A stretch of 64,000 nt of DNA from a virus: positions 1 through 64,000 of the IMG/VR virus record IMGVR_UViG_3300041407_000075. One strand, given 5' to 3'. A program made the position numbers and the translations under genes. Position 1 is the stretch's first letter; the number at the start of each line of letters is the position of its first letter. The notes beneath the pieces were generated by a model, which was not told the origin of the DNA, did not search any database, and saw only the letters and a list, made by a program, of their open reading frames with translations. Positions 1 to 64,000 of this stretch are shown here, piece after piece.

Positions 1-417
1 GTCCACGAAATGGACCCATCGGTTGGCTTTAGCCGCCGTGATCTGAACGTCACTCCTATCACTCCAGCTATCCGTATGGGTACTGTAGTTTATCGTGCCA
101 AGTCTGCCGACCTCACTGCTGCTTGGACCGTACTCGCTTCTGCTGCTCCGCTGGTTCTGACCAATGAATTCGCTGTTGTTTACGGCGATCATTTCTCGTT
201 TAACCCTTCGTTCGTTCCTCGTGCAATCGCCGCTAACATGTATAACGCTGTTGGTTTTGTTGGTACTTCGGGTGCTCTGCAACTGAAAGAATACTACATC
301 AAACAAGTTGCTAAATCCACCGCTGTTACTGGTGGTGCTGACCTCACTGATGCTCAAGTTGAAACCCTGAAGGGTCTGCTTGAACAACAAGGCATCCAAG
401 TACTTAAAACAGTTTAA
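1..417 (+). CDS. Head decoration (capsid-stabilising) protein, 5'-truncated
   Basis: The reading frame is open from base 1, so the N-terminus lies outside the window; the first internal Met is at base 10. It stops 45 bases before the major capsid gene, the usual place of the lambda gpD-type decoration protein that binds the capsid surface and stabilises it. The visible 138 residues are Ala/Thr/Val-rich with no membrane segment. The call rests mainly on position and composition. A capsid maturation protease domain upstream cannot be excluded, because the start is missing. Confidence 0.6.
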   Translation, partial: VHEMDPSVGFSRRDLNVTPITPAIRMGTVVYRAKSADLTAAWTVLASAAPLVLTNEFAVVYGDHFSFNPSFVPRAIAANMYNAVGFVGTSGALQLKEYYIKQVAKSTAVTGGADLTDAQVETLKGLLEQQGIQVLKTV

Positions 418-462
418 GCGACTGTTTAAACAAACTCTATAAGCTAAGGAATCATAAATAAT

Positions 463-1530
463 ATGGCTATTGTACTAGATCGTCAGAACCTCGGTAAAGT
501 TGTTGACCGTACCGACTCGCTGATTGTAATCCCCAACACCGTTGGTATCACCAATGCACTGGGTCTGTTTGAAGATGTATACTCCACCCAGAAGACTATC
601 GAGATTACTCGTAGCACCCGTAAATCCCATCTGCTGGAAGATCGCAACTGGGATGAACGTAACCAGACTATCGCTGGTCGTGAACAAGACAGCCTGTTGC
701 TGAAAATCCCTCACTTCCCACTGGATGATGCAATCACCCCTAACGATGTCGATGGCATTGTACAGGCTGGTTCGCTGGCAGAGTTTGCTGAACTGGAAAC
801 TGTTGCTTCGGTTCGTGCTGACAAGATGATTGATGTTCGTGAAGCTCATGCACTGACCAAAGAAGCTGCTCGTATGCAGTTGATTACCACTGGTACTGTG
901 TATGCGCCTCGTGCCACTGTAGTTACCAACTTCTACACTGAATTTGGTGTTACTCGTATTGAGATTGTTACCGATCTGTCCTCGGCTACCGATCCTCGTG
1001 CAGACTTCAATGATGCTAAGAAAGCAACCCGTAACGCATTGCGTGATGGTCAAGCTGGTACTGTACGTTCGTTCGTTGTCCTGTGCTCCGATTCGTACTA
1101 CAACGCTGTTCAACAGAATGCTTATGTAACTGACGCATTCAAGTATGTTGACCAAGGCCAAGCTACCCGTATCCTGTTGGGTGCTGGTGGTGTTGATGTA
1201 CCAGGTCTGGATGCTCGCTTTGAAATGATGAGCGTATTTGGTATGACCTTTATCAATGCCGGCGCTGCTGGCTACGAGAATGCTGCTGGTACTTTCGTAC
1301 CGTTCATTCCAGAAGGTGATGCTTACATGATGCCTGTTGGTGTCCGTAACTTCCTCAAAACCTACTACGCTCCGGCTAACCGTTTTGGCAGCATCAACCG
1401 TCGTGCTCAGGGTAGCTATTTCTTCGAATACCTGAACGAGAAAGATGATCAGATCGAAATCATGACTGAGCAGAACTTCTTGAACGCTTGCTTGAATCCA
1501 GAAGCTATCGTGCGTCTGTCGTTGACCTAA
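463..1530 (+). CDS. Major capsid protein (lambda gpE family)
   Basis: 355 residues, the usual length for the phage major capsid protein E family with the HK97 fold. Family-like features include the early V-I-P-N-T segment, the E-I-T-R-S-T-R strand, a central region built around D-K-M, and a C-terminal N-R-F-G-S-I-N stretch. It forms the icosahedral shell. Codons are strongly biased, as expected for an abundant protein, and a hairpin just downstream (1546-1562) could limit read-through. A 228-residue frame on the opposite strand here is a shadow. The gene follows the decoration protein, as in lambda-type head modules. Confidence 0.9.
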   Translation: MAIVLDRQNLGKVVDRTDSLIVIPNTVGITNALGLFEDVYSTQKTIEITRSTRKSHLLEDRNWDERNQTIAGREQDSLLLKIPHFPLDDAITPNDVDGIVQAGSLAEFAELETVASVRADKMIDVREAHALTKEAARMQLITTGTVYAPRATVVTNFYTEFGVTRIEIVTDLSSATDPRADFNDAKKATRNALRDGQAGTVRSFVVLCSDSYYNAVQQNAYVTDAFKYVDQGQATRILLGAGGVDVPGLDARFEMMSVFGMTFINAGAAGYENAAGTFVPFIPEGDAYMMPVGVRNFLKTYYAPANRFGSINRRAQGSYFFEYLNEKDDQIEIMTEQNFLNACLNPEAIVRLSLT

Positions 1531-1545
1531 GAATCAAATGGAGAT

Positions 1546-1562
1546 GGGGACGTAGTGTCCCC
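1546..1562 (+). terminator. Hairpin after major capsid gene
   Basis: GGGGAC (1546-1551), a 5-base loop and GTCCCC (1557-1562) make a perfect 6-bp G+C stem, followed by TCCCCTTATT. The T-run is poor, so it may attenuate transcription or protect the capsid mRNA rather than fully terminate. Confidence 0.5.
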
Positions 1563-1588
1563 TCCCCTTATTGACGGAGTAAAAGAAT

Positions 1589-1816
1589 ATGGCTGTAACA
1601 ACTAAAAATGGTTGGATCTTTGGTATCCAAGAACTTGAAGCCAGCATTGCTTCCGGTGCTGCTGTTCCTGCTGCAACCACCACCGTTGCTGGTAAAGTAA
1701 AACAAATTACTTTCACTGCACAAGCTGCTGAATTTGCAAACCTTGCTGCTGCAACTGCTGCCTATAATGCATTGCTTACTAAATTGATTGCTGCCGGTAT
1801 TATGCCTGCTGCTTAA
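1589..1816 (+). CDS. Small head-fibre-like protein
   Basis: 75 residues starting at ATG 1589 with a GGAG site 10 bases upstream. The C-terminal half (ANLAAATAAYNALLTKL, ending GIMPAA) is an Ala/Leu helix like the tail of phage head-fibre proteins of the phi29 gp8.5 type (Phage_fiber_2). Position straight after the capsid gene suits a minor head-surface protein. A weak hairpin (AAGGG 1823-1827 with CCCTT 1836-1840) follows. The family call is moderate because the protein is short. Confidence 0.5.
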   Translation: MAVTTKNGWIFGIQELEASIASGAAVPAATTTVAGKVKQITFTAQAAEFANLAAATAAYNALLTKLIAAGIMPAA

Positions 1817-1898
1817 GTATATAAGGGTGTAAAAGCCCTTGTAGTTAAAAGATTTATATGATAAAATTTTAGATCAAATTAATTGAAGGAGATCTAAG

Positions 1899-2372
1899 AT
1901 GCATCATAATGCGAAGCACGGCAAATATAAAACAAAGACATATGCTTCCTATCGAGCAATGATTCAGAGGGTTACTGATGAAAATCATAAATCTTTTGAG
2001 CATAGCGGTGGTAGAGGTATCCAGATTTGTGATCGGTGGCTTGACCCAGCTAATGGAGTTCTTAACTTCTTTGAAGATATGGGCGAGCGTCCAGAAGGTA
2101 CAACACTAGACAGAATTGATGTCAATGGTGACTACTTTCTAGAAAATTGCAGGTGGACAACTTACTCTGAACAAAACTTTAACCAAACTCTAAAGTCCCA
2201 TAATACTTCAGGTAAGACTGGTGTAAGTTGGAATAAAGAAAAAGAGAAATGGGAAGTTTATATTTCAAAGAATAAGAAACTAATTAAACTTGGCTATTTT
2301 AACTCTTTGGAAGAAGCAATCAAAGTAAGACAGGAAGCCGAACTACAATACTATGGTTACATAAAGGAATAG
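1899..2372 (+). CDS. HNH homing endonuclease with AP2-like C-terminus
   Basis: 157 residues. The core G-G-R-G-I-Q-I-C-D-R-W, F-F-E-D-M-G and L-D-R-I-D-V-N-G-D-Y, then N-C-R-W, is the phage HNH-type homing endonuclease signature also present in the 27929-28624 gene. The C-terminal S-G-K-T-G-V-S-W to Y-F-N-S-L-E-E-A stretch resembles an AP2 DNA-binding domain. Such enzymes nick a conserved site in phages lacking the gene and so spread by recombination. It sits between head and connector genes with a strong GAAGGAG site, in an AT-rich leader unlike its neighbours, consistent with insertion. Confidence 0.85.
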   Translation: MHHNAKHGKYKTKTYASYRAMIQRVTDENHKSFEHSGGRGIQICDRWLDPANGVLNFFEDMGERPEGTTLDRIDVNGDYFLENCRWTTYSEQNFNQTLKSHNTSGKTGVSWNKEKEKWEVYISKNKKLIKLGYFNSLEEAIKVRQEAELQYYGYIKE

Positions 2373-2374
2373 TT

Positions 2375-2827
2375 ATGGCATTAACTCCTGTCGAGCAGGT
2401 TAATCTACTTATAGGGAACACTTTGGGTAATCCATTTTACCCGATATTCTCTACGGAAGAAATACAGCAATTCTTAGATTTAAATAATCAAAATGTATAT
2501 CAAGCAGCAAGGATGGCTGCTATTAGCGCATCATTTACTATCTCAGGGTATAACACGAGGGAGCAAACGGGAGACATTCTCGTATGGAACGACTACGCTA
2601 AGAACTACTTAGCTGCTCTTGGTAACTTCATTAATAATCCAACTGTATTGATCCCTATGGGACTAATGCCTTGGTCTGCTAATACTTGTGCAAATAGCAA
2701 ACTTATGAACATTGAAGTTTGTGATGGTGATGCATGTAAAGAAGCTGCTTGTTGTGAGACAGGTTGTGGATGTGATAGTTGTCACGCTGCTGGTGTAGCC
2801 GGTTGCGGCGATACATTTGTTTATTAA
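2375..2827 (+). CDS. Head-tail connector/adaptor protein with Cys-rich tail
   Basis: 150 residues. The N-terminal ~105 residues (T-P-V-E-Q-V start, F-S-T-E-E-I-Q-Q-F, W-N-D-Y-A-K-N-Y-L) look like the helical adaptor that docks under the portal, which fits its place before the closure and terminator genes. The last ~45 residues hold nine cysteines in CxxxC, CC and CxC spacings, unusual in such adaptors. The gene begins 3 bases after the HNH stop; the endonuclease may have inserted just before it. Function is inferred from position and general sequence type. Confidence 0.55.
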   Translation: MALTPVEQVNLLIGNTLGNPFYPIFSTEEIQQFLDLNNQNVYQAARMAAISASFTISGYNTREQTGDILVWNDYAKNYLAALGNFINNPTVLIPMGLMPWSANTCANSKLMNIEVCDGDACKEAACCETGCGCDSCHAAGVAGCGDTFVY

Positions 2828-2836
2828 GGAGTTGAA

Positions 2837-3205
2837 ATGTTAAAACCTCAATTCCTTTTAACGCATAAGATTCCACTCACTATTTATCGCAGGTCTTTAG
2901 GGAGCTATGTTGAAGGTGAATGGATTGAAGGGTCTACCGTAGAAGTTTCAGTTCAAGTGAATATCCAACCCCTTAAAGGTTATGAGATTCTTCAACTTCC
3001 TGAATCTGAACGTACTCGTGTTTGGTGGAAAGTCTATTCTGCTGATGTGCTTCGGACAGCTAAGGAGGGCTCTCATGATGCGGATGAATTTCTGTGGAAG
3101 GGTGATCGTTACAAGGTCATGAAACTGGATGATTGGTCAGTTGGAATGTCGATCCTTGAACACACGAAGGCTTACTGCACACGCATAGAATTAACTCCAA
3201 ATTAA
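2837..3205 (+). CDS. Head closure (stopper) protein
   Basis: 122 residues, start at ATG 2837 with AAGGAG. Size, beta-rich composition (Y-V-E-G-E-W, V-Q-V-N-I-Q-P, D-E-F-L-W-K-G-D-R-Y-K-V) and order between adaptor and tail-completion genes match head closure proteins of the SPP1 gp16/Hc1 type, which plug the portal channel after packaging. No catalytic motif. Recognition is by type and order rather than a unique motif. Confidence 0.55.
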   Translation: MLKPQFLLTHKIPLTIYRRSLGSYVEGEWIEGSTVEVSVQVNIQPLKGYEILQLPESERTRVWWKVYSADVLRTAKEGSHDADEFLWKGDRYKVMKLDDWSVGMSILEHTKAYCTRIELTPN

Positions 3206-3217
3206 AGGATGTGAAGA

Positions 3218-3700
3218 ATGTCTTTTAAATTGAAAGTTGATAAGTCTGGTTGGAACAAAATGAAGAAGGAACTTCTTAAAGGATCTAGTCTAGAAGTTCA
3301 AGTTGGTATTGTTGAACCTACTTACTATGGAAGTGATAACGACAACCTCTCTGTTGCTCAAGTCTGGCAATGGCAAGAGGAAGGTGTTCCAGCTCAGAAT
3401 ATCCCGACACGTCCAGCCATCAGAGTTGGATTTATGGCTCTGATTAAAAAAGGACTGTACGACTCGTATTTTGTTGAGAGTATTCAGCGAATTGCCGAAG
3501 GAAAAAGCACCTTCAAACAAGAGTACACAAGGATTGGTGCCATGGCTAAGGGTGACTTGAAAGAAGCTGTTGAGATGTGGGATTCCCCGCGAAACAGCCC
3601 ATATACGGTTGACCTTAAAGGGTTTGACAACCCACTGATTGATAGCGGACTTCTTTATGAGTCTATAGATTTTAAAGTAGATAAGAAAGGGGTTAACTGA
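3218..3700 (+). CDS. Tail completion protein (HK97 gp10-like neck protein)
   Basis: 160 residues. The pattern I-P-T-R-P-A-I-R near residue 66 and the C-terminal N-P-L-I-D-S-G-L-L-Y-E-S-I are hallmarks of the neck/tail-completion family that joins the finished tail to the head. Its TGA overlaps the start of the next gene (TGATG), implying coupled translation. Confidence 0.65.
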   Translation: MSFKLKVDKSGWNKMKKELLKGSSLEVQVGIVEPTYYGSDNDNLSVAQVWQWQEEGVPAQNIPTRPAIRVGFMALIKKGLYDSYFVESIQRIAEGKSTFKQEYTRIGAMAKGDLKEAVEMWDSPRNSPYTVDLKGFDNPLIDSGLLYESIDFKVDKKGVN

Positions 3701-4239
3701 TGTCAGTTTATAGTGATGTCCGAGCGAGTATCCGTAAAGGTGCTCTAGCAGCTCTTTCAGAATTTACAAACCCACAAGTGATTTTCAGTCACGGAAATGG
3801 CGCAGAACCTGCTGAGAGTTATGTTGTTGTAAATATCCTTAATGTTGAACAACAAGGTCACCATAATACTTCCACCTTAGCCAACGCTAATGAAACATTG
3901 ACGTTTCAAGTAGCTTATGAAGTGATGGTTCAGTTTAGTTTTGTAGGTAGCCTAAGTGGGGATATGTCCCAAAGCTTCACACAGAATATTAATAACAACC
4001 CACTGACTCGTTTAGAGTTACAAAGAAATAAACTAGGGTTGATGAGGAAAAGCCAGATTCGTAGGGCACCTCAGAAAAGAGATACCAAATGGGTTGAGTA
4101 TCATAATCTTGATGTAACATTTAACTACATCGTTATTACTGACCAACTTGTTGACGTTGTTGAAGGCGTAGTCATTGCTGATGAGGCTTCAGAGATTCCA
4201 GTAATTATAAAAATTCCAGAAAGTATCATTTATCCGTAG
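3700..4239 (+). CDS. Tail terminator protein
   Basis: 179 residues. The N-terminus with S-D-V-R-A-S-I-R, a central Q-V-A-Y-E-V-M-V-Q strand and a later V-E-Y-H-N-L-D-V-T-F-N-Y-I strand resemble phage neck terminator proteins (gp12-like family) that cap the tail tube and stop its growth. It lies directly before the sheath, the normal place in myovirus modules. Confidence 0.65.
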   Translation: MSVYSDVRASIRKGALAALSEFTNPQVIFSHGNGAEPAESYVVVNILNVEQQGHHNTSTLANANETLTFQVAYEVMVQFSFVGSLSGDMSQSFTQNINNNPLTRLELQRNKLGLMRKSQIRRAPQKRDTKWVEYHNLDVTFNYIVITDQLVDVVEGVVIADEASEIPVIIKIPESIIYP

Positions 4240-4271
4240 CAAAGGCTACATAACAAAGGATCACAATACCT

Positions 4272-5555
4272 ATGTCCGATTTGGATGATGTAGTTTCGGT
4301 TGTTATTACCGACCAGACCACTGCTATTGCTACGGCTAGCTTCGCAATTCCCCTTATCCTTGCTACGTTTACTAATTTTGCTGAACGTGCCCGTACCTAC
4401 CTGAATATCACTGAAGTTGGGGGTGATTTCGCTACTACTAGTAATGTTTACATTATGGCTAGCAAGGCTTTTGGCCAAGATTCTGTAATTGGTGCCCCAC
4501 CACCATCCATCGTTGTTGGGCGTCGTCAAGTTGATAGTGTAGTATTTACCCCCACCGTTGCTGATAGCACTGCTTACACTGTTACTCTGAATGATGTGGC
4601 TTACACTTTCACCTCTGGTGTTGGTGCTACAGCCACGACTATTGTAACTGGTCTGAAAGCTGCCATTGGTACACCAACCGGTATTACGGTTGGTGGTACA
4701 ACTACCCTGACTCTGGCAGCTACTGTACCCGGTACAGCTTGGAGTGTTCTGACCTCGGTAAACCTTGTTGGTGTAAACACAGCCACTGAAACTTGGCCTG
4801 CTGCTCTTCTTGCCGTTGATGCTGATAATGACATCTGGTATGAACTGACTGCTGAAACTCAAGTAGTTGCTGAACAAGAAGCTCTGTCCGATACCATTCA
4901 AGCAATGGATAAGATCTACGGTCTGTCCTCTGCTGACGTTGTTGCACCTACTACTGGCATCACAGATATTGGCTACAAACTTAATGCTAAATCTGCTGGT
5001 CGTACCTTTGGTGTATGGTCTGCAACTGCTGCAACTGAATTCCCTGAGCTTGCTTGGTCTGGTAGTCAGTTGGCTGTAACTCCGGGCTCTAACGACTGGG
5101 ACTTTAAGCGTGCTGTAGGCGTTACTCGTAGCATCCTTAGCTCGACACAGATTGTCAACTTGCGTGCTAAATCGTGGAACTTCTTCCGCCGTAAGGGGGG
5201 TGTTGATGTCTTCCAAGACGGTAACATGTTTGATGCAAAACCGATAGACATCCAAATTTCTAAGGACTGGTTGAAAGCCCGTCTTCAGGAAGGCATCTAT
5301 TTCCGGATCATCAACAGCCTTAAAATTCCAATGACCGACCCCGGCCTTTTGATTGTAGAGAATGAAATTCGCTCTGTACTCTCCTTAGCTGAAAGCAACG
5401 GTATGATTGATTCTGGATGGACCGTGCAAACGCCCCCAGTATTGTCGATCCCTGCAACTCTTCGTGCGCAACGCGCTGCTGGTGTATTTGTTATCCGTGC
5501 TCGTCTGCAAGGTGCAATTCGCAGCGTTGCAATCCAATTTTACCTCAGCGTATAA
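4272..5555 (+). CDS. Contractile tail sheath protein (DUF3383 type)
   Basis: 427 residues. The N-terminus (V-V-I-T-D-Q-T-T) and C-terminus (V-I-R-A-R-L-Q-G-A-I-R-S-V-A-I-Q) match the DUF3383 family, which forms the contractile sheath in this phage type. Strand swapping between subunits through both termini is the known sheath architecture. An inserted beta domain at residues ~89-175 (F-T-P-T-V-A-D-S-T, V-G-A-T-A-T, T-T-L-T-L) recurs in the baseplate J protein at 12973. Codons are strongly biased, as expected for an abundant protein. The 341-residue opposite frame is a shadow. Confidence 0.85.
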   Translation: MSDLDDVVSVVITDQTTAIATASFAIPLILATFTNFAERARTYLNITEVGGDFATTSNVYIMASKAFGQDSVIGAPPPSIVVGRRQVDSVVFTPTVADSTAYTVTLNDVAYTFTSGVGATATTIVTGLKAAIGTPTGITVGGTTTLTLAATVPGTAWSVLTSVNLVGVNTATETWPAALLAVDADNDIWYELTAETQVVAEQEALSDTIQAMDKIYGLSSADVVAPTTGITDIGYKLNAKSAGRTFGVWSATAATEFPELAWSGSQLAVTPGSNDWDFKRAVGVTRSILSSTQIVNLRAKSWNFFRRKGGVDVFQDGNMFDAKPIDIQISKDWLKARLQEGIYFRIINSLKIPMTDPGLLIVENEIRSVLSLAESNGMIDSGWTVQTPPVLSIPATLRAQRAAGVFVIRARLQGAIRSVAIQFYLSV

Positions 5556-5571
5556 TCCGGGAGATTATTAA

Positions 5572-6105
5572 ATGGCTTCTAATTTTATTGGCAACTATTC
5601 CCCGGATGATTTTACAATTGTAATTTCGAAAGGTGACTTCGTTCACACTGTTTCTGGTTTTGCTGACGGTACTTTCGTTTCAATGAATCGTTTGGTTCCG
5701 AGTTCCACGCCATATCAGGGTGTAGGTAAGTCGAACTCCTTTGGTCGTGTGAAGCGTAGCGTAACTGGTATGACTGTTGATGTTACTTTGCATCAATATT
5801 CTCCATCTAACACTGTGTTGCAACAACTGCAAATTGCAGATGCTAATACTCCAGACAATACTTGGGTGTTTTCTGTAACCATTAAAGATTTGAGTGGGCA
5901 AACTGTAGCGTCGTCTAACAGTGCAATCATTGCTGCCCCACCAACTGTAGAGTTTAGTTCTGAAACTTCTACTCGCGCTTGGCAAGTGTATCTCTTCGGT
6001 AGTGACTTGTTTGTTGGCGGTAATATGCCACTAAGTCCTTCTGAAGTAGCCGCTGTTGAGGCTGCTGGTGGTGAAGTTGATAGTCGCTGGCGCTTGAATC
6101 CTTAA
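5572..6105 (+). CDS. Tail tube protein, first of three paralogues
   Basis: 177 residues directly after the sheath, so the most likely major tail tube subunit (DUF3277 type). Diagnostic pattern: Y-S-P-D-D near the N-terminus, K-D-L-S-G in the middle, then S-S-N-S-A-I and R-A-W-Q-V-Y-L-F. It would polymerise into the inner tube inside the sheath. The two genes downstream share the same pattern. Confidence 0.75.
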   Translation: MASNFIGNYSPDDFTIVISKGDFVHTVSGFADGTFVSMNRLVPSSTPYQGVGKSNSFGRVKRSVTGMTVDVTLHQYSPSNTVLQQLQIADANTPDNTWVFSVTIKDLSGQTVASSNSAIIAAPPTVEFSSETSTRAWQVYLFGSDLFVGGNMPLSPSEVAAVEAAGGEVDSRWRLNP

Positions 6106-6111
6106 TTGGTA

Positions 6112-6144
6112 TTAGGGGAAAGGGATAAACCAATCCCCTATAAT
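6112..6144 (+). other. Hairpin between tube paralogues
   Basis: TAGGGGA in the 5' arm can pair with TCCCCTA around 6134-6140, enclosing about 15 bases, in the only sizeable gap (52 bases) between tube-like genes. No T-run follows, only TAATTTAAGGAG, the ribosome site of the next gene. It may stabilise the upstream tube mRNA or set relative expression. Confidence 0.35.
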
Positions 6145-6157
6145 TTAAGGAGATAAT

Positions 6158-6655
6158 ATGGCACTCGCTAACTATTCACCAGACTCAGTAAATTGTCTAG
6201 CCTTTGGTATCCCACTAAACGGTTTTGCAGATGGAACATTTATCACAGTAACTAAAGATAAAGTTCCATACGGTTCTACAGAAACAGCAGATGGCTCTAT
6301 TTCCAGACTTTATACAAACAGTCAGACATACACCATCTCGTTGACGTTTCACCGTGGCTCTACATCTAATGATATTCTTACTAAGCTGTGGCAGCTAGAT
6401 GAGTTTACGCAGATGGGTAAATTCCCCTTGTTTGTAAAAGATTTATCTGGCACAGACCTTTTCTTTTCAACTAACACTTGGATTGAAGGTATCCCTAGCA
6501 TGGTTCAGAGCACTAACTTTGACACACGTACTTGGATTCTTCGTTCCTCACAAGCAGTTATCAATGTTGGTAGCAACCAAGATGCTAGTGGTATTCTGCA
6601 AGATTTGATTAATTTGGCGTCTGGTGCAGCTTCAATTGCAGAAGGAGTGTTGTAA
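6158..6655 (+). CDS. Tail tube-like protein, second paralogue
   Basis: 165 residues sharing with both neighbours the order Y-S-P-D, S-N-D-I-L, V-K-D-L-S-G, S-T-N-T and T-R-T-W. It probably forms a specialised ring, either tube initiator or hub-proximal ring, rather than the bulk tube; that role is inferred. A helical, Gly/Ala-rich C-terminal extension (S-G-A-A-S-I-A-E-G) is absent from the first paralogue. Its TAA overlaps the next ATG. Confidence 0.6.
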   Translation: MALANYSPDSVNCLAFGIPLNGFADGTFITVTKDKVPYGSTETADGSISRLYTNSQTYTISLTFHRGSTSNDILTKLWQLDEFTQMGKFPLFVKDLSGTDLFFSTNTWIEGIPSMVQSTNFDTRTWILRSSQAVINVGSNQDASGILQDLINLASGAASIAEGVL

Positions 6656-7149
6656 TGGCTAACTCCTTTACTGTGAATACATACAGCCCCAAGGACGTAA
6701 TATTAACTGTTGGTGGTTATCAACTAACTGGTTGGCAGAGTATCAATATTAGTAGGACAGTAAAGGGGTTTACTCCTATTCGCGGCATCCGTGGCAAGAA
6801 CACACGAGTTCCGAACGTAGACACTTCAGCTACAATTACCATCTCCCTTCTTCAGACATCTCAAGGTAACGATGTACTTTCGTATATCCATGAACTTGAT
6901 TTAAATGAAGGCACTGGACGAATTGCTTTGATGTTGAAAGATAACTCTGGGCGTAGTGTGTTTTCCTCTAATGAGGCATATATCACTGGGTATCCAACAG
7001 CAACGTTCTCAGGCCAGTTTGAATACCGTAATTGGGAGTTCTTCTTGCAGTCTACGAACGCTTATGTTGTGTCAGGTAATGCTAAACCTGCAACAGACCT
7101 ATTTGACAGGGCACTTAGTGAAGCTGGTAACTTCTTTGATAATCTTTAA
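6655..7149 (+). CDS. Tail tube-like protein, third paralogue
   Basis: 164 residues. Shares Y-S-P-K-D-V, Q-G-N-D-V-L, L-K-D-N-S-G, F-S-S-N-E and Y-R-N-W-E-F-F-L with the two upstream genes. It starts inside the stop codon of the second copy (TAATG). Likely a tube-initiation or tape-measure-proximal ring protein. Which of the three copies forms the bulk tube cannot be settled from sequence alone. Confidence 0.6.
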   Translation: MANSFTVNTYSPKDVILTVGGYQLTGWQSINISRTVKGFTPIRGIRGKNTRVPNVDTSATITISLLQTSQGNDVLSYIHELDLNEGTGRIALMLKDNSGRSVFSSNEAYITGYPTATFSGQFEYRNWEFFLQSTNAYVVSGNAKPATDLFDRALSEAGNFFDNL

Positions 7150-7171
7150 TTAATATTCTGAGATAAAATAA

Positions 7172-7492
7172 ATGGCAGCTCCAAAATTTGAAGTACTTGA
7201 ACAAACAACTATTACAGTTGACGATATTGAATACCTTGTAACGGCAATGCCTGCAACTAAAGGTTTGATGTTTATTGAAAAGCATCAGGCAGCTATTGAT
7301 GAAGGTAAGGCCGATCTTAGTCAGATGAAACAAATCATTTGTAACTATGTTTCCAAAGAGAACATGCAGATCACTGAAAAGTCTTTTGACGTATCTTTTG
7401 CTCGTCGTTATGCACACCTCAACAAGCTCTATAAAGAGGTGCTGAATTTTAACTTCGAAGAGCTTTTTCAGGCACCCGATTCAGAAGAGTAA
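7172..7492 (+). CDS. Tail assembly chaperone, short form
   Basis: 106 residues, small and acidic, between tube and tape measure genes: the standard site of the lambda gpG-like chaperone that coats the tape measure during tail assembly. The next frame continues it after an apparent -1 shift near CTTTTTC (7463-7469), giving a longer gpGT-like product. Both forms are normally needed in a fixed ratio. Confidence 0.7.
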   Translation: MAAPKFEVLEQTTITVDDIEYLVTAMPATKGLMFIEKHQAAIDEGKADLSQMKQIICNYVSKENMQITEKSFDVSFARRYAHLNKLYKEVLNFNFEELFQAPDSEE

Positions 7493-7740
7493 CTGAAAAG
7501 TCTGAGTCGGGAAGATTGGCTACACAACTAGAAAAAGAAATTGATAAGACATTCTCTCAGCACTGGAGCATCTACAGGATTGCCATGCACGAGAAAGGTG
7601 GTCTTGAGTTAGCTGCTGAGATGGAATGGAAGTATTCTACAAGGCAAATGCTACGTCTTTTAGAATTATTAGATGTGTACGATGCTTTAAATAAGCAAGC
7701 ATTCGATAAAGCTAAAGCTGATAAAAATAAACCGAAATGA
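7453..7740 (+). CDS. Tail assembly chaperone extension reached by -1 frameshift
   Basis: This frame is open from 7453 to the TGA at 7738-7740 and overlaps the end of the short chaperone in the -1 frame. Its only initiator is a TTG at 7516 with a weak ribosome site, which favours entry by frameshifting over independent initiation. The likely slip site is CTTTTTC at 7463-7469: the P-site UUU can re-pair one base back. The C-terminal part is helical (R-Q-M-L-R-L-L-E-L-L-D), as in T-domains that recruit tail tube protein. Confidence 0.6.
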   Translation, partial: LRRAFSGTRFRRVTEKSESGRLATQLEKEIDKTFSQHWSIYRIAMHEKGGLELAAEMEWKYSTRQMLRLLELLDVYDALNKQAFDKAKADKNKPK

Positions 7741-7754
7741 CGGGGTAATAAACA

Positions 7755-9761
7755 TTGCAGATCGCCAAGTACTTTTCTTCCATCGGGTTTTCTGTTGATG
7801 TTGCTTCTGTCAAAAAAGTTGACAAAGCTATTGATCATGTTGAAAACAGGCTTAAAAAGCTGGGAACATTTGCCAACAAACCTATTACGTTGTCTATTGG
7901 CAGTTTCGATGTAGATCAGCGTAGGCTGAATGTTGCATTAGGAACAGCATTAGATATCGCATCTTCTCGATTAGTGTTTGAAATCAGCAGGTTTGCTGTA
8001 GATCAGATGCACCTAAACCGCGTGATGACAGCAGCCACTATTCAAGCCTCTCGTGTTGCCGGACAGAGTGCAACCATTCGACCTAACGTTCATGTGAATG
8101 GAGTTGTTGGTGGTGGAAGGGTATCCCATGTTGCTGGTGCTGTCGGCGGCGGACTAATTGGTAGGGGTGTTTCTGGGCTATATGGTCCAGCACTTGCTTT
8201 AGGTTTGGGTGGTTATGGTCTGAGTGCTCTTAATCAACGCAACCAAGAAGTAGTTAGTGCACAACTCCAATCAACCGCAGTAGTTCAACAAGCGGGTGGA
8301 AGTGCTCAACAGGGTAAGGATTCTTTTGAATACCTTCGCAGTGAAGGACAAAGAATTGGTTATAATTACTTAGATGCTTCTGGTGATTATAATAAACTAA
8401 TCTCCGGCCTTACTGGCTCGGGTATTGGTTTAAAAGAAAGTCAAAAAGTATTCTCCGGCTTTGCTGAACTTGCCCGTGTAAACAAACTTGATAAAACAAC
8501 TCAGAACCGCTTGTTCCGAGCCTTGTCTCAAGTGGCCGGTAAAGGTAAGTTGATGTCTGAGGAACTTACTGGACAGATTGCAGAGGCGCTTCCCGGTGGT
8601 ACAGCACTGTTCGCACAAGCTTATCAGGCAAAGATTGGTGGTAATAAGACAGGCGCTGAGGCCATTCAACAGCTTTTAGCTGATATGAAGAAAGGCAAAG
8701 TAACCAGCGATATCCTCACTTATGCGGGTGCTGCTGCTTCTCAAAGAGCGAACCAAGGCGGTGCTCTCGGTACGGCAAGTCAAGCCTCTCAGGCTGAACA
8801 AGCTCGTTATCAAAACTCTGTAAATGATATGGCGGTGCTGGCATCTGGTGCTGGTGTAGAAGAGGGTTTTGCCCGTATATTCCGCACACTCACAGCTGGG
8901 TTGAGCGAAAGCAGTGATCTTGTCACAACCCTAGCAGAAGGCTTTAATGAAGCCACTAAGTGGGCAGACGATTTACTTCTATTTCCTCAATCATTTGTTA
9001 GGGCGTTGGAAGGCAAGGATAGTCTAGTTGCTGATTGGCTGGGGATCGATGATACAAATCAACTTATCTCTGACTGGAAAGAAATTAAAGGGTTGTGGGA
9101 GCAAATAACAGCTATCAAGCCTGAAGATACGTTTGGTAATTTTCTTCCGACAATTGAAGCAACAGCAAGAGAAATTGCTGGGATCATAGGGTTAGTTGGT
9201 AGGTTCAAACAGTGGAATGACAATGCCTCAGCTAGTGCTGATATTGTCCAAGCTGATATTGCCTCTAGGGGTGATGGGCCTGTCTCAAACTTCTTCGCTG
9301 GGCTTGGTGGGAGCTTAGCAGGCCTCAGCGCATATATATCAACACCGTTTGATGTTCAAGAATCTAACCAGTATAAAGACTATGTAACTAATGAATATGG
9401 TCGTGGTGCTCAGGTTATGAAGGACCAAGAACAGTTGAAAGGTATTTCCGAGAACTTCAGACTGCAAAACCTTGACCCTCTATCATCCTCCCAAGAGGGT
9501 GCGGACGCCTATAATGATGCACTATCTAATGAGTTTAAAGGTTTTACCGATACCAACAAGCAATCAGCATTAGAAAAAGCTGCCGAAGTCACCAACAATA
9601 ACACTCAATCAAATCAGATTGATATTGTTGTAAACGTTGATGGTTCAACTCTTGCTGGTATGGATGCTAACGCACAAGCTCAAGCGATTGGTGAAGCTGT
9701 AGCAAATATGTTTGTTCAGTCCTTTGATCAAGTGAATGTTCAATTCCCCGTAAAACAATAA
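7755..9761 (+). CDS. Tail tape measure protein
   Basis: 668 residues starting at TTG 7755 behind a GGGG-type ribosome site. Residues ~190-280 (Y-N-Y-L-D-A-S-G-D-Y, G-L-T-G-S-G, A-L-S-Q-V-A-G-K-G, L-P-G-G) match the tape-measure N-terminal domain. The rest is Ala/Gly/Gln-rich with a glycine-rich stretch near 120-155 that may cross membranes. Tape measure length sets tail length, so at 668 residues the tail should be fairly short. The C-terminus would contact the hub. Confidence 0.85.
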   Translation: MQIAKYFSSIGFSVDVASVKKVDKAIDHVENRLKKLGTFANKPITLSIGSFDVDQRRLNVALGTALDIASSRLVFEISRFAVDQMHLNRVMTAATIQASRVAGQSATIRPNVHVNGVVGGGRVSHVAGAVGGGLIGRGVSGLYGPALALGLGGYGLSALNQRNQEVVSAQLQSTAVVQQAGGSAQQGKDSFEYLRSEGQRIGYNYLDASGDYNKLISGLTGSGIGLKESQKVFSGFAELARVNKLDKTTQNRLFRALSQVAGKGKLMSEELTGQIAEALPGGTALFAQAYQAKIGGNKTGAEAIQQLLADMKKGKVTSDILTYAGAAASQRANQGGALGTASQASQAEQARYQNSVNDMAVLASGAGVEEGFARIFRTLTAGLSESSDLVTTLAEGFNEATKWADDLLLFPQSFVRALEGKDSLVADWLGIDDTNQLISDWKEIKGLWEQITAIKPEDTFGNFLPTIEATAREIAGIIGLVGRFKQWNDNASASADIVQADIASRGDGPVSNFFAGLGGSLAGLSAYISTPFDVQESNQYKDYVTNEYGRGAQVMKDQEQLKGISENFRLQNLDPLSSSQEGADAYNDALSNEFKGFTDTNKQSALEKAAEVTNNNTQSNQIDIVVNVDGSTLAGMDANAQAQAIGEAVANMFVQSFDQVNVQFPVKQ

Positions 9762-9770
9762 GGAGCGCCT

Positions 9771-10568
9771 ATGTCGCTGGCAATCGAATGGGGCGACTCC
9801 TCTATTCAAGATGGTGGATTCATCTACTGTGATGCGGTAGTTTCGTATACTCAGAACTATGCAGGTCAAGTAACAAAGCACCCAATTGACGCGGGGGGCA
9901 ACGTTACCGACCACTACATTAGGTCTAACCCAGTCTTCACAATTGGTGCGGTAATTACTGGTGTTGATATTTCCACTGGTACTTACCTGATTCAAGACTT
10001 GGATGGCAACAACCCTTACAACAGTAACCAAGCTCCTAATGCTGTTAGTGTAAACTCCACAGATCAAAGTGTTTTGAAGAAGTTTATCCCAGACAGCATT
10101 GGTCAGTTCCTCTCTGACAGCCAACCGGAAGTTGTTGTAGACAGTAGACGTGCTGATCTCCTTGAACAAATTAGACAAGCTCTGATTGATCTTACTGCTG
10201 GTGTTGTCTTCAATGATAAGACTGGTAACTTTGATCCGAGTATTCAACTTGTTCGACTATTTGAATACGACAATACACTTCTGCGTAAAGTAATCAACAA
10301 TCTTGTAATGACAAAGATTACTTTCAAGGAAGATCCAAATACTGGGTATGGTTTGTATTGTGATATTACTTTTGAGCAAGTGACTTTTGCTTTCTTAAAG
10401 AAAACTACTATACCAAAAGACGTACAAGACTCTCTTAAAAAGAAAGCTTCCAGTAAAGCATCTAAAGGTAAACAAGACAGCACACCTCAGAATGTTGATG
10501 GAGCAGCCGCAGGAAGTAATGCCCCCAAAGACACAGACCCACTAAGACAGGCAAGGGAAAATGGCTGA
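9771..10568 (+). CDS. Dit-like baseplate hub protein
   Basis: 265 residues after the tape measure. The N-terminal region (S-F-I-Y-type opening with F-I-Y-C-D-A-V-V, N-A-V-S-V-N) resembles the Dit-like N-terminal domain of phages with DUF3383-type sheaths, which forms the first baseplate ring under the tube. The last ~45 residues are Lys/Ser/Asp-rich and probably disordered. It overlaps the plug gene by 8 bases. Confidence 0.65.
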   Translation: MSLAIEWGDSSIQDGGFIYCDAVVSYTQNYAGQVTKHPIDAGGNVTDHYIRSNPVFTIGAVITGVDISTGTYLIQDLDGNNPYNSNQAPNAVSVNSTDQSVLKKFIPDSIGQFLSDSQPEVVVDSRRADLLEQIRQALIDLTAGVVFNDKTGNFDPSIQLVRLFEYDNTLLRKVINNLVMTKITFKEDPNTGYGLYCDITFEQVTFAFLKKTTIPKDVQDSLKKKASSKASKGKQDSTPQNVDGAAAGSNAPKDTDPLRQARENG

Positions 10569-10896
10569 TAAATACATAGCAATGCCTTTGTTCAGTGATG
10601 CGTACTACACTTACACCATATCCTTTCAAGGTGACTCATATATTTTTGAGTTTATCTATAATGAAAGGGCTCAGTTATACTTCATCAATCTTTATGATGC
10701 AGATAACAACCCTATTGTGTTGGGGGAAGCTTTAGTTCCCAATTACCCGCTATTCTTAGATTATGCAATCTTCCCCCTTACGGGGTTTATTTGGATGGAA
10801 GAGAAAGCAGATATTATCAGTGAACCTTATAAAGTTTATCCTGATTCTATTGATCAATATTACAACCTTTTCTATATCTATACAGAGGAAGACTAA
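10561..10896 (+). CDS. Baseplate plug protein (cyanophage Pam3 gp18-like)
   Basis: 111 residues, rich in Tyr/Phe, with F-S-D-A-Y-Y-T-Y, G-D-S-Y-I-F-E-F-I-Y-N-E and Y-F-I-N-L-Y-D-A. This is the small beta-barrel family typified by the plug of the cyanophage Pam3 baseplate, which sits in the hub lumen. It overlaps both neighbours, so the hub genes are translated as one coupled block. Confidence 0.7.
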   Translation: MADKYIAMPLFSDAYYTYTISFQGDSYIFEFIYNERAQLYFINLYDADNNPIVLGEALVPNYPLFLDYAIFPLTGFIWMEEKADIISEPYKVYPDSIDQYYNLFYIYTEED

Positions 10897-11795
10897 TGGA
10901 GCTTATCCAGAGAAACCGCCAGTATGTTCTAATCATTGGTGACAGTAACTCTGGTGAAGCTCTGGAGGTTACTGACCTTCAAGTCACTTTTGATATCAGC
11001 AAGAGTTCTGATAATAAAAAGAAAACTAATAGTGCTGCTATTGAAATTTATAACCTATCAGAAGACCACATCAGGCTTCTTGACACGGATTATCCAGCAG
11101 CAGTGTTTTCAGCCGGTTATTTAGACACAGGCGGTCCAAAACGTTTGTTCTCTGGTCAGGTTACTCACGTAACCACTCGTAAATCAGGTACTGAACGGAT
11201 TACACAGATTACTCTAGGGACGGGTTACACAGAGTTGAACCATCAAGTGTTGTCTGAGTTTGTTCCAGAAGGACAACCACCAAGACTTGCTGCCGAAAGG
11301 CTTATTCGTGCCATTGGGGCTGACAGAGGCGTATTTAACGGAACCAACTTAAACAACCCCCTCATATATGGGTATCCGCTTAGCGGAACACCTAAAGAGA
11401 TGTTGGATGAGATTTGTGAGAAGTATGCTTGTAACTGGCAGTTAGATGACGGTGTTGCCTACATCCACGACAATGATAGAGGTAATACAGAGAATTTTCA
11501 ACAGGCCTATGTTATCTCCAAGTATACGGGTCTTATTGAAAGTGCTTACAGGGTGTCGGGTGATCGCCAACGTTCGAAGAAAGATAAAGTTAAGAAGCCC
11601 GGAATACAGATGAAAATCCTTTTGAATTCTGATATTCGTGCTGGGGATATTATCCGTCTAGAAGATACTCTTATCACAGGATGGTTTAAAGTAGAGTCAC
11701 TTAGACACTATGGTGGCTGGCGTTCTCCGGGCTGGTACACGGATATCAAAGCAACTAGTCTAGAGAAGGTTGTTCAAAAAGGTGGTGGTTCATGA
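10896..11795 (+). CDS. Baseplate hub protein (gp27/gpD-like)
   Basis: 299 residues. It begins with a hub-like strand (Y-V-L-I-I-G-D) and contains N-S-A-A-I-E-I-Y-N-L-S, then L-F-S-G-Q-V-T and a C-terminal R-A-G-D-I-I-R-L segment, the pattern of XkdQ/gpD/gp27-type hub subunits that link tube and spike. Ends four bases into the spike gene (ATGA). Confidence 0.7.
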   Translation: MELIQRNRQYVLIIGDSNSGEALEVTDLQVTFDISKSSDNKKKTNSAAIEIYNLSEDHIRLLDTDYPAAVFSAGYLDTGGPKRLFSGQVTHVTTRKSGTERITQITLGTGYTELNHQVLSEFVPEGQPPRLAAERLIRAIGADRGVFNGTNLNNPLIYGYPLSGTPKEMLDEICEKYACNWQLDDGVAYIHDNDRGNTENFQQAYVISKYTGLIESAYRVSGDRQRSKKDKVKKPGIQMKILLNSDIRAGDIIRLEDTLITGWFKVESLRHYGGWRSPGWYTDIKATSLEKVVQKGGGS

Positions 11796-12577
11796 GTTCA
11801 GAAGCTGTAGCCGCTATTCAAAGTACAATGGTAAGTGCTTTTGATAGCCAGATGCAAAACATCTACACAATCATCCCTTGTATCGTTGTTGCTGTTCGTG
11901 ATGGACTTAATGGACAAATGGTAGATATCCAACCAACCATTAATCAAAAACAACAAGATGGTACAGTAGCAGAACGTCCTACTATTGGTGGTGTACCAGT
12001 ATCCTTCCAAGTGTCCAAGAAAGCTGGCTTCACTTTTCCAATTGAAGTTGGTGATACTGGTACAGCAATGTTCTCTATGAGAAACATGGATGGTTGGAAA
12101 GCTGGTAACGGTAGACCAGCAAGTCCAATGAACTTCGCTAAGATGGATAAGTCAGACGCCATATTTCTTCCGGGTATTCAGCCCCCCGGTGTTGCAGTCA
12201 ATAACCCAGCAAAGCATGTCCTAACTCATGACACGAAAGATACTGTAATTTTTGGTAACTTAGGTGGTGTCGAGGCTGAAGTTAGAATTAAAGTTGATGG
12301 TAGTATTGGGATTACAACAAGTAACATGCCAATTATTATTGAAGGCTCTGACGTTACTATTAATGCTGCGACTAGTATTAATTTGAATACCCCTAGCATG
12401 GTAGTTGATGCAGATGTGACCACATGGATTGGTAATATCAACCTACAAGGAAATCTTGTACAGATTGGTAATTATACAATCACTGGAGTTGCAACCTTTA
12501 ATGGAATTCCCTTCTCTACCCACAAACATATTGGCGTTACAGTTGGTGGTGGTACTTCTGGTACTCCTACAGCATAA
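11792..12577 (+). CDS. Baseplate central spike protein (Gp138-like)
   Basis: 261 residues. The N-terminal OB-fold region (I-I-P-C-I-V-V-A-V, V-D-I-Q-P) fits the Gp138 N-terminal domain family of membrane-piercing spikes. The middle is a beta-helix repeat region (I-N-A-A-T-S-I-N-L-N). Near the C-terminus S-T-H-K-H supplies the HxH pair that binds iron at the spike tip in this class. It would puncture the outer membrane on sheath contraction. Confidence 0.75.
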   Translation: MSSEAVAAIQSTMVSAFDSQMQNIYTIIPCIVVAVRDGLNGQMVDIQPTINQKQQDGTVAERPTIGGVPVSFQVSKKAGFTFPIEVGDTGTAMFSMRNMDGWKAGNGRPASPMNFAKMDKSDAIFLPGIQPPGVAVNNPAKHVLTHDTKDTVIFGNLGGVEAEVRIKVDGSIGITTSNMPIIIEGSDVTINAATSINLNTPSMVVDADVTTWIGNINLQGNLVQIGNYTITGVATFNGIPFSTHKHIGVTVGGGTSGTPTA

Positions 12578-12587
12578 GGAGATACTT

Positions 12588-12962
12588 TTGGACTTCAAAC
12601 TTGATCCCACATCTTGGGATATTATCTGGCACAACGGGCCACTTCAAGTCTCTGACACTACTCAACCCTTCACTGAAACAGTAGCCCAACGATTAAAGAT
12701 CAGACTACTTACGTTCCAAAATGAATGGTTTTTAGACACAACTTACGGTGTTCCCTATTGGCAGCGAATTCTTGGTATTAAGCAAACATCCAAAGCAGCC
12801 GTCGATTTACTATTCCAACAAAAAATCCTAGAAGAGCAAGGAGTGAAAGAAATTCTCACCTTCAACTCCACCTTTGTAAATCGTCAGTACTCCCTAACTT
12901 TCTCAGTTAAAGTTGTAGACGGCACTGTTACTTCACCCATTTCCGTACAACCTCTGAACTAA
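12588..12962 (+). CDS. Baseplate wedge protein (gp25/Mu gp46-like)
   Basis: 124 residues from TTG 12588, preceded by AAGGAG with a 7-base spacer; upstream codons in this frame overlap the spike gene and are not used. Central E-W-F-L-D-T-T-Y-G-V-P-Y-W-Q-R-I-L-G is the conserved core of gp25/gp46-type wedge proteins that tie the sheath to the baseplate. Next to gpJ, as in Mu and P2. Confidence 0.7.
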   Translation: MDFKLDPTSWDIIWHNGPLQVSDTTQPFTETVAQRLKIRLLTFQNEWFLDTTYGVPYWQRILGIKQTSKAAVDLLFQQKILEEQGVKEILTFNSTFVNRQYSLTFSVKVVDGTVTSPISVQPLN

Positions 12963-12972
12963 AGGAATTAAT

Positions 12973-14415
12973 ATGGCAGGTATTACAGACGCCGGTTTTG
13001 TCATTAAACGGTTAGCCGATATTCTGGCCGATGATCGTGCCTTAGCTGTGCAGTTGTTTCAAGACCTTATTCAACCGGGCGATCAGGTCGATGTTTCAGA
13101 TTCTTCAGCCCTTGGTCGCCTAATCTCCCTAGCTGCCCCAAGTGAAGCAGACCTATGGGAAGCTGCCCAAGAAGTATACGCAGCCTTTGACCCAAACTCT
13201 GCAACAGGTATTGCCCTAGATAACCTTGTAGCATTAGGCGGCGTTGTTCGACAAGAACAAACTTTCTCTACAGCACAGGTCATTGCCTCGGGAGATACTG
13301 GTACAACAGTTGCACTTAATCTATCGATTAGTAGTTCGGTTAATCGTACACAGTGGAATATTGTAGCACCTATTCTTCTAGACACTAACGGAACAAGTGG
13401 GGCAAGTTTCACCCCTCTGGTTGTTGCTGATTCTACTCTCTATACTATTACCTACGAAGGTATAAGTACTACAAACACTGTAAGTTATACATCAACAGTG
13501 GGAGCAACAGCAACAAGTATTGTTGCTGGGTTGGCTAACGTTGTAACCTTATCACACCCTTCATTTACTGCAAGTATTAATGGAACTACATTAACTCTAA
13601 CAAGAGTGGACCCATTTTCTTTTGTAAATATAACTACCTCTGCCAACCTGAGTGTCATTAAGATTCAGAAGGTAGGAGAGGTAAAGGCCGATGTTGCTGG
13701 GGACACCTCTGCCGAGGCGAACACCCTTACAGTTATCCTAACACCTCAGCTTGGGTGGGACAGCGTAACAAATCCTATTCCTGCCTCTGAAGGGCTTAAT
13801 CTTGAGACAGATGAAGAACTCCGTATTCGATTTAGGAATACTAAGTTCGAACGTGCAAGTTCGACAGTTGACGCAATTTACTCTGCCCTAAATTCCTTGG
13901 TTAGTATAGAAAAAGTTGTCGTATATGAAAATGACACTGATGTAACAGACTCTATGGGTATCCCTTCTCACAGTTTTCATCCAATTATCCTTGGTGGACT
14001 AAACTCGGAAATCGGGCAAACTATCTGGGAAAATAAGCCAATGGGTATTAGAAGTTACGGAGATACAACAGTCGTAATTCATGACTCCCAAGGTTTTGCT
14101 CATAACATCCAGTTTAAACGCCCAGACCCAGTCCCTATTTACATCACTATGACTCTAACTAAGAACAGTGATTTTCCGGGAAGTGGTAATGACGATATTA
14201 AGTCAGCCTTAATTTCATTCTTCCAAAGTAATGTTAGTATAGGTGATGACGTTATTTATAGTCGTCTGTATACCCCAATCAATAGTGTTCCGGGACATTT
14301 TGTTAATAGCCTGTTTATTGGGACAGCAGCCAGTCCAACAGGAGTAGTGAATATCCCAATTGATTTTGATGCCATCGCAACACTCAGTAGTGCCAATATT
14401 TCAATCATAGGTTAA
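12973..14415 (+). CDS. Baseplate J-like wedge protein
   Basis: 480 residues. The N-terminus (D-S-S-A-L-G-R-L, A-T-G-I-A-L-D-N-L-V-A-L-G-G) and the central P-A-S-E-G-L-N-L-E-T-D-E-E-L-R-I-R-F are diagnostic of the Baseplate_J/gp47 family. Residues ~145-232 hold an extra beta domain (F-T-P-L-V-V-A-D-S-T, V-G-A-T-A-T, G-T-T-L-T-L) also present in the tail sheath of this phage. It forms the wedge ring that triggers contraction. Confidence 0.85.
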   Translation: MAGITDAGFVIKRLADILADDRALAVQLFQDLIQPGDQVDVSDSSALGRLISLAAPSEADLWEAAQEVYAAFDPNSATGIALDNLVALGGVVRQEQTFSTAQVIASGDTGTTVALNLSISSSVNRTQWNIVAPILLDTNGTSGASFTPLVVADSTLYTITYEGISTTNTVSYTSTVGATATSIVAGLANVVTLSHPSFTASINGTTLTLTRVDPFSFVNITTSANLSVIKIQKVGEVKADVAGDTSAEANTLTVILTPQLGWDSVTNPIPASEGLNLETDEELRIRFRNTKFERASSTVDAIYSALNSLVSIEKVVVYENDTDVTDSMGIPSHSFHPIILGGLNSEIGQTIWENKPMGIRSYGDTTVVIHDSQGFAHNIQFKRPDPVPIYITMTLTKNSDFPGSGNDDIKSALISFFQSNVSIGDDVIYSRLYTPINSVPGHFVNSLFIGTAASPTGVVNIPIDFDAIATLSSANISIIG

Positions 14416-14425
14416 AGGAGGATTT

Positions 14426-15232
14426 ATGGCATTAAATGAATTCCTTTTCGAAGCCTACCTTGATACTGCAAGATCCCGTGTTACTGAACAGTTTAAGTTC
14501 AACCCTTCTGATAATCAAGGGGCTAGAGTATTTGACAACTACCTCCAACTTCTAGTATCCCCTAAACTAGAGCTTCAGCAAGTATTTAAAGACCTTATGC
14601 AATTGCGCTCTTTGGATACGGCGACGGGAGAACAGCTTAATATCCTTGGAAGAATTGTAGGTCAAGATAGAGTTTTGATTAACTCTGACCTTTACGATTT
14701 CTTTGGATTTCAAGGGGCGTTGAAGGCTGGGAGTATGGGTACTCTATCTGACCCCACTGTAGGGAGTGTGTTTTATTCTCTAGGGGAACCTCTAGGGGGG
14801 AATGTTGAACTTGATGATAGTACTTACAGATTATTTATTCAAGCTAAGATTCTAAAGAATAATACAGCCTCAACTTCTGAAGAATTTATCAGGAGTATGA
14901 ACTTAATTTTTGGTAACAGTGCAGTAATTGCAATCGAAGATGAGTCAGGGGAGTCTGGGAATGTGACGGTTCTTTTTAATAGGCATTTATCAGACTTTGA
15001 GAGGGCTCTGTTGCTCTATACAGATAACTCTTCAGGTTATCCATCAGGACTTATCCCAAAGACTATTGGTGTTAACGTTAAGTACGGAGAATACGTTCGT
15101 ATAGATACACCAATCAGCTGGTCATTAGTTTACGATGGTACTTGGACCTATGATTTGCCATACACTTACAATGCTATTCCTACATACTCTGATACTTTTG
15201 ATGAGTCAGATATTGAAATTACTTTATATTAA
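14426..15232 (+). CDS. Baseplate/tail fibre connector (DUF2612, gpI-like position)
   Basis: 268 residues starting behind AAAGGAGG. The N-terminal half (L-D-T-A-T-G-E-Q-L-N-I-L-G-R-I-V-G) is characteristic of DUF2612, which in compact myoviruses follows gpJ and anchors the fibres. The C-terminal half is beta-rich with many Tyr/Asp. Role by family and order. Confidence 0.7.
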   Translation: MALNEFLFEAYLDTARSRVTEQFKFNPSDNQGARVFDNYLQLLVSPKLELQQVFKDLMQLRSLDTATGEQLNILGRIVGQDRVLINSDLYDFFGFQGALKAGSMGTLSDPTVGSVFYSLGEPLGGNVELDDSTYRLFIQAKILKNNTASTSEEFIRSMNLIFGNSAVIAIEDESGESGNVTVLFNRHLSDFERALLLYTDNSSGYPSGLIPKTIGVNVKYGEYVRIDTPISWSLVYDGTWTYDLPYTYNAIPTYSDTFDESDIEITLY

Positions 15233-15241
15233 AGGAAGTTT

Positions 15242-17515
15242 ATGGCTAACTTAACTGAGAGTCCTATTTATGAATCCGGGATTTTTCAACTAGAGAAATC
15301 TACACCTGCTGTTGGTGGTGCTCCAGTTATTGATGCTGGTATTCCAAGTGCTGGACATGCTAATGCTCAAGCTCAACAACTAGCCAATCGTACAGCTTGG
15401 CTTAAAGAGCAGGTTGATAGCGGAGGTAGTGCAACTGCATTGGCTTCCAACTTAGCTATTCAAGATGATACTACAAAAGGTGCAGGGCTTGTTGGGGGAG
15501 ATGGTACAACACTTATTGAGCAGTTGACCCTTAGTCGAAAATTAGCTAATTATACAGCACTACGTAATTATACCGGTATTGCCGACCGTGTAGAAATCAC
15601 TCAATCGGGCATATCGGGCATATTTCTACGAGACCCTACAGACACTACAAGCCTTGAGAACTACGGCACCCTGATTGTTTCCTCATCAGATGTACGATGG
15701 AAAAGGGAGTTTGTTGGCGCATCCTACGCTGAGTGGTTTTATATCTCTGGCGAGAGCGACACCACTAAAATGATACAACGTGCCATTGACGCAAGCTATA
15801 TTGCAGGTGGTGGCGTGGTACAACTCCTAGCTAAAACTTATAACGTTAGCGTAACAACACTTACACTGCCGGTAATGTTGATTTCGGCAGGAGGGGCACT
15901 AAACCCTACTACAACTCTAACTCAAAGCTGCCTAGTACTCAGGGCTAAAGTATCCCTTATCGGTGCTGGCTTAGGTGCAACCACTATCCAAGCGCCTGTT
16001 GTCGAGAGGTCTTCTATTAGTCTCTATGAGATGGATGGTGGTGGTTTGCGTGATATGACTATATACGGGGGTAAAGGTGTAACAACTGTAGTCAGTTCTC
16101 TTGAGTCAAACAACTGCAATATGGTTTTAGATAATCTGGAAATTGGGAATAGTTCTAGTTACGGCCTCGGCATCCAAATGGGCTTTAACTATAACAACAG
16201 GTACTCCAGAATACATGTCCACCACACTGGCCAAGATGCTATCGACCACAAGGCTCGCGTAAAGCCTAGTACTGGTGAACTTCCTTATGGCAACTCTTTC
16301 GAAAATATCCTCGTTGAGTACTATGGCCAGACTAGCGCAACAGAAAGTGCCGGTATGGATTTACGAGGGCAGCAACAAGTTACCAATGTAGTTTGCCGTA
16401 ACTTCTCAGTCCCCGGTAAAAGTAATATTGGGTTGAGGTTGTCTACTGGTGTTACTGAGGTAAATGACAAGCGCATTGGTTCTGATAAATCTACTATTAC
16501 AAACTTCTACATTAATAGTGGAGATGCTACAGATACAGGTATAGTAGGTTTGGCTGTCAACGAGGCATCTTTTGGTTGCGTTACAAACGGTGTTATTGAG
16601 AATTGCCACACAGGCGTAAACCAAGGGTCAACAGTATCTGGTAATGGTCGTGGCGATTATCTATCCCTAAATAACATCCAAGTATTTGGTGCTCGTGGGA
16701 ACTCCTTCCAGACTACGGAAGATAGTGTAAGTATTGTCAACTGTAAAGCAATTGCAGCGGAGGATTACTTCTCTGAGGCTTTAAATAATCTTGTTATTGG
16801 GCAAACAGTAATACCAGTACCAAGAACTTTTGTAGCCGGGATTGTTAAGGTTTATAAGAATAACGTCCTTTTAACCCTGACAACTGACTATACCCTCACA
16901 GGAACTACCGCTGTCAATCTTGTCGTAGCAGCAGCTTCTGGTGATATTATTAGGGTTCAAACTCCCGGATCAAGGGGGGCTAACTTTACAACTAATGCTG
17001 AAGGCCGGTCTGCTATAAACAACATGCTAATTGGTTTTGTAGCTAAAGGCATGGTTACTCCAGTAGATGGTGACGCCACAAGCCTTGCAAGTTTAACCCA
17101 GATTGCAGTTAACGATGGTCGTGGGAGTGTCAGAACCCCTTCAGCATTAAATAGTGGTGAAGTTCAGGCATTTGGCCCCCTTGCAGACTATGAACTTGAA
17201 CTAAGAAGCCAAGGTGTTGCGGGGGTAACCGCACGGTCTAATGGAACAAGAGCAGCTAGATTTGTTAACCCGGCAAGCGCAGTTAACTGGGCCGAGATTC
17301 AGGGGAGTATAGCTGGTACTGGCGTTCGTATTGGTGCTGCTGGCTCTGACACAAATATCAACGTTAGAATTGTACCAAAAGGCTCTACAGCGTCTGTAGA
17401 GATTCCTGTGGGTAATGTAAGGGCATTTGCAAACGACGCTGCTGCTGCCACAGGTGGCGTACCGGTCGGGGGTCTATATCGCATAGGCAATGCCATTCAA
17501 ATCAGATTAGCGTAA
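15242..17515 (+). CDS. Tail spike with right-handed beta-helix, probable receptor-binding or depolymerase protein
   Basis: 757 residues. The N-terminal ~60 residues (Y-E-S-G-I-F-Q-L-E, A-N-A-Q-A-Q-Q-L-A-N-R-T-A-W-L-K) form the usual particle-binding segment. A long central region (~190-510) has many short N/G/I-rich repeats typical of pectate-lyase-like beta-helices. Around 535-575 lies a known tail-fibre module (V-Y-K-N-N-V-L-L, D-Y-T-L-T-G-T). The end (A-T-G-G-V-P-V-G-G-L-Y-R) is a common spike C-terminus. It may cut host polysaccharide; catalytic residues cannot be assigned by eye. Confidence 0.75.
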   Translation: MANLTESPIYESGIFQLEKSTPAVGGAPVIDAGIPSAGHANAQAQQLANRTAWLKEQVDSGGSATALASNLAIQDDTTKGAGLVGGDGTTLIEQLTLSRKLANYTALRNYTGIADRVEITQSGISGIFLRDPTDTTSLENYGTLIVSSSDVRWKREFVGASYAEWFYISGESDTTKMIQRAIDASYIAGGGVVQLLAKTYNVSVTTLTLPVMLISAGGALNPTTTLTQSCLVLRAKVSLIGAGLGATTIQAPVVERSSISLYEMDGGGLRDMTIYGGKGVTTVVSSLESNNCNMVLDNLEIGNSSSYGLGIQMGFNYNNRYSRIHVHHTGQDAIDHKARVKPSTGELPYGNSFENILVEYYGQTSATESAGMDLRGQQQVTNVVCRNFSVPGKSNIGLRLSTGVTEVNDKRIGSDKSTITNFYINSGDATDTGIVGLAVNEASFGCVTNGVIENCHTGVNQGSTVSGNGRGDYLSLNNIQVFGARGNSFQTTEDSVSIVNCKAIAAEDYFSEALNNLVIGQTVIPVPRTFVAGIVKVYKNNVLLTLTTDYTLTGTTAVNLVVAAASGDIIRVQTPGSRGANFTTNAEGRSAINNMLIGFVAKGMVTPVDGDATSLASLTQIAVNDGRGSVRTPSALNSGEVQAFGPLADYELELRSQGVAGVTARSNGTRAARFVNPASAVNWAEIQGSIAGTGVRIGAAGSDTNINVRIVPKGSTASVEIPVGNVRAFANDAAAATGGVPVGGLYRIGNAIQIRLA

Positions 17516-17525
17516 GGAATAATAA

Positions 17526-18449
17526 ATGCCCAATATTTCAAAACCCAATGATATCAACAACATTTGGGCATCTACTGGCGATGTAGTTGCTCCCGGCTCA
17601 ACATATGTAGCTAATGGGTGGGAAGCTATCATCCCTCCACATGAGTATTTTAACTGGCTTGATAATCGTCAAGATCGTTTTAATGCTCATGTAAATCAAC
17701 ATGGTACTCCTGTCTGGGACTCTATCACCGAGTATCAGGCTGGTCTTAGTTATACTAAGGGTAGTGATGGTATTATCTACCGAGCCGTTACCACTAATAG
17801 CAACATAAACCCTGTTGGGGATCTTACCGGTGCTTGGGTTAATACAAACTCTAGTGGCATGGTAGTTATCTCAACTCTAGGTAACTCCACATGGGTTGTC
17901 CCTACTGCTCTTAGCAGCGGACTTAAGAAAGCTAAAATCACTGTTACAGGTGGTGGTGCTTCTGGTGGTAGTGGTGGGTCTGGTAACAGAGGTGCTGGTG
18001 GTGGTGCTGGTGGTACAGCAATTGGTAGCCTAGACCTGACAGGAGTTACCAGTGTCGCTGTCACAGTCGGCGCTGGCGGTGCTCGACGTACTAGTGGAGC
18101 CCTTGATGGTAATGATGGTACACAGAGTAAGTTTGGTACTAGCCTCTTTGGCAATGGTGGTGGCAATGGTGGCAGGTATGCTGTAAGTGCCCCTGTCGAT
18201 GGGGGTTTTGGTGGTACTGCATCGGGAGGAAGTCTAAACCTCAAAGGTGGTGATGGCTCTGATGGACCTACAAACAGCTCCGGTGCTTCAAGTGGCGGCA
18301 GTGGCGATGGCGGTTCTTCCTATTGGGGCGGTTGCACACGTAGTAGTGCCTCAAGTATTGCAACGGCAAGCGCTTACGGCAGTGGTGGTGGTGGCGGTAT
18401 CACCGGCAGTTCGCCGGGTGGTGATGGTGTTATTGTTATTGAATGGTAA
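17526..18449 (+). CDS. Glycine-rich tail adhesin
   Basis: 307 residues. The first ~75 form a tail-attachment segment (P-P-H-E-Y-F-N-W). A chitin-binding-like module follows (E-Y-Q-A-G-L-S-Y, I-Y-R-A-V-T). From residue ~140 it is dominated by G-G-G and G-G-S-G runs separated by short strands, as in T-even gp38-type adhesins whose polyglycine helices present variable receptor loops. It is the last structural gene and probably sets host specificity together with the spike. Confidence 0.7.
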   Translation: MPNISKPNDINNIWASTGDVVAPGSTYVANGWEAIIPPHEYFNWLDNRQDRFNAHVNQHGTPVWDSITEYQAGLSYTKGSDGIIYRAVTTNSNINPVGDLTGAWVNTNSSGMVVISTLGNSTWVVPTALSSGLKKAKITVTGGGASGGSGGSGNRGAGGGAGGTAIGSLDLTGVTSVAVTVGAGGARRTSGALDGNDGTQSKFGTSLFGNGGGNGGRYAVSAPVDGGFGGTASGGSLNLKGGDGSDGPTNSSGASSGGSGDGGSSYWGGCTRSSASSIATASAYGSGGGGGITGSSPGGDGVIVIEW

Positions 18450-18473
18450 TAGCCAGCTCTATGAGGGTTTAAC

Positions 18474-19001
18474 ATGAGCGCCAACTCCAATCTGTATAAA
18501 AAGCTCCTTGGAGTTGGTCTTGGTTCTGCCTTGGCCATTTCAGGTGCATTCATCGTAGCACCATTTGAAGGCCAAGAAAACAAAGCTTATATTGACCCTG
18601 TGGGAATTGTAACTGTGTGTTATGGGAATACCGGCAAAGAAGCTGTTCTTGGAAAATCTTACACAGATGATCAGTGTCTGGATCAGATGGCTACAGACTT
18701 AAAAGAGCATGACAAGCAATTGATGTCTGTTGTTAAGGTTCCATTTAAGTCTGACTACCAACATGCTGCCATGCTTTCATTTGTTTACAATGCAGGGGTT
18801 GGTAATTTCTCGTCTAGTACCATGCTTAAGAAACTTAATGCAAAAGACTATGATGGGGCTTGTCAAGAGCTGACTAAATGGGTTTATGCGAAAAAGAAAA
18901 TGCTGAGAGGCTTGGTTATCAGGCGCTCTGTAGAGTATAAATACTGTATCGGTGAAGTTCCAGTAGATATTAAAGAGGTGGTTAATGAAGGTAAAAATTA
19001 A
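18474..19001 (+). CDS. SAR endolysin (T4/P1-type lysozyme, GH24)
   Basis: 175 residues. Glu32, Asp41 and Thr47 give the E-8-D-5-T catalytic spacing of T4/P1 lysozymes (F-E-G, Y-I-D-P-V-G, V-T-V-C-Y-G). It hydrolyses the MurNAc-GlcNAc bond of peptidoglycan. Residues ~11-30 are weakly hydrophobic and Gly/Ala-rich, the form of a signal-arrest-release anchor, so export would be Sec-dependent with activation on membrane depolarisation. It overlaps the holin gene by 17 bases. Confidence 0.9.
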   Translation: MSANSNLYKKLLGVGLGSALAISGAFIVAPFEGQENKAYIDPVGIVTVCYGNTGKEAVLGKSYTDDQCLDQMATDLKEHDKQLMSVVKVPFKSDYQHAAMLSFVYNAGVGNFSSSTMLKKLNAKDYDGACQELTKWVYAKKKMLRGLVIRRSVEYKYCIGEVPVDIKEVVNEGKN

Positions 19002-19233
19002 ACGTCCTACTTTGATAGAAGATTGGAAGAAGCAACTAAAGTCTTATTCCGCACTTAGCCTATTTGCTAACATTCTGATAGCTCTTGCATACGGCCTGTC
19101 ACTAGCATTTGGAATGGGGCTTGTTTACATGAGCCCTTTCTACATTGTACTAGTAATGGGTGGTGTAGCGAGTCTTGGTGCTCTAGGTCGGTTCATAAAG
19201 CAACAGAAAGAGGATGAAGAGAATGTTCAATAG
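18985..19233 (+). CDS. Holin or pinholin candidate
   Basis: 82 residues with two predicted membrane segments (about 22-47 and 50-69) separated by a short turn, a basic N-terminus (K-V-K-I-K-R) and a charged C-terminus (K-Q-Q-K-E-D-E-E). Size, topology and position between SAR endolysin and spanins fit a small two-helix holin that collapses the membrane potential. The start ATG lies inside the endolysin gene. Confidence 0.7.
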   Translation: MKVKIKRPTLIEDWKKQLKSYSALSLFANILIALAYGLSLAFGMGLVYMSPFYIVLVMGGVASLGALGRFIKQQKEDEENVQ

Positions 19234-19699
19234 CTGGATGTTCTATCTCATTCTCGGTTTGTCTGCAAGTACCCTCACTTTAGGCTGGCTTTCTCTATCT
19301 CTGCACGACGATAAAGTGATAGCTGAGCAAGCACTAGTCCAAGCTATTAACGTCAATTCTGATATGCAAAAGTCCCTTAACTTAAAGGATTTAAGCTGTC
19401 AAATAGACTCACAGTCTGGTGCTGAGCTTGTAGCTGAGAAGAGTAAGATTGATGAAGGTATTTCTCCTGTAAACAGTCAACTTAAAGACTTGGCTACAGT
19501 AAAGAAAACACCAAGTAAAGTTGTCACTGCTGTGGCACCTAAACAAAACGAGACTATTAAAGATGAAAGCAATTTCTTGCCTGATGATGGGCTTCTTAGT
19601 CCTAATGTTACAGGGCTGCTTCGCAACGGCTGGTGTAGTGCCTACCCCGACAGTGACCAATGTGTTTCCACCGGACAACCTTCTGGTCAACCCTTGTAA
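19214..19699 (+). CDS. Inner-membrane spanin (Rz-like)
   Basis: 161 residues: a single N-terminal membrane helix (~8-28) followed by a periplasmic region. Two ATGs (19214 and 19223) are possible; both overlap the end of the holin gene. The outer-membrane partner is nested in another frame from 19563, the classic Rz/Rz1 arrangement. Together they fuse inner and outer membranes in the last step of lysis. Confidence 0.7.
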   Translation: MKRMFNSWMFYLILGLSASTLTLGWLSLSLHDDKVIAEQALVQAINVNSDMQKSLNLKDLSCQIDSQSGAELVAEKSKIDEGISPVNSQLKDLATVKKTPSKVVTAVAPKQNETIKDESNFLPDDGLLSPNVTGLLRNGWCSAYPDSDQCVSTGQPSGQPL

Positions 19700-19841
19700 A
19701 CCTACTCCTGCGGGAGAAAGTCTTATTGATTTGGCTATTGCTCAGAATACCAACGTTGGGTGTATAGGGAAATGGGAAAAGCAGATGAATAAGATCAGGG
19801 ATAACAAAGCAAAACAAAAGGCCCTTTATAATGTCAAATGA
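19563..19841 (+). CDS. Outer-membrane spanin lipoprotein (Rz1-like), nested
   Basis: 92 residues from ATG 19563. The signal peptide ends in the lipobox L-Q-G-C with lipidated Cys19. The mature part is Pro-rich at first (V-V-P-T-P-T), as in Rz1 proteins. It is nested in and then extends past the Rz-like gene. Upstream codons in this frame are ignored because the ATG gives a complete lipoprotein signal. Confidence 0.75.
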   Translation: MKAISCLMMGFLVLMLQGCFATAGVVPTPTVTNVFPPDNLLVNPCKPTPAGESLIDLAIAQNTNVGCIGKWEKQMNKIRDNKAKQKALYNVK

Positions 19842-20148
19842 CGATGCCAACATTAGGATCAACAACCTATGGGAGCGACTCTGTTTGGGTATGCTCTCTT
19901 TGATTGTTAGTGCATTATTCCTAACTTACCAAGCTCAACGAGCAGACTTCAAAGGTCTTGAAGAAAAAGTTCTCACGATGCAGACAGGTAAGGTAAACCG
20001 GGAAGATCTTCGAGAGGTAGAGAACAGGTTGAACAACAAGATTGATGCCAGTATCTCTGACCTAATTGCAAGAAGCGCAGCAGACAAACAAGAGATTATT
20101 CGTACCATCGAACTCTACTTTGTAGGTGTTAAAAACAAACAACGGTAG
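19831..20148 (+). CDS. Membrane-anchored coiled-coil protein
   Basis: 105 residues. One membrane helix (~17-32) follows a short charged N-terminus; residues ~38-90 form a heptad-rich coiled coil (L-E-E-K-V, V-E-N-R-L-N-N-K). The ATG overlaps the o-spanin stop. Function unknown. Position after the lysis genes suggests a lysis regulator or envelope protein. Confidence 0.6.
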   Translation: MSNDDANIRINNLWERLCLGMLSLIVSALFLTYQAQRADFKGLEEKVLTMQTGKVNREDLREVENRLNNKIDASISDLIARSAADKQEIIRTIELYFVGVKNKQR

Positions 20149-20157
20149 AGGCATCCA

Positions 20158-20505
20158 ATGATATGGACGATACTTGAAAGGACTATTCACCTACTTACTT
20201 TTGTGCTGTTGGTAGCGATGTTGGCTATCATTATGACTAACAGTAAAAGCTCAGAGGATGTAGGTAACTTCGGTTTGAAGTTGGATGTGGTAAAGCAAGA
20301 GTCTCTGAATGCCATAAAGAATAATGTTGAATACTTTGAAAAACGTATTAACAATGTATCAGAGAAACAAGACAGTTATCAAGTTGGCACAGACCAACGT
20401 GTGTATGTGCTTGAGCAAAGGATGAAAGAATTGCAAGCTGATAAGAAGAATAATCAGAAAGTGGTTCAGAATAATATCCAGACACAGAACAATACAAATA
20501 ATTAA
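20158..20505 (+). CDS. Membrane-anchored coiled-coil protein, second
   Basis: 115 residues with the same design as the previous gene: N-terminal membrane helix (~7-27), then a long coiled coil (V-Y-V-L-E-Q-R-M-K-E-L) and an Asn/Gln-rich tail. Last gene of the late block; the terminator at 20570 follows. Similar topology suggests the two could work as a pair. Function unknown. Confidence 0.6.
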   Translation: MIWTILERTIHLLTFVLLVAMLAIIMTNSKSSEDVGNFGLKLDVVKQESLNAIKNNVEYFEKRINNVSEKQDSYQVGTDQRVYVLEQRMKELQADKKNNQKVVQNNIQTQNNTNN

Positions 20506-20569
20506 AGCTAAGAATAAGAAGCCACTAGGCACACAGGCTACGCCATTAGCCTTATTTCAGATATGTTTA

Positions 20570-20606
20570 AGCCCCGAGGACGTGAGTCTTTCGGGGCTTT
20601 CTTTTG
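20570..20606 (+). terminator. Rho-independent terminator of late block
   Basis: AGCCCCGA (20570-20577) pairs with TCGGGGCT (20591-20598) over a 13-base loop, followed by TTCTTTTGTCT. It ends rightward late transcription just before the convergent leftward operon. A smaller hairpin (AGGCTA/TAGCCT, 20535-20552) lies upstream. Confidence 0.85.
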
Positions 20607-20614
20607 TCTAAATT

Positions 20615-20806
20615 TTATTCAGTTGTCTTAGATGCAACCTCAAATATAGTCTTCTCACTTCTCTGTGCTATTGGTTTCTCTTTAACAAGTGGAACTTGCA
20701 AGATCTGTTTCTGTTTAAACACCTCACTCTGTAGGTACGTATACCCACAGACTAGTACAACAACCAGAAGGAGCAAGCCAGCAATTAGATCTTCATAACC
20801 TTTCAT
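20615..20806 (-). CDS. Small single-pass membrane protein
   Basis: 63 residues with one strong membrane helix (L-L-L-L-V-V-V-L-V region, ~9-25) and a basic C-terminal tail. Last gene of the leftward block. Function not recognised. Confidence 0.55.
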   Translation of the reverse strand: MKGYEDLIAGLLLLVVVLVCGYTYLQSEVFKQKQILQVPLVKEKPIAQRSEKTIFEVASKTTE

Positions 20807-20816
20807 GTTTTAATCC

Positions 20817-21128
20817 TCATGGATAACGAATATACTTAACTTTCTTAGACTTCTCAACAGCCTTTTGACGAGCTGCTTCTTGTTTATCATTCTCTACTAG
20901 TTCGAGCAAGCTGTCAATAATCTTCTTGGCTCTTTCTAAAGATCCATAAGGACCAAATTCCTTAGTGAAAACCTCTTTGCTCATAGAATCAGTATAGCCC
21001 ATCCAATCAAGTTTCAACCGTGCAGGATACCAAGACAGAGAATCCTGCCAGACATGTACTTCGGCTGTGTATCCTGTGATTTCGATTCCATCATATGTTT
21101 TAGTAATTTGTTTAATTCGTGTTTTCAT
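20817..21128 (-). CDS. Hypothetical protein
   Basis: 103 residues when started at ATG 21128, which has AAGGAGA upstream; upstream codons in this frame overlap the next gene and are probably not used. N-terminal beta-rich (I-E-I-T-G-Y-T), then a Lys/Glu helix (E-R-A-K-K-I-I-D). No family recognised. Confidence 0.6.
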   Translation of the reverse strand: MKTRIKQITKTYDGIEITGYTAEVHVWQDSLSWYPARLKLDWMGYTDSMSKEVFTKEFGPYGSLERAKKIIDSLLELVENDKQEAARQKAVEKSKKVKYIRYP

Positions 21129-21453
21129 CTTCTTTCTCCTTATTATCTTCTTTGTAGATTTCTGCACTATGAACAGCATCACACCATAAAGTTGGGAGGG
21201 CGTCTTTCAATTCTTTTAGATTATTAATCAAGACATCAAGCTTTTCAATTCTTTTCTGTACATCCGAATCCTTGTAAATATTAAAATCTAGGTATATTTT
21301 CTTTGTGCAATCACCCAACTGAACTTCTGCATCCACACGAGGCTCTGTGTCATACTGCTCCATCTTTTCCAGAAGTGGAGTTGATGCTGTGACGACAATA
21401 AAACCTGTTTCGTCTGGTGAATCTGATAGGAATTGCTTTTTGGTTAACCTCAC
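21112..21453 (-). CDS. Hypothetical protein
   Basis: 113 residues, acidic, ending in a Lys/Glu/Asn-rich tail that overlaps the downstream gene by 17 bases. A helical segment (I-E-K-L-D-V-L-I-N-N-L-K-E-L) is visible. Not recognised. Confidence 0.55.
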   Translation of the reverse strand: MRLTKKQFLSDSPDETGFIVVTASTPLLEKMEQYDTEPRVDAEVQLGDCTKKIYLDFNIYKDSDVQKRIEKLDVLINNLKELKDALPTLWCDAVHSAEIYKEDNKEKEDENTN

Positions 21454-21458
21454 TTAAA

Positions 21459-21764
21459 TTACTCCAAATCAAGTTCATATTCAAAGAAGAAACAATCAGA
21501 GCTTGCTCCATCGCGTCGTACCCATATAGTAGTTCCGTTTGGCTCTACGTAAGCTACCACACCAGACATTGCCCTGTTAAAACCGCACTGGTCGTTACCC
21601 TTAACACGATCACCAATCTTCAAAACTTTAACTTCTGGTTTTGGTGTCAATTTGATCACTTCCATTTCCAGTAATGAAATCTTATCAAGGAGGTCTTCTC
21701 GGTCATTATCATACACCTTAGGCCTATTAAAACGTGACATAAATTTAGCTACCGGGTTCTTCAT
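21459..21764 (-). CDS. Hypothetical protein with KOW/SH3-like domain
   Basis: 101 residues. A helical N-terminal half (L-L-D-K-I-S-L-L-E-M-E) precedes a small beta domain starting K-I-G-D-R-V-K-G and containing G-V-V-A-Y-V-E-P-N-G, a pattern of SH3/KOW-like barrels. The 27143 protein has a similar opening. Function unknown. Confidence 0.55.
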   Translation of the reverse strand: MKNPVAKFMSRFNRPKVYDNDREDLLDKISLLEMEVIKLTPKPEVKVLKIGDRVKGNDQCGFNRAMSGVVAYVEPNGTTIWVRRDGASSDCFFFEYELDLE

Positions 21765-21781
21765 TTTAAATTCTCCACAAA

Positions 21782-21814
21782 GAAAAAGACCACAAGCATC
21801 TCTGCCTATGGTCT
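21782..21814 (-). terminator. Terminator after ribonucleotide reductase genes
   Basis: Read leftward, AGACCA and TGGTCT (positions 21814-21809 and 21792-21787) form a stem over a 16-base loop and are followed by TTTTCTTTG. It should end much of the RNR transcription before the three small terminal genes. Confidence 0.65.
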
Positions 21815-21855
21815 GTAGTTTAGGCTTCTTTCAAAGCTGTGTCAAATTTTATTTT

Positions 21856-22863
21856 CTATGCTGCAAGATGGAGATATTTTGAGTAGTCAATCTTACCGGG
21901 CAAACCGCCGTGTGAATAGTCCGTGATTTTTTTCTCAAAAAAGTTACCATGCTTCGAACCGGACAACACCCACTCCATCCATTCCAAAGGATTCTTACCA
22001 ACGTCCTTCATCGAACGAAGCTCCAACTGATACTCACGGAACTCACAGAGATAGGTAATATAGTCCTTCATCTCTTCGGCTGTCATACCTTCAGAACCGC
22101 CCATCTCATACACCAGATCAATGAACTTGTGTTCTGCTTTCTTGTAAGCGTCCACAAAAGATAGAATACAACGATCAAGTGCAGCATTCTCAAGTTCAGA
22201 CAGAGATTTACGAGCTTCCTTCAGAGCACGAATATTGTTCGTTACATGCTCCTGTTCGTCTTTCAATGACCACTCGTTTACATCGTTAAACCCAATCAAG
22301 ATCCCGTGACGACACATGTTCAGAAGTGTAGCAAAAGCAGCAAACAAACCAATACCTTCACCAAGAAGAATCTGTGCAAGCAGTACAGAAGTCTTCAACT
22401 CTTCAGATGAACCCTCTGGCGTCATATCTGCACTCATAACATCAAGTTTATCTACCATCTCAACATAGTCTGCAAATGCAATCCAGTCTTGGTCAGAGAA
22501 ACCGAAGGTCTCAGCACACAAAGCATATGCACGCTGGTGGACAACTTCCCGTGCTGCAAAGGTAAGGAACATATTCCGAATTTCATTGTTCTTTACATGG
22601 GCCATCAACTTTGTATAACCAGCACCAACAGTCCGATCCATCTCAGTAAACAAACAAAGAGTTCGATCAAGGATATTCTTGTTCTGTTCATGACTTACAG
22701 TCTGTGTTGCTAGTCCGTTCTTACTGAAGTACTGCTGAGTATCATCTTGAAGATTAACCTGATGGATGTCCCAATACATCTCAATACTGTGTTTCTGTGC
22801 TGCTTCGACTGCCCAACTATATTGGAAAGGTCGATAAGACTTACTCTCTTCAAAAATACTCAT
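21856..22863 (-). CDS. nrdB: Class I ribonucleotide reductase, beta subunit
   Basis: 335 residues. Metal ligands are in place: Asp76, Glu106 and His109 (E-V-V-H), Glu169 (L-G-E-G), Glu203 and His206 (E-Q-E-H). Tyr113, four residues after His109, is the radical tyrosine of class Ia enzymes. With the alpha subunit it reduces ribonucleotides to deoxyribonucleotides. It starts one base after the alpha gene ends, so the pair is co-translated. Confidence 0.95.
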   Translation of the reverse strand: MSIFEESKSYRPFQYSWAVEAAQKHSIEMYWDIHQVNLQDDTQQYFSKNGLATQTVSHEQNKNILDRTLCLFTEMDRTVGAGYTKLMAHVKNNEIRNMFLTFAAREVVHQRAYALCAETFGFSDQDWIAFADYVEMVDKLDVMSADMTPEGSSEELKTSVLLAQILLGEGIGLFAAFATLLNMCRHGILIGFNDVNEWSLKDEQEHVTNNIRALKEARKSLSELENAALDRCILSFVDAYKKAEHKFIDLVYEMGGSEGMTAEEMKDYITYLCEFREYQLELRSMKDVGKNPLEWMEWVLSGSKHGNFFEKKITDYSHGGLPGKIDYSKYLHLAA

Positions 22864-24723
22864 TCAACCCTCGCATGCTTTACATTCATCGTAAACAATA
22901 GTTTTACGCACTGGGACACTGTTCAAAGGCAGCTTACCACCTACCCCTACACTTGCCTTGGCTACGCCTTTAGTGCGGCAATAGTATAAGCTTTTTACGC
23001 CAGAAGCCCAAGCTTTTACGTGAATATCTGACATCTCTTCCATCGTAATATCTTTAGGTACAAAGAGGTTCAAGCTTTGACTTTGACAAACAAACTTCTG
23101 ACGAATCGCTGCCAATTCAACAATCCACATTGGGTCAATCTCGTAAGCAGTTTTGAATACCAGCTTCTCTTCAGAAGTCAAGCAATCCAGATGTTGTACG
23201 CTGCCTTCTGTCTCAACAATCGACTTCCAAATCTCAGGCGTATTAAATCCTTTCTCTTCAAGCAACTTCTCAAGGTATTTATTCTTGATTAGGAAGTTAC
23301 CAGCCCGTCCCTGTGCGTTGAAAGCGCATCCACTCCAAGGCTCAATGCTTGGACTTACATCAATCAGACTACTTGAGCTGGCGTTGGGTGCAATAGCGAA
23401 CAAATGACTATTACGCATACCACTACCACGAGTATCTGGTGACTCTCCCCGTTCTTTACCAAGTTGTAAACTCTCAGCAATACCTTGACGCTCGATATTA
23501 GAATGAATCATTGATACGTGTTGTGCTGCACTATTGAAGCCACCCGATTCAAAAGGAATCATCTTACTTTGCAAGTAAGAATGCCAGCCCAGCGAACCAA
23601 TTCCGATTGCTCTTTCTTTAGAGGCGGAGTAGACAGCCCGTTTCAACTCTGGTGGTGCCAAACGAATAAAGTATTCAAGCACGTTATCCAGCAAACGAAC
23701 CAAGTCAGCAACCAAACCCTTGTCTTTCCATTCATCGTACATCTCAAGATTCAAACTACTTAGGCAGCAAACAGCAGTTCGTTTATCCGATGTCATGAGC
23801 GTTACTTCACTACAAAGATTACTTTGACTTACATGGTACAAAGGACGTTTAATCCAAGGACGAATATTACGATTAACAGTGTCCTTAAACAACATATAGG
23901 GCTCACCAGTATCATAACGCAAGGTTAGCAACTCTTCCCACACTTCGCGAGCTGGCAACATACGTCCCGTTGGACCATGCTTTGGATCTACCAATTCATA
24001 ATCTTCACCTTTAATCATAGACATCATAAAAGAGTCTGGGATATTCAAGGCGTTGTTCAAGTTAAAACATTTGTGATTCTGATCACCACCAACAGGATTA
24101 CGCATTTCAATAAATGGCTTAACTTCTGGATGATCAATATCCAAGTAAGCTGCCATCGAACCTCGACGTGAAGCTGTTTGTTTATACGCCAATGTATCAG
24201 CATCATACCCAGCCAAGTGAGCCATTACCCCAGTAGACTTTTCATCTGGTGAACGATTAGATGCCCAAATACCGACACCACCGCCCATCATTGAAAGCCA
24301 TTCTGCTTCACTACGAGCCTCTACCAAACCTTTCTTAGTGTCTGGAATCTTAGATAAGAAGCAAGAAATAGGCATTCCATCAGGGTCTACGTTCTCTGCC
24401 AACCAATCAGAAGCCTCTTCAAATTGATCTTTACCAAATGTAGGCCATTCAATATCTACAGCATTGCTCAGCACCGGGCTTGCAAAAGTAAACCATTTGT
24501 TACTTACAGCATGGTAGATACGTTCTGCAAACTCGTAGTCTCCGAAAGAGTAACATGTAGCAGCACGAGCAAAAGACTCTTGTGGACTGTTTTCATGATC
24601 TTTCTTGTAAAAGCCCTTACGGGTTAACATAGCCTTACCCTGTTCAGGGATCAGGTTGTCTCGTGCGTAATCAATGTAAATCCCCAGATATTCTTTTAGT
24701 GTATCTTCGTCAACTTCTTTCAA
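22864..24723 (-). CDS. nrdA: Class I ribonucleotide reductase, alpha subunit
   Basis: 619 residues. The active-site triad N-L-C-S-E gives Asn302, Cys304 and Glu306; Cys121 (I-S-C-F) and Cys319 (V-C-C-L-S) form the redox pair; the C-terminal C-K-A-C (614-617) passes electrons from thioredoxin or glutaredoxin. The protein is shorter than E. coli NrdA (761) and I see no full N-terminal ATP-cone, so dATP feedback may be absent, which would suit a phage raising dNTP pools. That regulatory point is inference. Confidence 0.95.
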   Translation of the reverse strand: MKEVDEDTLKEYLGIYIDYARDNLIPEQGKAMLTRKGFYKKDHENSPQESFARAATCYSFGDYEFAERIYHAVSNKWFTFASPVLSNAVDIEWPTFGKDQFEEASDWLAENVDPDGMPISCFLSKIPDTKKGLVEARSEAEWLSMMGGGVGIWASNRSPDEKSTGVMAHLAGYDADTLAYKQTASRRGSMAAYLDIDHPEVKPFIEMRNPVGGDQNHKCFNLNNALNIPDSFMMSMIKGEDYELVDPKHGPTGRMLPAREVWEELLTLRYDTGEPYMLFKDTVNRNIRPWIKRPLYHVSQSNLCSEVTLMTSDKRTAVCCLSSLNLEMYDEWKDKGLVADLVRLLDNVLEYFIRLAPPELKRAVYSASKERAIGIGSLGWHSYLQSKMIPFESGGFNSAAQHVSMIHSNIERQGIAESLQLGKERGESPDTRGSGMRNSHLFAIAPNASSSSLIDVSPSIEPWSGCAFNAQGRAGNFLIKNKYLEKLLEEKGFNTPEIWKSIVETEGSVQHLDCLTSEEKLVFKTAYEIDPMWIVELAAIRQKFVCQSQSLNLFVPKDITMEEMSDIHVKAWASGVKSLYYCRTKGVAKASVGVGGKLPLNSVPVRKTIVYDECKACEG

Positions 24724-24735
24724 ACCCCAATCTCC

Positions 24736-25101
24736 TTAATTAGCGTGTCGTTCAAGTTCAGACACAATGTGTGCCGTATTACTATAATTCTTACCCATGT
24801 TCATCAACTGAATACGTAGGTCTAGGTCACAATTAGCCACGATATTTTCCCAGCTGCTTGCCCCAGACTTCAGCCAGTTAATATCGGACCTTTCAATTCC
24901 TACAAATCGTTCACAGCTTACAATATTCCCACGCAAATTACGATGCTTAGAATACTCAAGTGTGTATGGCTCTTCTACATCAATGCCATTATCAAAAAGA
25001 ATCTTTTCAAGAGTTGCTTTATCATCACTACCGAAAGCAGCTTTGAAATTATCAATTAGAAGCAAATCACTAATGCTCAACACATGTCCGATACCACTCA
25101 T
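24736..25101 (-). CDS. Hypothetical protein
   Basis: 121 residues between nrdA and thyX genes. Mixed helix/strand composition with no motif I recognise. Overlaps the upstream gene by four bases (ATGA), so it belongs to the nucleotide-metabolism operon. Confidence 0.6.
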   Translation of the reverse strand: MSGIGHVLSISDLLLIDNFKAAFGSDDKATLEKILFDNGIDVEEPYTLEYSKHRNLRGNIVSCERFVGIERSDINWLKSGASSWENIVANCDLDLRIQLMNMGKNYSNTAHIVSELERHAN

Positions 25102-25295
25102 ACTTCTACCCCATTAGTCAAATCTTCTTGAAAGTATTCAAATGCCGAAACATCATTATTTAGTGCCAGTTCAATATCTTCGATAGTGTCAACAATGTAC
25201 CGGCTTGATTCTGAGATTGACATACCAAGTCGTACCATATACAGATTCTGAAGTTCTTGGATAAAGTTGGAAATTGTGTATTCGTTATTAATCAT
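25098..25295 (-). CDS. Hypothetical acidic protein
   Basis: 65 residues, helical and acidic (I-E-D-I-E-L-A-L, F-Q-E-D-L). Good ribosome site (GGAG) just after the ThyX stop. Function unknown. Confidence 0.55.
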   Translation of the reverse strand: MINNEYTISNFIQELQNLYMVRLGMSISESSRYIVDTIEDIELALNNDVSAFEYFQEDLTNGVEV

Positions 25296-25297
25296 TT

Positions 25298-26173
25298 TTA
25301 TTTCTCCTCAACGTAAATGTATTCTGCACCTTGTTCCAAAATCTTACGATACTGCATCCATGAATCTTCTGTATGGAAATTACCACTCATCTCAAAATCC
25401 CCATTTCTTGCCCGGGCTTGATGTTCCGTAGGGCTAAAGTGTGGTGGATCTTCTTTATATTTCCCGTACTCTGGAAGGTTTAGCATACCATAAATCTTCT
25501 TAGCTTTCTCAAGAGTATCGTCTAATTTACGATAACTTACTTGTCCACAGCAAGATGCAGAAATCATCAAAGCATCTTTAAGTGGAATACCACAATCTTT
25601 CAACCAATAACCATCTCCGAAGTAAGGCATATGCCAATCATCAGGACCAAGTTGTGCAATACTGCTGTCTTTGATCGCATCGCTCATCTCAACCGCCAGT
25701 GCCCTAATCTCTGGTTGAGCATCTTTGTGTAGACGTAAATCAAAGAATGCTTGCCAAGCTTTATATGTTGCAGTAGTTACACCTTTTGTCCACATGAAAG
25801 GTTCAAGAAGACGGTTAACAATTTGTTTATGGTAACCCTGAGCATTCAGTGTTTCTGCTCTACTGGCTGCTTCAAGTGCTGCGCCCATCCACTGATATTG
25901 ACCTTGTCCGAAAGCATCCCAGCTGGCTACTTCTTCGTTAGCAACCATCCCCGGCTCATTCTTACCCCAGTGTACAGGAAGTGCCGGGTTATTACGAACT
26001 TGATCAATCATTTGTTTTACAGGCACAGCACGAGAACTTTGAAAGTTACGGCTAGGACTTCGATGAGTGTTGAATTCAGGAAGCACAAAACGATGAAGTT
26101 CAATTTCAAGTGTGATTAACCGACTACCTTCAAACATACTATCTGCAATTACTTTAGCTGATGGACTACTCAA
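25298..26173 (-). CDS. thyX: FAD-dependent thymidylate synthase ThyX
   Basis: 291 residues from TTG 26173 with AAGGAG seven bases upstream. The ThyX signature region reads T-H-R-S-P-S-R-N-F-Q-S-S-R, a variant of RHRxxSxNxxS. F-F-D-L-R-L and A-Q-P-E-I-R match the C-terminal FAD/dUMP-binding region. It methylates dUMP to dTMP using methylene-THF and NADPH. The neighbouring dUTPase supplies dUMP. Confidence 0.9.
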   Translation of the reverse strand: MSSPSAKVIADSMFEGSRLITLEIELHRFVLPEFNTHRSPSRNFQSSRAVPVKQMIDQVRNNPALPVHWGKNEPGMVANEEVASWDAFGQGQYQWMGAALEAASRAETLNAQGYHKQIVNRLLEPFMWTKGVTTATYKAWQAFFDLRLHKDAQPEIRALAVEMSDAIKDSSIAQLGPDDWHMPYFGDGYWLKDCGIPLKDALMISASCCGQVSYRKLDDTLEKAKKIYGMLNLPEYGKYKEDPPHFSPTEHQARARNGDFEMSGNFHTEDSWMQYRKILEQGAEYIYVEEK

Positions 26174-26342
26174 CTTGCTTCTCCTTACTATTCAAATACT
26201 CTTCAACTTCTTTCCAACTAATGTCTGGAAAGTACACGTACATCATGCCAGATTTAGCTAAGTTTGTATAGTCTTCTTTCGATTTTATAATGTCTTGCCA
26301 AACAAGCTTTGGTCGTTGTGTTGGTACAACTGCTGTGATCAT
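26166..26342 (-). CDS. Small hypothetical protein
   Basis: 58 residues from ATG 26342, which overlaps the dUTPase stop (ATGA). The stop TAG lies inside the start region of ThyX. Trp/Tyr-containing (V-W-Q-D-I-I, M-Y-V-Y-F-P). Its position in a continuous coupled operon supports it; function unknown. Confidence 0.65.
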   Translation of the reverse strand: MITAVVPTQRPKLVWQDIIKSKEDYTNLAKSGMMYVYFPDISWKEVEEYLNSKEKQVE

Positions 26343-26770
26343 TTACCACTACTCCCAAACCCACCCTCTCCACGGACAGTCTCACTCAAACTATCCACTT
26401 CCTCAAACATCACTTTCTGATAAGGAATCACCATCCCTTGTGCAATTCGATCACCAGCGTTAACCTCAAGTCCCCAACCTTGTTTATCACAAGACAACTT
26501 GACTTTAAGCTCTCCTCGGTAGTCTGAATCAATTACACCAACACAATTGCTTAGACGTACATCATTCTTGAACCCATGACCACTTCGACTAAAGATTAGC
26601 ATTACATGATTTTCTGGAATTTCAAATGCAAGGCCAGTTGAATAAGTATGTGGTGCATTATAGTCTGTATCACCATTTAGCATTGTGTAGATATCAAAAC
26701 AACCGCTGCCATCTGTTGCGTAGGTTGGAAGCTTAGCGGATTCGTACAGACGTTTTACTTTGACTTTCAA
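26339..26770 (-). CDS. dut: dUTP pyrophosphatase (trimeric)
   Basis: 143 residues with all five motifs in order: A-T-D-G-S-G-C-F-D (I), S-R-S-G (II), G-V-I-D-S-D-Y-R-G-E-L (III), G-D-R-I-A-Q-G-M-V (IV) and R-G-E-G-G-F-G-S-S-G (V). It splits dUTP to dUMP and PPi, keeping uracil out of DNA and feeding ThyX. Confidence 0.95.
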   Translation of the reverse strand: MKVKVKRLYESAKLPTYATDGSGCFDIYTMLNGDTDYNAPHTYSTGLAFEIPENHVMLIFSRSGHGFKNDVRLSNCVGVIDSDYRGELKVKLSCDKQGWGLEVNAGDRIAQGMVIPYQKVMFEEVDSLSETVRGEGGFGSSGK

Positions 26771-26773
26771 AAT

Positions 26774-26929
26774 TTACTCCTTAATAAGACTTTTAATTAC
26801 ATCAGCAGTTTTGTTTAGCATTTCTTTATCTTCTTCAAACTCATCACCATACATATCTTGGTGAAGTTCTAACTGTTGCTCTAGAAAGTCAACAATAAGA
26901 TACAAATCATCTTGATCATATTTAATCAT
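26774..26929 (-). CDS. Small acidic hypothetical protein
   Basis: 51 residues, ATG 26929 overlapping the end of the 26922 gene (ATGATTAA). Rich in Asp/Glu and helical (F-L-E-Q-Q-L-E-L). Stop just before the dUTPase ribosome site. Function unknown. Confidence 0.6.
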   Translation of the reverse strand: MIKYDQDDLYLIVDFLEQQLELHQDMYGDEFEEDKEMLNKTADVIKSLIKE

Positions 26930-27146
26930 AAACAGTCTCTCCTGTAACCTTGTTATTAAAATGACGCCTTACAACATATCCCCTGCCCAAACTCCAAACA
27001 GTACAGAGAATAGTTGTGGAAGTGGCAATCCCAACAGGGGTTGTAAAGAACATCAAACAACCCATCGTAATCAACCAACTCCCTACCATGCCTATTGTAG
27101 TGTTTGTGCAGGTTTCAATCAAGGATTGTTTCTTAGTTTGTTTCAT
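26922..27146 (-). CDS. Two-helix membrane protein of a common phage family
   Basis: 74 residues. The opening K-Q-T-K-K-Q-S-L-I-E-T-C-T-N-T and two membrane segments (~18-38, 40-55) match the small KQS-x-x-ES-x-x-N membrane family seen in many phages and prophages (DUF7220-like). Ends with a basic loop. Possibly an envelope or superinfection protein; role unknown. Confidence 0.6.
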   Translation of the reverse strand: MKQTKKQSLIETCTNTTIGMVGSWLITMGCLMFFTTPVGIATSTTILCTVWSLGRGYVVRRHFNNKVTGETVYD

Positions 27147-27682
27147 TTAATCTTACCTGTCAACACAAGTTCAAGTTCAGCTAATACGTTGAAAGCGGCG
27201 TGTGCCAAATGAACAATATTACTCTCTTCGTCAGTCCTGTTAATAGCTGCAACACCTTCAGCCTTTTGAATAAATCCTTTCACTCGATGGCGACTAGCAG
27301 CGGCAGAGAATTCAGTCTCAGGGTTTGGAAGACCTTTCCAGTCATGAGGCTTGTAGCCTTTGTTCTCTGCTGCCCATGTCATTACTTTTGCAACTTCATT
27401 GATAGCGTTAGGGAAGCCTGAGTCGAATAGGTCCATTTGGACTTTACCAACTTTACGTTCTTCTAGGATTGGTCGGGCAATAGAGTCTTGACTTACGCTC
27501 AATAGCTCAAGTTCATTTTCATAAAATGCTTCTGGCCCTGTCTCACCTTCAGCGCATATCTCGTAGTCACCGAACAGTGTGTTAGAAACTACATAACCAA
27601 TCCAACCTTCTGCAATAGAGGGTGTGTCACAGATAGCAATTACTTTGTCCCCGATTTTAAACTTCTTACTTACAATCGTCAT
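27143..27682 (-). CDS. dATP/dGTP diphosphohydrolase-like protein (formerly DUF5664) with N-terminal SH3-like domain
   Basis: 179 residues. Residues ~95-175 carry the MazG-fold pattern of this family: E-V-A-K-V-M-T-W-A-A-E, H-D-W-K, a R-H-x-x-x-G-F step, E-E-S-N-I-V-H-L-A-H-A-A-F-N-V-L. Such enzymes release PPi from dATP or dGTP. The first ~60 residues (K-I-G-D-K-V-I-A, G-Y-V-V) form a separate SH3/KOW-like domain. It sits among RNR, dUTPase and ThyX, so a nucleotide-pool role is likely. Confidence 0.7.
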   Translation of the reverse strand: MTIVSKKFKIGDKVIAICDTPSIAEGWIGYVVSNTLFGDYEICAEGETGPEAFYENELELLSVSQDSIARPILEERKVGKVQMDLFDSGFPNAINEVAKVMTWAAENKGYKPHDWKGLPNPETEFSAAASRHRVKGFIQKAEGVAAINRTDEESNIVHLAHAAFNVLAELELVLTGKIK

Positions 27683-27821
27683 TCGATACAGCCTCCTTCA
27701 ATCGTTTAATCTGCTCAAGCATATCCGCTTGATGTTGTTTGAGATTATAGATTTCTTTAGTTAAGCTGTCAATCGAATTCTCCAAGCGATTGACAGTGTT
27801 CTTTAGTTTGTAGTCTTCCAC
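27666..27821 (-). CDS. Small coiled-coil protein
   Basis: 51 residues from GTG 27821, which overlaps the stop of the upstream mini-gene (TAGTG). Almost entirely heptad coiled coil (V-N-R-L-E-N-S-I, I-Y-N-L-K, M-L-E-Q-I-K-R-L). A further upstream GTG (27851) would read through that mini-gene and is less likely. Could be a dimerisation or anti-host peptide. Confidence 0.55.
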   Translation of the reverse strand: MEDYKLKNTVNRLENSIDSLTKEIYNLKQHQADMLEQIKRLKEAVSNDDCK

Positions 27822-27925
27822 TATTTCGCCACCTGCTGCTTCTCTTCCCACATCTTACGACATTGTTCACAATCGGCAGTAGGCTTGCGGATAACTTTAT
27901 ATTGTGGGTGTTTTTTACACTTCAT
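27821..27925 (-). CDS. Mini zinc-binding-like protein
   Basis: 34 residues from ATG 27925. Pattern C-K-K-H near the N-terminus, then K-P-T-A-D-C-E-Q-C, a CxxH/CxxC set able to bind one zinc. This tiny family (K-H-P-x-Y then R-K-P-T-x-D-C) recurs in phage genomes. Coupled by overlap to the next gene. Confidence 0.6.
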   Translation of the reverse strand: MKCKKHPQYKVIRKPTADCEQCRKMWEEKQQVAK

Positions 27926-27928
27926 AGT

Positions 27929-28624
27929 TTACGCCTCAATAGTAGCCAATAATTCTTTATTTGGTTCGTCACCGTAGTATTCCTTAGATAACTTGTCGTA
28001 AAGTATGGCAGCTTCTACATCGTCTGTAAAGTTTTTATCTACAATTGTTTTACCTTTAAACACAAGCTTCATTCTCCACTTCTGTGAGAACTTGTGCCAC
28101 ACAACCCCAATAAATCTTGAAGGGTTAGTTGTATTTTTATAGGTAAGTTTACGTCTTCCGTGACTTTGGACACCATTATCAGACCACCTGCAATTATCTT
28201 TACAGTAGTGCCCATTTACATCAACACGGTCAATACTCAATCCATTAGGTGCTTCACCCATATCCTCGAAAAACCTCTGAAAGTCTTCCCAACCATCTAA
28301 GAGTTGAATACCACGACCTCCATAATTCTCCCACTCTTCATTCTCAGGATTGGTGCATCTTTGTTTCATATTAGCCCAAGAGCCATATGTAGCAGTTCCT
28401 GTCATTCCATGAGTTGTGAATCTTTCCTTAACGCCATCAATCATTGCACAACCACAGGAACTGCTAGTACCATTAGTTAGTCGTCGGCCATCCACCTCCC
28501 TGATAACCCCGCACAAGCATTTACAGACATATTTCTTTCTGTTATCCGAGGATTTTTCATCAGACCTATAAAGTACAGACCACCTTCCAAACTGTTGCCC
28601 TGTTAGATCAGTTTTCTTCCCCAT
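27929..28624 (-). CDS. HNH homing endonuclease with zinc-ribbon N-terminus and AP2-like C-terminus
   Basis: 231 residues from ATG 28624 (GAGG six bases upstream); upstream codons overlap the exonuclease stop. N-terminal zinc-ribbon-like region (F-G-R-W-S-V-L, C-K-C-L-C-G, S-S-C-G-C). Core N-Y-G-G-R-G-I, F-F-E-D-M-G, L-S-I-D-R-V-D-V-N-G-H-Y, N-C-R-W is shared with the 1899 gene. The C-terminus (F-I-G-V-V-W-H) is AP2-like. A free-standing mobile gene behind the DnaQ-like exonuclease. Confidence 0.85.
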   Translation of the reverse strand: MGKKTDLTGQQFGRWSVLYRSDEKSSDNRKKYVCKCLCGVIREVDGRRLTNGTSSSCGCAMIDGVKERFTTHGMTGTATYGSWANMKQRCTNPENEEWENYGGRGIQLLDGWEDFQRFFEDMGEAPNGLSIDRVDVNGHYCKDNCRWSDNGVQSHGRRKLTYKNTTNPSRFIGVVWHKFSQKWRMKLVFKGKTIVDKNFTDDVEAAILYDKLSKEYYGDEPNKELLATIEA

Positions 28625-28631
28625 AAGATCC

Positions 28632-29549
28632 TCACACAATGTTTCTCAACAAACTGTCACGCTTAACTTTAGAGAGCAGATTCACACTACCTCGACGTTG
28701 TTGTCCAGTTACAGTGTTACGATAGCGGTCATACTTCCCAAGATTAGAGTAAACAAAACCTTCTTTCACCCACTCTTCGTTGTTACTAGGTTCATCGTCG
28801 TATACGTCAAAGTTAGGAAGCTTTGCGTCCCATGGACTGATAATCAGGTAGAGTTCTTCTAGGCTTAAGATGTCTAGAATATTGTAATCTTCCATCTCAC
28901 AGAAAGCTTCCAAATTACCTTTTAAGCACTCACTCCAAAGCTCGAAACCAGAGAATTTTGCATGTCCTGATTTCTTATATTTTGTGCAAAGTGTGTCCGT
29001 CATATACTGAAGCTTGTTACTTGTAAAACCAAACTGAGACTTTGCAATCTGTAAGACATCGATGTGACGATATGCACTTGGAGGCTTCATTCCATGAATA
29101 ACAAATCTGGCATTTAGCTTTTTCTGATCGAATTTTTTACCATTCTGAGTGATAACAAAATCACACTCATCGAGAAGTTTCCAGATACCTTGTAGAAGTT
29201 CTTTATCATCCTCTACATTCTTAGCATCACGCTGATCTTGATAGTAAATATCATCCTCACCAAGAAACTTCGCAGCCCAGCTCAATACGTGCCAGTCAGA
29301 ATGAATTTGGTTCAGACCAATATTGTTATCCCAAAGCGACCAACAGTAACCAAGCAATGGGGCCGTTTCAATATCATAAATGAGAACTCGTGGACCTTTC
29401 TTTGCAGTCGCCGGTACCGATTTAAACTCTTTACGCAAGTAATCGGAAACAGTTGACTTACTTACATCAAGAAGTTCTGCAATCTTCCTCCAACTCTTGC
29501 CCGTCTTAGCTAGTTCAATTGCCTGTTGTTTCCATTCTACTTCACTCAA
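28632..29549 (-). CDS. DnaQ-like 3'-5' exonuclease with N-terminal helix-turn-helix
   Basis: 305 residues. Residues ~8-40 form a helix-turn-helix (W-R-K-I-A-E-L-L-D-V-S-K-S-T-V-S). Exo I is I-Y-D-I-E-T-A, Exo II N-G-K-K-F-D, Exo III Y-N-I-L-D, so all catalytic acidic residues are present. Such proteins are common in phage replication blocks. The HTH may target it to particular DNA ends or sites. Confidence 0.8.
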   Translation of the reverse strand: MSEVEWKQQAIELAKTGKSWRKIAELLDVSKSTVSDYLRKEFKSVPATAKKGPRVLIYDIETAPLLGYCWSLWDNNIGLNQIHSDWHVLSWAAKFLGEDDIYYQDQRDAKNVEDDKELLQGIWKLLDECDFVITQNGKKFDQKKLNARFVIHGMKPPSAYRHIDVLQIAKSQFGFTSNKLQYMTDTLCTKYKKSGHAKFSGFELWSECLKGNLEAFCEMEDYNILDILSLEELYLIISPWDAKLPNFDVYDDEPSNNEEWVKEGFVYSNLGKYDRYRNTVTGQQRRGSVNLLSKVKRDSLLRNIV

Positions 29550-29765
29550 TTAAATCTCTCCCTTCAATTCTAAAATAAGCTGATAAAGCTTGTTATTGAT
29601 GTCAAGCACAGTGTCCAGCGTCTCTTGCTTCTGGTAAACACTGAAAGTATGAAAGTCCCTACTTATGATCTCATTCCGCCCGACCCAGAAGTCTAACTTA
29701 GAGATAGTGTGCTCTATCGAGTTACCTGCGTCTGGTTTCTTTGGAAACATCTCTATAACTGACAT
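29550..29765 (-). CDS. Hypothetical protein
   Basis: 71 residues from ATG 29765, preceded by CGGAGG. Upstream in-frame codons overlap another gene and are not needed. C-terminal helix (L-Y-Q-L-I-L-E-L-K-G-E). Function unknown. Confidence 0.55.
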   Translation of the reverse strand: MSVIEMFPKKPDAGNSIEHTISKLDFWVGRNEIISRDFHTFSVYQKQETLDTVLDINNKLYQLILELKGEI

Positions 29766-29778
29766 ATCTAACCTCCGG

Positions 29779-29922
29779 TTACACACCCAAGACTGAGCAC
29801 CACACATTAAAAAAGACACTAAACTGGATAAATTCACACCAGAAGATTGCTGTCCAATAATTATTCAGAAGCCAATCTTTGATTTCAGGATCAGACGGAT
29901 AATCAATCGTATAATATTTCAT
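29779..29922 (-). CDS. Small aromatic hypothetical protein
   Basis: 47 residues; ATG 29922 overlaps the stop of the preceding gene (ATGA). Trp/Phe-rich second half (W-T-A-I-F-W, F-S-V-F-F) may associate with membrane. Function unknown. Confidence 0.5.
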   Translation of the reverse strand: MKYYTIDYPSDPEIKDWLLNNYWTAIFWCEFIQFSVFFNVWCSVLGV

Positions 29923-30092
29923 TTGAATTGTTCACTCCAGTCTTCTTCTGATGGGGGTATGTTGTCAATAAGATAGGATTCTTGTTTCATGGCTAGTTCA
30001 AGCAATTTATCAAGCTTAAGATTAAGCGTAGAAATTTGAATAGTTAATTCCTGATAGGATTCAAGGTTGGACATCTTAGTTTTGTCAGTCAT
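29919..30092 (-). CDS. Small helical hypothetical protein
   Basis: 57 residues, ATG 30092 overlapping the upstream stop. Leucine-rich helix (L-N-L-K-L-D-K-L-L-E-L) then an acidic tail. Coupled at both ends to neighbours. Function unknown. Confidence 0.55.
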   Translation of the reverse strand: MTDKTKMSNLESYQELTIQISTLNLKLDKLLELAMKQESYLIDNIPPSEEDWSEQFK

Positions 30093-30454
30093 TCTACACT
30101 CTCCAAAAATTTAACGATTTCATTATGTACTTGATAATCACAACGACCTAGGACAGATCGAAGAAGGTTAATAGCCTCATCAAGTTTACTGTGAGCTTCA
30201 TATTTCAACTCTACAACCTCAAAGATATCTTGCTCTGAGAACAGTGGACTGCGCTTACTTGCCTGACCACCAACCCAACGAGATGGCTCTTCAATATAAT
30301 CAAGACCATACTTAGTCATTGTAGTGCCAAACATACTCTGGTTAAAAGCATTCTTAGCATGTCCCGGTTGTTTCCAAGAGGATTTACCAGACCGTGCAAT
30401 GAACAACTCTTTTGTTTCTTTGTGTTGGATTATGTAGGTTTTATTTGGATTCAT
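30089..30454 (-). CDS. Hypothetical protein
   Basis: 121 residues. N-terminal Y-I-I-Q-H-K-E-T-K-E-L-F beta hairpin, then a helical C-terminal half. Overlaps the HNH nuclease gene upstream. No family recognised. Confidence 0.55.
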   Translation of the reverse strand: MNPNKTYIIQHKETKELFIARSGKSSWKQPGHAKNAFNQSMFGTTMTKYGLDYIEEPSRWVGGQASKRSPLFSEQDIFEVVELKYEAHSKLDEAINLLRSVLGRCDYQVHNEIVKFLESVE

Positions 30455-30968
30455 TCTTCATTTCCTCCTCAATTTGCTTACGTCTTTTTTGAGCATTGCT
30501 TGCTGGCACTATACCATGTTCTTTAAGCCAAGCAACGTCTTTCTTTGCCTTGCAGAGGGAAATAATCTCTTTTTGAATGAGTGCGTCTTCGAAACTAATC
30601 CCCATCCGTTCAGCATAAGATTTTACTTTGTGCGCTTCCTTATTGACCAAAGCCATTTCATCTTTATCACAACACAAGTGAAGAATGAAGGGGAGGACAT
30701 CTTCCCAATCAGTGAATTTTACATTACCAATCTTATGATCCACTTCCAGCAAAGACTTCCCTGTCCACTCTCCTGTCAACTCACAGTAAGCTCCAGACTT
30801 TGCACGTCCTTTGTAATCGTCTGGTGGCTTGGAACACCCTTCATTCTTGAACTGCATCTTTGGTGGGTAGAACTGCCAGATAGATTTTCTGAGTGCTCCT
30901 CTAAGCCAAGTGAAAAAGCTAGACTTTGTAGGCCAAACATCTGGAGATTGTTTCCAAGGTTCCTTCAT
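30441..30968 (-). CDS. HNH-type nuclease of the replication block
   Basis: 175 residues. Core pattern: Y-C-E-L-T-G-E, L-E-V-D-H-K-I-G-N, then L-C-C-D-K-D and N-K-E-A-H-K-V-K, where the D-H pair and later H would bind the metal. Unlike the homing enzymes here it overlaps both replication neighbours (four bases with the 5'-3' exonuclease), so it is more likely a resident replication or recombination nuclease. Confidence 0.65.
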   Translation of the reverse strand: MKEPWKQSPDVWPTKSSFFTWLRGALRKSIWQFYPPKMQFKNEGCSKPPDDYKGRAKSGAYCELTGEWTGKSLLEVDHKIGNVKFTDWEDVLPFILHLCCDKDEMALVNKEAHKVKSYAERMGISFEDALIQKEIISLCKAKKDVAWLKEHGIVPASNAQKRRKQIEEEMKNESK

Positions 30969-31918
30969 ACTATACCCATATTCTGCATAACTTCACGGAT
31001 ATTTACAAAGTCACCTTCCCAACGTAGCATGTGAATTCCATCCCAATATATTTGTGCAACACCAAGGTAATCTTTTGTAACTTCACGTCCACATTGATCA
31101 GTGTAAGTTACTTCTTCTGGATACCACTTCTTGTACATGTCATGCACAGCTTGCCAACATTCTTGTTCTGTCTCCAAATCTTTGAGTAGCTTGTATCCAG
31201 ACTTTTCCCCAAACTTAATTTTAGCAAGGTAGCAAGGATTCAATCCGTCAATCGCATCACCAACAATCCACTGAAGATACTTCCATTTACTACCGTGGCC
31301 CCTTACTTTACCTTTGTCATCTAAAACTAGTTCACCAAGACCTTTAACAAACAAGGGTTCTTGCATCCGATCCCAATTGTACACCCAGCCATCGGTACCC
31401 ATACTATCTTTATCTGTGCTACAACCAATGATTTTAGTCTTGGTTTTAATCCCATCATGTTGACGAATGGAGATTTTATCATCAGCTTCACCAATAACAA
31501 CTTCAGCCTTATGAACCCCTTTCAAATACTCCATAACTTCCTTAAGTTGGAGGGGTTTTACTAGTCCTGAGCGGTTTCCCTTGTAGCGTTGAGGTAGGGG
31601 TAGCTCATCACGAAAGTTGTCTTTTCCACTAAGATAAATCTCGTACTTATCTGTTCCACAAGTTTCACAGATACCTTGGATCATCCGCTTGACTGTGTGT
31701 AAAGCATAAGAGATATCTTCAGCGTTTTGTGTATCTGTAATCTCAAAGTCTTCTAGTGGAAATTTATCACCGATTGTTTCTTTAAGTTCAGTACGGTGCT
31801 TGAATACTTTACTGCGCTGACTAGGTTTGTGTAAAGCAATAATTCCACGAGTTTCATTTGCAGCAGAGGCTTTAAAAGCCAGCAAATCTCCATCGATGAT
31901 GCATATTGGTTTACTCAT
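30965..31918 (-). CDS. 5'-3' exonuclease (FEN/T7 gp6-like)
   Basis: 317 residues. Opens with I-D-G-D-L-L-A-F-K-A, the first acidic motif of 5' nucleases. Later come E-A-D-D-K-I and S-T-D-K-D, then G-D-A-I-D-G-L, the helix-hairpin-helix region. It removes RNA primers and flaps and may degrade host DNA. Next to the HNH nuclease and polymerase cluster. Confidence 0.85.
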   Translation of the reverse strand: MSKPICIIDGDLLAFKASAANETRGIIALHKPSQRSKVFKHRTELKETIGDKFPLEDFEITDTQNAEDISYALHTVKRMIQGICETCGTDKYEIYLSGKDNFRDELPLPQRYKGNRSGLVKPLQLKEVMEYLKGVHKAEVVIGEADDKISIRQHDGIKTKTKIIGCSTDKDSMGTDGWVYNWDRMQEPLFVKGLGELVLDDKGKVRGHGSKWKYLQWIVGDAIDGLNPCYLAKIKFGEKSGYKLLKDLETEQECWQAVHDMYKKWYPEEVTYTDQCGREVTKDYLGVAQIYWDGIHMLRWEGDFVNIREVMQNMGIV

Positions 31919-32230
31919 TTAAGAACCTTCTGCCATTAGATAAACTTTAGGCGTAACACCAAACTGCTTCTCAAGTTTAACGACAGCATTACCAATTTGT
32001 TCAGGAAGGTTTGCACTGAGTTCTACGGTTGAATACTCACTACTGGATACAACTACTTCACCAAAGATACAATCATCTGTATCAGCATCATAATATGGAC
32101 CAGAACGTTCTAGGCCTTCATCTTCTGACCAATCATAGAAGTCTAATTCTGTATCTGTCGAATTCATAATATCTTCAGCTTCGCTGTAAGTGTAACCAAC
32201 AGCAATAACTCCACGATATGAAATACCCAT
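31919..32230 (-). CDS. Hypothetical acidic protein
   Basis: 103 residues, acidic (Y-D-A-D-T-D-D-C, D-W-S-E-D-E-G). Starts after a terminator-like hairpin (32255-32270), so it may need its own or read-through transcription. Function unknown. Confidence 0.55.
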   Translation of the reverse strand: MGISYRGVIAVGYTYSEAEDIMNSTDTELDFYDWSEDEGLERSGPYYDADTDDCIFGEVVVSSSEYSTVELSANLPEQIGNAVVKLEKQFGVTPKVYLMAEGS

Positions 32231-32246
32231 AATGTTTTCTCCTTAT

Positions 32247-32270
32247 ACAAATAAGGGCTCTTTCGAGCCC
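32247..32270 (-). terminator. Rho-independent terminator, leftward
   Basis: Read leftward GGGCTC, GAAA, GAGCCC (32270-32255) then TTATTTGTAT: a stable tetraloop hairpin with a T-rich tail directly after the stop of the 32280 gene. Confidence 0.75.
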
Positions 32271-32279
32271 AAACAAACC

Positions 32280-32555
32280 TTAGTTATATTCACCACTAAT
32301 CTCTTTATAAAACTCTACAAAGTCTTTAGCCTTAGCAATCTTATCTTCTTCTTTGTCAATGTTATTACGAACATAAACTTCAGCGGCTTTCAGCGTTGAC
32401 TTAACTACAGCCTTCTCAATACCAAGTTCATTCTCGTTCTTCTGATAAGTGTACTCTTCAGCGAGGGAATTCAAGTCTTGCTCAAGGGTTACGATTTCAT
32501 TGAACAGCGCTTTTGCTCGTTCGTACAGGGATTCTTTAGATAGGGTGATGCTCAT
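32280..32555 (-). CDS. Hypothetical helical protein
   Basis: 91 residues, strongly helical and charged (L-F-N-E-I-V-T-L-E-Q-D-L, E-E-D-K-I-A-K-A). Ribosome site AGGAG at good distance. Function unknown. Confidence 0.55.
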   Translation of the reverse strand: MSITLSKESLYERAKALFNEIVTLEQDLNSLAEEYTYQKNENELGIEKAVVKSTLKAAEVYVRNNIDKEEDKIAKAKDFVEFYKEISGEYN

Positions 32556-32570
32556 ATATATTTCTCCTAA

Positions 32571-33062
32571 TTAATAAATTTCAATACCAAAGTTAATCTC
32601 ACCCATCAGTTCAGTATTACCGCTCTCTGTTTTATAAGCATATAGAAAGGGTTTAACTTCGTCTACACGTTTTCCAATAGTACAGAAGCGAGCTGGTCCA
32701 CAAGTATGAATTTTACCAATCTTTGCAACTTTATCTGGGCGCACATTCCAGTCATAAGCTTTAAGCAAACCATCATCCAATACTGGAACTTGCTGAGGAA
32801 GTTTTTGCTCAATGTAGCCAGAAACAGTGCGCCAGAACGCAGCAGAAATTGTTTCAAGTTTCTTTGCTTGTGCTACGTAGTCTGTTGTCGGATAAACATC
32901 ATCCAAAGGATAGTGCTTTACAAGTTTACGATCCTCAGACCATTCAATATCAAACTTGGACAATAGGGCAAGTGCTTTATCTTTCTCTTTACTACCAATT
33001 GCATTTAATTCAGAGGTAATGTCTGTGACATTTGGTGTGAACTCTTTTATTTCTAAAATCAT
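32571..33062 (-). CDS. Hypothetical protein of replication block
   Basis: 163 residues from ATG 33062, which has TAAGGAGAG upstream; the extra nine upstream codons are not needed. Contains H-T-C-G-P-A-R-F-C-T and W-N-V-R-P-D-K. Adjacent to SSB, so a replication accessory role is possible, but no family is recognised. Confidence 0.55.
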   Translation of the reverse strand: MILEIKEFTPNVTDITSELNAIGSKEKDKALALLSKFDIEWSEDRKLVKHYPLDDVYPTTDYVAQAKKLETISAAFWRTVSGYIEQKLPQQVPVLDDGLLKAYDWNVRPDKVAKIGKIHTCGPARFCTIGKRVDEVKPFLYAYKTESGNTELMGEINFGIEIY

Positions 33063-33109
33063 AAATCTCTCCTTAAATAAGTGACTCATCCTTGAGTCAT
33101 TGTGTTAGA

Positions 33110-33796
33110 TCAGAAAGGGAGCAAATCTTGCTCTTCTTCGTCCAGTTCTACAGGCGCTGGCTTAGCCTTCGGTGCTGGGGCTTCCTTTTCAGCAGGCTTA
33201 GCCTCAACCTTTTTCATTGCATAAGTGCCAAGTACATCATCCACCACATTACCATCACCACCTTTACTTTCATAAGGAATGTGCTCAACTACTTGTACAG
33301 TATCCAGAGTAACAGTGAGCTGACCTTCAGGGTTACGATAGCCGAACAATTTCAAAGTACAAACTGAGCCATTACCAATATCTTGAGTAAAGGCTTGACC
33401 TTCTTTGTCAATAACATTGACAGTCATTGGGTTGCCCTTCTTGCTGAACTCAGGCTTAGCCAAACCAAAGCCGTACATCCCCTCTACAACATCGTAGTTA
33501 GTCTTACCTTCCTCGACATCCTTGGACAAAGGATATTTAATACGACGCGGTGGCTTAGTGGTCTTGTCCTTACCAACCAAGGCAAAACCTTTGTTCAACA
33601 TCACTTCGTCCAGCAATTTATCCTTAGTTGCCTCATCCACGAACGCTGTCAGACTGAACTCTTTGTCCGTACTCTGGTACTTGCTTTTGGGAGAATGTAC
33701 AGCAGCATAGAACACAGGAGCATTCAGTACATATACATTAAAAGTTTCCAAAGTACCGGACTTAGGGAGTTGCTTGACAATTACAGAAGTAGTCAT
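33110..33796 (-). CDS. Single-stranded DNA-binding protein (T7 gp2.5-like)
   Basis: 228 residues. N-terminal OB-fold-like half with aromatic and basic strands, a Pro/Ala/Lys linker (A-P-A-P-K-A-K-P-A-P) and an acidic tail D-E-E-E-Q-D-L-L-P-F ending in Phe, the hallmark of gp2.5-type SSBs whose tail contacts polymerase and helicase. Fits the T7-like primase-helicase encoded nearby. Confidence 0.8.
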   Translation of the reverse strand: MTTSVIVKQLPKSGTLETFNVYVLNAPVFYAAVHSPKSKYQSTDKEFSLTAFVDEATKDKLLDEVMLNKGFALVGKDKTTKPPRRIKYPLSKDVEEGKTNYDVVEGMYGFGLAKPEFSKKGNPMTVNVIDKEGQAFTQDIGNGSVCTLKLFGYRNPEGQLTVTLDTVQVVEHIPYESKGGDGNVVDDVLGTYAMKKVEAKPAEKEAPAPKAKPAPVELDEEEQDLLPF

Positions 33797-33871
33797 TTAA
33801 TTTTCTCTATTAAGTTGTGTATAGTTTTGTTCACATTATTGTGAGGGTATATCTGCCTTTCGACAAATTCT

Positions 33872-34168
33872 TTACATAAAGCCTACAGCAATCCAGCCAA
33901 GGAACAGTGCGAATGCTGGCATCAGTACACCCACTGTAACAGATGTTGCCCAATCATCACTGCTTTTTTCTTTGCCAATTTCAAGCCCGCGAGTATTGAG
34001 GAACAAACCGAACAATACACTAAGACCATAAGCATGTGCAAGTTTAATTGGTACTACACCAAGAGGCACTACGAACCATGCCCACAGAACATGAATTGCA
34101 TATCCCCACCAAAGACCCAGAAGTGCCAGCCCAACTACAGCGCCTAGAACCAAAAGAATTGCTTTCAT
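33872..34168 (-). CDS. Three-helix membrane protein
   Basis: 98 residues with membrane segments at about 4-30, 42-58 and 78-97. Trp/Leu/Val-rich (L-G-L-W-W-G-Y, W-A-W-F-V-V-P). This membrane family is common in phages. Possible roles are superinfection exclusion or host envelope modification; not established. Confidence 0.6.
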   Translation of the reverse strand: MKAILLVLGAVVGLALLGLWWGYAIHVLWAWFVVPLGVVPIKLAHAYGLSVLFGLFLNTRGLEIGKEKSSDDWATSVTVGVLMPAFALFLGWIAVGFM

Positions 34169-34178
34169 TTATTTCTCC

Positions 34179-34445
34179 TTAATGTTTAGTTGGTTCAGTT
34201 TTCTTCTTGGCTACTTTAATCTCTGTCACATTCCCAGCTTCTTCATTCTCAAAAGGACTTTCACCCGAAAGATGATCACCAAACAACTGACTATCAACAA
34301 AGCTCTTTACAGCCTGATTCATAGCATCTCGTTTAGATTGCTCCCACTGAAAGAAATCGGCTGCATCTGAGAAGACATATTCTACAGTGGAAATTGATGC
34401 ATCACCAACTTTTTCTACAGAATCTTTTAATGTTACGCTGCCCAT
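34179..34445 (-). CDS. Hypothetical protein
   Basis: 88 residues; acidic middle and Lys-rich end (V-A-K-K-K-T). Start overlaps the upstream stop (TAATG). Function unknown. Confidence 0.5.
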   Translation of the reverse strand: MGSVTLKDSVEKVGDASISTVEYVFSDAADFFQWEQSKRDAMNQAVKSFVDSQLFGDHLSGESPFENEEAGNVTEIKVAKKKTEPTKH

Positions 34446-34615
34446 TATCGCACCTGTTTGCTAGCAATACGGGCGAACTCTTCTTGATAAATTTTCACAG
34501 ATTTATTCCCGTTAGCTTTCAAGTCACGAAGATATGAGCGGGCCTGTTCGCGTGTTTCTACTTCTGCATAGATAGTGGTGTCATCTGCTACGGTGTATTG
34601 GATCTTGGTTTGCAT
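34445..34615 (-). CDS. Small hypothetical protein
   Basis: 56 residues from ATG 34615 with AGGAG upstream. Alternating polar/hydrophobic strands then a helix (R-E-Q-A-R-S-Y-L-R-D-L), the form of a small alpha/beta fold. Coupled to the gene downstream by TAATG. Confidence 0.6.
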   Translation of the reverse strand: MQTKIQYTVADDTTIYAEVETREQARSYLRDLKANGNKSVKIYQEEFARIASKQVR

Positions 34616-34626
34616 TTTGTTTCTCC

Positions 34627-34851
34627 TCAGAATGTAGTTGGTTGTGCAACAGAACGAATGGCAGCCATGAAGCCTTTTTGCAAATCAGTCTTAGCAATTG
34701 CTACCCAACGCTGATCCAGTTGACTGTTAGCCTCAAGTTCTTCAATCAGGAACCCAATACGCTCAGCTTCTTTCTTTACAGCATTCATTGCATTAATTTC
34801 TTCTTGACTAAGATCACGATAACCTTTGATCAATGTGTGTTGGTCTTTCAT
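34627..34851 (-). CDS. Acb2/Vs.4-like anti-CBASS cyclic-nucleotide sponge
   Basis: 74 residues. I-K-G-Y-R-D-L-S near the N-terminus, E-I-N-A-M-N-A-V-K, then D-Q-R-W-V-A-I-A-K-T-D-L-Q-K-G-F-M-A and a final V-A-Q-P-T match the Acb2 (T4 Vs.4) family. Acb2 proteins form hexamers that sequester cyclic di- and trinucleotides and so block CBASS abortive infection. Strong AGGAGAG site and a possible own promoter (TGTACA-17-GAGAAT, leftward, about 34910-34880). The family match is strong by eye; ligand range is unknown. Confidence 0.8.
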   Translation of the reverse strand: MKDQHTLIKGYRDLSQEEINAMNAVKKEAERIGFLIEELEANSQLDQRWVAIAKTDLQKGFMAAIRSVAQPTTF

Positions 34852-34934
34852 CTCTTCTCTCCTTTACAATTTAATTTGTACTACCATTCTCGCATGATTT
34901 ATTGGGTTTGTACAGCGGTATTTTCAGTTTCTTT

Positions 34935-35429
34935 TCAGCCTACAGAATCAATTAAAGCCTTTGCTTCTTGGACAAAATATCTGTAGTCCAAATCCCAAGA
35001 AAAGTCCTTGATGTCGTTACATGGTTTCACATCCCAACTGGTGTCAATACCCATGCGTCTCCATTCACCACCTTCAGCCAATGGTGGCATCACCTTGATA
35101 AGTTTACCACCTTCTTTCGAAGGATAGTAGCGGCAAATGTTTTGTAGCTCAATTTCTTCGCCATCCCCCATAACCATCAAAAGCTTACTACTTCTTGGTA
35201 CTTTTGTCCTTAAACAAAAGTCATATTTGTCACGGTGTAGTCGAATAAAGTCTTCGTAGTCACCCATCTCCAAAAGATGATAGAGTGCAGCCATTGACAC
35301 AACCATGGATGACTGATTTTTTTGCCAACCGATTTTATCAAATGGCATTACTTCATATGCACCTTTTGTTTTTACTTTACCGGATGAAATCAAATCCCGG
35401 ATGATTTTTACTTCGTCTTCGTGGTCCAC
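34935..35429 (-). CDS. DNA polymerase family B, C-terminal (thumb) part of split gene
   Basis: 164 residues from GTG 35429, inside the end of the HNH gene, with GGAG about 10 bases upstream. It contains K-V-K-T-K-G-A-Y-E and I-G-W-Q-K-N-Q-S-S, the continuation expected after the R-D-V-N-S-Y-I-A end of the 35935 gene. In uninterrupted phage polymerases these are contiguous. It should form the thumb and pair with the N-terminal part non-covalently. Confidence 0.8.
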   Translation of the reverse strand: MDHEDEVKIIRDLISSGKVKTKGAYEVMPFDKIGWQKNQSSMVVSMAALYHLLEMGDYEDFIRLHRDKYDFCLRTKVPRSSKLLMVMGDGEEIELQNICRYYPSKEGGKLIKVMPPLAEGGEWRRMGIDTSWDVKPCNDIKDFSWDLDYRYFVQEAKALIDSVG

Positions 35430-35932
35430 GAATCTCTTTCTCCATGGTCGTCGTCAAAATTATACTTTTCGTTAGCACTTTTCCTAGCTGCGGCTGCCAA
35501 TTCTACAGTATCAAAAGTACCAAGTCCAATCAATTTACCATTAATTTTGATTCGTGCTCTGTACCTACCACTACTCGACAAGTATACACCGTTGTACCCG
35601 GTTGTGTTATTTTCATTCTTCCCTCTATTTCTCATATTCTCTAGTGGTGTGGACAACCTAAGATTTTCAATTCTATTGTCTTGTTTATCACCATTAATGT
35701 GGTCAATACTTGGATTAGGGTACTCACCATGTGTAATATACCAAGCTAGTTTATGAGCTGAATACTTCTCCTCACCTACTGAAATTTCTAGGTAACCCCT
35801 TGAACTAGCATTACCTATTGTTTCACCCAATCTCCACATATGTGCAGGATGATCATTGAGAATCTTAGTTCTTGTGAATTCACCTGTCAATGGGTCATAA
35901 CTTACATAATTAATAAATTCTTCTAATTTCAC
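35408..35932 (-). CDS. HNH/AP2 homing endonuclease interrupting the DNA polymerase
   Basis: 174 residues from GTG 35932 with AAGGA just upstream, starting 2 bases after the polymerase N-part stop. HNH_3 pattern: A-H-K-L-A-W, I-D-H-I-N-G-D-K-Q-D-N-R-I-E-N-L-R. The C-terminus N-T-T-G-Y-N-G-V-Y to L-G-T-F-D-T is an AP2 domain. It overlaps the C-part start by 22 bases and leaves no room for an intron core, so it splits the polymerase into separate polypeptides. Confidence 0.85.
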   Translation of the reverse strand: MKLEEFINYVSYDPLTGEFTRTKILNDHPAHMWRLGETIGNASSRGYLEISVGEEKYSAHKLAWYITHGEYPNPSIDHINGDKQDNRIENLRLSTPLENMRNRGKNENNTTGYNGVYLSSSGRYRARIKINGKLIGLGTFDTVELAAAARKSANEKYNFDDDHGERDSWTTKTK

Positions 35933-35934
35933 TT

Positions 35935-37647
35935 CTATTCCTTAATTGCAATATATGAATTGACATCGCGTATGAACATTGCTGAATAATCAAGACCTTC
36001 CATCTCAAGTTTAGTTTCTGTCTCCCACCAGTTAACCCATTTATCATCCTCCCCAATAAGGTCAGTATCAATAATATATTCAAAACCGTCTGTATTACAC
36101 ATTACAATCTGCACATTACAGTGATCAATCAACTTCTCCATGAGCATACATAGCGATAACTGTCCACCGATAGTAATACTCATTGTATACGCTGGGTCAT
36201 AAAGTGGGCTAAACTCGTTATTCGTTTCCCCGTACGAACCATTCAAAGCTAGTTTGAGTGCAGCGTTACCCGCTGAACCTTTTGCTGTCTTTGTGCGCTC
36301 GTCATATAGTGAAGCATTAACATCACAGAAAGTCGTACCTAAGTGTTTAGGATAAATCTGATTTGAAATCCCCATGTTTGGATAAAAAGATTTTACATCG
36401 AGCGAACGAATCTTTCTTTTCTCTGTACTTCTAATTGTACCTTGTTTGGCGCCGTGGATACCCCCCACACCGTAGTCATATCGAAACCCATTGATTACTA
36501 CGTTGAGAGTTTCTGCTACGTTCCAACACCAGTAATAGCTCTTTGCTCCTTTAGGGCTCTTAAGCTCTTTCTCTTCAATCCAACCCATCGGTTGCTCTTT
36601 CTTCAGTTCAACAAGTTGCTCTTCTTTTGGGTAGAAGGTTTTACTCCGAGTCCCTTTAAAATCATCGAAGTCATACTTTGTACAGTCAGCTTGATTACCA
36701 AGTTTCTTTTTCTTCACCACCATTTCAGCATACTTAGCAACATCCCCCAACTGATGTTCCATCAAATCACTGAACACACCCTTTGTCTCAGTAATAACCT
36801 GATCCTGAAACCATTTATGGACAGCTTGAAATTCAGGTCGGTCAAACTTAATGTAAGGAAATAGACAATCTTTAATGATGATCTTATCACGCTTCGTCTG
36901 CCGGATCTTTCGACCAAACTTAGTCACTTCATAACAACAACCCGGACTCACCTTCTCAAGCGTGCGAATAAACAATTCTTTACCAATCTTCGTGTCATTA
37001 AAATTGGTACAATCAAATCCGAATTGTTTTGTAAGATCACCCCGCAGTTTAAGATTTTCATAAGAATACCAGTAAAACTTTAGTGTCTCGCTAACGTCGT
37101 GTTTGTTGTATTTCAACAATACATCTTTTTCATGATCATTAAGAATCTTTCCAACAGGGAACGGTAAATCCTCAATATTAGGGGATCGCATGTTGTACTC
37201 AAGCATTTTTAGGGATGTAGCCCGAGCGTGGTTATCAAAATGGTGGATTTTAAACAAATCAACCTGTGGGATAATTACATCCTTTTCCTTAATTGCACTA
37301 CCAAACTTCTCATCTTTGCTTGAGTTGATCAACTTCATTGCTACATCATAAATTTGTTTTGCTGTTATCTTAAGTTTTTTATCTGTCCCATGAACAGCAC
37401 GAGCTTTCTCTAGAATGAAATGAAGAACTGGGTAATCGAAGTTCAGGTTGTTAAATCCAACAAAACGATGTCCAGCACTCTTTACCTTACGGAAGAAATC
37501 AAGAAGGTCTTCTACTTCATTTTTACGATCACTAATTTCAAAGGCTCGCATACCTTTGCCGTTTGAGTAGACAGCAGCGAACGTAAAGGTATTTGGATAA
37601 GTTTCGATATCAAAAATCCAGTCCCCCTCAAAGAATTTCTTTTCCAA
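35935..37647 (-). CDS. DNA polymerase family B, N-terminal part (exonuclease and palm)
   Basis: 570 residues from TTG 37647 behind AGGAG. Exonuclease residues Asp13, Glu15 (D-I-E), Asp71 (N-F-D-Y) and Asp184 (H-D-V). Polymerase motif A L-D-V-K-S-F-Y-P (Asp417), motif B K-L-A-L-N-G-S-Y-G, motif C C-N-T-D-G (Asp520). It ends at R-D-V-N-S-Y-I-A-I-K-E, just where the thumb should begin; the rest is the 34935 gene. It is the phage replicase, working with the primase-helicase and SSB. Confidence 0.9.
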   Translation of the reverse strand: MEKKFFEGDWIFDIETYPNTFTFAAVYSNGKGMRAFEISDRKNEVEDLLDFFRKVKSAGHRFVGFNNLNFDYPVLHFILEKARAVHGTDKKLKITAKQIYDVAMKLINSSKDEKFGSAIKEKDVIIPQVDLFKIHHFDNHARATSLKMLEYNMRSPNIEDLPFPVGKILNDHEKDVLLKYNKHDVSETLKFYWYSYENLKLRGDLTKQFGFDCTNFNDTKIGKELFIRTLEKVSPGCCYEVTKFGRKIRQTKRDKIIIKDCLFPYIKFDRPEFQAVHKWFQDQVITETKGVFSDLMEHQLGDVAKYAEMVVKKKKLGNQADCTKYDFDDFKGTRSKTFYPKEEQLVELKKEQPMGWIEEKELKSPKGAKSYYWCWNVAETLNVVINGFRYDYGVGGIHGAKQGTIRSTEKRKIRSLDVKSFYPNMGISNQIYPKHLGTTFCDVNASLYDERTKTAKGSAGNAALKLALNGSYGETNNEFSPLYDPAYTMSITIGGQLSLCMLMEKLIDHCNVQIVMCNTDGFEYIIDTDLIGEDDKWVNWWETETKLEMEGLDYSAMFIRDVNSYIAIKE

Positions 37648-37692
37648 TGCTAAATCTCCTAGATTGAACGGAGGATTTTAGCCCTCCTTTTA

Positions 37693-39447
37693 TTAAAAGT
37701 CAACCATGTGTGCTGGAATTTCTAGACTTTCCACCGATGGTGGCTCATCCATTAGACTTTCTTCAATATATGGATCAGAGGTCGCAAACATATGTGTAGT
37801 CGCACCATCATAACGCAACCATCCTGCGTCTCCGGTATTCCCTGTCCGACGACATTTGACCAATTGCAGCTTAGTGGCTGACTTTTTAATCGGACAAGGG
37901 TTCATCTTATCACGGCTGATCAAAATTGTATTGAATGCAATTTGGTTCAGACTTGAGGAACCCATTAATTGATATTCAGTTACAGCGTGTGGATTCTCTT
38001 CAGAAGGCTTGCGCATGTGTGAGATAGCAACTACACAAGTATCCGTCTCCTTTGCAAACTTCAACAGTGTATCCATAAACTCAATGATTGCACCGTTATC
38101 GCTACTGTTCACACCAGCCTGAACTGGATCGATAACAATCACATCACAGTTCTCAGCCTTCGCCAGATAGTTAAGTTTATCAAAAATCTCAGCAGTTGAA
38201 ATACTACCTTGATGGTCAACATAAACGAACTGATCTTTCTTTGCAAGGTTCTCAAAGAAACGATTCTTCAGAGCTTCAATATCTACGTTCTCACGATTGA
38301 CAGTCCGCAAGTTCATACCAGCGTCAAGCGACAGCAGATCACGTACAACTTCGCGTTTGGTGCCTTCCAGATACATCGCACCTACTTTAAACTGTGTGTT
38401 CTCAATGAGTGAGTAGACTACGTTGTTTACAATCGAGCTTTTACCGATAGATGTCAATGCACCAATGATTGTGATTTCACCCTTTTCCATACCACCATTC
38501 ATCATTTCATTCAAGTGCGACCAAGACGAAGGAAATGGAATCTTTACGTTATTGTCTTCACTTTCAAAATCATCCCACATTTGACTCAAGTGTAAAACAT
38601 CAACCCGGCTAAATGGTGTAGCTTTCCAGAAGAGTTGTTTAAGCTCTGCTGTACGACCAGTTTTAACCATGTCAGAGGCATCTTTAACGCCTTGTGGAAG
38701 CTTTGCAATGAATGCCTTACCCGGAGTAAGGAGTCGTGCAGCTTCTTCTACATACTTCTGTGCCGATTCATCTTGATCAAACGAAAGGATTACTTTAGAA
38801 AAACTGTTAATATATTCAAAGTTAGCCTTGAATTGTTTGATAATACTACCATCACCACACGTTACGCTAACACATGGCGTCCAGTATTCTACACCATCTT
38901 TCTTCGAATAGAGAGCTTGGGCAAATGCCAGAGCATCTTCTTCTCCCGTGGTGATTACCAAATACTTTTGACCAGCTTCAAAGACAGACTGACCAAAGAG
39001 TTCATTAGTTGCCTTAGTGCTACCAATTCCAACAAAGTCTTTAGGATTCAAACGTTTCTTAAATCCTACAATCTTACCATCAGATGTCGATGGATAATAA
39101 CGAGCTGTCACATCAAAGCCATTTTCAACTTCTGTGTGGACGCCATATTTAGTCGATACCGGCTGACCAATGCCACGTTCTTTCCAACCACGAAATGGGA
39201 TTGCTTGAATGTTTGTAAAATCCACTACTTCTGACACTTTATGTTTCCCCTCTTTAATCTTAATACCAACCTCTTCAAGTTGGTCATGATTGAAGTAATT
39301 TGTGCAAACAAAACAGAACGCATCGTTAACATGCTTTCCATCAATTTCTTTCTGATACACAGCCATACCATCTGACGACGAACAGTCATCTCCAATACAA
39401 GCAGCATGGTACAACAACTCTCCGTCTGGTCGCTCTTGTTTACTCAC
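37693..39447 (-). CDS. Primase-helicase (T7 gp4-like)
   Basis: 584 residues from GTG 39447, preceded by GGAGGGGAG; an upstream TTG in frame is less likely. N-terminal zinc finger (C-I-G-D-D-C and C-F-V-C), a TOPRIM-like region (T-T-G-E-E-D-A, S-F-D-Q-D), then a DnaB-type helicase with Walker A G-A-L-T-S-I-G-K-S-S, Walker B V-I-V-I-D-P-V and a conserved I-S-H-M-R. It unwinds the fork and primes lagging strands. Confidence 0.9.
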   Translation of the reverse strand: MSKQERPDGELLYHAACIGDDCSSSDGMAVYQKEIDGKHVNDAFCFVCTNYFNHDQLEEVGIKIKEGKHKVSEVVDFTNIQAIPFRGWKERGIGQPVSTKYGVHTEVENGFDVTARYYPSTSDGKIVGFKKRLNPKDFVGIGSTKATNELFGQSVFEAGQKYLVITTGEEDALAFAQALYSKKDGVEYWTPCVSVTCGDGSIIKQFKANFEYINSFSKVILSFDQDESAQKYVEEAARLLTPGKAFIAKLPQGVKDASDMVKTGRTAELKQLFWKATPFSRVDVLHLSQMWDDFESEDNNVKIPFPSSWSHLNEMMNGGMEKGEITIIGALTSIGKSSIVNNVVYSLIENTQFKVGAMYLEGTKREVVRDLLSLDAGMNLRTVNRENVDIEALKNRFFENLAKKDQFVYVDHQGSISTAEIFDKLNYLAKAENCDVIVIDPVQAGVNSSDNGAIIEFMDTLLKFAKETDTCVVAISHMRKPSEENPHAVTEYQLMGSSSLNQIAFNTILISRDKMNPCPIKKSATKLQLVKCRRTGNTGDAGWLRYDGATTHMFATSDPYIEESLMDEPPSVESLEIPAHMVDF

Positions 39448-39513
39448 GCCCTTCTCCCCTCCAACACCCTGCAAAGAATATTAATCAAATTGCTTCAAGA
39501 ATAGCAAGGATGT

Positions 39514-39753
39514 TCAGCCATAGATCTCTTCTTCACATTCTGAACAAATACTAATCTCACTGTCAAGAGCTTCCTTCTTACCTTCCTCAAAGGCTTCTTT
39601 CAAGTCTTGTTCACTATACATATCCTGAAAGATGTATTCAAGGAACGAATCAAGGTCGTACCCGTTACACTCAAGCAAGCCTGAATACGCGAGTGATCGC
39701 AGTTCTTCACTAGAATATTTACGATAGTCTTTAACAATGTTAATCATAGCCAT
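39514..39753 (-). CDS. Hypothetical acidic protein with CxxC
   Basis: 79 residues from ATG 39753, overlapping the upstream stop (TGATG), with GAGG seven bases away. Ends in S-I-C-S-E-C-E-E-E, a possible half zinc knuckle. Highly acidic. Function unknown. Confidence 0.55.
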   Translation of the reverse strand: MAMINIVKDYRKYSSEELRSLAYSGLLECNGYDLDSFLEYIFQDMYSEQDLKEAFEEGKKEALDSEISICSECEEEIYG

Positions 39754-40709
39754 CAATACACCTCATAATAACTTTTAAGGGTTTCGTAGTCAACCAAGAT
39801 TTCTTCACTAGCTTTGCTGAACAAGAAATTATAGTTAAACTCACAATCACGAAAGATTCGCCCATCTTGTTCTTCAGATTCCAAAAGATCCTGAATGCAA
39901 GATTCAATTTCTTTGTCTTCTTCTGTCTCAACAGTAAATTTAGAGATAGCCCATTCTACAGGCCCAAACCCATCATTCCAATCATTACGCACAGCCTCCA
40001 TCGAACGTGCTAGTGCAAAGTATTTATCCTTGCTATCCAGCACTTCAAGGACATCAGACCATTCAAAGTCATCGTCAAGATTATATTTAACCTGCAACCT
40101 CGCCTTAGCCAACACTTCTTTCTTAGCTTTCTCGGTCTTTTCTGCCTCTTGCAGCTCTTTACGGATCGTACCCTTAAGAGTGTCAGCGTGACGCTTCAAC
40201 GAGTCTTCAGCACTCTTAATTAGCGTTAACATACGGTCTTTCTCATCACTCACAGGAACATTGCGCTGCAAGTCCCCAAGGTATCCAGCAGAATGAGTTG
40301 TTGTAGTCTTTGTACGTGAACGCTGAGTCTTAAATTCTGATGTACTGTAGTTATTCGGAATCCCAATGTCCTTCATAATCTGTGTGATCTTCTCACGTAC
40401 TTTCAGATTGTTTTCAATAGCTGGGATGTTGGCTTGGTGTTCTTCCAAGACTTTAGCTCGTTCTTGCTCAGCTTTGGTTAGCAAGGAAGAAAGCTTGCTT
40501 TCAACTTCCTCAATAGTTTTAGGGTCACGTTCATAATAGCTGCTGCCATATTTGAAAGCATTGCCAGCGTATGTATTAGCTACAGAAGGTGTTGTGATTT
40601 TATTCAACTTCATCACTGAAGGAATATTGCTTTCAGCTTTCTTTTCGAGGTCAGACACAAGACCTTTCACGAATGAGAATGCTTCATCAATGTTCTTTAC
40701 GTATTTCAT
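39753..40709 (-). CDS. Hypothetical coiled-coil protein of replication block
   Basis: 318 residues from ATG 40709 (GGGAGG upstream). Long charged helices at ~65-120 and ~160-215 (K-E-L-Q-E-A-E-K-T-E-K-A-K-K), with a more globular C-terminus. It sits just upstream of the primase-helicase in transcription order, where an organiser or loader would fit, but there is no motif to support that. Confidence 0.55.
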   Translation of the reverse strand: MKYVKNIDEAFSFVKGLVSDLEKKAESNIPSVMKLNKITTPSVANTYAGNAFKYGSSYYERDPKTIEEVESKLSSLLTKAEQERAKVLEEHQANIPAIENNLKVREKITQIMKDIGIPNNYSTSEFKTQRSRTKTTTTHSAGYLGDLQRNVPVSDEKDRMLTLIKSAEDSLKRHADTLKGTIRKELQEAEKTEKAKKEVLAKARLQVKYNLDDDFEWSDVLEVLDSKDKYFALARSMEAVRNDWNDGFGPVEWAISKFTVETEEDKEIESCIQDLLESEEQDGRIFRDCEFNYNFLFSKASEEILVDYETLKSYYEVY

Positions 40710-40711
40710 CA

Positions 40712-40777
40712 CTATTCCTCCCACCCATTCAATTTATTTTCAATCTCACTTACCTGCTGCATATGTTTATCAATCAC
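40712..40777 (-). CDS. Possible micro-protein
   Basis: 21 codons from GTG 40777, overlapping the upstream gene end (GTGA), stop TAG at 40714-40712 two bases before the next start. Helical and acidic. Only gene packing supports it. Confidence 0.3.
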   Translation of the reverse strand: MIDKHMQQVSEIENKLNGWEE

Positions 40778-40964
40778 TGTAAGTAATCACTTCTTTCCCA
40801 CAATTACCACAGTTGAAACCTTTAGTGGTGCACATGCAGCCAGAAATATCACGTCCTTTGTATAGTTCCCGTTCCTCATTGGGAAGGTACTCGTTGATGC
40901 TACCACATGCACGACAGGTTGCACGCTTATAAACTGTCTGATCTTGACCTACTACTTTAGGCAT
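40770..40964 (-). CDS. Zinc-ribbon-like small protein
   Basis: 64 residues with C-R-A-C-G, C-M-C and C-G-N-C-G, three CxxC/CxC sets suited to a zinc ribbon. Possibly binds nucleic acid or host transcription proteins; role unknown. Confidence 0.6.
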   Translation of the reverse strand: MPKVVGQDQTVYKRATCRACGSINEYLPNEERELYKGRDISGCMCTTKGFNCGNCGKEVITYSD

Positions 40965-41176
40965 TATTTAACCTCCAACGTAGCATTCACTGGTGTAAAG
41001 ACGTCACCTTTGTGCTCATCTTCATCATAAACTTCTCCACTGTCAAGGCATACTGTTTTATAGTCTTGTGTGAAGATCATATATTTTTGAAATCGACTAG
41101 AAATGTATACTTGACCAAATACTAAAAGCTCCCAACCAAGCTCTTTAAATTCACGACTTCTATCATTGATATTCAT
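40964..41176 (-). CDS. Small hypothetical protein
   Basis: 70 residues, beta-rich (E-L-L-V-F-G-Q-V-Y-I, Y-M-I-F-T). Overlaps the zinc-ribbon gene at TAATG. A 158-base gap follows on its upstream side. Confidence 0.55.
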   Translation of the reverse strand: MNINDRSREFKELGWELLVFGQVYISSRFQKYMIFTQDYKTVCLDSGEVYDEDEHKGDVFTPVNATLEVK

Positions 41177-41334
41177 CCCATCTCTCCCACAGCCGCCATT
41201 CTTCGAATAACCTTTCGCTGCATAGCATTACATTAATAATTCATTCAAATTTATTTGCTTACATTTCTAAGCCTTTCAGTAGAGACTTTAGTCTCGTCGC
41301 ATCTTGTCACATCGTTTGTGAGGGGTCAAGAGGT

Positions 41335-41685
41335 TTATTGAATCTGAGTGCTACGACCATCATAACGAATCACTTCACCGTATTCGCCGATGCCAACATT
41401 TGCATCCGAAGGTTGACGAAGAGCTTTCTTGACAGCATTCTCAGCATTACCTACGTATTTGTCAAATTCTTTACGCAGCGCATCATACTTTTGTTTCCAC
41501 TCTCTGTCAATTTCTGCATAACGGTCAGATGCTGGTGGTGTGTAGAATGCTTGACTTTCACAGTCAATTGAGATAAGCAGACCTTCTGCTATTTCATGTA
41601 ATTGTTCATTTGTGACTTCAATTTTAAAGTCAGTAAAACAGTCGGACAAGTACTCTGCGTAGTAGTCAGCTTTGGAATAGCTCAT
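41335..41685 (-). CDS. Hypothetical protein, first gene of leftward block
   Basis: 116 residues; strong CGGAGAAAT ribosome site. N-terminal helices then a charged helix (W-K-Q-K-Y-D-A-L-R-K-E-F). Nearest gene to the leftward early promoter, so likely expressed at once on infection. Function unknown. Confidence 0.6.
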   Translation of the reverse strand: MSYSKADYYAEYLSDCFTDFKIEVTNEQLHEIAEGLLISIDCESQAFYTPPASDRYAEIDREWKQKYDALRKEFDKYVGNAENAVKKALRQPSDANVGIGEYGEVIRYDGRSTQIQ

Positions 41686-41731
41686 TTTATTTCTCCGTTT
41701 TGTTTAGGTTGTGTCTTGCTCGATTGGCCTC

Positions 41732-41759
41732 AGTTTACACGCTCCACTCCCTGTGTCAA
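41732..41759 (-). promoter_or_regulatory. Leftward sigma70-like promoter
   Basis: Read leftward: TTGACA (41759-41754), 16-base spacer, TAAACT (41737-41732). It points into the leftward block, whose first gene starts at 41685. The perfect -35 and the divergent rightward promoter 120 bases away mark the early control region. Confidence 0.7.
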
Positions 41760-41880
41760 GCGATGATTTAAAAATATTCTTCAAGGCATCTATTCAGGGA
41801 AACCTCCATGGGCAAATTCCTTTGGTAAATTCATTCAGTAGATTTGTCTACACTCTGTCAGAAGATTTTTCGAAATGTAG

Positions 41881-41909
41881 TTGACAGGGGTTGGTGATGG
41901 AGGTAAGCT
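41881..41909 (+). promoter_or_regulatory. Rightward sigma70-like promoter
   Basis: TTGACA (41881-41886), 17-base spacer, TAAGCT (41904-41909). It lies 28 bases upstream of the first rightward early gene, which has a strong AGGAGGAAGG site. The small GTAGA-TTTG-TCTAC inverted repeat upstream (about 41839-41852) could be an operator. Confidence 0.7.
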
Positions 41910-41937
41910 GTGTGGAAATCAATAGGAGGAAGGCACC

Positions 41938-42132
41938 ATGAACATTAAATTCAGAAGTAACCACTTTCAACTGCATGGTAAACACTGGACTGACTTTGAT
42001 TCTCGTTCCTTTATGGAAACCAACAAAGGCTCTGTACACGAAGCCGTCCAGCACAACATGAATTTCTATAAACTAACTGAGAACGGTATGCTTGTACACG
42101 TTTATGATGCTTATGAGGCTGATGCCAAATGA
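41938..42132 (+). CDS. Early hypothetical protein
   Basis: 64 residues behind the strongest ribosome site of the region (AGGAGGAAGGCACC). His/Asn-rich (F-R-S-N-H-F-Q-L-H). First gene after the rightward early promoter, a typical place for a host-takeover protein. Not recognised. Confidence 0.6.
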   Translation: MNIKFRSNHFQLHGKHWTDFDSRSFMETNKGSVHEAVQHNMNFYKLTENGMLVHVYDAYEADAK

Positions 42133-42311
42133 ATTATGAAGAGTTTAGAGGGTATTGTATAGGCCTTCTCTGCTGGAAAATGTCTAGGAGTACAGCAGAA
42201 AATTTGGTTGACTGGATCTTCCCAGAAGAGTATGCAGAGCTGTATGAGAAGAGGCTAACTGATTCTGATGAATTCCTCAATTATGCCACCAAAGTATTAG
42301 GAGAATATTAA
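42129..42311 (+). CDS. Early hypothetical protein
   Basis: 60 residues, ATGA overlap with the previous gene. Acidic with W-I-F-P-E-E-Y-A-E. Function unknown. Confidence 0.55.
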   Translation: MNYEEFRGYCIGLLCWKMSRSTAENLVDWIFPEEYAELYEKRLTDSDEFLNYATKVLGEY

Positions 42312-42482
42312 ATGGCTAAGGCACTCGCAACATTAACCAGTAACGACCACAAATTTCAGGCAGGAACCGTGCTTGTATTGGAAGAAAAGACTACAGAAAA
42401 AGGCGTTACGTGGTGGTCCTTCCGTTACCCTGATGGTACGCTTGTCCATCTTAAATATCACGAATTTTCATGGGGAATTTGA
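42312..42482 (+). CDS. Early hypothetical protein
   Basis: 56 residues beginning at the base after the preceding stop. Beta-rich (A-G-T-V-L-V-L-E, T-W-W-S-F-R-Y-P-D-G), like a small SH3-type barrel. Function unknown. Confidence 0.6.
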   Translation: MAKALATLTSNDHKFQAGTVLVLEEKTTEKGVTWWSFRYPDGTLVHLKYHEFSWGI

Positions 42483-42486
42483 CAAA

Positions 42487-42558
42487 ATGAAAAAGAAATT
42501 CAAAATAATCGACACATCTACGGGACAGAAGATTAAGCTAAAAGAGGGAGAAGAATGA
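42487..42558 (+). CDS. Early micro-protein
   Basis: 23 residues, very basic N-terminus (K-K-K-F-K), ends in the start region of the next gene (ATGATG). Upstream in-frame codons lie inside another gene. Supported by packing only. Confidence 0.4.
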   Translation: MKKKFKIIDTSTGQKIKLKEGEE

Positions 42559-42767
42559 TGAACAACAGAATCAGTGTAGATGCCAGTACAGACAAACACT
42601 TGGCAACGTACGTATTTTACCTTGATGACGCCAACAAGCTTACAGATGTATACCTGAGTAGCATATCGGGAAAAGGCACAAGTGGGTTTGGAGATTTTAT
42701 TGATGTAAAATATGTCCCAGAAGATGTGATTAAGGAGTTCAACATTAAAGTGGATGCTCTGAAATGA
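42555..42767 (+). CDS. Early hypothetical protein
   Basis: 70 residues, GGGAGAAGA site. Contains F-Y-L-D-D-A-N-K-L and V-P-E-D-V-I. Coupled to both neighbours by ATGA overlaps. Function unknown. Confidence 0.55.
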   Translation: MMNNRISVDASTDKHLATYVFYLDDANKLTDVYLSSISGKGTSGFGDFIDVKYVPEDVIKEFNIKVDALK

Positions 42768-43048
42768 ACAATCTTAAAGCTTGGTACGTTACACATTTAC
42801 ACTCAGGAAAGAAATATTCTTCTGTAGTCCTCAGTAAATCACGCTACCTTGCATCTACATATGTTGAAGGTGAAGTTCTGAATGTGGATGAGTCTTGGGG
42901 TAAACCTATCCGAGAAGGTGGTATCATTAGTAGCAGTGGTTGGGCTATGTATTTCTTTGACAACCACACGAAGAAGGATTATGAAGTTAGTGAAGAATGG
43001 CGACAGTATTTGATTCGTAGACATTTTGATGATGGGATTGAGGATTAA
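42764..43048 (+). CDS. Early hypothetical protein
   Basis: 94 residues with aromatic beta segments (K-A-W-Y-V-T-H-L, G-W-A-M-Y-F-F-D). Coupled by overlap upstream and abutting the next gene. Function unknown. Confidence 0.55.
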   Translation: MNNLKAWYVTHLHSGKKYSSVVLSKSRYLASTYVEGEVLNVDESWGKPIREGGIISSSGWAMYFFDNHTKKDYEVSEEWRQYLIRRHFDDGIED

Positions 43049-43438
43049 ATGATGATCGAAGCAATCGTAGAAGTGTGGTGTTCACCTCTTCGCAGGGAAG
43101 ATTATTCTGTAAAAATAATTCCTCTGTTCGCCGGGGAAATGTTCAACGTAGAGGATGACATTAGAGACTACATCAAGTGGGATTTCTATCTGAATACCTT
43201 TGGTGTTGACTATGCAGAAGTCAAGGGTCTGTGGAAGGTTGTGTTCAAGATTTCTGTATCATATAGCACCTATTATACTTATGCCGGACCAGACGATGAC
43301 GTAGATATTGGGCAAGAAGTGCTGTTCAAAGGTCAGTGTCAAGAATGGGCTGAGATGAAATACACTTGGCTTGAGTTGAATGGGAAGATTGATGAGTATT
43401 TTAGTAAGCCTTGGAAGAGGCATGTGATTGGTTTGTAG
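43049..43438 (+). CDS. Early hypothetical protein
   Basis: 129 residues, acidic, Tyr/Trp-rich (S-Y-S-T-Y-Y-T-Y). Last gene of the first rightward cluster; a 182-base gap follows. Function unknown. Confidence 0.55.
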   Translation: MMIEAIVEVWCSPLRREDYSVKIIPLFAGEMFNVEDDIRDYIKWDFYLNTFGVDYAEVKGLWKVVFKISVSYSTYYTYAGPDDDVDIGQEVLFKGQCQEWAEMKYTWLELNGKIDEYFSKPWKRHVIGL

Positions 43439-43620
43439 GTAAATCTCCTGAAACCACCCAATAAACAGTGAATTCAACCTTGTGTTTGGAAGGGTGGATG
43501 TGAGATTATGGTTGTCTGGATTTGAGTGCTTATTCAGATTGATCATTTTTTAACCAAAGCGTTTCCCATATAGTGTTATTGAATAGGAGATGTGTATGTG
43601 TGTAGGAGATTAGATGTAAT

Positions 43621-44961
43621 ATGACAAGAATGGAAGAGAAAGTAAGAGATTTAGAAGGAAGAGAGTTATATTCTGTTCTTATCTCTACAGCTAGAGGTAA
43701 GCCCTTTAGATCGCCTAGTGTGGTCTATAACCATTTGGTATCTCTAATAAATAAAGAATTAAAATACAAGAAGTTTGAAGCTGTAGAATGGTTCTTCACT
43801 AACACAGCAAGAGCCTTACGTGATAATTACATGGGTTTCTCTGTAAAGCTACAAGCTGTCTATTGGACAGGGAACGATTGTGGGATCAGTATTCGTGCTA
43901 TCCATTCAGTATTGGATTACATGAAAGAGAATGATTACATTTATGTACTAAAAGGCAGTCATGATTACAGAAATGAAGACCTTTCTTACATGAGTGTAGT
44001 GAGATTTACTGAAAAACTGGTTGACCTATTCGACAAAAAGGAGCTACTATTGCACATTCCTAGCGTGTCTATGGATTACCCTATTATTTTGAAAGATAGG
44101 AAGACAAAAGAAATGATTGAAGTACAGAAAACAGGCATGGTTGAACAGATGGCAGAGGAAATGCAGCGTTACAATCAGAGTTTGTCTGGTGTTGACGTTC
44201 GTTTTGATGGGAAATCTATCCCTTTGTTGGAATATAAGCGTAGTTTTAGTGGTGATTTCAACAGTGGTGGGAGGTTGTTCGCTCATGGCGGCAGTATTCA
44301 GCTTGTCCCACAGGAATTACGTTTAGCTGCTATTACTATTGATGGTGAGTCTGTAGTAGAGTTAGACTATAGTGCAAATCATCCACGGATTCTGCTAGAA
44401 TTTCTCTGTCAGCGTGATCAAAGTGTATTGGAGTTTGTAGGAAAGGACGTTGATCCATATGCAGCAGACAGTTCGTGCCTGAAAGTTGACACTTTGGCGA
44501 TTGAAGATCATAAATTGCGTTATGGTATTACTAAATATAACCCATCTCGCTCGTTTATGAAACATGCAGTCATGCGTGCATTAAATTGTGATAGCTTTGA
44601 TAAGGCGTTTTCTAGTTTGTCGCATGAATTCTTCACAGATAGTAAGAAGAACATTGCAGATCGTGACTATGTGGGGTTGATTAAACCTGATTGTCGTCTT
44701 GTATTATCTGCAATTTGTGAGCACAACCGACTGATTGCAAATGATTTCTTTCAGGATAAAGGTATTTGGTTACAAAATCTCGACAGTGAAATTGCTTTAC
44801 GTGTAATTGATTTGATGCTACAGTCTGGAGAAGTTGTACTCTGCTGGCATGATAGCTTTCAATGTCGAGCAAGTGCTAAAGAACTATTGCATTCTGCAAT
44901 GATCGAAGCTTGGAACGATGTTCTAGGCTCTAATATTTTCGTAAAGGTGGATCAAAAATGA
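43621..44961 (+). CDS. Divergent family A-like polymerase (Pol I/T7 RNA polymerase superfamily palm)
   Basis: 446 residues. Motif A E-L-D-Y-S-x4-R-I-L (Asp249) mirrors DYSQIELRIL of Pol I. Motif B R310-S-F-M-K314-x2-V-M mirrors T7 RNA polymerase RSVTKRSVM, though the later Tyr is Asn322. Motif C C-W-H-D-S-F (His410, Asp411) mirrors IHDSF of T7 RNA polymerase, preceded by L-D-S-E-I-A like the Pol I helix before motif C. A G-G-R-L-F segment leads into the palm. N-terminal ~130 residues are helical and possibly winged-helix. There is no proofreading domain. DNA or RNA product is undecided. It overlaps the nucleotidyltransferase gene by four bases. Confidence 0.65.
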   Translation: MTRMEEKVRDLEGRELYSVLISTARGKPFRSPSVVYNHLVSLINKELKYKKFEAVEWFFTNTARALRDNYMGFSVKLQAVYWTGNDCGISIRAIHSVLDYMKENDYIYVLKGSHDYRNEDLSYMSVVRFTEKLVDLFDKKELLLHIPSVSMDYPIILKDRKTKEMIEVQKTGMVEQMAEEMQRYNQSLSGVDVRFDGKSIPLLEYKRSFSGDFNSGGRLFAHGGSIQLVPQELRLAAITIDGESVVELDYSANHPRILLEFLCQRDQSVLEFVGKDVDPYAADSSCLKVDTLAIEDHKLRYGITKYNPSRSFMKHAVMRALNCDSFDKAFSSLSHEFFTDSKKNIADRDYVGLIKPDCRLVLSAICEHNRLIANDFFQDKGIWLQNLDSEIALRVIDLMLQSGEVVLCWHDSFQCRASAKELLHSAMIEAWNDVLGSNIFVKVDQK

Positions 44962-45533
44962 CTATCGAAACTCAGAAACAACTAGCTGACAAAGTGTATG
45001 AAGCACTCACTCTCATTGACCCTTCGTGCGTCCTTGCTGGTGGTGCTCCCCGAGATTGGTATTTGGGAACAGAGGCTAATGATCTTGATTTCTACTTCTG
45101 CTCTACCGGATCAACTGTAGACCGTGTAAAGAAACAACTCAATCGTGTTGGTTTTGAAGTGGAAGCTTCAGTTTGTCCTGTGCAATCAGAGCTTTATCAA
45201 TCCATGCCCGGTTTGACACGTATCTGGAATTGTGAATCTGAGACTATGAAGATTCAATTTATTCAAATGGCTGAACCTAAATTCAGATGGGGTGTTGTTA
45301 ATAATATGGATGTCAGTATCTGCAAAGCGTGGTATTCTCAGGTTGGACATATTCATTTGCATCAAGACTTTAAACTGACCATTGCAAGTAAAATTATGTT
45401 TCTGAAAGAAAGTTATTGCTGGGCTAACAAGCATGGTCAGAAAATGAAAGAACGCTTTGAAGGTAAGTTTCACGCTGGTACGAAGGATCAAGCTACACGT
45501 TCTTTGGTGTCCAAAGTGTTGATGGAGATTTAA
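44958..45533 (+). CDS. Nucleotidyltransferase (Pol beta/CCA-adding-like)
   Basis: 191 residues. L-A-G-G-A-P-R-D-W-Y-L-G then N-D-L-D-F-Y is the GG-x-RD-x-LG and DxD signature of class II CCA-adding/poly(A) polymerase-type nucleotidyltransferases. It is much shorter than cellular enzymes (about 400) and lacks tRNA-binding domains. It starts inside the stop of the polymerase-like gene, so the two are made together. It could add nucleotides to RNA or modify a host target; the substrate is unknown. Confidence 0.75.
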   Translation: MTIETQKQLADKVYEALTLIDPSCVLAGGAPRDWYLGTEANDLDFYFCSTGSTVDRVKKQLNRVGFEVEASVCPVQSELYQSMPGLTRIWNCESETMKIQFIQMAEPKFRWGVVNNMDVSICKAWYSQVGHIHLHQDFKLTIASKIMFLKESYCWANKHGQKMKERFEGKFHAGTKDQATRSLVSKVLMEI

Positions 45534-45534
45534 A

Positions 45535-45765
45535 ATGAACTGGATCAGCGTAAAAGATTCACTCCCTGCACTAAACGTAGACGGCTCTAAAGTATTTGAC
45601 AGTATTGATGTAATCGCTACAGATGGTATTCATGTCTGCACTTGTGAGTTTCAGTCTGGATGGTATTGTCAGGAGCAATGGTTTGCTTGGGGAAATTATA
45701 ATCAAATCCCTAAGAGCCAGATTACACATTGGCAGTATTTGCCTAAACCACCTGTGGAGGGTTGA
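45535..45765 (+). CDS. DUF551-like protein
   Basis: 76 residues with the family frame M-N-W-I-S-V-K-D-S-L-P at the start and H-W-Q-Y-L-P-K-P-P at the end. Common in phages and prophages of enteric bacteria and pseudomonads; function unknown. A second, diverged copy lies at 45925. Confidence 0.7.
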   Translation: MNWISVKDSLPALNVDGSKVFDSIDVIATDGIHVCTCEFQSGWYCQEQWFAWGNYNQIPKSQITHWQYLPKPPVEG

Positions 45766-45768
45766 CTG

Positions 45769-45924
45769 ATGACTGATTCATACAGTTTTAAACTAAACCC
45801 TAACAACTTCACTCAAGTAGGAGAGACAAGATTCTTTGAAATTCAGGCAGATAAAGAATCTGTTGAGCGGTTTATAAAGGATCTTGAATTGTTTGAAAAG
45901 AAGCGTGCTGAGGAGAACGAATAA
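45769..45924 (+). CDS. Small hypothetical protein
   Basis: 51 residues from ATG 45769 with GGAGGG upstream; ends exactly before the next ATG. C-terminal charged helix (E-R-F-I-K-D-L-E-L-F-E-K-K). Function unknown. Confidence 0.6.
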   Translation: MTDSYSFKLNPNNFTQVGETRFFEIQADKESVERFIKDLELFEKKRAEENE

Positions 45925-46119
45925 ATGAATTGGAAAAACATTGAAACAGATGGCATTCCTGATTGGTGCGGTGAGTACCTTGTCCGCCACATCAAAGATG
46001 GCTGGCCTTTGTATCTGGTTGCACGTATTGAAAATGAACATTTCTTTGATGAGATGGATGAGATGACAAAGCTAGATGTTACTCATTGGGCAGTTATTGA
46101 ACCTCCTCTAAAAGATTAA
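45925..46119 (+). CDS. DUF551-like protein, second copy
   Basis: 64 residues. M-N-W-K-N-I-E-T-D-G-I-P start and T-H-W-A-V-I-E-P-P end follow the DUF551 plan, with the middle diverged from the 45535 copy. Last gene before a combined terminator/promoter. Confidence 0.55.
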   Translation: MNWKNIETDGIPDWCGEYLVRHIKDGWPLYLVARIENEHFFDEMDEMTKLDVTHWAVIEPPLKD

Positions 46120-46134
46120 AGAAATAACCACCCA

Positions 46135-46169
46135 GGCCGCTTGACGGCCTTTTCTTTTGTCTGTATGAT
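46135..46169 (+). promoter_or_regulatory. Combined terminator hairpin and promoter
   Basis: GGCCG (46135-46139) pairs with CGGCC (46145-46149) and TTTTCTTTT follows: a Rho-independent terminator. The loop and 3' arm also spell TTGACG (46141-46146), which with a 17-base spacer and TATGAT (46164-46169) is a good sigma70 promoter. One element can thus end the upstream operon and start the next. Confidence 0.75.
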
Positions 46170-46217
46170 TCTCACATAAGCCGTTCACACAGAAGATGCA
46201 ATCGGAGATTGTTCCTC

Positions 46218-46439
46218 ATGAACCTACTGAATGTATTAGATAAGCTTCCCTGCAATATCAAGAAAGCTGAGCTTGAGCCATTTGCTATGTGTATGGATGA
46301 TGAGTATAAGCGGTTGGGGATTTTTGATCAGACGGTTGCTTACCAACACTACCTTCGTGCCAAATTTGTAAGTTGGGCTTGCAGAGAGAAGCCTATTAAG
46401 GTATGCTGGGGATCTAGAAATAAACCAGAATGGGTGTAA
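46218..46439 (+). CDS. Early hypothetical protein
   Basis: 73 residues from ATG 46218 (GGAG 11 bases upstream). Cys/Lys/Trp content (F-V-S-W-A-C-R-E-K). First gene after the promoter at 46141. Function unknown. Confidence 0.6.
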   Translation: MNLLNVLDKLPCNIKKAELEPFAMCMDDEYKRLGIFDQTVAYQHYLRAKFVSWACREKPIKVCWGSRNKPEWV

Positions 46440-46440
46440 T

Positions 46441-46566
46441 ATGAATATCATCTATGCTAAACAAAAAGCTTTAGAATCTCTTATTCAGCGTGTTGCGGAC
46501 GGCACAGCTTCAGAGTACGACCTCAAGAATTATAGTAAACTTAAAAAGTTAGGAGTTGTCAAATGA
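46441..46566 (+). CDS. Small hypothetical protein
   Basis: 41 residues, basic helical (K-Q-K-A-L-E-S-L-I-Q-R-V). Ends in an ATGA overlap with the following gene. Function unknown. Confidence 0.55.
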   Translation: MNIIYAKQKALESLIQRVADGTASEYDLKNYSKLKKLGVVK

Positions 46567-46785
46567 TAAACAAAGCTGATTGTTGGACTGTAGGCGATGG
46601 GTACGGAACCTACGTGGAACCTACGTGGACAATGAAAATGGGTGGTGGTATGAACGAGATGATTATAATCAATTGTTTGAAGCTTACGAACTTCAAATGA
46701 AGGGTTGTTTGACATCACTTTTGAGAAAGAAGGCTTGACACGTAAAGTCACCCAAGTGATGACAGAAAAAGTGGAGTATGTCTGA
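46563..46785 (+). pseudogene. Frame-disrupted small gene (11-bp tandem duplication plus 1-base loss)
   Basis: ATG 46563 opens in an ATGA overlap. GGAACCTACGT occurs twice in tandem (46605-46615, 46616-46626); with one copy the frame continues through D-N-E-N-G-W-W-Y-E-R-D-D-Y. Near 46702 one extra G in the GGG run would carry it on to L-F-D-I-T-F-E-K-E-G and a stop at 46783-46785, giving about 70 residues. As it stands the frame ends after about 45 residues. Either a decayed gene or, for the G-run, a sequencing error. Confidence 0.6.
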
Positions 46786-46993
46786 TGACAACCTTAGAGG
46801 AATCCTTGCGAGAAAACAAAGAGTGGTGTAAAGAATTCCAGTCACAAACAAATGTGATGCAGGTTGTGGGAAAGAGGCTACAACATGGTTTGGTAATACT
46901 TCTTGTGCAACATGCGGTGATAGACGTTGTGTAGGAATTATGCAGGCTGATTACGATAAACATCGTTATGAATCTGAAGATGAGGGTTATTAA
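46785..46993 (+). pseudogene. Small zinc-finger-like gene with a frame break
   Basis: ATG 46785 overlaps the preceding stop. The frame begins L-E-E-S-L-R-E-N-K-E-W-C-K, but a convincing continuation (C-D-A-G-C-G-K, S-C-A-T-C-G-D-R-R-C, ending E-S-E-D-E-G-Y) is in another frame. One extra A in the AAA run near 46831 would join them into a zinc-ribbon protein of about 69 residues. It ends one base before the next ATG, as expected for an intact operon member. Confidence 0.55.
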
Positions 46994-47272
46994 ATGATCG
47001 TACATAAAAACATCACGCTCGTTAAGTGCAGCTCTGGTGATTGGGAGGGTTTGTATCTTGACAATGAATTGTATCGTGAAGCTCACAGCATTCCTACACA
47101 CGACATCTTCTACTTGATCAACAATCACCACATCCAAGAGGCTAAATCCTTTGAAGTGAATGAAGATTATACAGAGAATGTGGTAGAGTTGGTAGAGTTG
47201 GTTGAGTTGGTTGAGTATCATGGAGGTTATCCGCACTATCTTAGTGAAATTCCTGAAGAGGTTAGAGTGTGA
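46994..47272 (+). CDS. Early hypothetical protein with VEL repeats
   Basis: 92 residues. A 9-base unit encoding V-E-L is repeated about three and a half times at 47183-47215 (V-E-L-V-E-L-V-E-L-V-E). Otherwise mixed alpha/beta. Good overlap with the following gene (GTGA). Function unknown. Confidence 0.6.
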   Translation: MIVHKNITLVKCSSGDWEGLYLDNELYREAHSIPTHDIFYLINNHHIQEAKSFEVNEDYTENVVELVELVELVEYHGGYPHYLSEIPEEVRV

Positions 47273-47445
47273 CAAACCTAGTAAAATGTCACGGCACGGA
47301 TTGTGACAGACGCCTATCCTGCACAAGATTCACCCAGGAATCTCTGCCGAAGTACCAAGCGTATTTGGTAATGTGTGTGGCATGCAAGAATCCTAATGAC
47401 GGGTGTAAATGGTTTGTTGATAATGAGGAGAAAACAAATGCTTGA
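47269..47445 (+). CDS. Small cysteine-rich protein
   Basis: 58 residues from GTG 47269 overlapping the previous stop. Six cysteines: K-C-H-G-T-D-C, S-C, then M-C-V-A-C and G-C-K-W, probably a zinc or iron-sulphur knuckle. Its end overlaps the next start by eight bases. Function unknown. Confidence 0.6.
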   Translation: MTNLVKCHGTDCDRRLSCTRFTQESLPKYQAYLVMCVACKNPNDGCKWFVDNEEKTNA

Positions 47446-47611
47446 TGAAGAGAAAGTATTCAAACGTTTGTGTCGCGATATGCACATTGGAAATGACCAT
47501 TCAAAGGTTGAAGATGCTAGGATCATTTGGGAAGCTGCAATCGCTTGGAAGGTTCAATACGATGAATCTGTAACGGCAGCTAGAGAAGAAGCTTTGAGCA
47601 GGTATGAATAA
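47438..47611 (+). CDS. Early hypothetical protein
   Basis: 57 residues from ATG 47438 with GAGGAG upstream; upstream in-frame codons lie inside the Cys-rich gene. Helical and charged, A-W-K-V-Q-Y-D-E. Function unknown. Confidence 0.6.
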   Translation: MLDEEKVFKRLCRDMHIGNDHSKVEDARIIWEAAIAWKVQYDESVTAAREEALSRYE

Positions 47612-47617
47612 AACAGC

Positions 47618-47646
47618 TTGATAGATTCTTTTCAATCCACCATAAT
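47618..47646 (+). promoter_or_regulatory. Sigma70-like promoter
   Basis: TTGATA (47618-47623), 17-base spacer, CATAAT (47641-47646). Lies in a 115-base gap before the gene at 47727. Confidence 0.65.
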
Positions 47647-47726
47647 CAACACACAAGACATGGCGTTAAGAGCGCTGAGATGAATGAAATAGATAAGTTA
47701 TGTAGGATAAATAGGAGAGAAGGGTT

Positions 47727-47933
47727 ATGCCAAAACTAAAATGTATAGAGGTGTTTGAAATGGGAACAGGTGAGCCTGCATACTTCACAAAAGATAAAAC
47801 TTATCTGCTTTACAGTTTAGATAACATAGTGTTCTTTTGTGTTGATGATCAGGAACAACTTCACATTCTACCTTGGCCAGAAGTTGACGAAGATGGGTTT
47901 AATACTAAAGACTATTTTGAGGTGGTGAAATGA
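47727..47933 (+). CDS. Early hypothetical protein
   Basis: 68 residues, TAGGAGAGAAGG site. Beta-rich and acidic (F-F-C-V-D-D-Q-E). Heads an operon of at least ten overlapping small genes. Function unknown. Confidence 0.6.
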   Translation: MPKLKCIEVFEMGTGEPAYFTKDKTYLLYSLDNIVFFCVDDQEQLHILPWPEVDEDGFNTKDYFEVVK

Positions 47934-48142
47934 AAACTCCACGTAAAGCTGTAGTAAGTAAACGTGTATCTGAAGATGAGAAACTTAATAGCGCCCGTTG
48001 GACCTTCTTCCTCTCTCAGTGTAAGATTGATTGGGAATCTTTGAGCGAAGAATCTCGTGATTTCTTCGCAAGTATGGGCTCAACAGGATCCAGTGAAGAA
48101 GATATTAATAATGCAATCGACCTTGCCAGAGGTTTTAAATGA
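47930..48142 (+). CDS. Early hypothetical protein
   Basis: 70 residues, ATGA-coupled. Basic N-terminus (T-P-R-K-A-V-V-S-K-R) and helical acidic remainder. Function unknown. Confidence 0.55.
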   Translation: MKTPRKAVVSKRVSEDEKLNSARWTFFLSQCKIDWESLSEESRDFFASMGSTGSSEEDINNAIDLARGFK

Positions 48143-48339
48143 ATATTGATTTCGGTTGGATGGGTAAGGTTGTTCTGCAAGATTGGGAAGATCCTTTTAC
48201 TCCTGAAGGTGAAGGATTTGCAATAGTGTCTGATGGTTACACAGAATCTGGTATTCGTGTTCACGGTGTACTGGATCAACGTGAGTATGCTACTTACCCA
48301 AGTGTTTGGCGTAATGCCATTATGATTAAGGTGAATTGA
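48139..48339 (+). CDS. Early hypothetical protein
   Basis: 66 residues, beta-rich (V-V-L-Q-D-W-E-D-P, G-F-A-I-V-S-D-G-Y). ATGA-coupled. Function unknown. Confidence 0.55.
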   Translation: MNIDFGWMGKVVLQDWEDPFTPEGEGFAIVSDGYTESGIRVHGVLDQREYATYPSVWRNAIMIKVN

Positions 48340-48340
48340 G

Positions 48341-48496
48341 ATGATTTTTAAAACAAAGAAAGAGTGGTCATCTTTAGGCTTCTTCATTAAATCATTCGCA
48401 CATCCTATTGGAAACATGTACGGATATAAAGATGTTCATGTAAAACTTTGTGGTCCAACTAGAAGAACTTATGAATTTTGGGAGAGTGTGGAATGA
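48341..48496 (+). CDS. Early small protein
   Basis: 51 residues starting one base after the previous stop. Aromatic/basic (K-K-E-W-S-S-L-G-F-F-I-K). Overlaps the next ATG. Function unknown. Confidence 0.55.
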   Translation: MIFKTKKEWSSLGFFIKSFAHPIGNMYGYKDVHVKLCGPTRRTYEFWESVE

Positions 48497-48681
48497 ACAC
48501 CTCACACGAACTAGCTCTTATGAACGCAATCGGTGTCCTCCCATTCAAACGCACTGGCTCTTCCCAATGGACTGTGTGTTTTAAGGATGCAACTGGTCAA
48601 GTTAAAACTGGTAACAACATTGCTAAGACATTTGGAAATGTTAGTGATGCGATGGTTTATGCAAAGGGATTGGTGAAATGA
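48493..48681 (+). CDS. Early hypothetical protein
   Basis: 62 residues from ATG 48493 overlapping the previous stop. Alpha/beta with S-S-Q-W-T-V-C-F and a C-terminal helix. Function unknown. Confidence 0.55.
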   Translation: MNTSHELALMNAIGVLPFKRTGSSQWTVCFKDATGQVKTGNNIAKTFGNVSDAMVYAKGLVK

Positions 48682-48842
48682 GCGCTCATCTTACATTTAA
48701 AGAGATTCCTAGAGTAAACGACTGTAAGTCTTGTCACGGTACGGGTGTTATGCGCTGGTATGATCTAGATGGAGGTCCATATTATTCTTGGATGAAGCCT
48801 AAAGAATCACTCTGTAAAGAGTGCAGAGGACAAACCTTATGA
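48678..48842 (+). CDS. DnaJ-type zinc-finger-like small protein
   Basis: 54 residues. C-K-S-C-H-G-T-G and C-K-E-C-R-G-Q are two half-sites of the CxxCxGxG zinc finger found in DnaJ, enough for one zinc. It may mimic a chaperone or bind RNA. ATGA overlaps at both ends. Confidence 0.6.
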   Translation: MSAHLTFKEIPRVNDCKSCHGTGVMRWYDLDGGPYYSWMKPKESLCKECRGQTL

Positions 48843-49045
48843 ACCACCTTAAGGAACTCCTAGAACAGCTCCAGTGTGCAGAAAGTGCCTATACAACCTC
48901 GAAAAGTTCCCTAGATAATAGTCTTGAATACATACTTTGCCGTGAAGAACTTAAGCAATGTCGTTTTAGGTTTGATAAGGCATGTCGTGAGTATGTTTTG
49001 GCTAATGTGTTTGGACAAGTTATTGAAGAGGAGATTGAGGCGTGA
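48839..49045 (+). CDS. Early helical protein
   Basis: 68 residues from ATG 48839, overlapping the previous stop. Almost all helix (H-L-K-E-L-L-E-Q-L-Q, R-F-D-K-A-C). Function unknown. Confidence 0.55.
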   Translation: MNHLKELLEQLQCAESAYTTSKSSLDNSLEYILCREELKQCRFRFDKACREYVLANVFGQVIEEEIEA

Positions 49046-49239
49046 ATATCAAATACATTTCTAGGAAGTTTCTATTATCTGCTGTTGTGCAGATGCTCTT
49101 GTTTGTGTTTCTCTACATCGGTAAGCTTCCGGTTGAGAATTTCCAGATTCTTACTATGACAATCCTAACTTGCTACTTGGCGAGTAATGTTATCCAGAAA
49201 AGTGTTACGAAGGAGGCTAGTGATGAATCCAAAGTATAG
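49042..49239 (+). CDS. Small membrane protein
   Basis: 65 residues from GTG 49042. Two hydrophobic helices (~10-26 and ~34-51). Overlaps the next gene by 17 bases. Probably inserts in the inner membrane. Function unknown. Confidence 0.55.
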   Translation: MNIKYISRKFLLSAVVQMLLFVFLYIGKLPVENFQILTMTILTCYLASNVIQKSVTKEASDESKV

Positions 49240-49534
49240 CGAAGGCGAGATTGTCATTCTACAAAGTGTTAATCATCCAGAGTACAGCGGAGAATATGAA
49301 GTATTCAAAATCCTATTCTACGGAGATAAATTTCCAGACCGACTGGATGAAACTACTATGTTAGTTTGTGATGGGCCAATTGGTTATATGTTCACAGAAG
49401 CTCTTGCAGATAAACCAAGCACAACAGAATGTATTTGGGCAGAGCATTCTTTGTGTAAACGACAAGAGCCCGGTGAGATGGACTATAAAAAGTTGATGCA
49501 GACATTGAAGAATAGTGTTTTGGAGTGGAATTGA
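49223..49534 (+). CDS. Early hypothetical protein
   Basis: 103 residues from ATG 49223 with GAAGGAGG upstream. Opens with a beta barrel-like stretch (Y-S-E-G-E-I-V-I-L, Y-S-G-E-Y-E-V). Function unknown. Confidence 0.6.
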   Translation: MNPKYSEGEIVILQSVNHPEYSGEYEVFKILFYGDKFPDRLDETTMLVCDGPIGYMFTEALADKPSTTECIWAEHSLCKRQEPGEMDYKKLMQTLKNSVLEWN

Positions 49535-49746
49535 TGAATTGGTACAATGAACTGTGTGGAAATGGTTGTAAAGAAACTACTTTACCAGATGAAGTGAAGC
49601 CTTCGTGGGCAACACATTCATTCAGGCGAATGGGACAAACTTTGTACGGGCAACTCGTCACAGACAATTGGTTCTGGATGAATGAGGAACACAGCTTGTA
49701 TTATACGTCTGAAGATATTGATACAGGATCGGTTGTTAAGCTATAA
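49534..49746 (+). CDS. Early hypothetical protein
   Basis: 70 residues from ATG 49534, overlapping the previous stop. Trp/Tyr-rich (D-N-W-F-W-M-N-E-E). Last gene before a 180-base gap containing a promoter. Function unknown. Confidence 0.55.
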   Translation: MNWYNELCGNGCKETTLPDEVKPSWATHSFRRMGQTLYGQLVTDNWFWMNEEHSLYYTSEDIDTGSVVKL

Positions 49747-49862
49747 ATAAGGTTGAATATTCCTAGCCTACTCCTTGTATCAACTAAGCCCTAACGTGGC
49801 TTAAACATACGAAAAAGCCGCATGAAAGGGTTGTTTTGCGGGGAGTTTGTGTAAATTAAAGG

Positions 49863-49891
49863 TTGCATGACATTCTCAGGAATGGTACAGT
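49863..49891 (+). promoter_or_regulatory. Sigma70-like promoter
   Basis: TTGCAT (49863-49868), 17-base spacer, TACAGT (49886-49891), 37 bases before the gene at 49928. A TAAGCC/GGCTTA hairpin at about 49785-49803 precedes it. Confidence 0.55.
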
Positions 49892-49927
49892 GATGGCATA
49901 TAAACACTACAGATGGGGAAATAGAAT

Positions 49928-50167
49928 ATGAAACGGTCAAAACGTGTACAAGAGATTGAAGTGACAGCAACCGTCCATTTGGATACCTTGTATCTCCAAG
50001 AAGATCAGGCTTTTGCACTGATTGAAGCTGTTGACTTGCAGCAAGCTGAGTCTGGATTTACCACAGAGGTTATCCTGCGGTTGATTAAATCTATGAAAGC
50101 TGAGTTTAAAGATGCTCCTGATGAGCTTGAAGATTTCATCACAACAGTCGGGGACGCTCTTAAATGA
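49928..50167 (+). CDS. Early hypothetical protein
   Basis: 79 residues, basic start (M-K-R-S-K-R-V) then helical and acidic. ATGA-coupled to the next gene. Function unknown. Confidence 0.55.
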   Translation: MKRSKRVQEIEVTATVHLDTLYLQEDQAFALIEAVDLQQAESGFTTEVILRLIKSMKAEFKDAPDELEDFITTVGDALK

Positions 50168-50418
50168 ATTCCCTAGTTCTCCTAAAAGAACGCTTGCAAA
50201 CTGTCTTAAATGGATCGACAGAGTCAGAAAGCTTTAAAGATGCAATCAGCGAAGGCTTGTATGCATGTGATTTGAGTGTCATTGGTTTGGAACAGTGGAT
50301 TGCACATTGGATTGAGTGGAAATCTGAGGATGTGGTTAATCGAAATGATGATCACGATTATTTAGAAGGTGTCAAGTTTGTAGAAGAACAATGGCATAAA
50401 ATAACTGGGATGTTTTAA
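50164..50418 (+). CDS. Early hypothetical protein
   Basis: 84 residues, acidic; contains H-W-I-E-W-K and a C-terminal helix. It shares an S-L-L/F-A-Y style layout with the 50749 protein (C-D-L-S-V-I-G-L-E-Q-W versus S-N-L-P-V-S-T-L-E-G-F), so the two may be distant paralogues. Confidence 0.55.
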   Translation: MNSLVLLKERLQTVLNGSTESESFKDAISEGLYACDLSVIGLEQWIAHWIEWKSEDVVNRNDDHDYLEGVKFVEEQWHKITGMF

Positions 50419-50464
50419 AGAGATGGTGTTTTGATAATTTAAATTAATGTTTTAGGAGAGAAAG

Positions 50465-50623
50465 ATGATTGGAGACAAAGCTGTACTCGTGAGACTTACA
50501 GAAAAACAGCTTTGGTTGATCCTCAATCAATTGGAAGCATCCTCTGAGCCTGCACACCGTACAAAAGAGGAAGATGAGACGCTACAAATTCTTAATGCTG
50601 CATGGAAACGGGCTCGAAAATAA
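50465..50623 (+). CDS. Early small protein
   Basis: 52 residues, TAGGAGAG site. Helical; R-L-T-E-K-Q-L-W-L-I-L then a basic end (W-K-R-A-R-K). Function unknown. Confidence 0.6.
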   Translation: MIGDKAVLVRLTEKQLWLILNQLEASSEPAHRTKEEDETLQILNAAWKRARK

Positions 50624-50648
50624 ATGTGATAATTTCGTGAAACACCCC

Positions 50649-50676
50649 TTGCTATCGGATCCAAAGGCTGTAAACT
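50649..50676 (+). promoter_or_regulatory. Possible sigma70-like promoter
   Basis: TTGCTA (50649-50654), 16-base spacer, TAAACT (50671-50676), the same -10 as the leftward early promoter. It precedes the gene at 50749. Confidence 0.45.
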
Positions 50677-50748
50677 CACCTTTACAGAGTCTCTCACCAA
50701 CTTTACACAGGCTCTGAATTTGTAACACAACACACATTGGAGCTTAAA

Positions 50749-51003
50749 ATGATCGTAGAAATCAAAGCTGTATTGGAATCTCTGAAAGTAGAAGGTGTAC
50801 ACAATGAAGCACTGATGGATTGTCTAGCTTATTCAAACCTGCCTGTCAGCACATTGGAAGGGTTCCTAGACAGCCACCTGTGGTTTGCTGAGGATGCTGA
50901 TTTCGATACAGCTTATCCTACAGATGAGGCTAAATCTTATGTTATCAGCCTTGGAAGTATTGAGCAAGTGCTTGTAAATCAAGGGCTTATCTATAACGAT
51001 TGA
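50749..51003 (+). CDS. Early hypothetical protein
   Basis: 84 residues from ATG 50749 with TTGGAG upstream. Acidic, helical, with L-P-V-S-T-L-E-G-F-L. Looks distantly related to the 50164 protein. Function unknown. Confidence 0.55.
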   Translation: MIVEIKAVLESLKVEGVHNEALMDCLAYSNLPVSTLEGFLDSHLWFAEDADFDTAYPTDEAKSYVISLGSIEQVLVNQGLIYND

Positions 51004-51042
51004 TAGGTTTGAAATAATTTGATTTATTTTGACTCAGAGAGC

Positions 51043-51071
51043 TTGACACCATGATCAGGCTCGCTTACTAT
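51043..51071 (+). promoter_or_regulatory. Strong sigma70 promoter
   Basis: TTGACA (51043-51048), exactly 17-base spacer, TACTAT (51066-51071). One of the best promoters in the window. Transcription should begin near 51078, more than 110 bases before the next gene. Confidence 0.8.
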
Positions 51072-51077
51072 TAAGTC

Positions 51078-51170
51078 ACAGAAGGGAGATGTTGAAGAAG
51101 GCAAACAAGCAGTAGCCATCTTGAAGAGCATGGAGACAAGCACACAGGAACAATCCTTTGTGTTCTTTCT
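51078..51170 (+). ncRNA. Candidate small RNA or attenuated leader
   Basis: Between the promoter at 51043 and the gene at 51191 lies a hairpin (AG-CACA-x-AGGA, ACAA loop, TCCT-x-TGTG-TT, 51139-51164) followed by CTTTCT, a terminator shape. Transcription from ~51078 to ~51170 would give about 90 nt of RNA with no convincing protein; only 8- and 16-codon frames occur. It could be a free small RNA or an attenuator for the genes downstream. Confidence 0.45.
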
Positions 51171-51190
51171 AAATTCTTAGGGTGATTATC

Positions 51191-51397
51191 ATGGCAGTCA
51201 CACAGATCAAAAGCACTTTCAGCACAATCAATCCAGGCAAAGTCCGCCGTGTGTTTAACGATAGTGGGTTGTTCCTTGGGACGATTACTAAACTTGACAA
51301 CAATCAAGGCTACTCAGTGTTCCGTCTCAAAGATGGAAAGCGCAGAATCAAACGGTATTTGGCCGATGCATTCAAGACTATCCGGCGCGAAAATTGA
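51191..51397 (+). CDS. Early basic protein
   Basis: 68 residues from ATG 51191 (AGGGTG upstream). Very basic (R-L-K-D-G-K-R-R-I-K-R-Y, T-I-R-R-E-N), so nucleic acid binding is possible. Downstream of the 51078 leader. Function unknown. Confidence 0.6.
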   Translation: MAVTQIKSTFSTINPGKVRRVFNDSGLFLGTITKLDNNQGYSVFRLKDGKRRIKRYLADAFKTIRREN

Positions 51398-51407
51398 GGG
51401 TGAGACT

Positions 51408-51818
51408 ATGATTAATGTCAAAGGCTACTTAGTGGAAAGAGATAATCGTTCACTATTCATCCGGGATATTAACGAGGCTTCATGGGCGTTGGAGGATAGT
51501 GAATACACAGTAACACCGTTGGTTGCAATGAAGTCAGCAGATGTATATGAACAGTTTATAGTGGCAGATCCGAAGGAAGAATCCCCCAGCCTTCCAAGTA
51601 CAGATGATACAGCGGAGCGTATTGAGTTAATGAATGAGCTGTTTGATTTGCAACAGGCTGAAATTGACTTCCTCAAGAATAGGTTAGAGGAGTTTGTTGA
51701 GGTGGTGGAAGGGATCGTTGAGCTAACAGAAGTGATTAGTCAAAGTAGCATAGAGAATCGGAGCAAACTCATCGTTATAGGTGATAGCTGCAAAGCTGTC
51801 CTAAATCCTAGTGAATAG
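51408..51818 (+). CDS. Early coiled-coil protein
   Basis: 136 residues from ATG 51408 (GAGGGTGAG upstream); longer upstream reading is the shadow of the previous gene. N-terminal beta domain, then a coiled coil (~70-105: L-M-N-E-L-F-D-L-Q-Q). Followed by a clear terminator. Function unknown. Confidence 0.6.
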   Translation: MINVKGYLVERDNRSLFIRDINEASWALEDSEYTVTPLVAMKSADVYEQFIVADPKEESPSLPSTDDTAERIELMNELFDLQQAEIDFLKNRLEEFVEVVEGIVELTEVISQSSIENRSKLIVIGDSCKAVLNPSE

Positions 51819-51834
51819 CTGAAAGTACTACCTC

Positions 51835-51862
51835 AATCCCTCCTAACCCGAGGGATTTTTCT
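51835..51862 (+). terminator. Rho-independent terminator
   Basis: AATCCCTC (51835-51842), 7-base loop, GAGGGATT (51850-51857), then TTTCTTGTC. Immediately followed, 30 bases on, by a strong promoter. Confidence 0.85.
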
Positions 51863-51893
51863 TGTCTATCTGAAAATAAATTGAAAATTCTTG

Positions 51894-51922
51894 TTGACAT
51901 GATTGTGCTGTGGGCCTAGTAT
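51894..51922 (+). promoter_or_regulatory. Strong sigma70 promoter
   Basis: TTGACA (51894-51899), 17-base spacer, TAGTAT (51917-51922), 39 bases before the RMF-like gene. Confidence 0.8.
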
Positions 51923-51960
51923 GCAGGTATAGAAACCAAACACAGCAAAAGGTGATCGAG

Positions 51961-52149
51961 ATGAACATCCAACAAAAGCAACTCACCCCAGAATTTTCAG
52001 AAGGCTGGACTACTCGTGTTGAGCATAAAATGTTGTCGGTTTGCCCTTATGCTAAAGATACTTTAGAAGCCAGGCTCTGGTGCTATGGCTGGTATGAAGC
52101 TTCTCGTGATCCAGCTTTAATTTCTGAAGAGATGGGAGAGAGGGAATGA
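51961..52149 (+). CDS. RMF-like small protein
   Basis: 62 residues from ATG 51961. C-P-Y, then R-L-W, then Y-G-W-Y-E-A-S-R-D parallels ribosome modulation factor (C-P-Y, R-S-Q-W, G-G-W-R-E-A-x-x-D), with one residue shifted spacing. RMF binds the 30S subunit and silences ribosomes in stationary phase. A phage copy might pause host translation or protect ribosomes. Match is by motif only. Confidence 0.55.
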   Translation: MNIQQKQLTPEFSEGWTTRVEHKMLSVCPYAKDTLEARLWCYGWYEASRDPALISEEMGERE

Positions 52150-52244
52150 ACATTACTGACTTTATATGTGAAGTGATTTTCTGGATGATCGTGACTACGC
52201 TGACATCTGTGCTGGTTGCCTCAGTGCTCACAGGAGTTAAATAA
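52146..52244 (+). CDS. Single-pass membrane micro-protein
   Basis: 32 residues, ATGA-coupled to the previous gene. Residues ~8-29 form one membrane helix (V-I-F-W-M-I-V-T-T-L). Function unknown. Confidence 0.5.
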   Translation: MNITDFICEVIFWMIVTTLTSVLVASVLTGVK

Positions 52245-52258
52245 AATGAAAATAGGTA

Positions 52259-52287
52259 TTGACAGGACTTTCTGACTACCTTAGAAT
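52259..52287 (+). promoter_or_regulatory. Strong sigma70 promoter
   Basis: TTGACA (52259-52264), 17-base spacer, TAGAAT (52282-52287), 47 bases before the gene at 52335. Confidence 0.8.
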
Positions 52288-52334
52288 ATCTACATAGGAA
52301 GCAGAAAGCTTCTAAACGAACAGGAGCGACAACC

Positions 52335-52505
52335 ATGAACATGTCCCAACTCAAAGCCCGTGTAGAAGCAGCCCTCAAAGCTGGCATCCTTTCTAACGAA
52401 CAAGCTGTAGCCGCCTATGCAGCTTTGTCTTCCAAGACTCACTACGGTGCTTCGGCAAGCAATGCCACTCGTGATCGTATGTTGACTAATCGGTTTGGGG
52501 TGTGA
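52335..52505 (+). CDS. Early Ala-rich small protein
   Basis: 56 residues, CAGGAGCGAC site. Helical and Ala-rich (V-E-A-A-L-K-A-G, V-A-A-Y-A-A-L). Strong promoter and ribosome site suggest high expression. GTGA overlap with the next gene. Function unknown. Confidence 0.6.
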   Translation: MNMSQLKARVEAALKAGILSNEQAVAAYAALSSKTHYGASASNATRDRMLTNRFGV

Positions 52506-52714
52506 CCATCAAAAAGCTTATAGGCCAACTCATACCCGGTGACAAGGTATTCGTTCGAGTAGGTGGCAGCAAATTCAAATCAGCTTGCGAAGTTAGGGAG
52601 ATGACCTTTAACAACATAGGCGAGGAGAATGAAACAGCCACTATACTTTTTGATGATGGGACTGAGCAGTGGCTACAGAATTGGTATACAACTGAATTGA
52701 TTGAGGTGATATAG
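52502..52714 (+). CDS. Early SH3-like protein
   Basis: 70 residues from GTG 52502. L-I-P-G-D-K-V-F-V-R-V-G then A-T-I-L-F-D-D-G-T-E-Q-W has the look of a small SH3/KOW barrel. Function unknown. Confidence 0.55.
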   Translation: MTIKKLIGQLIPGDKVFVRVGGSKFKSACEVREMTFNNIGEENETATILFDDGTEQWLQNWYTTELIEVI

Positions 52715-53115
52715 TGAGTAATTTTAAAGGTTCGGTAAGTATAAGTCGTAACAGTAACGATCAAGTGAACATCCGAATTCACGATAGTGCATCTGGTGCT
52801 GAATTTGTAGACATACAGATTACACTTGAAAACTACGCGCTGCTAATTACTGGCCTTAGTCGTGTAGAGGCTACAGGTGATGTTCGTGGTCTTGATAAGG
52901 TAGGCAAGCAAAAAGTAATTGAACAACGTTCTGTAGTTTGCCCACTAGACGGCTGGGATAAGAAGGTCTTTAGACACTGGCTTATCGAAAACTGTCAGGA
53001 AGAAGGTTGGGAGTTGAACAGCTACCTTGACAGTCAAACGAGTGTCAGTAATAATAAAGATGGGACCAAGACTCTGAACTATTCAGTCGTTAGATATGTG
53101 GAGGATGCATCATGA
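52714..53115 (+). CDS. Early hypothetical protein
   Basis: 133 residues from GTG 52714 (ATAGTG overlap). Two parts: a beta domain (V-N-I-R-I-H-D, V-D-I-Q-I-T-L) and a second half with W-D-K-K-V-F-R-H-W-L and Y-S-V-V-R-Y-V. This architecture recurs among phage accessory proteins; role unknown. Confidence 0.55.
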   Translation: MSNFKGSVSISRNSNDQVNIRIHDSASGAEFVDIQITLENYALLITGLSRVEATGDVRGLDKVGKQKVIEQRSVVCPLDGWDKKVFRHWLIENCQEEGWELNSYLDSQTSVSNNKDGTKTLNYSVVRYVEDAS

Positions 53116-53312
53116 GTACCGTAATGTGTATGTGTAAGACTTGCGGAGTGAAACCCGGTATTCGTACTGGCCTAGGTGGGCTAGGACACTTCTTTAACTG
53201 CATTCTGTGTATCTTGACAGGAATTCTGTGGTTGCCAGTGTATCTGCTGATATGGGCAGTATCCTATAAAACACAGTGTATGAATTGTGGTCGTCTCGCT
53301 AAGAAGATGTAA
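53112..53312 (+). CDS. Zinc-ribbon membrane protein
   Basis: 66 residues. C-M-C-K-T-C-G near the N-terminus and C-M-N-C-G near the C-terminus make a zinc ribbon; between them is a long hydrophobic segment (~28-52). Probably a membrane-tethered zinc protein. Function unknown. Confidence 0.6.
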   Translation: MSTVMCMCKTCGVKPGIRTGLGGLGHFFNCILCILTGILWLPVYLLIWAVSYKTQCMNCGRLAKKM

Positions 53313-53333
53313 AAACATAGAAATAAACACTAC

Positions 53334-53369
53334 GCCCCGCTTGACGGGGCTTCTTCATGCCTATAGAAT
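53334..53369 (+). promoter_or_regulatory. Combined terminator hairpin and promoter, second copy
   Basis: GCCCCG (53334-53339), loop CTTGA, CGGGGC (53345-53350), then TTCTTC: a terminator. TTGACG (53341-53346), 17-base spacer and TAGAAT (53364-53369) form a promoter inside the same element, as at 46135. Both copies are preceded by an AAATAA-type leader. Confidence 0.75.
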
Positions 53370-53405
53370 TACCCTAACGAAACGAACAAAGCTTAGGTGA
53401 ACATC

Positions 53406-54119
53406 ATGTGGAAAGGTCAAGGTAGGTCAGGTTACGGTGAATCCTCAACAGGTGGTGATTACGACGATTGGTCTTGCCTTTCCCGTAATGGTCGCCAGTG
53501 GAAGAACCCAGCCACCATGCTCACTCGTGACCTTTCCGGTGCTGACTACTGGCATATCCGTAAACAAATGACAGACAGCTATGATGTTCCATTAGAAGTG
53601 TATGCTGAGAACGACACTGTGAACTTGGCTCATACACTGCCGAACGGAAAAGCTAACTTATTGGCTTATGCTGATAAGGCACCAGTTGTCAAGCCTAAAG
53701 TCAGTATCAAAGATAAGATCTTACCACAAGCCAAACGCTTGACAATTCTTCGTGAACAGATGGTGGAACTGGAAAAATCCTATCGTAATGATGAGATGTC
53801 AATCTCTGAGTATAGTCTTCTTCGTGATGTGATTGTGGCTAAGATCGAACGTCAGGAAGTGTTGCTGAAGAAGGCTGTAAGTGTCCGTCCAATTCGTACA
53901 GAAACAGAGGAAGTTGGCGTAGAAACTGCCTATGAAACGTGTGATGTAGACTACAGCCACACAGAGGTAGCCACTAGCTGTGGAGTGAGCTGGATCGATG
54001 AATTATCCCCAAGCAATTCCTTTAAAAAGATTTTGCAAATCACTTGCACGGTAGCCGTAAAGCTTGTACACTTTAGTCAAAGGGCAAAAGCCTACTACCA
54101 AACGTTGAAAGAGGTGTGA
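53406..54119 (+). CDS. Early hypothetical protein
   Basis: 237 residues from ATG 53406 (AGGTGA seven bases upstream). Gly/Ser/Tyr-rich N-terminus (G-R-S-G-Y-G-E-S), a central charged helix (L-R-E-Q-M-V-E-L-E-K) and a C-terminal hydrophobic helix. The largest unassigned gene of this operon. Function unknown. Confidence 0.6.
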   Translation: MWKGQGRSGYGESSTGGDYDDWSCLSRNGRQWKNPATMLTRDLSGADYWHIRKQMTDSYDVPLEVYAENDTVNLAHTLPNGKANLLAYADKAPVVKPKVSIKDKILPQAKRLTILREQMVELEKSYRNDEMSISEYSLLRDVIVAKIERQEVLLKKAVSVRPIRTETEEVGVETAYETCDVDYSHTEVATSCGVSWIDELSPSNSFKKILQITCTVAVKLVHFSQRAKAYYQTLKEV

Positions 54120-54120
54120 C

Positions 54121-54330
54121 ATGGATATCTTCGAACAGTACGAAAGAGAGTTGTCGGAAAAGGCACGCAAGGAGATTGCTGAAGAAGACGCCAAGTGGAC
54201 TGCTTTGACCCAGGAGGAGAAAGACAAGATCAACAAAGCCCGTGAAGACAAGTACGCAAATGTACCTGACGAAGAGCCTGACCTTGATAGTGATGACTAC
54301 GAAGAAGACGATGAGGAGGAAGATGAATGA
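54121..54330 (+). CDS. Highly acidic early protein
   Basis: 69 residues ending in an almost unbroken acidic tail (E-E-P-D-L-D-S-D-D-Y-E-E-D-D-E-E-E). N-terminal half is a charged helix. Such small acidic phage proteins often mimic DNA or bind host DNA-binding enzymes; that role is inference. Confidence 0.6.
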   Translation: MDIFEQYERELSEKARKEIAEEDAKWTALTQEEKDKINKAREDKYANVPDEEPDLDSDDYEEDDEEEDE

Positions 54331-54497
54331 CGACTCAACAATCAGCATTCCAACAAGCCTACACCTTTATTTCCCAAGGTGTAGCTGCTAAACTTTATCG
54401 TGAGCAAGGGCAATGGGTCTGTCTTCCTACGTCAGACACTCCATGTGTTCCAATGTATAATACAAAACAGATGATTGAATTGGAGATGTTGAAATGA
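54327..54497 (+). CDS. Early small protein
   Basis: 56 residues from ATG 54327 (ATGA overlap). Gln-rich start, then V-C-L-P-T-S-D-T-P-C-V-P. Function unknown. Confidence 0.55.
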   Translation: MTTQQSAFQQAYTFISQGVAAKLYREQGQWVCLPTSDTPCVPMYNTKQMIELEMLK

Positions 54498-54733
54498 AAT
54501 ATAATCCTATTGTAACAATGACGAAACGTGATGCTAAAATTGCTGTTTGGGTGAACATGCCTTCTGGTGATAAATACAACATATGGGATCTGGAAGATAA
54601 GGAATGTTCTGTTACCGTTATAAATGCAATAGCCTCCGCTTTTGAGCGTGGAATGCTCGCTCAAAAACAAATGATCAATCAAGCTATGCAAACATCCTTT
54701 CCTTCTGTAAATACTAAAGTAGAAACCAAATGA
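54494..54733 (+). CDS. Early hypothetical protein
   Basis: 79 residues, ATGA-coupled at both ends. Beta N-terminus (A-K-I-A-V-W-V-N-M-P-S-G) and helical C-terminus. Function unknown. Confidence 0.55.
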   Translation: MKYNPIVTMTKRDAKIAVWVNMPSGDKYNIWDLEDKECSVTVINAIASAFERGMLAQKQMINQAMQTSFPSVNTKVETK

Positions 54734-54882
54734 ACACTTACACACAAGAATCATTCCAGAAATATGAACGCAAATCTTCTAAGCGTAAGTGTGCAGACCA
54801 CTATGACACAGGTGGTAAAGACAAGAAGCGAGGCTATAGCACTGAGAGAAATCTTAAACGGAATTGGGAGCAAGAAACATGA
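54730..54882 (+). CDS. Early very basic protein
   Basis: 50 residues, ATGA-coupled. Lys/Arg-rich (Y-E-R-K-S-S-K-R-K, G-K-D-K-K-R-G-Y), so probably binds nucleic acid. Function unknown. Confidence 0.55.
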   Translation: MNTYTQESFQKYERKSSKRKCADHYDTGGKDKKRGYSTERNLKRNWEQET

Positions 54883-55211
54883 AGATTAATATGTCAAGTG
54901 GTGGTACTGCTAAATGGTTTGCTGTGACTGTAGCTTCTAGTGATAAGAGTCAGTTGAGCGACAAAGGCTCAAAGTTCAATCAGCTTGTAGATCATCCAGA
55001 TTGGAATCCCGATAACATCGACTTCAAGATTGTTATGAACGGTATTGAGTTTGAGAACCTAGACGATATCTTTCGTCGTCTGGATGAACACATTGAAAAG
55101 GAAGCACAAGAGAAGGCTGAACAGAATCCATTACTTCTTGCAAAGCTCTATGCAATCCAAGGTATTATTAATGCACAGTCTGTTGAAGAAATCACAGGTG
55201 AATGGGAATGA
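54879..55211 (+). CDS. Early hypothetical protein
   Basis: 110 residues from ATG 54879, overlapping the previous stop. Contains W-F-A-V-T-V-A-S-S and an acidic helix (I-E-K-E-A-Q-E-K-A). Function unknown. Confidence 0.55.
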   Translation: MKINMSSGGTAKWFAVTVASSDKSQLSDKGSKFNQLVDHPDWNPDNIDFKIVMNGIEFENLDDIFRRLDEHIEKEAQEKAEQNPLLLAKLYAIQGIINAQSVEEITGEWE

Positions 55212-55516
55212 GCTATCTTGAGGGCACCAAATACAAGCTCCAAGCCGATTACTACGAACACATCACTCTTACTTGCACATGGGTGACGTACACAACAGCT
55301 TACTTCAAGCTAGACAGTGATGATATGAGCCTAGGAAGTGACTATAGGTTAGACATCAAGGCTAAGCGCTTACACAAATGGAATAGTAAGTGTATGACTT
55401 GGGATTTGATCGAAAACACCCTCTCCGAACACACTGCTGACGACGTATGGAGCAGACGGATAGGGAATGGTGGTGGGGATGATTATTATAGTGGATGTGG
55501 GCAGGACCAGCTATAA
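55208..55516 (+). CDS. Early hypothetical protein
   Basis: 102 residues from ATG 55208, ATGA-coupled. Tyr/Asp-rich with a Gly-rich end (N-G-G-G-D-D-Y-Y-S-G). Last gene before a terminator. Function unknown. Confidence 0.55.
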   Translation: MSYLEGTKYKLQADYYEHITLTCTWVTYTTAYFKLDSDDMSLGSDYRLDIKAKRLHKWNSKCMTWDLIENTLSEHTADDVWSRRIGNGGGDDYYSGCGQDQL

Positions 55517-55537
55517 ACAGAATACGAACTAAACAAT

Positions 55538-55562
55538 AAGCCCATTAACTTGGGCTTTAATC
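55538..55562 (+). terminator. Terminator-like hairpin
   Basis: AAGCCCA (55538-55544), 6-base loop, TGGGCTT (55551-55557), then TAATCTATT. It separates the operon from the homing-type gene. Confidence 0.6.
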
Positions 55563-55578
55563 TATTGAGGAGAAATTA

Positions 55579-56259
55579 ATGAAACAACTTAAATTTATTC
55601 ACGGTGTTGGTATCAACGATGCAGACTACCCTGTAACACAAAACAAAGTCGTTGATGGAAAACAAGTTCAGATTTGGATTTGTCCGTTTTATGCAAGGTG
55701 GCGGGCTATGTTCAAAAGGGCTTATTCCGAAGCTTACCAGTCTCTGTACACCACATATGTGGGTTGTTCGGTTTGTCCTGAATGGATTTACTTTACTAAT
55801 TTCAAAAGCTGGATGGAGACACAAGATTGGGAAGGTAAACAACTTGATAAAGATTTGTTGGTTAAAAGCAACAAGATTTATAGTCCTGAGACTTGCGTGT
55901 TTATTGAGCAGAAGATCAACAAATTCATGTCAGAAAAACCTAATAAGGTTCGAGAACTGCCTACAGGTGTTTCTTGGGATAAAAAGGCCAGCGCATATAG
56001 GGCTCAGTGTATCTCAGTCGAAACGGGCAAACAGACCAATCTAGGATGGTTTGATTCCCCCGATACGGCACACAAAGCATGGCTGGCTTTCAAGCTAGAG
56101 CAAGCACATGCACTGGCATTCACCCAATCAGATAAGCGTATCGCAAAAGCTTTGATTGAACGATACGAAAATTATTCAAAAATAGATGAGATAATTGTTG
56201 ACCATAGCCCTGAATTAACCTATTATTCACTTACTAAAGAGAATCAACAGAAGGAATAA
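55579..56259 (+). CDS. Homing-endonuclease-like protein with AP2-like domain
   Basis: 226 residues, GAGGAGAAAT site. N-terminal half (Y-A-R-W-R-A-M-F-K-R-A, then F-T-N-F-K-S-W-M, D-K-D-L-L-V) follows the phage HNH-associated pattern; residues ~130-170 (L-P-T-G-V-S-W-D, Y-R-A-Q-C, L-G-W-F-D-S-P) are AP2-like. It is a free-standing cassette between a terminator and small genes. Catalytic residues are less clear than in the other copies. Confidence 0.7.
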   Translation: MKQLKFIHGVGINDADYPVTQNKVVDGKQVQIWICPFYARWRAMFKRAYSEAYQSLYTTYVGCSVCPEWIYFTNFKSWMETQDWEGKQLDKDLLVKSNKIYSPETCVFIEQKINKFMSEKPNKVRELPTGVSWDKKASAYRAQCISVETGKQTNLGWFDSPDTAHKAWLAFKLEQAHALAFTQSDKRIAKALIERYENYSKIDEIIVDHSPELTYYSLTKENQQKE

Positions 56260-56263
56260 AGAG

Positions 56264-56392
56264 ATGAATTATTGCGAACGCTACACAGAATCCCAAGCAA
56301 TCGAATTGGTAGCAGAGTTGAAAGGTGAAGGCTACAAAGCCTACTTCACTAAGAACAATTCCGACTCTTTCACTGTTCAATATTGGAGCTAA
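56264..56392 (+). CDS. Early small protein
   Basis: 42 residues from ATG 56264. Compact alpha/beta: helix (Q-A-I-E-L-V-A-E-L-K) then strand (F-T-V-Q-Y-W). Function unknown. Confidence 0.5.
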   Translation: MNYCERYTESQAIELVAELKGEGYKAYFTKNNSDSFTVQYWS

Positions 56393-56396
56393 GACT

Positions 56397-56608
56397 ATGT
56401 TTACCACTATCTTGTACGTATCGCTTTGCTTCTCTAACGTTGACTGTGTAGCCTACGAACCACAAACGTGGAAAACTAATTCTTTAGCTGAACTGAACTG
56501 AACAAAGATATTGAAGCTTGTGCTAAAGAAGAACGTAAATACCTGTCTAATGTTATTGGAACGTATAAAGAATCTGACTGCTACGTAGTAGAAAATAAAT
56601 CAAAATAA
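56397..56608 (+). pseudogene. Frame-disrupted small gene (TGAAC pentamer triplication)
   Basis: ATG 56397 encodes a secretion-like N-terminus (T-T-I-L-Y-V-S-L-C-F) and stops after 34 codons at 56499. TGAAC is present three times in tandem (56489-56503); with two copies the frame continues L-A-E-L-N-K-D-I-E-A-C to a stop at 56606-56608, about 68 residues. Slipped-strand gain of one unit is the simplest explanation. It could be a true knock-out or a phase-variable switch. Confidence 0.65.
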
Positions 56609-56611
56609 TGT

Positions 56612-56640
56612 TTGCAAAAGCTTTGTACAAGGTCTAGAAT
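56612..56640 (+). promoter_or_regulatory. Sigma70-like promoter
   Basis: TTGCAA (56612-56617), 17-base spacer, TAGAAT (56635-56640). From the -10 onward the sequence is nearly the same as that at 53364 (TAGAATTACC then TAA, GAAAC, AACA). Confidence 0.7.
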
Positions 56641-56675
56641 TACCTTAATGAAACAAACATACAGGGGCTCAGAAA

Positions 56676-56924
56676 ATGACCATTCAAACCAAAGACTTCT
56701 CCTACTTCGATCAAGGTCTGTTCACTATGTTCATTCCTAACACTAAAGAGGCTGAACAGGCTTGGAATGAAATGGCTTCGACCACTGATGGTACTGGCAA
56801 GGTGCCAACTGTACAGGCTAAGCAGTTTATTTATCAACTGAAGAAAGCAGGTTATACAGTATCAAAAGGTAAGAAGCCTTCTATCTCGATTGATGACATT
56901 CTTCTTGACGAACTGTTCAACTAA
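56676..56924 (+). CDS. Early hypothetical protein
   Basis: 82 residues. Opens T-I-Q-T-K-D-F-S-Y-F-D-Q-G; C-terminal helical and acidic (I-S-I-D-D-I-L-L-D-E-L). Directly under the 56612 promoter. Function unknown. Confidence 0.6.
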   Translation: MTIQTKDFSYFDQGLFTMFIPNTKEAEQAWNEMASTTDGTGKVPTVQAKQFIYQLKKAGYTVSKGKKPSISIDDILLDELFN

Positions 56925-56935
56925 GGAATACAGCC

Positions 56936-57088
56936 ATGATCATCTCCCTGATAGCTTTCTACAAAATCTTCCTTCAAGACAGCCAACCAACTAAAAATAA
57001 GCCTATATACCACAAGACGTGGAAAGACGAAGTGGAAGGCTATCCAGCGTCTAGCTATGCTAAGAGCTTGGAGATGGTTGTTCATTAA
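56936..57088 (+). CDS. Early small protein
   Basis: 50 residues from ATG 56936. Hydrophobic first dozen residues (I-I-S-L-I-A-F-Y), then K-N-K-P-I-Y-H-K-T-W-K. Followed by the CCWGG-rich region. Function unknown. Confidence 0.5.
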   Translation: MIISLIAFYKIFLQDSQPTKNKPIYHKTWKDEVEGYPASSYAKSLEMVVH

Positions 57089-57106
57089 TTTATTGCAGCC
57101 CATTCT

Positions 57107-57160
57107 TACCCTGGTTGCCTGGATAAGAAGATGAACCAGGATGCCTAGGCAACCAGGGTA
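57107..57160. repeat. 14-bp inverted repeat containing CCWGG sites
   Basis: TACCCTGGTTGCCT (57107-57120) and its reverse complement (57147-57160) flank a 26-base spacer. Each arm holds one CCWGG, and two more fall at the arm/spacer region. It lies between a small gene and a promoter and may be an operator, origin element or large RNA hairpin. Confidence 0.7.
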
Positions 57161-57205
57161 CACCTACCAGGGTGAAAATATCTTTATTTTCTTTTGAAAA
57201 TTCTC

Positions 57206-57233
57206 TTGACCTGTCCCACCAGGGTGCTACACT
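57206..57233 (+). promoter_or_regulatory. Sigma70-like promoter inside CCWGG island
   Basis: TTGACC (57206-57211), 16-base spacer, TACACT (57228-57233). A CCAGGG site lies in the spacer, suiting regulation by a protein that binds that motif. Drives the 57289 gene. Confidence 0.65.
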
Positions 57234-57288
57234 ACAGACATGAAAGGGAAGAAGTGGAATCCTCCACACCCTCTCCAGGAGATTCAAA

Positions 57289-57837
57289 ATGTCGAATGTA
57301 GCCGTTTCTTTCGCCTCCCTGGTTAAATCCAACAACGGTATGTTCAAGTCTGAAGCTCAGGCTAAATTCCTTCTGTCTCAATGCCAGGAAGAAAACACCT
57401 TTGTTTGCGGCGGCAACGTCTACAACAACTCTTTCACAATTTTCTACATCTGTGACTCCCTGGGTGTTGTTAAGGTTGAAAAATACCTTCCTAAATCCGG
57501 TAAAACTACCACTACCTGGGAACGTCTGACTGCTGATCAATTCCAAGCAAGCCAGGAAGCTAAAGCGACCTCTAAAGCTCGTGACATCGCTTTGCAAGAA
57601 GCCTCGGTTGCTAAGTGGCAAGTCCGCCAGGACGCATTCAACAATGCGCTGGCAGTGGCAAAGTCTTACATTAAACAAGTTATGATTGAAACTGGTTGCC
57701 CTGAAGCAACTGCTCAACGTGCTGTTGATAGCATCATGAACAACCAGGACGACATTAACAACAGCATGGAAACCCTGGTTAAATCTTCTGAGTTTGTTAA
57801 AGCCTGGGAGGTATACAACAACGAACCAGGAGTGTAA
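57289..57837 (+). CDS. Early protein within CCWGG island
   Basis: 182 residues, strong CAGGAG ribosome site, own promoter and own terminator, so it is a single-gene unit that looks highly expressed. N-terminal part has L-V-K-S-N-N-G-M-F-K-S and a Cys/Phe strand region (F-V-C-G-G, F-Y-I-C-D); C-terminal part is helical (A-F-N-N-A-L-A-V-A-K-S-Y-I-K). Ten CCWGG sites occur in its coding sequence, with C-ending codons more frequent than in neighbours. No family recognised; foreign origin is possible. Confidence 0.65.
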   Translation: MSNVAVSFASLVKSNNGMFKSEAQAKFLLSQCQEENTFVCGGNVYNNSFTIFYICDSLGVVKVEKYLPKSGKTTTTWERLTADQFQASQEAKATSKARDIALQEASVAKWQVRQDAFNNALAVAKSYIKQVMIETGCPEATAQRAVDSIMNNQDDINNSMETLVKSSEFVKAWEVYNNEPGV

Positions 57838-57858
57838 AAGCTTCCTGAAGAGTCCTAG

Positions 57859-57882
57859 AAGCCCCGTGAGGGGCTTTAATTG
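57859..57882 (+). terminator. Rho-independent terminator
   Basis: AAGCCCC (57859-57865), GTGA tetraloop, GGGGCTT (57870-57876), then TAATTG. Ends the 57289 transcript. Confidence 0.75.
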
Positions 57883-57966
57883 TTTATAGGGTATGAGAAT
57901 GTCTATTCCAGGTAAATTAACCTTCCAGGGGCTACCAGGGACAGTGAACAATTTAAAAGAAATACC

Positions 57967-57995
57967 TTTACCTGGTAATTTTCAAAGTCTATAAT
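57967..57995 (+). promoter_or_regulatory. Sigma70-like promoter with consensus -10
   Basis: TTTACC (57967-57972), 17-base spacer, TATAAT (57990-57995). Four CCWGG sites lie just upstream and one overlaps the -35, as at the 57206 promoter. Confidence 0.75.
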
Positions 57996-58021
57996 CTATA
58001 AACAAACCAGGAGCAGACACC

Positions 58022-58186
58022 ATGAATTATGAAGAAAAGCCCATCATCATCCCTTTCCTTAAAGTGATCAATGGTATTCAATTAGTGATGTGGGACTACT
58101 CAGAGCGTGCTGAGATCTATGAGCAGTTTATTATGATGAGCGAGGACTATGCTGAGTACACGCCAGTCCGATTCGAAGCTTTGTGA
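58022..58186 (+). CDS. Early small acidic protein
   Basis: 54 residues from ATG 58022, CAGGAGCAG site. Hydrophobic start (P-I-I-I-P-F-L) then acidic (D-Y-S-E-R-A-E-I-Y-E-Q). Function unknown. Confidence 0.6.
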   Translation: MNYEEKPIIIPFLKVINGIQLVMWDYSERAEIYEQFIMMSEDYAEYTPVRFEAL

Positions 58187-58243
58187 GAATGGATGGATAC
58201 AGGCAAAGCCTGAATATCCTGTTAGGTTTGAGAAGCTTTAATT

Positions 58244-58269
58244 AATTACGCTCGGAGTATAATAGAGAT
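58244..58269 (+). promoter_or_regulatory. 26-nt conserved element, copy 1
   Basis: AATTACG-C-TCGGAG-TATAAT-AGAGAT. A copy with one mismatch lies on the opposite strand at 60238-60213. It holds a consensus -10 but no -35, and here the ATG of the next gene is only five bases beyond TATAAT, so a simple promoter reading is awkward. Confidence 0.55.
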
Positions 58270-58456
58270 GACTAATAAAGAATTTGACACTTGGTTTTCT
58301 TCATTGACTGACACAGATAAACTGAAGATACTCAGTGAGCAGTGTCAAAGTATCACTTCGATGAAAGGAGACACTTATGTGACTTTCGGTTGCAAATGGA
58401 ACTTAGATTCATTCATTTATCAAGTGATGTATGAGGAGAAAACAGGAAGAGAGTAA
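58268..58456 (+). CDS. Early hypothetical protein
   Basis: 62 residues from ATG 58268. F-D-T-W-F-S-S-L-T-D-T-D-K start and an aromatic end (F-I-Y-Q-V-M-Y-E-E-K). Last gene of the rightward early region. The CGGAG in the conserved element is the only ribosome site, with a long spacer. Confidence 0.55.
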   Translation: MTNKEFDTWFSSLTDTDKLKILSEQCQSITSMKGDTYVTFGCKWNLDSFIYQVMYEEKTGRE

Positions 58457-58498
58457 GATATGCACTAATGCATAAATAATCAATCTAGCAGGGAATTA

Positions 58499-58522
58499 TA
58501 AGCCACTCAAATGAGTGGCTTA
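58499..58522. terminator. Long perfect hairpin at convergence
   Basis: TAAGCCACTCA (58499-58509) and TGAGTGGCTTA (58512-58522) pair perfectly over 11 bp with a 2-base loop. There is no clear T-run on either side, so it may work with Rho or as a bidirectional block. Confidence 0.5.
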
Positions 58523-58882
58523 ATGTTATCAAGAGTATTAATACAACACCTTCCAAGTATCCTTTCTGTTGATACTAACAAATCCCCTCAAAGCCTTGTC
58601 CAATCTAGTCTTAATGACTACACAAACTACACTCATTAGTCTACTTTCTAGGCATGTACAGTATTATCTAAGTAGTCTCATATGTTAAGCCTGATACCAT
58701 TTCCCTCCAACTTTCCTCCTGCACCAATTCCTTTCCACCCATCCTAACCACCATCTCTTAGCAATTTATTGCGTATCCTTTCACACAATCCTCATAATAC
58801 ATTGACATAAGCTAGTGAAGTGTGCTAGTTGTGCAACATAGATTATTATGGTTGACATATGTGGTCTGTTCAGGGTGACTAG

Positions 58883-59077
58883 GTGTTTAGAGTAGTTGCT
58901 CCATTGAACATAACGTTAAAATCTATGCACACCAAGCAAGCTATCTTGTTACATCCACCTGTCAGAGTTTATGTCAAGGGTAATATCTTCAGAGGTATTG
59001 ACCAGATGATTGGGCAGGTAGTTGGCATGATCTTTGTTGCAATATTTTGTTATTTAAGAATGATTCGTATTGGGTGA
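58883..59077 (+). CDS. Doubtful small membrane protein frame
   Basis: 64 codons from a GTG without a good ribosome site, or 50 from ATG 58925. The C-terminal part contains one hydrophobic helix (V-V-G-M-I-F-V-A-I-F). It lies in an otherwise non-coding zone after a TTGACA box. Listed only because the frame is open. Confidence 0.25.
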   Translation: MFRVVAPLNITLKSMHTKQAILLHPPVRVYVKGNIFRGIDQMIGQVVGMIFVAIFCYLRMIRIG

Positions 59078-59150
59078 GTCCTTAAGGCGTTAAGCTAATC
59101 TGATACCGCGCCAGTGTTTTCAAGGCTTTCAGACCTATTCCATATTTTCT

Positions 59151-59178
59151 TACAGACAAAAGAAACCCTCCGAAGAGG
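59151..59178 (-). terminator. Terminator of leftward accessory operon
   Basis: Read leftward CCCTC, TTCG tetraloop, GAGGG (59178-59165), then TTTCTTTTG. A classic terminator 24 bases after the stop of the 59202 gene. Confidence 0.8.
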
Positions 59179-59201
59179 GCTGTAGTTAATTTTACAGGGG
59201 A

Positions 59202-60200
59202 TTAGATATTTCTCACACCACCATGTTCTTCAAAGATATGAATCACAGGTTCTAAATTTGAGGGGAAGGTAGTCTCAGTATACCCATCAGGCATTTCCTC
59301 TTTAGTGATTACCTTTGTAGTTAGGTTATTCAGACAATACCTTTCAGCATCTCTACAGTCTTTAACTGTTGGATAAGTCCAGACACCATAATTTATAACA
59401 TCATAAATTGATAGCTGGTTCTGACGTTTAATCCTTTCAGTTGATAGATTTGCAATACCAAACTTAATAGCAACTACATCTTCTTTATCCATTAGAAGAT
59501 TAATATAGGTTTCTTGTTGTCTATTACCACTACAAGCACAAGACCTAACACCCTTATACAAACCCACTAAATGTCCTTCACCTAATTCACCACAGTCAGG
59601 ACAATCCATGTACCAGTATTTCTTATGTCCGTGTTTATCAACTCTTTCACTTCTGGTAAATACTGTACCATCAGCATAACATCCAGTGTCCATAAACATT
59701 TTAATCATTACAGAGTCATCTTTTCTTTTGTAGTCTCCCATCCTCAAAGCAAAGCATCCCGCACAACCTTTGTATCCACCTTTGATAAGAAAGAAACTGA
59801 TTGTCATAGAAAAGAAATCTCCGTGGTCTGGACACTCCGCTACCACTTTAGTTTTGTTGGCTGTAGTGAAATCACCATGCCAACCTTTAAAGATTAAACC
59901 TCTTTCCACACAAGCTCTATTAACCCTTACTACATACTGCTCTTTAGACCAATTGCACTTATCTGTACATCCGCATGGAATACAACCTCTGTTTAGATGG
60001 CCTTTACTCATTGCAAACAACCCCTCACCAAATAGTTCAGGGTCTTCTTTGCATACAGAGCACTCTACAATATACTTCTTATCGTTAGCATACTTACCAT
60101 TCCAGCCTACAACCGTTAAGTTTCCAAATACTGTTCCTTCAAACCCATCATATTTCATTACCCCATCTTCAATCAAGTCTTTCAAACTAGCCATACGCAC
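59202..60200 (-). CDS. GIY-YIG-like homing endonuclease with multiple zinc-finger regions
   Basis: 332 residues from GTG 60200 (330 from ATG 60194). Several CxxC clusters (C-S-V-C, C-I-P-C-G-C, C-A-G-C, C-P-D-C) suggest zinc-binding DNA-recognition modules. Residues ~245-310 (V-A-I-K-F-G-I-A, R-I-K-R-Q, D-A-E-R-Y-C-L-N) fit a diverged GIY-YIG-type nuclease core, with Glu in the A-E-R helix as the probable catalytic acid. Last gene of its operon. Confidence 0.65.
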   Translation of the reverse strand: MRMASLKDLIEDGVMKYDGFEGTVFGNLTVVGWNGKYANDKKYIVECSVCKEDPELFGEGLFAMSKGHLNRGCIPCGCTDKCNWSKEQYVVRVNRACVERGLIFKGWHGDFTTANKTKVVAECPDHGDFFSMTISFFLIKGGYKGCAGCFALRMGDYKRKDDSVMIKMFMDTGCYADGTVFTRSERVDKHGHKKYWYMDCPDCGELGEGHLVGLYKGVRSCACSGNRQQETYINLLMDKEDVVAIKFGIANLSTERIKRQNQLSIYDVINYGVWTYPTVKDCRDAERYCLNNLTTKVITKEEMPDGYTETTFPSNLEPVIHIFEEHGGVRNI

Positions 60201-60212
60201 TCAACTTAAATT

Positions 60213-60238
60213 ATCTCTATTATACTCCGACCGTAATT
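60213..60238 (-). promoter_or_regulatory. 26-nt conserved element, copy 2
   Basis: Read leftward, AATTACG-G-TCGGAG-TATAAT-AGAGAT (60238-60213), 25 of 26 bases equal to 58244-58269. TATAAT (60224-60219) lies 13-19 bases before the start codons of the 59202 gene. No -35 box at the right distance. Confidence 0.55.
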
Positions 60239-60770
60239 ACTTACTTCGAAACGCCTGTACAGCCAACCCATACTCCAGATATTTCCCCTCATCTCTCAGT
60301 GCTAATATTTCAGATGGTAGTTCTGTCATTGGTGGGGAATGTAACTTACTCTGTCGTCCTTGGTAGTAGTCCCTAATAAACTCTCTTTCCACTTCTGTGT
60401 TCTCCTTCTCTTCATCAGATATTTTACTTTCATATTCTTGTATTCGATGTCTGATTCCATCAAGTGCAAATCTAACAGTTTGGGCTAATCGCCTAGCTTG
60501 TCTGTCACTCATCTCATATGCAACTTCTCTTGTCTTTACAAGCTCAGAAGTAATTGAATTCAACATGAGGCACTTAAACACCAACTTAGGGCTGATATTA
60601 ACTTGCCCATTGGAAGTACCTGCAACAATGTATACGGCAGCCATAACGGCATCCTCTACAAAGGCAGGCATCTTTTGTTTGGTTCCCGTATTGAGGGATT
60701 CTTTCCAACGGTGTTCTATCAGCCATTCAGCTACAATTACGTTATCCGTTACCTTTGGTAGTCGTGCCAT
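60237..60770 (-). CDS. Hypothetical protein
   Basis: 177 residues, helical and basic/acidic mixed (D-R-Q-A-R-R-L-A-Q-T-V-R-F-A-L), ending A-L-R-D-E-G-K-Y-L-E-Y. It overlaps the upstream gene by 29 bases. No family recognised. Confidence 0.6.
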   Translation of the reverse strand: MARLPKVTDNVIVAEWLIEHRWKESLNTGTKQKMPAFVEDAVMAAVYIVAGTSNGQVNISPKLVFKCLMLNSITSELVKTREVAYEMSDRQARRLAQTVRFALDGIRHRIQEYESKISDEEKENTEVEREFIRDYYQGRQSKLHSPPMTELPSEILALRDEGKYLEYGLAVQAFRSK

Positions 60771-60924
60771 TAGTTTCCTGTTCTAGTTTAAGTTTATCCA
60801 ACACTCTGTCTAATCCATCATAATCTTTTTCCAAACCTCTGAACTGTTGATCTAGGAAGTCTTCGAACAAAGCAATTTCTTTTGTATTACACTCATTAGA
60901 CGTAATCTCTCCCTCAGAAGTCAC
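60742..60924 (-). CDS. Small acidic protein
   Basis: 60 residues from GTG 60924 (AGGA eight bases upstream). Acidic helix (F-L-D-Q-Q-F-R-G-L-E-K-D-Y). Function unknown. Confidence 0.5.
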   Translation of the reverse strand: MTSEGEITSNECNTKEIALFEDFLDQQFRGLEKDYDGLDRVLDKLKLEQETNGTTTKGNG

Positions 60925-60933
60925 ATTTTATTC

Positions 60934-61134
60934 CTATTTATTTTCATTAGCCGACGAACGGGCAATCTTCAAGCTAATAATCTCCGCTCTCATTTCCTTA
61001 ATCATCTTACTCTGATATTCAGAAAGCTTTAGAGCATCCTGTAGCATCAGTCCGAGTTGTCTTTGTTCTCCACGTCCTAAATTCTTACGACCAATTGCTT
61101 TATTGATTAGGGCTGTTGTTTCTAATGTAATCAT
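60934..61134 (-). CDS. Small helical protein
   Basis: 66 residues, ATGA overlap with the upstream gene. R-K-N-L-G-R-G-E-Q-R-Q-L-G-L and a helical C-terminus. Function unknown. Confidence 0.55.
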   Translation of the reverse strand: MITLETTALINKAIGRKNLGRGEQRQLGLMLQDALKLSEYQSKMIKEMRAEIISLKIARSSANENK

Positions 61135-61295
61135 TTACTCCACCCCACATCAATAAACAGAAACCCCTCTTCAACAGAGTGCTCTTCGTGATACTTTATA
61201 GCATCTTCCACGTTATCAAATACCTTCACCACATCCCAACGTTCATCATCGTAATCTTTTCTATAACAATGTGTCACCATATATCGAACGTCCAT
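61131..61295 (-). CDS. Small acidic protein
   Basis: 54 residues from ATG 61295, overlapping the next start (ATGA). V-R-Y-M-V-T-H-C-Y-R-K-D-Y-D then an acidic helix (H-E-E-H-S-V-E-E). The open frame is uninterrupted and coupled. Function unknown. Confidence 0.6.
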   Translation of the reverse strand: MDVRYMVTHCYRKDYDDERWDVVKVFDNVEDAIKYHEEHSVEEGFLFIDVGWSK

Positions 61296-61301
61296 CACAC
61301 C

Positions 61302-61400
61302 TTATCCTCCCAATTTTGACTCATAGTCAAGCACCCAACTATCATAAGCCTCTACAGGACTTGTCCCCACTCCACATGCAAGCCACACAGCAGGCCTCAT
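61302..61400 (-). CDS. Micro-protein overlapping the 61342 gene
   Basis: 32 residues from ATG 61400, mostly in a different frame inside and past the 61342 gene. R-P-A-V-W-L-A-C-G-V-G then E-A-Y-D-S-W is a pattern I associate with very small phage proteins. Its end (GGAGGATAAGG) forms the ribosome site of the next gene. Confidence 0.45.
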   Translation of the reverse strand: MRPAVWLACGVGTSPVEAYDSWVLDYESKLGG

Positions 61401-61485
61401 CAGATACCCAGTCCTCTGGTTCATTCTCAATAGGAATTTCACAGACATAAAGTCCTTCTGGTGTTTTAAGGATTAATGGTTTCAC
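61342..61485 (-). CDS. Small Cys-containing protein
   Basis: 47 residues from GTG 61485, overlapping the nuclease stop (TAGTG), with GGAGG seven bases upstream. P-E-G-L-Y-V-C-E-I-P then A-C-C-V-A-C near the end. Function unknown. Confidence 0.5.
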   Translation of the reverse strand: MKPLILKTPEGLYVCEIPIENEPEDWVSDEACCVACMWSGDKSCRGL

Positions 61486-61985
61486 TATACAACCTCCTTC
61501 ACAGGAACACCATCATAAATCTCCTTGAAATGCCCCCGTATAACCATACGCCTACAAGCTGAATACATATAATCACACTCAGCTTGTTTGTTACCAGTAA
61601 AAGGTTTATCACCAAACCAACCCGTGTTAGTTGGGAATCCAAACACTTTACTCACCCTCTTTCCATCAGTCTCTAACAATCCCCATCCAGCAGGAAGCTC
61701 TTCAACCCGAATAAGCCCTGTAGGTGTTAGAAAGAATCTCCAATCACCCATACCTAATAGTGGATCAACTCTAAACTTCTTACGCTTGTCTACTAAGAAG
61801 TCTGAACGAGATGTCTTACACTCAATAAGGCAGGACACTCCACTTCTAAATCCAAGACAATCAGGTTGTTCACCAGTGTTAGTGTAGGCTTTGAATTTAT
61901 CATGGAACACAACACCGAATGCATTCTTAACTAAGAATTTCTCAGCTAACAGACACAGGTTGTCGTGTGTAAGGAGTTCGGTCAT
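61485..61985 (-). CDS. PD-(D/E)XK nuclease-like protein
   Basis: 166 residues. Pro41-Asp42 followed after 12 residues by Glu55-Cys-Lys57 (L-I-E-C-K-T) is the PD-(D/E)XK catalytic layout. F-F-L-T-P-T-G-L-I and L-P-A-G-W-G-L-L recall the VRR-NUC/MmcB-like branch that acts on branched or damaged DNA. Coupled to both neighbours by overlaps. Possible roles are recombination or host DNA breakdown. Confidence 0.7.
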   Translation of the reverse strand: MTELLTHDNLCLLAEKFLVKNAFGVVFHDKFKAYTNTGEQPDCLGFRSGVSCLIECKTSRSDFLVDKRKKFRVDPLLGMGDWRFFLTPTGLIRVEELPAGWGLLETDGKRVSKVFGFPTNTGWFGDKPFTGNKQAECDYMYSACRRMVIRGHFKEIYDGVPVKEVV

Positions 61986-62149
61986 TCCTCTTCTTCCTTA
62001 TCATCAATATCTTCCATAAACGCCCTCAACACTCTCTTTTGATGTTCTGGTGAAAGATATTTAGGCAATAGTTCTACTTTTAGTTCTTCCTTGAGTGCTT
62101 TCAATTCCTTATCAATATTCTTCATACGATCTTCAATTGTTTGGTTCAT
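61982..62149 (-). CDS. Small charged helical protein
   Basis: 55 residues from ATG 62149 with GGAAG upstream; further upstream frame overlaps the next gene. K-E-L-K-A-L-K-E-E-L-K then an acidic end (D-D-K-E-E-E-E). Function unknown. Confidence 0.5.
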   Translation of the reverse strand: MNQTIEDRMKNIDKELKALKEELKVELLPKYLSPEHQKRVLRAFMEDIDDKEEEE

Positions 62150-62447
62150 ATTTAACTTCCCCCAGAATTCTATCATATTTGTCCACAATATTAGGGTCAT
62201 ACCAATCTATGCTATTTGGATCACTTTGCGTACAGGATTTACATTTAAGAATCTTATCTCCAAACCTCACAACACTGCCTTCAGGGTATACTGTCATAGC
62301 ATCCCAGTAAGGATATTTGGCTTTCTGATTCTCTTTCAATTCCTTCAGGCACATCTTACCATACCTTACACTGTCGATAGGTGTGGATTCTTTATTACAC
62401 TTATTCTTCTCCCTAGCCCCACATGAGCAGCGTTCAGGGTTTGTCAT
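62133..62447 (-). CDS. Cysteine protein sharing a repeated N-terminus
   Basis: 104 residues. E-R-C-S-C-G-A-R-E-K-N-K-C near the start is shared, also at DNA level, with the 63260 gene. A second part has K-I-L-K-C-K-S-C and aromatic residues. Two zinc knuckles are possible. Function unknown. Confidence 0.55.
   Translation of the reverse strand: MTNPERCSCGAREKNKCNKESTPIDSVRYGKMCLKELKENQKAKYPYWDAMTVYPEGSVVRFGDKILKCKSCTQSDPNSIDWYDPNIVDKYDRILGEVKYEPNN
62396..62435. repeat. 40-bp direct repeat, copy 1
   Basis: Forty bases here are identical to 63358-63397, same orientation, 962 bases apart. They encode the C-S-C-G-A-R-E-K-N-K-C segment of two small proteins. Confidence 0.85.
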
Positions 62448-62608
62448 GATTTGATCACATCCTTCTTAAGTTTCATACATTTAGTGCAACGATGTACAGA
62501 TGTCATATAAATAATATACTTACCACGACTGTCCATAGTGTCAAACTTAGTAAGAAACTGATACTCGTGTTCACAACCGTAGAACCAGCGCTTTAACCAA
62601 AGATACAT
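62444..62608 (-). CDS. Small zinc-binding-like protein
   Basis: 54 residues from ATG 62608. W-F-Y-G-C-E-H-E-Y near the start and H-R-C-T-K-C-M-K near the end give a CxH/CxxC zinc set, a plan seen in other small phage proteins. ATGA overlap with the next gene. Function unknown. Confidence 0.6.
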   Translation of the reverse strand: MYLWLKRWFYGCEHEYQFLTKFDTMDSRGKYIIYMTSVHRCTKCMKLKKDVIKS

Positions 62609-62761
62609 TTAATCTTCCTCCAAGTTAATCCATTCACACCAACCACCCGTCTTAATATCCGTAAGTCTATACCAAATACTGCCATCATCAAGGATTGTGG
62701 TCTGGATGTCAATGGTAATAGTTGAGATATTTCGTTTAGGGAATTGCAGAATGTTAGTCAT
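62609..62761 (-). CDS. Small beta-rich protein
   Basis: 50 residues from ATG 62761, overlapping the preceding stop. I-S-T-I-T-I-D-I-Q-T-T-I strand, then G-G-W-C-E-W. Function unknown. Confidence 0.55.
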   Translation of the reverse strand: MTNILQFPKRNISTITIDIQTTILDDGSIWYRLTDIKTGGWCEWINLEED

Positions 62762-62982
62762 CTAGGCCACTCCGTACACATCATTCGATTCTTCATAAGA
62801 CTCTTCTCCAACAGCTTCTGATCTTCACTCATAAACAACTCATCAAACCAATTAAGTTTCTTCTGTGGGTGTGGGTAAGGGATTGACATACTTGTGTACC
62901 AATCCACAAGCTCCCATTCGTTCACCCGTGTGTAACCTCTCAGTGCCCTCCTGGGCGGTGGTTTAGGTGGTTCTAGTTTCAT
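62758..62982 (-). CDS. Small Pro-rich protein
   Basis: 74 residues. Pro-rich start (P-P-K-P-P-P-R-R), then W-E-L-V-D-W-Y and a charged helix. Its start overlaps the preceding stop codon by one base. Function unknown. Confidence 0.55.
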   Translation of the reverse strand: MKLEPPKPPPRRALRGYTRVNEWELVDWYTSMSIPYPHPQKKLNWFDELFMSEDQKLLEKSLMKNRMMCTEWPR

Positions 62983-63263
62983 TAAGGTTTCCTCGGTGGT
63001 GCAGGAGGCGCTTTAGGACGACTCTTGACAAACCACTCTTTAACTTTAGTGTTAACATCCCCTTTAGAAGAGCAGCAATCCCCACAAGAATACATCCAAG
63101 GACGATCTACTTGCATCTGAAACCTAAATCCATTTTCGCGTCTAAAGTCTTTCTTACAAAAGAAGCATTCTTTCCAGAAGAACAGTCCGTAGTGATTGTA
63201 GATGTCATTACCAACTACATTTGAATAACCATAGTTAGTATTAGGGTCTTTTTCACGTTTCAT
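62982..63263 (-). CDS. Zinc-ribbon-like protein
   Basis: 93 residues. C-F-F-C-K-K-D-F and S-C-G-D-C-C make a zinc-ribbon pair; the C-terminus is Lys/Pro-rich (R-P-K-A-P-P-A-P-P-R-K). ATGA overlap with the next upstream gene. Function unknown. Confidence 0.6.
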   Translation of the reverse strand: MKREKDPNTNYGYSNVVGNDIYNHYGLFFWKECFFCKKDFRRENGFRFQMQVDRPWMYSCGDCCSSKGDVNTKVKEWFVKSRPKAPPAPPRKP

Positions 63264-63409
63264 CTCTTCTCTCCATTAACAACACCGTTGCGTATCCCAA
63301 TATCTTCCATACCTCCCTTCAAACACATCTTCCCCGTATTGTGTTCGCTCTCCTTGCTACACTTATTCTTCTCCCTAGCCCCACATGAGCAGCGTTCTTC
63401 TATATTCAT
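63260..63409 (-). CDS. Small Cys protein sharing a repeated segment
   Basis: 49 residues from ATG 63409. E-E-R-C-S-C-G-A-R-E-K-N-K-C repeats the N-terminus of the 62133 protein, and K-M-C-L-K also matches. Probably a shortened paralogue. Overlaps both neighbours. Function unknown. Confidence 0.55.
   Translation of the reverse strand: MNIEERCSCGAREKNKCSKESEHNTGKMCLKGGMEDIGIRNGVVNGEKR
63358..63397. repeat. 40-bp direct repeat, copy 2
   Basis: Identical to 62396-62435. Recombination between the copies would delete about 960 bases, including four small genes. Confidence 0.85.
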
Positions 63410-63810
63410 CGTTTCCCCACCTCATGTAGTCCATCACACATATACTGAATAGAGGCTAGAGTTTCTACCACAGAGTTATAATCTTCCTTACATTGACAAT
63501 CATCATAACAGCAACTGTGAGTTTCTGAATACCAGAATACACCACCAACATCCACTGCATTGTATTTATCAGCTTGTAAATATGCAGCCACTTCCTCCCA
63601 ACTTTTGAAATCACTCCTATTAATCTTCTCCATCGTCTTCGTTATACCAATCTTTTTGAACATCTCGGAGTCACATGAATTTATGATGTTGTATTCTTGG
63701 GTTGAGTGTTGAAGACCAATCGCATTAACTTCATCTGGTGTCATATCCCGAAATTTTTCAAAAGTTTTATCAATAGCCCTACTGAGTTTATCAGAAATGT
63801 TGAACAACAT
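63406..63810 (-). CDS. Hypothetical protein with Cys cluster
   Basis: 134 residues. C-terminal region S-C-C-Y-D-D-C-Q-C carries four cysteines. The N-terminal half is helical (K-T-F-E-K-F-R-D-M-T). Good ribosome site (GGAGGAATAAA). Function unknown. Confidence 0.55.
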   Translation of the reverse strand: MLFNISDKLSRAIDKTFEKFRDMTPDEVNAIGLQHSTQEYNIINSCDSEMFKKIGITKTMEKINRSDFKSWEEVAAYLQADKYNAVDVGGVFWYSETHSCCYDDCQCKEDYNSVVETLASIQYMCDGLHEVGKR

Positions 63811-63811
63811 T

Positions 63812-64000
63812 TTATTCCTCCAATATAAGTTCTACAATTGCCGTGGCTTCAGATAGTGTGTCCATGGCAACCCAATCTTCTTTGTCTCCAGCACCCATCT
63901 TATAACACATCCACAGATATTCAACCCTGTACAGTGCATCTTTAACACCTGCATTATATTCTTCTGTGTCCTTGTATGGGCTAGGTTCTTTATCCGTAGA
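63812..64000 (-). CDS. Hypothetical protein, 5'-truncated at window end
   Basis: The frame is open from base 64000 leftward to a TAA at 63814-63812, giving 62 visible residues. Acidic/aromatic (E-E-Y-N-A-G-V-K-D-A, Y-L-W-M-C-Y-K). The start lies beyond the window. Function unknown. Confidence 0.5.
   Translation of the reverse strand, partial: STDKEPSPYKDTEEYNAGVKDALYRVEYLWMCYKMGAGDKEDWVAMDTLSEATAIVELILEE

Follow-up and report, generated by a model that had tools for sequence, protein, structure and literature searches.

A divPolA2-type polymerase with a predicted winged-helix domain in the virus record IMGVR_UViG_3300041407_000075

DivPolA2 is a family of small PolA-like proteins described by Yutin et al. 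2024 (Virol J 21:200; PMC11348598), which were first recognised in barbaviruses, beside PolB, and were also found in related groups. Clade 2 of that study includes Barbavirus and Ounavirinae, the N-terminal domain has no known relationship, and the proteins were proposed to act either as a repair DNA polymerase or as an RNA polymerase (PMC11348598). The TV-Pols, polymerases of transposons and virophages, were described by Iyer et al. 2008 (PMC2579912); in alphaproteobacteria they have resolvase or integrase neighbours, and they were stated never to be linked to nucleases (PMC2579912).

Here we describe a 446-aa protein encoded in an IMG/VR virus record of 90,162 bases, of which positions 1 to 64,000 were analysed (the window). 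The protein belongs to divPolA2, a family that is already known and is not new. To its description we add a winged-helix prediction for the N-terminal domain, the His and Asn residues at two selectivity positions, relatives in bacterial mobile elements that are accompanied by RNase HI, and a conserved element upstream of the gene.

The polymerase gene and its relatives

The original prediction had placed two overlapping genes in this region, one for a polymerase and one for a nucleotidyltransferase. Both open reading frames are real, at the positions given in Table 1, and overlap by four bases (ATGA). The 446-aa protein matches phrog_4756, a family of unknown function. The protein has no match in Pfam (E<=10) or NCBIfam and nothing significant in a PDB sequence search, and PF00476, searched in the window phage genome with positive controls included, gave no match either. 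Its kinship is visible only by structure and profile comparison.

Table 1. Coordinates of the features discussed, in the window or in the contig of the named locus
Feature	Sequence	Position	Strand	Remarks
Conserved non-coding element, 88 bp	window	43436..43523	+	candidate promoter/operator; upstream of polymerase; single copy
divPolA2-type polymerase, 446 aa	window	43621..44961	+	ATG start; phrog_4756, E 1e-76; predicted winged helix (about residues 45-135), then GGR hairpin, palm, O-helix fingers, HDS motif
Nucleotidyltransferase, 191 aa	window	44958..45533	+	ATG start; phrog_10174, E 3.6e-25; overlaps polymerase stop
Replicative DNA polymerase (PolB type), 570 aa	window	35935..37647	-	phrog_1252, E 7.8e-141; homologue annotated family B
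Primase-helicase of the replication module	window	37693..39474	-	phrog_239, E 2.2e-144
Terminator-like hairpin and T-run	window	46134-46150		follows the accessory gene run; count of such sites within ~1.2 sd of shuffles
RNase HI gene	L184	10816-11334		
RNase HI gene	L191	10816-11295		
RNase HI gene	L192	10981-11475		
RNase HI gene	L060	6883-7470		appears frame-shifted
divPolA2-like protein, 748 aa	L198 (G001)	8739-10982		long C-terminal extension
Large unannotated gene	L058	4674-5693		directly upstream of polymerase; prophage; TOPRIM-like sequence by eye, no Pfam match
Large unannotated gene	L059	4080-5441		directly upstream of polymerase; prophage of the same Xanthobacteraceae MAG as L058

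The three polymerase motifs that had been proposed are all present: motif A is D249-Y-S-A-N-H-P-R-I-L, motif B is R310-S-F-M-K314-H-A-V-M318-R-A-L-N322, with Asn in place of the usual Tyr as had been noted, and motif C is H410-D411-S-F. Conservation was assessed in an alignment of 76 relatives (53 phage and 23 bacterial). R218, R234 and D249 are each found in 76/76 relatives, R310 and K314 in 75/76 each, H410-D411 in all 75 sequences with letters at these columns, and H254 and N322 in 71/76 each; the same invariant residue set was obtained from an independent alignment of metagenomic phages. The motif residues are thus kept in homologues, to a degree far beyond chance. The gene is also under strong purifying selection, with dN/dS of ~0.02 and ~0.11 against its two nearest relatives (dN 0.007 and 0.14, dS 0.32 and 1.31).

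Relatives of the polymerase were found by tblastn in 238 phage records at 20-33% identity, from phages of Rheinheimera, Vibrio (including ICP1 ORF100), Aeromonas, Pseudoalteromonas, Shewanella and others. The Barba phages were reached at E ~1e-4, with divPolA2 proteins that align along their whole length, core included, and a structural search of BFVD returned the Barba31A 'DNA polymerase' at E 1.4e-22. The window phage represents a different lineage from the barbaviruses of the divPolA2 paper. As in the latter, its protein coexists with PolB, has a palm with catalytic residues and no 3'-5' exonuclease, appears to carry an unrelated N-terminal domain and lies in a variable neighbourhood, and several paralogues per phage sometimes occur in the present set as well.

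Predicted structure and nucleotide-selection residues

An AlphaFold model of the 446-aa protein, built from a 36-sequence alignment, reached a pLDDT of 91.8 and a pTM of 0.87 and contains a right-hand palm. Foldseek against the PDB gave 135 matches at E<=1e-3, and every one of the 50 listed is a family A DNA polymerase; the best match has an E-value of 1.8e-6 and a probability of 1.00, with low TM-scores (~0.3), because the polymerase and the matched structures differ outside the core. The order of elements in Klenow fragment served as the reference for the model, which follows it from the TGR strand through the last strand: GGR strand (218), motif A strand (243-250), O helix (308-322), Q helix (381-401), HDS hairpin (407-416) and R helix (417-435). 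By its model, the protein is therefore a family A-type right-hand polymerase, as the original prediction of a divergent extra polymerase had it. In the profile comparison proposed with that prediction, hhalign aligned GGR218...D249 of the family with TGR...DYS of the PolA profile at E 0.0033, and the T7 RNAP profile gave no significant alignment.

By alignment and motif spacing, H254 would occupy the position of the PolA steric-gate Glu, where T7 RNAP has Gly, and N322 that of the O-helix Tyr (Tyr639 in T7 RNAP). Gly was found at the sugar position in 17/17 T7-type RNAPs compared. The bulky side chain of His254 therefore favours a kept steric gate against ribose. The near-invariant pair, unlike that of either Pol I or T7 RNAP, appears from these sequence comparisons to be a newly described feature of the family.

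The likeness to Pol I and T7 gp5 (PF00476) extends to the fold, the order of secondary structure, the TGR-type Arg, the Asp residues of motifs A and C, and the Arg and Lys of the O helix. In contrast to these enzymes, the 446-aa protein is half the size, lacks the exonuclease domain, appears to have no recognised thumb, has His for the steric-gate Glu and Asn for the O-helix Tyr, and matches no Pfam model; His254 and Asn322 set it apart from the PolA motifs DYSQIE and R..AK..NFG..YG, respectively. With T7-type RNAPs (PF00940) it shares the HDSF motif C, a GR-x-Y/F hairpin and an RSxxKxxVM O helix, but it has His for Gly at the sugar position and Asn for Tyr639, differs at positions of the motifs DGSCSG and R..TK..VM.L.YG, again has no Pfam match, and contains none of the N-terminal and specificity regions of those enzymes. 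Like the TV-Pols it is a small family A polymerase of mobile elements, with resolvase or integrase neighbours for the bacterial relatives only; it differs from them in that no link to a D5 helicase was seen, and the RNase HI linkage of some relatives contrasts with the stated lack of nuclease links in TV-Pols.

The N domain was also modelled alone, at a pLDDT of 85.9, and residues 52-129 follow the order H1-S1-H2-H3-S2-wing-S3. The 50 Foldseek matches listed for it are mostly winged-helix proteins (MarR-type, SarA, ZitR, PaaX, Fur, CodY and ribosomal eS10 among them), the best at E 0.03 and none at E<=1e-3, and Pfam gave scattered sub-threshold winged-helix matches only. The domain is likely a winged helix, a prediction that is new for this family.

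Genomic surroundings in phages and bacterial mobile elements

The downstream 191-aa protein carries the motifs GGAPRD and DLD (GGxxRD...DxD). It is a nucleotidyltransferase, as had been recognised, and resembles the head of class II CCA/poly(A) polymerases. It is not fused to the polymerase; the two are adjacent, separate open reading frames. The suggestion that they work together in RNA tailing, priming or transcription draws on their overlap in the window genome and on the presence of both families in some phages, but the arrangement is not conserved. In contig L001 the polymerase is 99% identical and the DNA is 94% identical over window positions 43434-44961, and this identity extends to the polymerase stop codon and no further (6341 in L001, 44961 in the window); what follows there is an unrelated 64-aa gene in place of the nucleotidyltransferase, both genes starting in an ATGA overlap. 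Nor does the nucleotidyltransferase adjoin the polymerase in L002 or any other fetched locus (>50 loci). Both genes are also widespread on their own: the polymerase occurs in 115 Rheinheimera phages, a host not named for the nucleotidyltransferase. The latter family has 193 phage records; 104 of them are Escherichia phages, none of which is in the polymerase tally. In phages that have the two together, tens of kb separate them (41.5 kb versus 12.1 kb in PhAER-4). For these reasons we regard the pairing as a local arrangement, and the two proteins almost certainly do not form a dedicated system; the nucleotidyltransferase was rejected as a partner of the polymerase. Neighbourhoods of divPolA2 likewise vary between annotated phages.

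The separate family B replicase that had been predicted is encoded by the 570-aa gene in Table 1, and the family B relatives of this phrog_1252 replicase include those of barbaviruses.

The 88-bp element was found at 10 distinct loci, with one copy per genome searched. At nine of them it precedes, by ~70-230 bp, a divPolA2 gene of the same orientation; the remaining copy is on a 15-kb fragment in which no polymerase was found. Between the window and locus L039 the element is 91% identical over 79 nt, and the divPolA2 proteins are only ~20% identical. The contigs of L201-L203 and L206 (G406-G411) have two divPolA2 genes, with the element before only one. It matched neither isolate phages nor Rfam. 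The single-sequence folding z-score was -1.45, the consensus fold was equalled by 39/200 column shuffles, and the alignment holds few compensatory changes. A structured RNA, such as a retron- or DRT-like template, was rejected on the lack of an Rfam match and of a convincing structure, which makes a DNA site more likely; a generic repeated early promoter was rejected because the element is single-copy in each genome searched. In the simplest reading it is a promoter/operator region at which divPolA2 alleles are exchanged. It could be an operator or an allele-exchange junction.

Beyond phages, phrog_4756 matches were found in 32/385 alphaproteobacterial genomes sampled (~8%). The bacterial loci inspected contain a tyrosine integrase in 13/23 cases and a serine recombinase in 7/23, and two belong to prophages that encode portal and capsid proteins. 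Four of the 23 have an RNase HI gene next to the polymerase, in the same orientation and 38 to ~230 bp away. The genomes of these four loci have an additional rnhA elsewhere; among nine comparison genomes, eight have one rnhA and one has none. Pol I and RNase HI are the classical pair for RNA-primer removal. Locus L196 (G107 contig 14) consists of a tandem 8,949-bp unit, probably a small plasmid, in which RepA_C, polymerase and ParA genes stand in a row together with a serine recombinase and a putative adenine methylase. Its polymerase has 597 aa, with a possible extra C-terminal HTH, and is an outlier at positions 254 and 322. In a plasmid collection, divPolA2 relatives were present in only 2-3 of 72,556 records.

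Possible functions

The reading we prefer, at about even probability, is that the 446-aa protein is an accessory template-dependent DNA polymerase, free of exonuclease, which acts at RNA primers or gaps and is brought to DNA by its winged helix. In its favour, the Gly of RNA polymerases has given way to a bulky His, the structural matches listed are DNA polymerases, an RNA polymerase coexists with the protein in Shewanella phage KASIA, and relatives are accompanied by RNase HI and, in one case, by a plasmid Rep gene. The mini-polymerase would use dNTPs, so that RNA-primed or gapped DNA would be its natural substrate, and it would extend RNA primers or fill gaps during replication or repair of phage or mobile-element DNA; bulk replication would be left to the PolB of the phage, and the 88-bp element may serve as the polymerase promoter or operator. 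Several observations count against this reading. The Tyr/Phe of DNA-polymerase motif B is replaced (Asn322; Met/Leu318), the HDSF motif C and the R-S-x2-K-x2-V-M motif B are like those of T7 RNAP, the gene is not part of the replication operon, RNase HI was seen next to the polymerase only in distant bacterial relatives, and no single significant match stands behind the winged-helix assignment.

Since motif C and the O helix (spacing R-x3-K-x3-M-x3) are also T7 RNAP-like, we keep as an unlikely but serious candidate a single-subunit RNA polymerase or RNA primase, in which the winged helix would read a promoter or origin and the palm would make RNA. T7 RNAP belongs to the same superfamily, the divPolA2 authors offered this option too (PMC11348598), Asn322 could contact a 2'-OH, and no PF00940 match was obtained in the window phage in a search without positive control. 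The His and Asn residues, the missing N-terminal and specificity domains and the listed PDB matches all argue against RNA synthesis, as does KASIA, where a T7-like RNAP is encoded close to the polymerase and would make such a role redundant. A prim-pol of the TV-Pol kind, priming as well as extending the DNA of mobile elements, is quite improbable: the integrase and serine-recombinase elements of the bacterial relatives recall alphaproteobacterial TV-Pols (PMC2579912) and a virophage (Zamilon) replication protein is among the structural matches (E 4.1e-5), but there is no adjoining D5 helicase, the phage has its own primase-helicase, and the family profile (A10) did not match the reported TV-Pol of phage Ma-LMM01 in a search without positive control. 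That the protein has lost catalysis, for example as a DNA-binding regulator keeping a dead polymerase fold, would suit the predicted winged helix and the unusual residues at two selectivity positions; it is very improbable, since practically all 76 relatives retain both catalytic Asp residues, the O-helix Arg and Lys and the GGR Arg.

A bolder and doubtful proposal is that divPolA2 is a site-directed mini-polymerase, whose winged helix would bind the 88-bp element or similar sites and load a palm that lacks an exonuclease and selects the sugar in an unusual way (His steric gate, O-helix Asn), so that synthesis would be started or regulated at chosen RNA-DNA hybrid sites. If this were true, the family would stand apart from both Pol I and T7 RNAP as a polymerase subclass of its own. 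DivPolA2 samples the region of the superfamily between DNA and RNA polymerases, as represented by these two enzymes, and its genes span well over 200 phage records, including Vibrio phage ICP1, with related genes in ~8% of the alphaproteobacterial genomes sampled. The His/Asn pair, the predicted DNA-binding domain, the RNase HI neighbours and the upstream element turn the earlier question, repair DNA polymerase or RNA polymerase (PMC11348598), into one that can be tested with specific mutants and assays.
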